DNA of 15,246 nt from Cyanobacteriota bacterium. Lineage in GTDB: Bacteria > Cyanobacteriota > Cyanobacteriia > Leptolyngbyales > Leptolyngbyaceae. Positions 1-15,246 of this stretch are shown in pieces (within the stretch, counting starts at the first letter, position 1; each line of letters starts with the position of its first letter). The translations under genes and the position numbers were made by a program. The notes under the pieces were generated by a model that did no database searches, was not told the origin of the DNA, and was given only the letters and a program-made list of their open reading frames with translations. The stretch lies in the NCBI GenBank assembly GCA_027482985.1, contig JAIXVO010000634.1, positions 1 to 15,246 of the forward strand, in the 5' to 3' direction.

Positions 1-171
1 AGTCAGGCTTGGTGGGTCAATTATTATGAACCGCTTCGTGAGCGGATGCAGCAGATCGAAATTACCCCAATTACTCAATCAGTGATTCATGAAACTGAAA
101 AAGAGATGAGACTGTTTGAAAAATTCAGCGACTCCTATGGTTATACGTTCTATGTTCTGCAAGCAGTTTAA
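1..171 (+). CDS. C-terminal tail of a probable SAM-dependent methyltransferase (partial, 5' end outside window)
   Basis: Frame 1 is open from the first base to a TAA at 169-171, giving 56 residues. The tail contains AWWVNYYEPL early and ends SYGYTFYVLQAV. Class I SAM methyltransferases of the UbiE/Methyltransf_25 type often end this way, with a W..YY.PL segment followed by a final strand of the form YGY.FYVL. The SAM-binding motifs lie outside the window, so the assignment rests on the C-terminus alone. The stop codon is eight bases before an attC-like site at 180-267, which is the usual spacing for the gene of an integron cassette. The substrate cannot be inferred. Confidence 0.6.
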   Translation, partial: SQAWWVNYYEPLRERMQQIEITPITQSVIHETEKEMRLFEKFSDSYGYTFYVLQAV

Positions 172-179
172 AAAAAGCC

Positions 180-267
180 GTCTAACAATTCAAATGCAGG
201 CGGACAGTTGAAAGCCGCTGGTGCTGAGTTCGAGTTTGTCTGCCGCCGCTGATTTGAGCCGTTAGAC
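180..267 (+). repeat. attC-like integron recombination site
   Basis: The left end is GTCTAAC (180-186) and the right end is GTTAGAC (261-267). These match the attC core consensus RYYYAAC / GTTRRRY and are perfect inverse complements. Moving inward, a three-base unpaired spacer (187-189 against 258-260) is followed by TCAAAT (190-195) pairing with ATTTGA (252-257). G196 is then left unpaired, CAG (197-199) pairs with CTG (249-251), CGG (201-203) can pair with CCG (246-248), and GACA (203-206) can alternatively pair with TGTC (237-240). About 30 bases form the variable end loop. End cores, unpaired spacer, extrahelical G and variable loop together are the structural hallmark of attC. The preceding gene stops eight bases before it. 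No integrase gene is in the window. Confidence 0.75.
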
Positions 268-434
268 TATATCGATTTAGCACGATCGCTCCTCTTGTAG
301 AATGTATCCCTCCACACAGAAACGCACTCTGCTCATACAGACCTGAATGCCAGTGTCACGCCGCCTCCCAGACCGATTGTAGATGCTACGATCAATGCAG
401 ATTGAGATCCGAGTCGTTCAAGAGTTAGAGCATC

Positions 435-1196
435 ATGAATTTAAGTCAGGCGATCGCACTGGTGACAGGAGCCAATGGGGGCATCGGTTCTCATTTTGTC
501 GAACAACTGCTGCAATTTGATGTTGCCAAAATATATGTTTGTGCCAGGACACTGAATAAACTGAATGACTTAGTTGCGCTTGACCCAACTCGGATTATTC
601 CAGTTGAGCTAGACGTGACTAATGCTGAATCCGTGAATGCGGCGGCAGCTCAATGTGCGGATGTCAACCTGCTCATTAACAATGCGGGCACCTCGCTCAA
701 CCAAGGCATTATTGCGGCACCGGATTTGGAAAGCGCCAGAGCTGAAATCGAAGTCAACTATTTTGGCATGGCCGCCATGTGTCGCGCCTTTGCGCCGATT
801 CTGAAGCAGCAAGGAGGGGGCGCGATCGTCAATATCTTATCGCTCCTGGGCAAAGTCAATCTGCCGTTTAGCGGTTCCTACAGTGCGTCTAAAGCAGCGG
901 CAATTTCGATGACCCAGAGTGTCAGAGCGGAACTGACGGCGCAGCAGACCTTAGTGGTTGGGGTCATGCCAGGCACCGTTGATACCGATTTGGCGAAAGC
1001 GTGGCCTAACCCGAAAGTAGCTCCGGCGGAAGTGGCAAGAGCAGCCTTGCAAGCAGTGCTAGACAATCAGGAAGATGTGTATCCGGGAGAACAGGCCAGT
1101 CAGGTTTCGGCGCAACTTCTGAGCGATCCCAAAGGCGTCGAAAAGTATATGGCGAGTTTTCTACCCGGCATGGATCTGGCTGGTACCAATGCTTAA
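435..1196 (+). CDS. SDR-family NAD(P)-dependent oxidoreductase
   Basis: This is a 253-residue protein, the usual length for a classical short-chain dehydrogenase/reductase with a Rossmann fold. The cofactor motif TGANGGIG is at residues 11-18, the acidic D60 is followed by V, and NNAG is at 82-85. The catalytic set is N108, S136, Y149 and K153 (YSASK), with the typical 13-residue S-to-Y spacing. It should act in the cytoplasm as an NAD(P)H-linked alcohol/ketone oxidoreductase; the substrate is not predictable. The ATG at 435 has only a weak AGAG upstream. The gene lies 168 bases after the attC-like site and is convergent with the exporter operon, its stop being 33 bases from that of the ABC transporter. 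It could be an independent gene or a second cassette cargo. Confidence 0.88.
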   Translation: MNLSQAIALVTGANGGIGSHFVEQLLQFDVAKIYVCARTLNKLNDLVALDPTRIIPVELDVTNAESVNAAAAQCADVNLLINNAGTSLNQGIIAAPDLESARAEIEVNYFGMAAMCRAFAPILKQQGGGAIVNILSLLGKVNLPFSGSYSASKAAAISMTQSVRAELTAQQTLVVGVMPGTVDTDLAKAWPNPKVAPAEVARAALQAVLDNQEDVYPGEQASQVSAQLLSDPKGVEKYMASFLPGMDLAGTNA

Positions 1197-1207
1197 TGCC
1201 TGTTGCA

Positions 1208-1259
1208 GCCCAACTCAGTCCGCAAGGGCTTAACCACTTTCGCTACGAATGAGTTGGGC
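1208..1259. terminator. 10-bp inverted repeat at convergent gene ends (possible bidirectional terminator)
   Basis: GCCCAACTCA (1208-1217) is the exact reverse complement of TGAGTTGGGC (1250-1259), separated by 32 bases. The left arm begins 11 bases after the SDR stop. The right arm lies in the last codons of the ABC transporter, and the loop contains that gene's stop codon. A shared stem-loop between two converging genes would suit transcription termination in both directions. There is no T-run and the loop is long, so the role is uncertain. Confidence 0.4.
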
Positions 1260-3542
1260 ATAAACGCCACCCGCTTCATAAAGGGATTGATGGATGCCGC
1301 GTTCGACGACTTGACCGCGATCGAAGACAATAATTTCATCACAATCGCGAATCGTACTCAGCCGATGCGCCACGATGATACAGGTACAACCGCGCCGACT
1401 GAGGTTGCGGGTAATTAACTTTTCGGTTTCCGTATCCAGCGCACTGGTGGCTTCATCCATCACCAAAATCGCCGGATTGCGGACCAGCGATCGCGCAATT
1501 TCCAGACGTTGCCGCTGCCCCCCACTGAGATTCGCCCCACCTTCGATCAGTTCGGCATTGTAGCCCCCTGGTAGGGACAGAATGACATCATGAATCAGGG
1601 CATCCTGGCAGGCGCGGACTAAATTGCGATCGCTCACCGTGGGGTCCCACAATGTCAAGTTATCCCGCACGGTGCCCGCGAACAGCAGAATATCCTGTTC
1701 CACCAACGCCATGGAGTAGGTCAAGACGGCACGCGGAATCTGGGCGAGGGGTTGACCATCCAGATAAATTCCACCCGCCCAGGGTTGGTAAAGCCCCGTC
1801 ACCAGTTTGATCACCGTGGATTTACCCGAACCACTGCCTCCCACTAGGGCAATCCGCTGTCCCGGTTGAATCATGAGGCTGAAATCGGTAATCAGGGGCG
1901 GATTAATGGGGGTGTAGCCGAAGGTGATGTTTTGCAGTTCAATGTGCCCCTGTAAGCGAAAATTATCGCGGTCGATGTGAGGTGACAGGGGTTGATCCGT
2001 AGGGGTGGGGAAAGCCCAGGGCAAGGAGGGGCGATCGAGGAAAGCGGGCATTGCGCGATCGGCTTGCAGTTGGGGATCAATTTCATTGCTCAACACATCT
2101 TCTAAACGACTCACATCGCCTTCTAACTCCTGCAACGTGCCACCCAAATTCACCAACCGCCGCACAGGTTCTAGAAAACTTTGCATCAGGCTGAGAAAGG
2201 CCACCAGTCCACCAATACTGAGGTTGCCATTCATGACGCGAAAGCCGCCCACCACCAGCAACAACACGGATGCTAATTGCGCCAGTGTGGTTGGTAACGT
2301 GCTGAGAGTTTGATTCTGCAAACCTAACGCTTGATAGGAATTAATTGCTTTGGTGTAGTAGCCGACCCAACGCGCAAAAAAATCAGACTCCAGGGCAGAT
2401 GATTTCAAGGTTTCAATACTTTGCAAGCCCGAAATGGCCACCCCTGCCGCCCGTCCCGTTTCCATGCCCAGACGAATGTTAGCGTCCTTCCGTTGCCGCG
2501 ACACCCACTGTAGGGCCACCAAATTCATCCCGGCAAAGATCATCCCGATCGCCGTTAGAGCCCGGTCATACTGCAACATCACCAAGCTATAAAACAGCAT
2601 CATCACCAGATCAATCACCGTCGTCGCTAACCGACCCGATAACACATCCGCGACCTTATCATTGAGCCTGGTGCGATTCGCAATTTCACCCGCATAGCGT
2701 TGAGCATAAAAATTAATCGGCAATCTTAAAATGTGCCATAAAAACTGGCTCGACATTTTCACAGCTAACTTAATTTTGAGCCGTCGCAAATAACGCAGTT
2801 GCAACCCAGAAAGCAATCCTTTTAGCACTGCGGTGATAAGCATACCGAATAATAAGGGGCGCAACCAATCCTGCTGTCCCTGCACCAAGATATTATCGAC
2901 AAAGACTTGCGTAAACACCGGGATGGCAATTCCTGGCACCACTAGTAATAAACCAGCCAACAAACAATACGCTAAAGCTTTGACTGAGCCTCGCAAGCGA
3001 TCGCGCAAAGCCCTCACCACATCCGGTTTGCGTCCCCCCCGCCGAAACTCAGAGCCGGGTTCCATCACCAACACCACACCCGTGTAGGCTTCATCAAATT
3101 CCTGCAAGGTAGCAGTCCGGGGGCCTGTTGCCGGATCATTGAGAAACACGCGATCGCGCCCCCAACCCTCCACGACGAGAAAATGATTGAAATTCCAGAA
3201 CACAATATAAGGACAACGCAACTCTTGCAGCGCATTCAGTCCTTTTTTAAAACCCTTGGCCGTGAGGCCATATTGTTTAGCCGCTTTGACTAAATTGACT
3301 GCCGTACTGCCATCCCGCGACACGCCACAGTCCTGCCGCAACACCGCCAACGGCACAATCTTGCCATAGTACGACAGGATAATGCCCAACGCTGCCGCCC
3401 CGCATTCGACCGCTTCCATCTGGAGCACAGTGGGCGTTTGCACTCGTTTACCCCGCGTGCCCCGCCAGCGGAACCAGGCTTTGTGCCAAGTCGCAGCGAT
3501 CGCTGCGAACACCGGGAACCGACTCAAAGCCATGGCGATCAC
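1230..3542 (-). CDS. NHLP-type bacteriocin exporter: C39 peptidase / ABC transporter permease / ATPase
   Basis: This 770-residue inner-membrane protein should cleave a leader peptide after a double-glycine-type site and export the core peptide using ATP. The N-terminal C39 peptidase domain (about 35-165) has TPTVLQMEAVECG with catalytic C47, H120 in FNHFLVVEGW and D136 in NDPATG. Six transmembrane helices occupy roughly 185-460. The ATPase domain (about 530-770) has Walker A GGSGSGKST (568-576), the signature LSGGQRQ (672-678), Walker B ILVMDEATSALD (692-703) and the switch H726. All catalytic residues are present. The GTG start at 3542 overlaps the HlyD stop as GTGA and has AGGGA about five bases upstream. 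An ATG three codons later is the alternative. Closest family from memory: NHLM/NHLP bacteriocin peptidase/ATP-binding ABC transporter. Confidence 0.92.
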   Translation of the reverse strand: MIAMALSRFPVFAAIAATWHKAWFRWRGTRGKRVQTPTVLQMEAVECGAAALGIILSYYGKIVPLAVLRQDCGVSRDGSTAVNLVKAAKQYGLTAKGFKKGLNALQELRCPYIVFWNFNHFLVVEGWGRDRVFLNDPATGPRTATLQEFDEAYTGVVLVMEPGSEFRRGGRKPDVVRALRDRLRGSVKALAYCLLAGLLLVVPGIAIPVFTQVFVDNILVQGQQDWLRPLLFGMLITAVLKGLLSGLQLRYLRRLKIKLAVKMSSQFLWHILRLPINFYAQRYAGEIANRTRLNDKVADVLSGRLATTVIDLVMMLFYSLVMLQYDRALTAIGMIFAGMNLVALQWVSRQRKDANIRLGMETGRAAGVAISGLQSIETLKSSALESDFFARWVGYYTKAINSYQALGLQNQTLSTLPTTLAQLASVLLLVVGGFRVMNGNLSIGGLVAFLSLMQSFLEPVRRLVNLGGTLQELEGDVSRLEDVLSNEIDPQLQADRAMPAFLDRPSLPWAFPTPTDQPLSPHIDRDNFRLQGHIELQNITFGYTPINPPLITDFSLMIQPGQRIALVGGSGSGKSTVIKLVTGLYQPWAGGIYLDGQPLAQIPRAVLTYSMALVEQDILLFAGTVRDNLTLWDPTVSDRNLVRACQDALIHDVILSLPGGYNAELIEGGANLSGGQRQRLEIARSLVRNPAILVMDEATSALDTETEKLITRNLSRRGCTCIIVAHRLSTIRDCDEIIVFDRGQVVERGIHQSLYEAGGVYAQLIRSESG

Positions 3543-4990
3543 GTTCCCTGAGCGAAAGATTTGAAAATCGGAAGGATAAACGTGATCGGCGCTTGGCGAT
3601 CAATCGTGGCGCGAATCGAAGCAGTTGTTCCCGGTGAGAGTTGCAGTTCAGGGCCGCGAGAGGACGACCATTGATACCCCGAAGCGTTGGCAGGATTCGG
3701 TTGCAGCGTCGCCTGGACGGCTAACTGTCCCCCCGTAACGGTAAGCCCATCAGCGACTTCGGCGCTCCCCACCGTGCTCACCATCGCCTCCCGGCTAATG
3801 GGCAGGGGCGACACCGTTTTGACTGTCCCTACAATCCCCCCATACCGCTCGCGGGGCACTGAATCGGGTGTGATTTGCATGGTCATACCCGGTTCCAGGC
3901 GCTTCCCATCTTTAATCTTGAAATAGGCGATCGCCACCAGTGGGGCGGACTGGTGATCCGCTTCCACCAGCCCAATGCGATCGCCCGCTTGCAACACCTG
4001 CCCAGGTTTCGCCGTCAGTTCCAGCACTCGCCCACTGACCGCGCTGGTAATTTGGCTACTTTGTTGCAGTTGCAGTTGCAGTTGGGCAATTTGTTGTTGC
4101 ACTGCCTGGATCTGGTTACTGCGTTGCATTGAGGCTTCCAGCGATCGCTGTTGGAGTTGCTGCTTTTGGGCTTGCAGATCTTGCAGTTGCGCTTGCACCG
4201 TTTCCACTTGCCGGAGCGTAGCGCGATAGGTTTGGTCAATCGTCAGCAAGCGACGGTTCAACTCCTGGATCTGGGCCTTCAAAGCGGCAATTTGCTGTTG
4301 ATTCTCCTGATACGCCTGCGCCGATTGCAAAAATAAATCAATAGAAATCGCCCCCTCATTCAACAACTGCTGACGATTGTCTAACTGTTGTTGCAACACA
4401 GGAGCCAGCGCCTCCTTATTGGCTAAAGCACGAGTCAATGACTGCTGTTGAGTTTGCAGGGTTAACCGTTCTTTCGTGCGGATGGGTTCCAGGAGCGCTT
4501 GTTGATCCTGGAGCGTCTTTTGCAGCGTCCGTTCTTGCTGCTGGATTGCTTGCAGGGCTGCGGTTGTTTGCCGCTGCATCACTGCCGTCAGTTGCCGCTG
4601 CTGCTGCCGGAGCCGTTGCCAAGTTGCCGTTTGCTGTTGCAATGCCTGCCGCAATTCCAGTCGGGCCATCGCCCCAATCACCTGCCCGGCTTGCACGCGA
4701 TCGCCCGGTTTCACCCGCAACGTGGCTACCTGTCCGGCAATGGGCGACTGCAACGCCGTCGTTTGGTCAGGATAAAGCAACACCCCCCGCCCTTCCACCG
4801 TCACCGGAATTCGTCCCCAAATACTCCAACTAACAGCCCCTACCACAATCGACCCCAGCGCCACCAAAAACAACCAGTCGCGGGGAGCCACCACCTGCAT
4901 CAATTGATCCAACCGTTCTGGGGAAGACAGGCGTTCCAACGATTCTTGCCGAAAGATATTTGGTTTTTGGTTCAATCCCCCACCCTCCAT
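3539..4990 (-). CDS. HlyD-family membrane fusion/adaptor protein of the NHLP bacteriocin exporter
   Basis: The protein has 483 residues from the ATG at 4990. Its N-terminus has IFRQESLERLSSPERLDQL, typical of NHLP secretion adaptors. One transmembrane helix follows (about 38-58), then a biotinyl-lipoyl-like half (about 78-112, SPIAGQVATLRVKPGDRV). A very long glutamine-rich coiled coil (about 112-320) leads to the second lipoyl half (VSGRVLELTAKPGQVLQAGD) and a beta-barrel region. It should span the periplasm and join the ABC transporter to an outer-membrane channel. A TTG at 5023 would add 11 residues, but the ATG at 4990 shares its A with the upstream TAA stop (TAATG), pointing to translational coupling, so I prefer it. 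No clear ribosome binding site precedes either start. The 3' end overlaps the ABC gene by four bases. Confidence 0.88.
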   Translation of the reverse strand: MEGGGLNQKPNIFRQESLERLSSPERLDQLMQVVAPRDWLFLVALGSIVVGAVSWSIWGRIPVTVEGRGVLLYPDQTTALQSPIAGQVATLRVKPGDRVQAGQVIGAMARLELRQALQQQTATWQRLRQQQRQLTAVMQRQTTAALQAIQQQERTLQKTLQDQQALLEPIRTKERLTLQTQQQSLTRALANKEALAPVLQQQLDNRQQLLNEGAISIDLFLQSAQAYQENQQQIAALKAQIQELNRRLLTIDQTYRATLRQVETVQAQLQDLQAQKQQLQQRSLEASMQRSNQIQAVQQQIAQLQLQLQQSSQITSAVSGRVLELTAKPGQVLQAGDRIGLVEADHQSAPLVAIAYFKIKDGKRLEPGMTMQITPDSVPRERYGGIVGTVKTVSPLPISREAMVSTVGSAEVADGLTVTGGQLAVQATLQPNPANASGYQWSSSRGPELQLSPGTTASIRATIDRQAPITFILPIFKSFAQGT

Positions 4991-6012
4991 TAAAATCGCG
5001 CCCGCACCCGTCTCAGCAACCAATCAAACCGCGCCCCGGCCAGCGAGACATGCGCCAGGGTTTGCAGATCAATTTCATCCTCATATTCCAGCTCATCGGC
5101 CAGGGGTTGATCCTGGGTATAAGACAGTTTGCCATACCCATGCCGAGTTAACCGATCTTGTAACCGTTCCGCCAACACGACGGCGATCGCGCGATAAAAC
5201 CGGGCGGCAAAGGGCTGATCCTGACGCAGTTTAGCCGCCAATTCCGTCCGGGGTAACGCCCACACGAGGCAATTTTCCACGGCTTTGACCGTAGCCGATG
5301 CCATTTGGGCCTCCACAAAAGACATTTCCCCTAAAATTTCCCCCGTCGCCAGCCGCGCCACTTCTTTACTCACCTGCTGCCCATTCACCTGCGCCGAAAT
5401 CACCACTGCCAAAGTGCCATCCAACAAGATATAAATGGCATCCAACGCCTTCCCTTCTTCAATTAACAAAGTCGTGGCAGACAACGGACAGGGCACCCCC
5501 ACCCTCACCATCCAATCCAGATCGCTATCGTACAACTCAGCAAACACTAACAGCACTTTGCGGAGGGGTTGTTCCGCTGGCGCTTGACTGCGCACCAGCA
5601 AACTGGCAATCCCCCGCACCTGAGTCGATAAAAAAACCGAAGCGGTTTGGTAAAACCGCGCTGCGAACCCAGCATCTTGGTGCAATTTGGCGGTCAGTTT
5701 GCCGTGAGGAATCATGAGCACCTGCGCGGCTTCCGTCGCGATCGCGCGCGTCACAGCAGGGCGACCGTTGATGAAAGATAATAACCCCAGTTCCTCACCA
5801 GGTTGCACCACCGCCACCTGCTGTTCCCCCGCATCCGGGCTAGTGACAACGAGCGTAAATGCCCCCGCCAAGACCCAATACATTGCCTGCAACCGCTGAT
5901 CCGCCTGCACCAGTTCGGTATGCGCCGCGATCGCCGCGATCGTCCCCACCTGCCCCAGCCAATCCAGATCCGTTTGATTAAAAGCGCCTAACGGTAACCC
6001 TAATTTATCCAT
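4990..6012 (-). CDS. Tandem cyclic-nucleotide-binding-like protein of the NHLP exporter operon
   Basis: The protein has 340 residues with two cNMP-binding-like folds (about 15-135 and 165-290) and a charged tail ending SLAGARFDWLLRRVR. It is first in the exporter operon. Proteins of this kind are recurrent neighbours of cyanobacterial NHLP exporters, and a regulatory or accessory role in export is inferred. The phosphate-binding cassettes are degenerate. Canonical CAP/PKA cassettes read G-E-x-A ... P-R-A/S-A. The first repeat (71-91) has LGLL and GRPAVT, lacking both Glu and Arg at the expected positions. The second (225-243) keeps GE (E229) but has QMASATV, with Met where the phosphate-binding Arg should be. 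Ordinary cAMP binding is therefore doubtful. There is no DNA-binding helix-turn-helix. The ATG at 6012 has AGAAAGAG a few bases upstream. Confidence 0.82.
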   Translation of the reverse strand: MDKLGLPLGAFNQTDLDWLGQVGTIAAIAAHTELVQADQRLQAMYWVLAGAFTLVVTSPDAGEQQVAVVQPGEELGLLSFINGRPAVTRAIATEAAQVLMIPHGKLTAKLHQDAGFAARFYQTASVFLSTQVRGIASLLVRSQAPAEQPLRKVLLVFAELYDSDLDWMVRVGVPCPLSATTLLIEEGKALDAIYILLDGTLAVVISAQVNGQQVSKEVARLATGEILGEMSFVEAQMASATVKAVENCLVWALPRTELAAKLRQDQPFAARFYRAIAVVLAERLQDRLTRHGYGKLSYTQDQPLADELEYEDEIDLQTLAHVSLAGARFDWLLRRVRARF

Positions 6013-6210
6013 GATGCTCTTTCTACCCGTGTTCTGGATCGACTGCCAGCCTCAAGTTTACAAAATCCCACTGGGGATGAAAGACCTGTAGACTGCCCCC
6101 TGCAAGCTATCCTTAACGACCAACCATCATTCATTCATACCAACAAAACCCAACCAAATCGTCACCTGATACCCCAAAATACTAGCCCTTTTAGCCAAAC
6201 AATGACTCAA

Positions 6211-6232
6211 TGAGGATGAGTTTCAATCCTCA
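6211..6232. repeat. 7-bp inverted repeat upstream of the exporter operon
   Basis: TGAGGAT (6211-6217) and ATCCTCA (6226-6232) are exact inverse complements around an 8-base loop. The element sits about 200 bases upstream of the exporter operon start codon. It could be an operator half-site pair or an RNA hairpin; nothing in the sequence decides this. Confidence 0.35.
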
Positions 6233-6423
6233 AATGACATTCATCACAAACCAAATCATGACTTCTGTCACTTGGCATCCGGCAAATTTCATGTATTTCT
6301 TAGTCCATATGCCTATTCATCAGCATCTATCACCTCGTCCTTGCAGTGCTTACGGCAATTTCAGCAGTAACCAAAAGCTTTAAGCAATTCTTTACCCCAC
6401 GAGAACTACCATCTACTGAAAAA

Positions 6424-6579
6424 AGGTGATATATAAGATGTGTTCCCTCAGTTGTAACTGGGCATCATCTTACCGAGTCACTGGCTTATCAGCGCTCTAC
6501 TGATAAATCTGTTCACCTCACTTTGGCGCTAGTGTAGTTTCATTTCCTACACTCAAAAGCTAGATGCTTGAGGTTTTTT
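6424..6579 (+). ncRNA. Candidate structured RNA or attenuator ending in a terminator-like hairpin
   Basis: A closing helix AGGTGA (6424-6429) / TCACCT (6513-6518) encloses two hairpins. The first is AAGATG (6435-6440) / CATCTT (6466-6471), extended by CC/GG and CAGT (6449-6452) / ACTG (6457-6460). The second is TTATCAG (6486-6492) / CTGATAA (6500-6506). Downstream comes a third hairpin, AGTGTAG (6531-6537) / CTACACT (6547-6553). A fourth, CTCAA (6552-6556) / TTGAG (6568-6572), is followed by T at 6574-6579. ACCTCA (6515-6520) can also pair with TGAGGT (6569-6574), which would break the closing helix. I do not recognise a known family. A free small RNA or a 5' regulatory element of the gene 250 bases downstream are both possible. 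Confidence 0.4.
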
Positions 6580-6829
6580 CAGTGCCTATCTACATCTGCG
6601 TAGAGTAAGAAAAGAGTTTCTCATGGCTGGAAAGATTAGTTGTTTCACAGGTAGTTTTTGGACGATTTAGAGTTTAAACCGATTGCAATTTTTGCGGTTT
6701 TCTCGGATGCCATTTGCATCCAGCCGCTTTTAGCATCACTCCTAGCATCATCAGCACTCGCGATTCATTCAATCGGATTGCCGTGCATGACTGGGAGTAA
6801 GCCTTGTAAACAGAGAAGGAAGGAAGTCT

Positions 6830-7684
6830 GTGAACAAAAAGATTTTGGTGATTGTGTCTGAATGGGGGTATTGGGGTGAAGAACTGGTCGGCCCCTATGA
6901 TGTCTTACTCGCCGCTGGCTACACTTTTGATTTTGCCACGGCCTACGGGCGCAAACCACCCGCCCTGCCCCCCAGCATGGATGAGACCTACGTCGATCCC
7001 CCGTTGGATAAACTCGTCACAGATGCCCACTACGCCAAACGGACACGCGAGATTGACGGTTCTGACTTACTCGCGAAGCCGATTAACCTCTCGGCCTGGT
7101 TTCCGGCCATGCCTTATTTCAATAGCGACAATTTTGGGCATGCGCTAGAAGCGTACTACACCCTCCGCGCCAAAGCCTGGAAAGACCTGGAACAATACGA
7201 TGCCTTGCTCTTGCCGGGTGGCTCTGGCCCCATGGTAGACATGGTGAACAATGAGCGCGTGCATGATGTCATTTTAGGCTTCTTGGCGCAAGGTAAATTG
7301 ATTGCTGCCGAATGCTATTGTGTCACCTGCCTTGCGTTCGCCCGCGACTGGACCGATCGCAAGAGCATTATTTGGGGTAAGCACGTCACCGGACACGCCC
7401 GCGAATACGACTACAAAGATGGCACCGGGTTTGCGCAAATGTATGGCTATGATGGGCAACCGATGAATACCTCCGCCAACTTCGGCCCCCCGTTCTACCC
7501 GTTGGAATACATTCTGCGCGATGCCGTTGGTCCCGATGGGCAATATCACGGCGGGGTCGGACATACCCTTTCCACAATTCTGGACTACCCGTTTTTAACT
7601 GGACGATCCACCCAGGATTCTAAATTAGTGGGTGAACTCATGATTCAAGCCTTAGAGCATGGATTGAAACGCTACGGCTGGTAA
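6830..7684 (+). CDS. DJ-1/PfpI (type 1 glutamine amidotransferase-like) family protein
   Basis: The protein has 284 residues, longer than the simple ~190-residue DJ-1 proteins and closer to the Hsp31-like size. The N-terminus ILVIVSEWGYWGEELVGPYDVL carries the acidic pair E17/E18, then LPGGSGPMVD (128-137). The nucleophile-elbow region is LIAAECYCVTC (157-167). The presumed nucleophile is C162, with C164 and C167 nearby. In Hsp31 and many PfpI-type members the elbow reads A-x-C-H-G; here the residue after Cys is Tyr and the next is Cys, so the usual Cys-His pairing is changed. Functions in this superfamily include glyoxalase/deglycase, protease, chaperone and isonitrile hydratase; none can be chosen. 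The GTG start at 6830 has the strong site AAGGAAGG (6816-6823). It precedes the ThDP-enzyme operon but is 810 bases away and may be transcribed separately. Confidence 0.85.
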   Translation: MNKKILVIVSEWGYWGEELVGPYDVLLAAGYTFDFATAYGRKPPALPPSMDETYVDPPLDKLVTDAHYAKRTREIDGSDLLAKPINLSAWFPAMPYFNSDNFGHALEAYYTLRAKAWKDLEQYDALLLPGGSGPMVDMVNNERVHDVILGFLAQGKLIAAECYCVTCLAFARDWTDRKSIIWGKHVTGHAREYDYKDGTGFAQMYGYDGQPMNTSANFGPPFYPLEYILRDAVGPDGQYHGGVGHTLSTILDYPFLTGRSTQDSKLVGELMIQALEHGLKRYGW

Positions 7685-7690
7685 GCAAAA

Positions 7691-7729
7691 CGCGGCATTT
7701 CATCAAACCTGGAAGCGGTCATTGCCGCG
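7691..7729 (+). terminator. GC-rich stem-loop just after the DJ-1-like gene (possible terminator)
   Basis: CGCGGCA (7691-7697) and TGCCGCG (7723-7729) are exact inverse complements with a 25-base loop, beginning seven bases after the stop codon. No T-run follows. Position and GC content suit a transcript end or a 3'-stabilising hairpin. Confidence 0.4.
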
Positions 7730-7749
7730 CGATCGCACAATCCTGACGC

Positions 7750-7783
7750 ATCAGTTTGTTTGTGCTCAGGCAACCAAACTGAT
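7750..7783 (+). terminator. Second stem-loop downstream of the DJ-1-like gene
   Basis: ATCAGTTTG (7750-7758) pairs exactly with CAAACTGAT (7775-7783). After one mismatch, TTG (7760-7762) pairs with CAA (7771-7773), leaving an 8-base loop. This is the strongest simple hairpin in the gap. It lacks a following T-run, so it may be a factor-dependent terminator, an RNA-stability element or a protein-binding palindrome. Confidence 0.4.
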
Positions 7784-8360
7784 CAGTGTAATCATGTTGG
7801 CTCATCAGACAGATAGCAACCAACAGATAGACTAAAGCCGACGGATTGGATGGCTCAGGCAATGTATCGTTTCATTAAGTTTTCCGAGCAACATCCTCAC
7901 ATTTAGAGAAAAGCTATTGTCATTCAATAGGGTTAATGTTAGTTTTTTTGGAGGCTGGCTTTCCTAAGAGACTAGTGATTGCAAGGGTGGCAGGGTAGCG
8001 TTCGGTTGAAGGTGTCTGCAAGTCCGTTTGCTGTTCTTGCTTGGAAGTTTTTGATTCTTCGTGTTAGCGAGATTCGAAGCGACCTTAATTATCCATCAAT
8101 CGATTCGGATTGCCCCTTAGAAATTAGTGTATTTGCCATCACATGAGTGTTTTCAGATTCTGTCACTGAGGAATTTCGGGGGTCTTCACTGATCGGTTCT
8201 AAATATCAAAATCCTGCGCGTCAAAGCCAGTCTTAGAAAAATCAAGCTTGTCTTTTTTAGCCAGTTTTTTAATTTGGCAAAATTAGTCGAGAAACTCTTC
8301 CCGGAAGACGAAGCATACTAGAAGAACAAGATTACTGCTGAATCAAAACGAACAAATCAT

Positions 8361-8427
8361 TTCAGTTTTTTAGTGAACATGACTTCAGACTCAGGCTTAA
8401 ATTGAGGCTTGATCAGATTTTTAGTGA
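8361..8427. repeat. Near-exact 16-base direct repeat upstream of the ThDP-enzyme operon
   Basis: TTCAGTTTTTTAGTGA (8361-8376) and ATCAGATTTTTAGTGA (8412-8427) agree at 14 of 16 positions. They start 51 bases apart, close to five helical turns. AGGCTT is also repeated between them (8393-8398 and 8405-8410). The right copy lies in the spacer of the candidate promoter. The arrangement suits paired binding sites for a regulator. Confidence 0.45.
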
Positions 8428-8438
8428 CTGAGTATGAG
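8409..8438 (+). promoter_or_regulatory. Possible promoter of the ThDP-enzyme operon
   Basis: A TTGATC box (8409-8414) is followed after 18 bases by TATGAG (8433-8438), a modest match to the SigA-type -35/-10 pattern. Transcription would start near 8445, giving a leader of about 50 bases before the start codon at 8495. The -10 match is weak, so this is tentative. Confidence 0.25.
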
Positions 8439-8494
8439 TGAATTTCACGCTCAATTGTCTAGTTGGTTTGCACTTATCAAGGAAGGAGTTAGCG

Positions 8495-10201
8495 ATGGCT
8501 GGTAAAACGTACCGTTTTGCAATTATTGAACAATTGCTGGCGGACGGGATTCGCTATATGTTTGGCAACCCTGGCACAGTTGAACAAGGATTTTTAGATG
8601 CCCTCTGGGATTATCCCGAACTCAAGTACATTTTGACTTTGCAAGAAACGATCGCGGTCATGGCTGCAGATGGCTATGCCCGTGCCACGGGAAACGTCGC
8701 GATCGTACAACTCCACAGCACACCTGGTGTGGGGAATGGCATCGGTGCCCTCTATCAAGCCAAACGGGGTCACTCGCCCTTGGTGGTGATTGGGGGCGAT
8801 TCTGGAGTCAAGTACCAGGGTATGGATGCGCAAATGGCAGGGGATCTAGTCGCCATGGCTGAACCCGTGACCAAATGGTCCACGATGGTAGTTGATCCAA
8901 ATTCCGTCTTACGAGTGCTGCGACGAGCGATCAAGATTGCCACCACGCCGCCCTGTGGACCAGTTTATGTCTGTTTCCCGCAAGATATTTTGGATTACCC
9001 CGTGGCGGAACCGATTCGCCCCACCTCCCGGCCTTCAACCCGCGTGGTGCCTGATGATGACACCCTTAAAAGTGCAGCGCAACAGTTAGCAGTCGCTCAA
9101 ACACCCATGATTTTTATCGGGGATGGAATCGCCTTTTCGGGCGCGCAGGCCGAGTTAACCTGCGTTGCAGAATTGCTGGGTGCAGAGGTGTGGGAAGCCG
9201 ATAATGGCGAACTGAATATGAGTCAGTCCCATCCTCTGTATCAAGGAGCCACTGGACATATGTTTGGCTTTCAAAGCCAACCGATCCTGGCGAAAGGAGA
9301 TGTGAATTTAGTGGTTGGCACCTACATTGTGCCGGAAGTCTTTCCCGATTTGGGCGATGTGTTTGCACCAAACGCCAAGGTCATTCACATTGATCTCAAT
9401 GCCTATGAAATTGCGAAGAATCATCCCGTTGATATAGGCATGGTGAGTGATCCCAAACTGACCTTAGCCAAATTGGCGGCGGTTTTGGAGACGATCTTAA
9501 CACCCGACCAAAAGGCAGCAGCAGCACAACGCCTAGCGACGATCGCCAGTGCCAAACAAACCAAGCTAGAGGCCGCGCTAGCGCACGATCGCACGATTCG
9601 CGATGAAGTGCCATTACATCTGTCACGATTTATGGAAGAGTTAGTGGCATTACTCCCAGAAGATGCCATTATTTTTGATGAGGCACTCACGAACTCTCCT
9701 GCCATTCCCCGCTATCGTCCGACCACCGAACCCAAACACTATTTCCTCACGCGCGGAGGCTCTCTAGGCGTTGGGATTCCGGGCGCGATCGGGGCGAAAT
9801 TAGCCCATCCCGACAAAACCGTGATTGGGTTTACGGGAGATGGAGGGGGGATGTATACCATCCAGGCGTTGTGGACAGCCGCGCGCCACAATGTCGATGC
9901 CAAGTTTGTCGTTTGCAACAATCGCTCTTATCGCATCTTGCAATATAACATTCAGCAGTACTGGAAAGAAATCGAAGTCCCCGAACGGAATTTCCCCTTA
10001 AGCTTTGACTTATCAAAGCCAGAAATTCGGTTTGATGAATTGGCGCGATCGCTCGGTGTCGCTGCCGTTCGAGTCGAAAAGCCCGAAGAAATTGTCCCTG
10101 CGATTCAACAAGCACTTGCCCATGAGGGTCCCTTCCTCATCGACTTGATGCTAGAAGGGAATGTCCAGCCTGAAATGATTGGCGTGCGGTGTGGGCAATA
10201 G
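8495..10201 (+). CDS. ThDP-dependent enzyme, benzoylformate decarboxylase-like
   Basis: The protein has 568 residues, slightly longer than benzoylformate decarboxylase (MdlC). The PYR domain has NPGTVEQGF (25-33), cofactor-activating E51 in LTLQETIAVMAADGYA, and LHSTPGVGNGIGAL with H74. In the Pseudomonas putida enzyme the equivalent segments carry S26 (NPGSNE) and H70 (LHSAAGTGN); here Ser26 becomes T28 and His is kept. The PP domain has the ThDP/metal motif GDG (448-450) with NN at 475-476. A non-oxidative 2-keto-acid decarboxylase or carboligase is expected; the substrate is unknown. The ATG at 8495 is chosen because AAGGAAGGAG (8479-8488) precedes it at seven bases. A GTG at 8438 would place that site inside the coding region. 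It is the first gene of a six-gene run and ends 47 bases before the next start. Confidence 0.88.
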   Translation: MAGKTYRFAIIEQLLADGIRYMFGNPGTVEQGFLDALWDYPELKYILTLQETIAVMAADGYARATGNVAIVQLHSTPGVGNGIGALYQAKRGHSPLVVIGGDSGVKYQGMDAQMAGDLVAMAEPVTKWSTMVVDPNSVLRVLRRAIKIATTPPCGPVYVCFPQDILDYPVAEPIRPTSRPSTRVVPDDDTLKSAAQQLAVAQTPMIFIGDGIAFSGAQAELTCVAELLGAEVWEADNGELNMSQSHPLYQGATGHMFGFQSQPILAKGDVNLVVGTYIVPEVFPDLGDVFAPNAKVIHIDLNAYEIAKNHPVDIGMVSDPKLTLAKLAAVLETILTPDQKAAAAQRLATIASAKQTKLEAALAHDRTIRDEVPLHLSRFMEELVALLPEDAIIFDEALTNSPAIPRYRPTTEPKHYFLTRGGSLGVGIPGAIGAKLAHPDKTVIGFTGDGGGMYTIQALWTAARHNVDAKFVVCNNRSYRILQYNIQQYWKEIEVPERNFPLSFDLSKPEIRFDELARSLGVAAVRVEKPEEIVPAIQQALAHEGPFLIDLMLEGNVQPEMIGVRCGQ

Positions 10202-10237
10202 TCAGAAATAGTTTCAATTGGCAATCTAAGTTGAGTC

Positions 10238-10244
10238 GAGGAAG
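10238..10244 (+). promoter_or_regulatory. Ribosome binding site that favours a TTG start
   Basis: GAGGAAG lies four bases before the in-frame TTG at 10249. The in-frame ATG at 10276 has no purine-rich site at the right distance. The site therefore supports TTG initiation of the small SnoaL-like gene. Confidence 0.45.
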
Positions 10245-10248
10245 ATCA

Positions 10249-10710
10249 TTGAGTACAACCACTATTAGTAGTTCCATGAGTACCGAACAAATTAATGCTT
10301 TTGTGGCTGCCTGGTATCGGGCGCTGGATTTCCACGTTCCCATTGAAGAAGTCTATCCCTACTTAGCGGATGTAGGCTTAAACGTCCAATTTCCAGATGG
10401 CAACATTACTGATTTAGCCAGTTTCAAAGTTTGGTATGACCGAGTCATCAACTTATTTTTTGATGAGAATCATAACGTCGTTTCGGTCGAGTCAAATGTG
10501 ACAGGTGATACGGCCATTTTAGATATTGTGGTGGCGTGGCAGGCGAGCTGGTGGGAGCCACCCGCCGCTAAAAGTAAGCGCACTTCAATGAACGCCACTC
10601 AACAATGGACCGTCCGCAAATCGAGCAAAAATTCCTACGGACTGGAAATTGTCACCTACAATGCGACGGTCAAGCCGTTTGAGTATGCCCCTGGGTTCGC
10701 TCAACTCTAA
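10249..10710 (+). CDS. Small NTF2/SnoaL-like protein of unknown function
   Basis: The protein has 153 residues from the TTG at 10249, or 144 from the ATG at 10276. The body reads like a single SnoaL-like/NTF2 cone fold. A helical start (TEQINAFVAAWYRALD) is followed by a loop (FPDGNITDLASFKVWYDRVINLFF), then strands with HNVVSVESNVTGDTAILDIVVAWQA and a last strand around GLEIVTYNATVKPF. The extra N-terminus (MSTTTISSS) is Ser/Thr-rich and probably disordered. I cannot name catalytic residues. It differs clearly from the two ester-cyclase-like genes downstream: no GTHTG and no GK..E...D segment. It lies 47 bases after the ThDP enzyme and 33 before the porin, so it is probably co-transcribed and may act on the same pathway. 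Confidence 0.7.
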   Translation: MSTTTISSSMSTEQINAFVAAWYRALDFHVPIEEVYPYLADVGLNVQFPDGNITDLASFKVWYDRVINLFFDENHNVVSVESNVTGDTAILDIVVAWQASWWEPPAAKSKRTSMNATQQWTVRKSSKNSYGLEIVTYNATVKPFEYAPGFAQL

Positions 10711-10743
10711 CGGGTACAGACTGATGTTTAGTGGTGTGTTGCA

Positions 10744-12480
10744 ATGATCAAGTTGTCTTACTCCTGGAATCCAATGCAACGACTGTGGTTGCCCCTAGCT
10801 CAAGCGTTAACGATTGGCTGTCTGGTGGGCAGTGGGTTATCGTCGGCAGGTTCCGCGATCGCAGCGACTCCGACTCTAGATCTCAACCCACTGGCGGATC
10901 TGGATAGTCCTGCCCGCACTGCCGTTAATGACCTGAGTGCCGAGGCGGGATTGGATCAAGTCACGTCGGTGTCCCAACTAACGGACGTAAAGCCCACCGA
11001 TTGGGCATTCCAGGCACTTCAGTCGTTAGTCGAGCGGTATGGTTGTATCGTCGGTTATCCTGACAAAACCTATCGCGGCAATCGCGCCCTCAGTCGGTAT
11101 GAATTTGCGGCAGGCTTGAATGCCTGTTTAGACAAGATTCAAGAACTGATTGCCGCCGCTACCGCCGATTTTGTCAAGAAAGAAGACTTAGAAGTGGTGA
11201 AGCGACTGCAAGAGGAGTTTGCCGCTGAACTGGCCAGTTTAAGAGGTCGGATCGAGGCATTAGAGGTGCGCACTGCCACCCTGGAGAAACAGCAATTCTC
11301 GACCACGACGAAGTTCTTTGGGGTGATGAGTTATAACCTCATTGATGCCGTGTCCGGGGATGGGCAAACAGAAACGGTGGGACAATATGCCACCTATCTG
11401 GGCTTGTCTACCAGTTTCACGGGTCGAGATTTGTTGCTGTACTCCATGTATGCCAGCAATACCAACATTCCTGAATATACCGTTTTCAATAATGGGCGCG
11501 ATGTGGGCAGTACGCGAGAAGGGTTAACGACCTGGGCCTATGGCGGTTCCACGGGCAGCGGGTTATTTTCCCTCAGTCTGGAATATCTGTTTCCCGTGTT
11601 TACGCGCGAACGCGATCGCATGTATGTGACCCTAGCCGCAAACAATGGCTTCAACACCTCCCGCTTCTTACTCCCTTTCTCCGGTTTAACCTGGGAAGGC
11701 GCAAACCTCGGTGCAGGGCCAATTTCTGCCTTTGGACAACGGAGCCCAATGTATCGCTTGGGGGGTGGATCGGGGGCGATCGTCAATTATGACAACGGAC
11801 CCTGGCGCTTGACGGGGGGGTATCTCGCCGCTAAAGCCAACAATCCCAGTGAAGGGGCAGGCTTATTTGATGGTAATTATCTGGCGTTGGCGCAACTCAA
11901 CTTCACCCCCAGCAGTCGGTTTGGGTTAGCCCTGGCCTATCGTAATAACTACTTCAGTGCGGGTGAGTTTGCCTTTAATAACCAGTACTCTTTCGGGCCG
12001 AATAGTCCCGGATTTGTGGGCACCGGGTTAGCCAACCGCTTTGACAATGCCGGCGTGTTCTTTAATCGAGATGTACCCGTAGTCAGTAATAGCTATGGTG
12101 TCCAGGGCTATTACGCGATCAGTCCCCGGTTTGTGGTGGGAGGATATGCCACCAAAATTGATGCCCGCCTGCTGGGTCGGGGCGATGCCGATATCTGGAC
12201 GTATGCCCTGAATCTAGCGCTTCCCGATTTGGGTAAGAAAGGTAATTTGGGTGGGGTGATTGTGGGTGTGGAGCCGATGTTAACCGGGTTGAAGATTGGC
12301 GATCGCTTTGTGGGAGGGTTCAAACGTGATACGTCCCTCCACATCGAAGCCTTTTATCAGCATAATATTTCGGATCGGATTGCCATCACACCGGGAGTGA
12401 TGTGGATTACGGCCCCGAACCAGGACAACAGTAACAAAGACTTAGTGGTGTTGGTGTTAAGAACAACGTTTAACTTTTAG
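10744..12480 (+). CDS. Cyanobacterial outer-membrane porin with SLH domain (OprB / Som type)
   Basis: The protein has 578 residues. A signal peptide with hydrophobic LPLAQALTIGCLVGSGL ends at AIA, giving cleavage after about residue 40. One SLH domain (about 75-133: LTDVKPTDWAFQALQSLVER ... GYPDKTYRGNRALSRYEFAAGLNACLDKI) should bind the cell wall, followed by a short coiled coil (about 145-185). An OprB-like beta-barrel runs from about 188 to a C-terminal Phe (LVLRTTFNF), the usual outer-membrane insertion signal. These porins let small polar solutes across the outer membrane. The ATG at 10744 has no strong ribosome binding site. An ATG at 10774 (MQRLWLP) would give a more compact signal peptide and is a fair alternative. 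Placement inside an enzyme operon suggests uptake or release of the pathway compound. Confidence 0.9.
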   Translation: MIKLSYSWNPMQRLWLPLAQALTIGCLVGSGLSSAGSAIAATPTLDLNPLADLDSPARTAVNDLSAEAGLDQVTSVSQLTDVKPTDWAFQALQSLVERYGCIVGYPDKTYRGNRALSRYEFAAGLNACLDKIQELIAAATADFVKKEDLEVVKRLQEEFAAELASLRGRIEALEVRTATLEKQQFSTTTKFFGVMSYNLIDAVSGDGQTETVGQYATYLGLSTSFTGRDLLLYSMYASNTNIPEYTVFNNGRDVGSTREGLTTWAYGGSTGSGLFSLSLEYLFPVFTRERDRMYVTLAANNGFNTSRFLLPFSGLTWEGANLGAGPISAFGQRSPMYRLGGGSGAIVNYDNGPWRLTGGYLAAKANNPSEGAGLFDGNYLALAQLNFTPSSRFGLALAYRNNYFSAGEFAFNNQYSFGPNSPGFVGTGLANRFDNAGVFFNRDVPVVSNSYGVQGYYAISPRFVVGGYATKIDARLLGRGDADIWTYALNLALPDLGKKGNLGGVIVGVEPMLTGLKIGDRFVGGFKRDTSLHIEAFYQHNISDRIAITPGVMWITAPNQDNSNKDLVVLVLRTTFNF

Positions 12481-12486
12481 TGACAT

Positions 12487-12500
12487 CCGCTCACAAGCGG
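12487..12500 (+). repeat. Small hairpin directly before a ribosome binding site
   Basis: CCGCT (12487-12491) and AGCGG (12496-12500) form a 5-bp stem with loop CACA. The stem starts six bases after the porin stop and ends two bases before AGGA (12503-12506) of the next gene. It may mark an RNA processing or stabilising point between the cistrons. Confidence 0.35.
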
Positions 12501-12514
12501 TCAGGAAAACTCCA

Positions 12515-13027
12515 ATGTCTACCCAGACCAACAAAGCATTAGCCTCCCGTTATTACCAGGAATTACTGAATGGTGGTGATTTGTCGTTCATTGACCACTA
12601 CATGGCAGCGGACTTCATTTTTACCAACCCTACCCACCCCCACCCCTACTGTGGGCAGGAGTTCAAACAACTGGTCGGAATGCTCCATGCTGCCTTTCCT
12701 GACATTCATTTTGTGGTGGAGCGGCTCGTTGCCGAAGACGACGTGGTGGTGGGGCGCTGGACGGCGACAGGCACCCATACGGGCACAGCGCTGAATACCC
12801 TGCAGGGTGATATTCCGGCGCTAGGCTATCCCTTTTCGATTTGTGGGATGTCCTGGTTGCGGATTGAGGCTGGCAAATTTGTCGAATCGCGAGTCCTGGA
12901 AGACACGCTGGGACTACTGCAACAACTGGGCTTCCCTGGTTGCCTGGAGGCTCCAGTGGACTCACCCACTCCGGGCGATCGCTCCTCCCCTCCCACAACG
13001 TCAGTCTCACCCTTTGCGTGGTCATAA
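12515..13027 (+). CDS. SnoaL-type ester-cyclase-like protein (single domain)
   Basis: The 170-residue protein consists of one SnoaL-like domain (about 4-139) plus a low-complexity tail rich in Ser, Thr and Pro (about 148-170). Motifs shared with the next gene include FPDIHF (61-66), RWTATGTHTG (81-90, H88), GDIPALGYPF, GMSW and a final GKFVES....LEDTLGLLQQLG with D130. In polyketide cyclases of the SnoaL/AknH type a late Asp is the proposed general acid/base, and D130 sits in the corresponding segment. The fold also includes hydrolases and proteins without known activity, so cyclase is a family label, not a proven function. An AGGA site lies nine bases before the ATG at 12515. Its similarity to the first half of the next gene indicates tandem duplication. 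Confidence 0.82.
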   Translation: MSTQTNKALASRYYQELLNGGDLSFIDHYMAADFIFTNPTHPHPYCGQEFKQLVGMLHAAFPDIHFVVERLVAEDDVVVGRWTATGTHTGTALNTLQGDIPALGYPFSICGMSWLRIEAGKFVESRVLEDTLGLLQQLGFPGCLEAPVDSPTPGDRSSPPTTSVSPFAWS

Positions 13028-13095
13028 ACCTACCCTGATAGATTGTTTCGATTCCATCCCGCACCCATATTTTCATCTACAAAGGACTCATTTCC

Positions 13096-13977
13096 ATGTC
13101 TACGCTTGAAGCTAATAAAGCCGTTGCCCGTCGCTACTTCTACGAAGTCTTCAATAAAGCAGATATGGAGACGTTGGAAGCGATTTGTTCGCCCGATTTC
13201 GTCTTTTATCTGCCGACTCACACCGAACCCTTTAAGGGCGTGGATGGCTACAAAGGATTGGTGCAAATGCTAGTGGGCTGTTTTCCCGATATTCACTTTG
13301 CGGTGGAAGACATGATTTCGGAAGGGGATATGGTGCTCACCCGCTGGACGGCTCGCGGCACTCACACGGGAATTCCGTTCCCGACGGTGTTGGGAGACGT
13401 GCCTGCTGTGGGTAACCCCTTTGAAATTGAAGGCATGACCTGGCACAAGATCGTGGATGGCAAGATCGCCGAAGTGTTTGCCAATGAAGATGGGCTGGGG
13501 CTGGTCACCCAACTCGGTCGCGCCCTCTTCCCCGGCACCGCTCCCATGATTCCCAAGCCGACTCCCGTCGAAACCTGTAAAGCGGTGGCAAAACGCTATT
13601 ACGACGAGTTGCTGAACCAGAAAAAGGCCACCCACGTGGAGGACATTTTGACCCCTGATTTCGTCCTGCACCTGCCCACCTTGAAAGATCCGGTCCGCGG
13701 CATTGCGGCGATGAAACACTACCTGGCAGATTTACACAAAGCCTTCCCCGATCTGCATTACACCGTCGATCGCGAAATCGTGGACGACAAAGAAGTGGCG
13801 GTGCGTTACTCCATGACGGGCACCCACAAGGGCGAATTCATGGGCATTGCCGCCACGGGGAAGGCCGTGAAAGATGCGGGCAATGACATTTTCCATTTCG
13901 ATGACGGCAAGATTAGCGCCATCTGGGGCAGTAACGATGCGATGGGCGTTTTGCACCAACTGGGCGCGATCGCCTGA
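13096..13977 (+). CDS. Two-domain SnoaL-type ester-cyclase-like fusion protein
   Basis: The 293-residue protein has two consecutive SnoaL-like domains (about 4-145 and 157-291) joined by a Pro-rich linker (PGTAPMIPKPTP). Domain 1 closely resembles the preceding gene: FPDIHFAVE, RWTARGTHTG, GDVPAVGNPF, GMTW and GKIAEVFANEDGLGL with D132. Domain 2 is more diverged but keeps AFPDLHYTV, TGTHKG (239-244) and GKISAIWGSNDAMGVLHQLG with D281. Most single members of this fold are near 130-150 residues and pair up as dimers, so the fusion may be a covalent dimer or may hold two different active sites. AAAGGAC precedes the ATG at 13096 by about nine bases. It sits 68 bases after its paralogue and 61 before the hydrolase. 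Confidence 0.87.
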   Translation: MSTLEANKAVARRYFYEVFNKADMETLEAICSPDFVFYLPTHTEPFKGVDGYKGLVQMLVGCFPDIHFAVEDMISEGDMVLTRWTARGTHTGIPFPTVLGDVPAVGNPFEIEGMTWHKIVDGKIAEVFANEDGLGLVTQLGRALFPGTAPMIPKPTPVETCKAVAKRYYDELLNQKKATHVEDILTPDFVLHLPTLKDPVRGIAAMKHYLADLHKAFPDLHYTVDREIVDDKEVAVRYSMTGTHKGEFMGIAATGKAVKDAGNDIFHFDDGKISAIWGSNDAMGVLHQLGAIA

Positions 13978-14025
13978 GGCGGCTGACCTGATTGATCACA
14001 AGTACACACCTTACCGAAAGTCCAT

Positions 14026-14030
14026 AGGAG
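14026..14030 (+). promoter_or_regulatory. Ribosome binding site of the alpha/beta hydrolase gene
   Basis: AGGAG lies eight bases before the ATG at 14039 and 17 before a second in-frame ATG at 14048. It therefore selects the first ATG. Confidence 0.6.
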
Positions 14031-14038
14031 ATTAACGT

Positions 14039-15246
14039 ATGCCCTCAATGTCCAATGAAGCCGAACAGCGGGTGCGGCGGTTTAGCGAACAACGCTGGAT
14101 TCTGGATAACATCATTCGTACAGTCGGCGTGACCTGGAACCAGGGCGATCTGGACTATGCCCTGTTCCCCTGTGGGATTGGGGCGCTGGGTGACTTTTTA
14201 CGGGTGGAAAAGAGCGTCAAAAAGTACGACGACATCGCCCGTGAGTATGGATCAGCCGCCATCCGGCGGCAGCGCCATGGGGAAGAACAGGAAAAACAGG
14301 GCTACTTGGTGGCAGCGCGAGAAAGTTTCTACATTGCCTCGGTGTTGTATGGGCAGGCGCAATGGCCGATCGCCGAACATACCAAAATGAATTACGACTT
14401 CGAGGAGCGGAAGAATTACTGCTACGCCAAGTATTGCCAGTACATTGACCACATCACGCGCAAAGCCGAAATTCCCTACCAACACGGTCACATTCTGGGC
14501 TATTTGCACCTGCCGCCCAACTACAAAGAAGGGGATCAAGTGCCCTGTGTGATTTGTATTGGCGGGATGGACAGCACCAAAGAAATCTCTGTCGCACTGC
14601 ATAGTGATAAGTTTTTGACTCGCGGTGTAGCCGTCTTTAACTTTGATGGGCCAGGACAATATACCTGCAACATGCAGAAGATTTATATTGACGAAAAGGG
14701 CTTCTATCAGGCGGGTGAAGCCGTTTGGGCGTGGTTGCAACAACAGCCGGAAGTGGATCAAAACATGATTGGGGTGCAGGGTGTGAGCATGGGTTCCATC
14801 TGGGGCACTCAGGTCGCATCCGTGATTCCGAATGTGAAAGGCTGCGCGATCGGCTATCCCAGCTATGAGCAGGGTGAAAATCGGGCGTTCAATATGTATT
14901 CCCCCTCCTTCAAGTTGCGCTTCATGTTTATGGCGGGTTACACCGATGAAGCCAAGTTTGACAAGTTCATTCAAGGCATCAACTCGAAAGGGTTAGGCAA
15001 GAAAGTGAACTTCCCCTATCTGGTGATTGGCGGCGAAGATGATGATTTTGCGTCGATCGAGTCCACTTTTGATGTGTTGAACGAAGTCAAAGCGCCGAAG
15101 GAATATCTGCTGTACCAGGGTGAAGGTCATACCCTGCACAGCCGCCCTTCCAGCTATGCTGGCCCCAGTGAGTGGTCCTACATTGCCGATTGGATGTGCG
15201 ATCGCTTCAAAGGGAAACCCATGGAATCGACCCTCTCGATCGTGGA
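14039..15246 (+). CDS. Alpha/beta hydrolase, 2,6-dihydroxypseudooxynicotine hydrolase / Ayg1-like group (3' end outside window)
   Basis: 402 codons are visible and the frame runs off the right edge. A helical N-terminal part (about 1-140) is followed by an alpha/beta hydrolase core: VPCVICIGGMDSTKE (168-182, oxyanion region), FNFDGPGQ (200-207), nucleophile S250 in GVSMG, an acid in GGEDDDF (331-337, probably D336) and H364 in GEGHTLHSR. The combination of an N-terminal helical segment, GGMDS, FDGPGQ and GVSMG is what I associate with the DUF1100/FrsA-like group. That group includes dihydroxypseudooxynicotine hydrolase, which cleaves a C-C bond, and fungal Ayg1, which shortens a polyketide chain. 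C-C bond hydrolysis is therefore plausible but unproven. There is no signal peptide, so it should be cytoplasmic. It lies 61 bases after the two-domain SnoaL gene. Confidence 0.85.
   Translation, partial: MPSMSNEAEQRVRRFSEQRWILDNIIRTVGVTWNQGDLDYALFPCGIGALGDFLRVEKSVKKYDDIAREYGSAAIRRQRHGEEQEKQGYLVAARESFYIASVLYGQAQWPIAEHTKMNYDFEERKNYCYAKYCQYIDHITRKAEIPYQHGHILGYLHLPPNYKEGDQVPCVICIGGMDSTKEISVALHSDKFLTRGVAVFNFDGPGQYTCNMQKIYIDEKGFYQAGEAVWAWLQQQPEVDQNMIGVQGVSMGSIWGTQVASVIPNVKGCAIGYPSYEQGENRAFNMYSPSFKLRFMFMAGYTDEAKFDKFIQGINSKGLGKKVNFPYLVIGGEDDDFASIESTFDVLNEVKAPKEYLLYQGEGHTLHSRPSSYAGPSEWSYIADWMCDRFKGKPMESTLSIV

Follow-up and report, generated by a model that had tools for sequence, protein, structure and literature searches.

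The window, the whole 15,246-nucleotide stretch of DNA analysed here, is one entire contig (C35) that ends in six closely packed genes on the forward strand: a benzoylformate-decarboxylase-like, ThDP-dependent enzyme of 568 amino acids (8495..10201), a small NTF2-like protein of 144 amino acids (10276..10710), an OprB/por_somb outer-membrane porin (10744..12480), a single-domain SnoaL-like protein (12515..13027), a tandem SnoaL protein with two domains (SnoaL2, 13096..13977) and an alpha/beta hydrolase of the FrsA/DHPON-hydrolase/Ayg1/AntI type (14039..15246), cut at the contig end after 402 of its 427 residues. All six open reading frames reported in the initial annotation were confirmed; the spacing of 33–68 bases that it gave holds for four of the five gaps (33, 34, 68 and 61 bases), which follow a ThDP/NTF2 gap of 74. 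A DJ-1/ThiJ-like protein (6830..7684, forward strand; PF17124), which the initial annotation overlooked, is encoded 810 bp upstream of the ThDP gene. Further to the left lie an exporter trio on the reverse strand (1230..6012), comprising an ABC transporter with a C39 peptidase domain, an HlyD-type protein and a TIGR03896 cyclic-nucleotide-binding protein, which also adjoins the ThDP cluster in a related genome (G416), and a forward-strand SDR oxidoreductase (435..1196), which has a 60% identical relative in the ThDP cluster of G229 and is a possible, not a certain, member of the same cluster. Rfam gave no match, and promoter- and terminator-like sites were no more frequent than in shuffled sequences.

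The gene order continues past the window, as had been proposed: its last 16 bases recur at the head of another contig of the same assembly (C629) when that contig is reverse-complemented, and in this orientation C629 completes the hydrolase in frame, with a C-terminus closely matching that of a 90% identical relative (P0001). Extension to the right, a check suggested at the outset, revealed a further SnoaL-SnoaL-GMC oxidoreductase-SnoaL_2 series on C629. Contamination is disfavored because the porin is of the por_somb type and several of the genes have close cyanobacterial relatives.

The ThDP enzyme (Pfam PF02775/02776/00205) starts at the ATG that follows AGGAAGGAG, and the relatives listed are mostly 565–570 residues long. 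Its nearest solved structures are benzoylformate decarboxylases (BFD), in agreement with the original assignment, although at 315.5 bits it falls below the cut-off of 493 for the NCBIfam benzoylformate decarboxylase equivalog NF005485. Shared with BFD are the three ThDP domains, the GDG motif, the active-site Glu and the first His, whereas Thr occupies the position of the BFD Ser and no His is present in the stretch aligned to the second BFD His, where both aligned PDB chains also lack one; in BFD, the Glu is the activating residue and both His belong to the active site. The small NTF2-like protein has no Pfam match, is 36–43% identical to eight relatives encoded in other ThDP clusters, and reaches a probability of only 11% in a profile comparison (hhalign) with the SnoaL genes; two of its relatives match SnoaL_2 weakly, one just below Pfam's cut-off (E 1e-5) and one just above it (6e-6). 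The initial count of four NTF2-type domains is therefore likely rather than certain; the SnoaL genes account for three of them, with PF07366 scores of 99 bits for the single-domain and 212.9 bits for the tandem protein against a Pfam cut-off of 28.4.

The tandem SnoaL protein is 59% identical to its counterpart in G596 and 43% to that in G416. Like the SnoaL-type polyketide cyclases IdmH and SnoL, the SnoaL proteins exceed the PF07366 cut-off, and IdmH is the best sequence match in PDB; unlike them, the window has two domains fused in tandem and no recognized polyketide synthase nearby. The porin scores 455.6 bits with NF033921 (cut-off 100) and also matches an SLH domain in Pfam. Among the five best non-self matches listed in a search of 244 genomes, in most of which the five best candidates were scored, three have an AGE-STAS-GlgX module no more than 10 kb away (AGE denoting a protein of the N-acylglucosamine 2-epimerase superfamily); other porins of similar identity (49–54%), including one that the window's own genome carries on contig C554, are not near AGE.

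The predicted structure of the hydrolase (pLDDT 88.6) consists of an N-terminal helical domain and an alpha/beta-hydrolase domain, and its top structural matches are 2jbw, 8qd7, 3our, 8qd1 and 6hxa, the closest fold being that of DHPON hydrolase. The two-domain fold is common to 2,6-dihydroxypseudooxynicotine hydrolase (2jbw), Ayg1p/Wdyg1p (8qd1/8qd7) and AntI (6hxa), with TMq values of 0.67–0.76, as is the Ser-Asp-His triad, which here comprises Ser250 in a GxSxG frame, Asp335 and His364 and is invariant in 28 sequences; in addition, the GMD(S) loop aligns with the GLDS loop of AntI. These features bear out the earlier family assignment and make the protein look like an Ayg1/AntI/DHPON-type putative C-C hydrolase, although identity over the fold is only about 17–20% and the window's enzyme has no PKS partner and belongs to a glucan-linked cluster. 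With 52 bits, it stays far below the cut-off of 477 for the FrsA esterase family NF003460. The gene is rare: it was found in one of 386 genomes of the phylum, namely the window's own, in three of 217 genomes in the family of G231 (70%, 39% and 39% identity), in one of nine further genomes, the already known G596, and in none of 13 from the genus of G042. The contig collection yielded two distant relatives (31–32%) and plasmids another two (29–30%), while the matches in protein records include one from Nostoc punctiforme (69%) and actinobacterial ones (67–75%).

In G416 (inferred to be Tildeniella nuda), a homologous stretch of about 19 kb, all on one strand, runs from ThDP through RsbW in the order ThDP-NTF2-SnoaL2-SnoaL-ABM-porin-NmrA-GMC-SnoaL_2-SnoaL-SnoaL_2-ADH-DJ1small-VOC-TMEM175-AGE-STAS-GlgX-STAS-RsbW. 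The window's genome has a contig, C563, with the order ADH(part)-DJ1small-VOC-AGE-STAS-GlgX-STAS-RsbW, whose proteins are 68–90% identical to those of G416 (71% for ADH over the part present). C563 is thus tied to the window's contigs by synteny, the contigs not being physically joined; a search for the piece between C629 and C563, for which 301 residues of ADH from G416 served as the query, returned just the known C563 fragment and distant paralogues (30–38%). In G596, the order is AGE-DJ1small-DJ1-ThDP-NTF2-SnoaL2-hydrolase-cupin-SnoaL_2-GMC-VOC-GH13, which keeps ThDP, NTF2, tandem SnoaL and hydrolase together with AGE and GH13 at either side; this locus (L043) was found via the hydrolase, the presence of which is therefore by selection. 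The AGE-STAS-GlgX-STAS-RsbW module of G231 is found 23–28 kb downstream of ThDP; other genes intervene, a few of them on the opposite strand (AGE is 23 kb from ThDP in G231 and 28 kb in G229). With the AGE-type protein (model pLDDT 79), a profile search matched N-acylglucosamine 2-epimerase structures (8bry, E 5.5e-6); a single-sequence search gave nothing convincing.

The neighborhood had been expected to recur in other cyanobacteria, and a survey of ThDP loci found parts of it conserved. Among 16 other ThDP loci (18 are known; those of G605 and G606 were left out of the counts), a DJ-1-like gene occurs within 8 kb in all 16, an alpha-glucan enzyme (GlgX, GH13 or GH77) in 14, and AGE, at distances of up to 28.5 kb, in 12; all of the counted AGE and glucan genes are on the ThDP strand. 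Eleven control stretches contained no DJ1, AGE or alpha-glucan genes but two ThDP-family genes; they spanned 20 kb, and five of the ThDP loci were read beyond that distance. Two ThDP loci have GH77 and no AGE, two genomes (G080 and G123) have the ThDP/DJ1 pair with neither AGE nor a glucan gene nearby, the G123 contig ending about 5 kb on, and an NTF2/SnoaL gene is absent from 3 of the 16 loci. At the genome level, AGE is carried by five of six ThDP-positive genomes, the window's own included, and by 14 of 238 ThDP-negative ones (Fisher's test, 1e-5, ignoring relatedness and assuming that two draws with the same totals, in which some negative genomes go unnamed, are the same 244 genomes). These comparisons show, from sequence, that the ThDP enzyme and the DJ-1-like protein form a conserved pair. 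Around this pair the set of NTF2/SnoaL, GMC, VOC, EthD and porin genes varies, and most of the relatives read also encode an AGE-type protein and an alpha-glucan enzyme on the strand of the pair. The linkage of the cassette to glycogen genes is well supported, and the original view of one functional cluster holds. The idea of a stand-alone six-gene catabolic pathway is rejected. Beyond the six genes the cluster takes in GMC and, judging from synteny, ADH, DJ-1, VOC, AGE and GlgX; the G416 version goes on into a partner-switch operon of the icfG type.

The icfG operon has been described, in work from 1994 on, as a regulatory hub for inorganic carbon and glucose (PMC12329169), and its content and role are treated in PMC12329169 and PMC8670252, the icfG passages of which give no product for the AGE-type and other metabolic genes. 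The order AGE-STAS-GlgX-STAS-RsbW in G416, G231 and C563, in each case preceded by a small DJ-1-like protein, is shared with the icfG operon of Synechocystis PCC 6803 (slr1852-slr1862), as deduced from locus numbers in those passages. The differences are the large ThDP/porin/SnoaL/hydrolase/GMC/ADH/VOC cassette in front, unnamed in the same passages, and, in the window's genome, the lack of a SpoIIE phosphatase gene after RsbW on C563 and of a direct contig link; G231 has SpoIIE after RsbW, and G416 carries a GAF-SpoIIE gene next to ThDP but on the opposite strand. Among the loci read, STAS/RsbW genes share a contig with the cluster in G416 and G231 only. At 16 AGE loci outside the training set (from 15 genomes, two with a distant DJ-1/ThDP pair, some on short contigs), profiles detected SnoaL/NTF2 genes in five and porins in four (controls, 0/11 and 1/11), and GMC and ADH in none (controls, 2/11 and 1/11); training members were picked from the training loci with earlier profiles, which leaves some dependence between the two sets, and EthD was taken from Pfam and later profiles since an iterated EthD profile drifted to unrelated proteins. 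Because these genes are scarce there, many icfG-type operons lack the cassette. As the genes before DJ1small-AGE differ between genomes, that position seems to serve as a slot in which one cassette can be exchanged for another. The slot is filled differently in G231 and G074, where CHASE2-cyclase and MBL genes precede the ThDP cassette in the former but a porin/EthD cassette in the latter; G064 has the MBL gene.

On this basis, our preferred reading, with a probability of roughly 0.6, is that the window carries the 5' portion of an icfG-type metabolic cluster tied to glycogen. Its chemistry, product and control by icfG are what we infer, each reaction step from family membership. The cassette probably converts sugar-derived oxo-compounds by oxidation, dehydration or cyclization, and C-C cleavage or ligation: glycogen debranching and AGE would supply the sugar, GMC and other oxidoreductases would turn out an oxo- or dicarbonyl sugar that DJ-1 and VOC proteins could rearrange or hydrate, and SnoaL, NTF2 and EthD proteins could carry out dehydration or cyclization. 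The ThDP enzyme would act on C-C bonds adjacent to a carbonyl, cleaving or joining them, or decarboxylate a 2-keto acid, the Ayg1-like hydrolase would cut a beta-dicarbonyl by a retro-Claisen reaction, and the porin would pass a small substrate or product; the Rsb-like partner switch may tune expression with the Ci/glucose state. An anhydrofructose (glucan lyase) route was set aside, with no glucan lyase among the proteins scanned and nothing of evident relevance in a literature search, anhydrofructose being kept as one possible oxo-sugar. More tentatively, and with the odds against so specific a version, the icfG operon could form the conserved end, under signal control, of an as yet undescribed pathway from glycogen sugar to a small product via oxo-sugar chemistry, the slot before it carrying exchangeable cassettes, of which the window's ThDP-porin-SnoaL-hydrolase set would be one that adds C-C ligation and retro-Claisen trimming. 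A literature search by the combined gene names brought up a sponge microbiome paper and nothing evidently about this cluster. That icfG-type metabolic genes travel with a porin and with enzymes of the redox, C-C-bond and small-barrel kinds offers a lead on their role, and a testable substrate class (glycogen-derived oxo-sugars) and enzyme set follow from the cluster. If the proposal is true, cyanobacterial storage-carbon metabolism would include C-C trimming of the Ayg1/AntI type and ThDP chemistry like that of BFD.

The best placed of the alternatives, itself unlikely, builds on the initial idea of import and C-C cleavage: the genes would form a catabolic operon whose imported substrate is probably aromatic or heteroaromatic, with uptake by the porin, C-C cleavage by the hydrolase, decarboxylation of an aryl-glyoxylate by the ThDP enzyme, and aldehyde oxidation by GMC or molybdenum enzymes. 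The folds of the hydrolase and the ThDP enzyme point in this direction, as do the 2Fe-2S and molybdopterin oxidoreductase subunits in the G229 and G231 clusters, but no ring-cleaving dioxygenase or hydroxylase was found among the scanned proteins of the window and C629, glucan and AGE neighbors recur, and no His stands in the ThDP-enzyme stretch aligned to the second BFD His. Still less probable is the biosynthesis of an aromatic pigment or polyketide-like secondary metabolite by SnoaL cyclases and an Ayg1/AntI chain-trimming hydrolase: against the resemblance of SnoaL2 to IdmH and of the hydrolase to AntI, Ayg1p and Wdyg1p, and the ABM gene in the G416 cluster, stand scores of 18.9 and 41.7 bits with the SnoaL/DnrD methyl ester cyclase family NF033407 (cut-off 200) and the absence of PKS, ACP or ketosynthase among the scanned proteins of the window, C629, G416 and the part of the G596 flanks covered. 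We give similarly little weight to a detoxification module, with no dedicated product, that removes reactive carbonyls (methylglyoxal, glucosone-like products) arising from glycogen or under light stress, which would suit the recurrence of two DJ-1/PfpI proteins, VOC proteins, ADH and SDR, whereas the porin, the tandem SnoaL and the retro-Claisen-type hydrolase fit it poorly and the cassettes vary between genomes.

Chance neighbors with no common function would be consistent with the exact six-gene set, which has no second occurrence among the loci read, and with the exchange of parts between genomes (in the 20 kb read, G596 has the hydrolase but lacks a porin; G416 lacks the hydrolase and has a porin of another OprB type), but are rendered very improbable by the DJ1 and same-strand glucan-enzyme linkages and the 11 controls devoid of DJ1, AGE and glucan genes.

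The ThDP enzyme gene of the window recurs in other cyanobacteria in a partly conserved neighbourhood. Relatives sharing 63% identity or more occur at 18 known loci, of which 16 were read, five over more than 20 kb. The gene-neighbourhood search proposed in the initial annotation shows a DJ-1-like gene within 8 kb of the ThDP gene at all 16 loci; at 15 of them the two are co-directional and no more than 2 kb apart. At 14 of the 16 an alpha-glucan enzyme is encoded (GlgX, GH13 or GH77), a gene of the N-acylglucosamine 2-epimerase (AGE) type lies within 28.5 kb at 12, and at least one NTF2/SnoaL gene occurs at 13; every AGE and glucan gene found at these loci is on the ThDP strand. Two loci have GH77 without AGE. 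The stretches read in genomes G080 and G123 hold neither a glucan enzyme nor AGE; the G123 contig ends nearby, and G080 is absent from the AGE-positive genomes in a draw of 244 genomes. In that draw AGE was found in five of six ThDP-positive genomes (including that of the window) versus 14 of 238 ThDP-negative ones. As controls, 11 arbitrary 20-kb stretches were taken from ten surveyed genomes and G596; they contain no DJ-1, AGE or glucan enzyme gene, and their other matches comprise one porin, two GMC, one ADH, one HlyD, seven ABC and one VOC gene, as well as two ThDP-family genes 27–28% identical to that of the window.

Several individual loci deserve mention. L051 and L052 are ThDP/DJ-1 clusters with a GH77 4-alpha-glucanotransferase and a 2Fe-2S oxidoreductase subunit, and without AGE. 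In G143 (L081) three genes form a set: one of the AGE type, 52% identical to its G604 counterpart, one for a DJ-1-containing protein of 527 residues, and one for a distant ThDP enzyme (32%). The ThDP gene of G612 (L054:9225-10975) is broken into two ORFs around residues 410–424, reflecting either disruption or an assembly error. At L015, in G080, the DJ-1 protein is 88% identical to that of the window and the ThDP enzyme only 71%, and on the basis of these identities separate histories are suggested for the two genes.

The six genes initially annotated at 8495..15246 are all present as described; the gaps between them, given as 33–68 bases, measure 74, 33, 34, 68 and 61 bases, so that four of the five fit and the first lies outside the range. 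Profiles assign the products to a ThDP enzyme, a por_somb/OprB porin with an SLH domain, SnoaL, tandem SnoaL (SnoaL2) and FrsA-like hydrolase families. A Pfam scan of the small gene at 10276-10710 gave no match; its relatives in G231 and G229 match SnoaL_2 weakly, and a profile comparison of it with the SnoaL genes gave a probability of 11%. The window is the entire contig C35 (15246 bases) of a cyanobacterial assembly that is 84% complete, and its gene order does run on, as had been anticipated. Its final 16 bases coincide with the start of the reverse-complemented C629, another contig of the genome, which continues the hydrolase in frame to a full length of 427 residues; the C-terminus closely matches the one in a 90%-identical relative (P0001). 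Next on C629 come SnoaL, SnoaL, a GMC oxidoreductase and a small SnoaL_2 protein, the last two being 69% and 95% identical to their G416 counterparts. A third contig, C563, carries the end of an ADH gene, small DJ-1, VOC, AGE-type, STAS, GlgX, STAS and an RsbW-like ATPase; a stretch bridging C629 and C563 was searched for in this genome and not found.

Counterparts of genes from both segments stand in one uninterrupted series in the relative G416, whose ThDP enzyme is 88% identical to that of the window. The order there is ThDP, NTF2, SnoaL2, SnoaL, ABM, OprB porin, NmrA, GMC, SnoaL_2, SnoaL, SnoaL_2 and ADH, then, on the same strand, small DJ-1, VOC, TMEM175-type, AGE, STAS, GlgX, STAS and RsbW; ThDP and RsbW are 16.6 kb apart, and no gene is called on the opposite strand between them. 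The G416 porin is of another OprB type, and blastp at E 1e-3 does not match it to that of the window. G596 has, on one strand, AGE, small DJ-1, DJ-1, ThDP, NTF2, SnoaL2 (59%), hydrolase (70%), cupin, SnoaL_2, GMC, VOC and GH13. In G231 an AGE-STAS-GlgX-STAS-RsbW-SpoIIE module follows ThDP on its strand at a distance of 23–28 kb; other genes intervene, four of them called on the opposite strand. In G013 (L098), outside the class of the window's genome, AGE-STAS-GlgX-STAS-RsbW-SpoIIE is flanked divergently by a DJ-1-like/ThDP pair, whose proteins are 33% and 24% identical to those of the window.

The AGE module resembles the icfG operon of Synechocystis, which, according to PMC12329169, includes slr1856, slr1857 (isoamylase), slr1859, slr1860 (icfG) and slr1861, and for whose mutants carbon phenotypes are cited there; slr1853 is given as a carboxymuconolactone decarboxylase (CMD) in PMC3564720. 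In G076, CMD, small DJ-1, AGE, STAS, GlgX, STAS, SpoIIE and RsbW follow in this order. No paper evidently on the present gene combination was found in the open-licence literature, although the icfG papers may mention such a cassette in passages other than those cited here.

The region ahead of AGE may be a slot for exchangeable cassettes. Where no ThDP gene is close by, some AGE-STAS-GlgX operons have other gene sets in front: porin, SnoaL and EthD at L082, L090, L092 and L093, and SnoaL and EthD at L094. Profiles trained on other loci and applied to 16 AGE loci and the 11 controls detected NTF2/SnoaL genes at five versus none, EthD at six versus none, porins at four versus one, VOC at two versus one, GMC at none versus two and ADH at none versus one. 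Among the matches listed, the best to the window porin in the 244 genomes are one porin of G197, two of G172 and one each of G064 and G074. The G172 pair is alone on a short contig, the other three have AGE within 10 kb, and a G014 porin adjoining AGE (44%) ranks lower. The front stretches of G231, preceding a ThDP cassette, and G074, preceding a porin/EthD cassette, share a CHASE2-cyclase gene (76%) and a metallo-beta-lactamase gene (81%), the latter also seen in G064 (82%). At the G231 and G074 loci (L014 and L113) these encode a CHASE2-adenylate/guanylate cyclase and an Apyc1-type metallo-beta-lactamase upstream of the cassettes of icfG-type loci. A single 1052-residue protein ahead of the operon at L093 (4438-7596) fuses CMD, EthD, glyoxalase and SnoaL_2 domains.

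The ThDP enzyme of the window shares with benzoylformate decarboxylases the GDG motif, the Glu and the first of two active-site His, and has Thr for Ser; the stretch of the second active-site His contains no His, but a His is likewise absent there from the two aligned chains. The predicted hydrolase model (pLDDT 88.6) has DHPON hydrolase as its best fold match (TMq about 0.75), followed by Wdyg1p, FrsA, Ayg1p and AntI, which agrees with the proposed DHPON-hydrolase/Ayg1-like identity. Ser250, Asp335 and His364 are invariant in 28 relatives, as is Gly176-Met177-Asp178, in a loop aligned with the GLDS motif of AntI, whose role is described in PMC11165489. Among the whole genomes searched, relatives of at least 60% turned up in just two, the window's genome and G596, and in both the hydrolase gene directly follows the tandem SnoaL gene.

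The analysis shows that the genes lie together on one strand and are conserved, and it shows the folds and catalytic residues of their products; beyond this, a route may be envisaged in which a glycogen-derived sugar would be the source, GMC and related enzymes would oxidise, and DJ-1/VOC proteins would handle dicarbonyls. SnoaL-type proteins might then catalyse dehydration or cyclisation and the ThDP enzyme C-C chemistry, with a putative retro-Claisen cleavage and passage through the porin; the partner switch would control the cluster.

At 1230-6012 the window also encodes an ABC transporter with a C39 peptidase domain, an HlyD-type protein and a TIGR03896 bacteriocin-type transport-associated protein. 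This exporter trio is conserved beside the ThDP cluster of G416, in an arrangement relative to DJ-1 that differs from that of the window, the G416 DJ-1 gene lying beyond the trio on the other strand.
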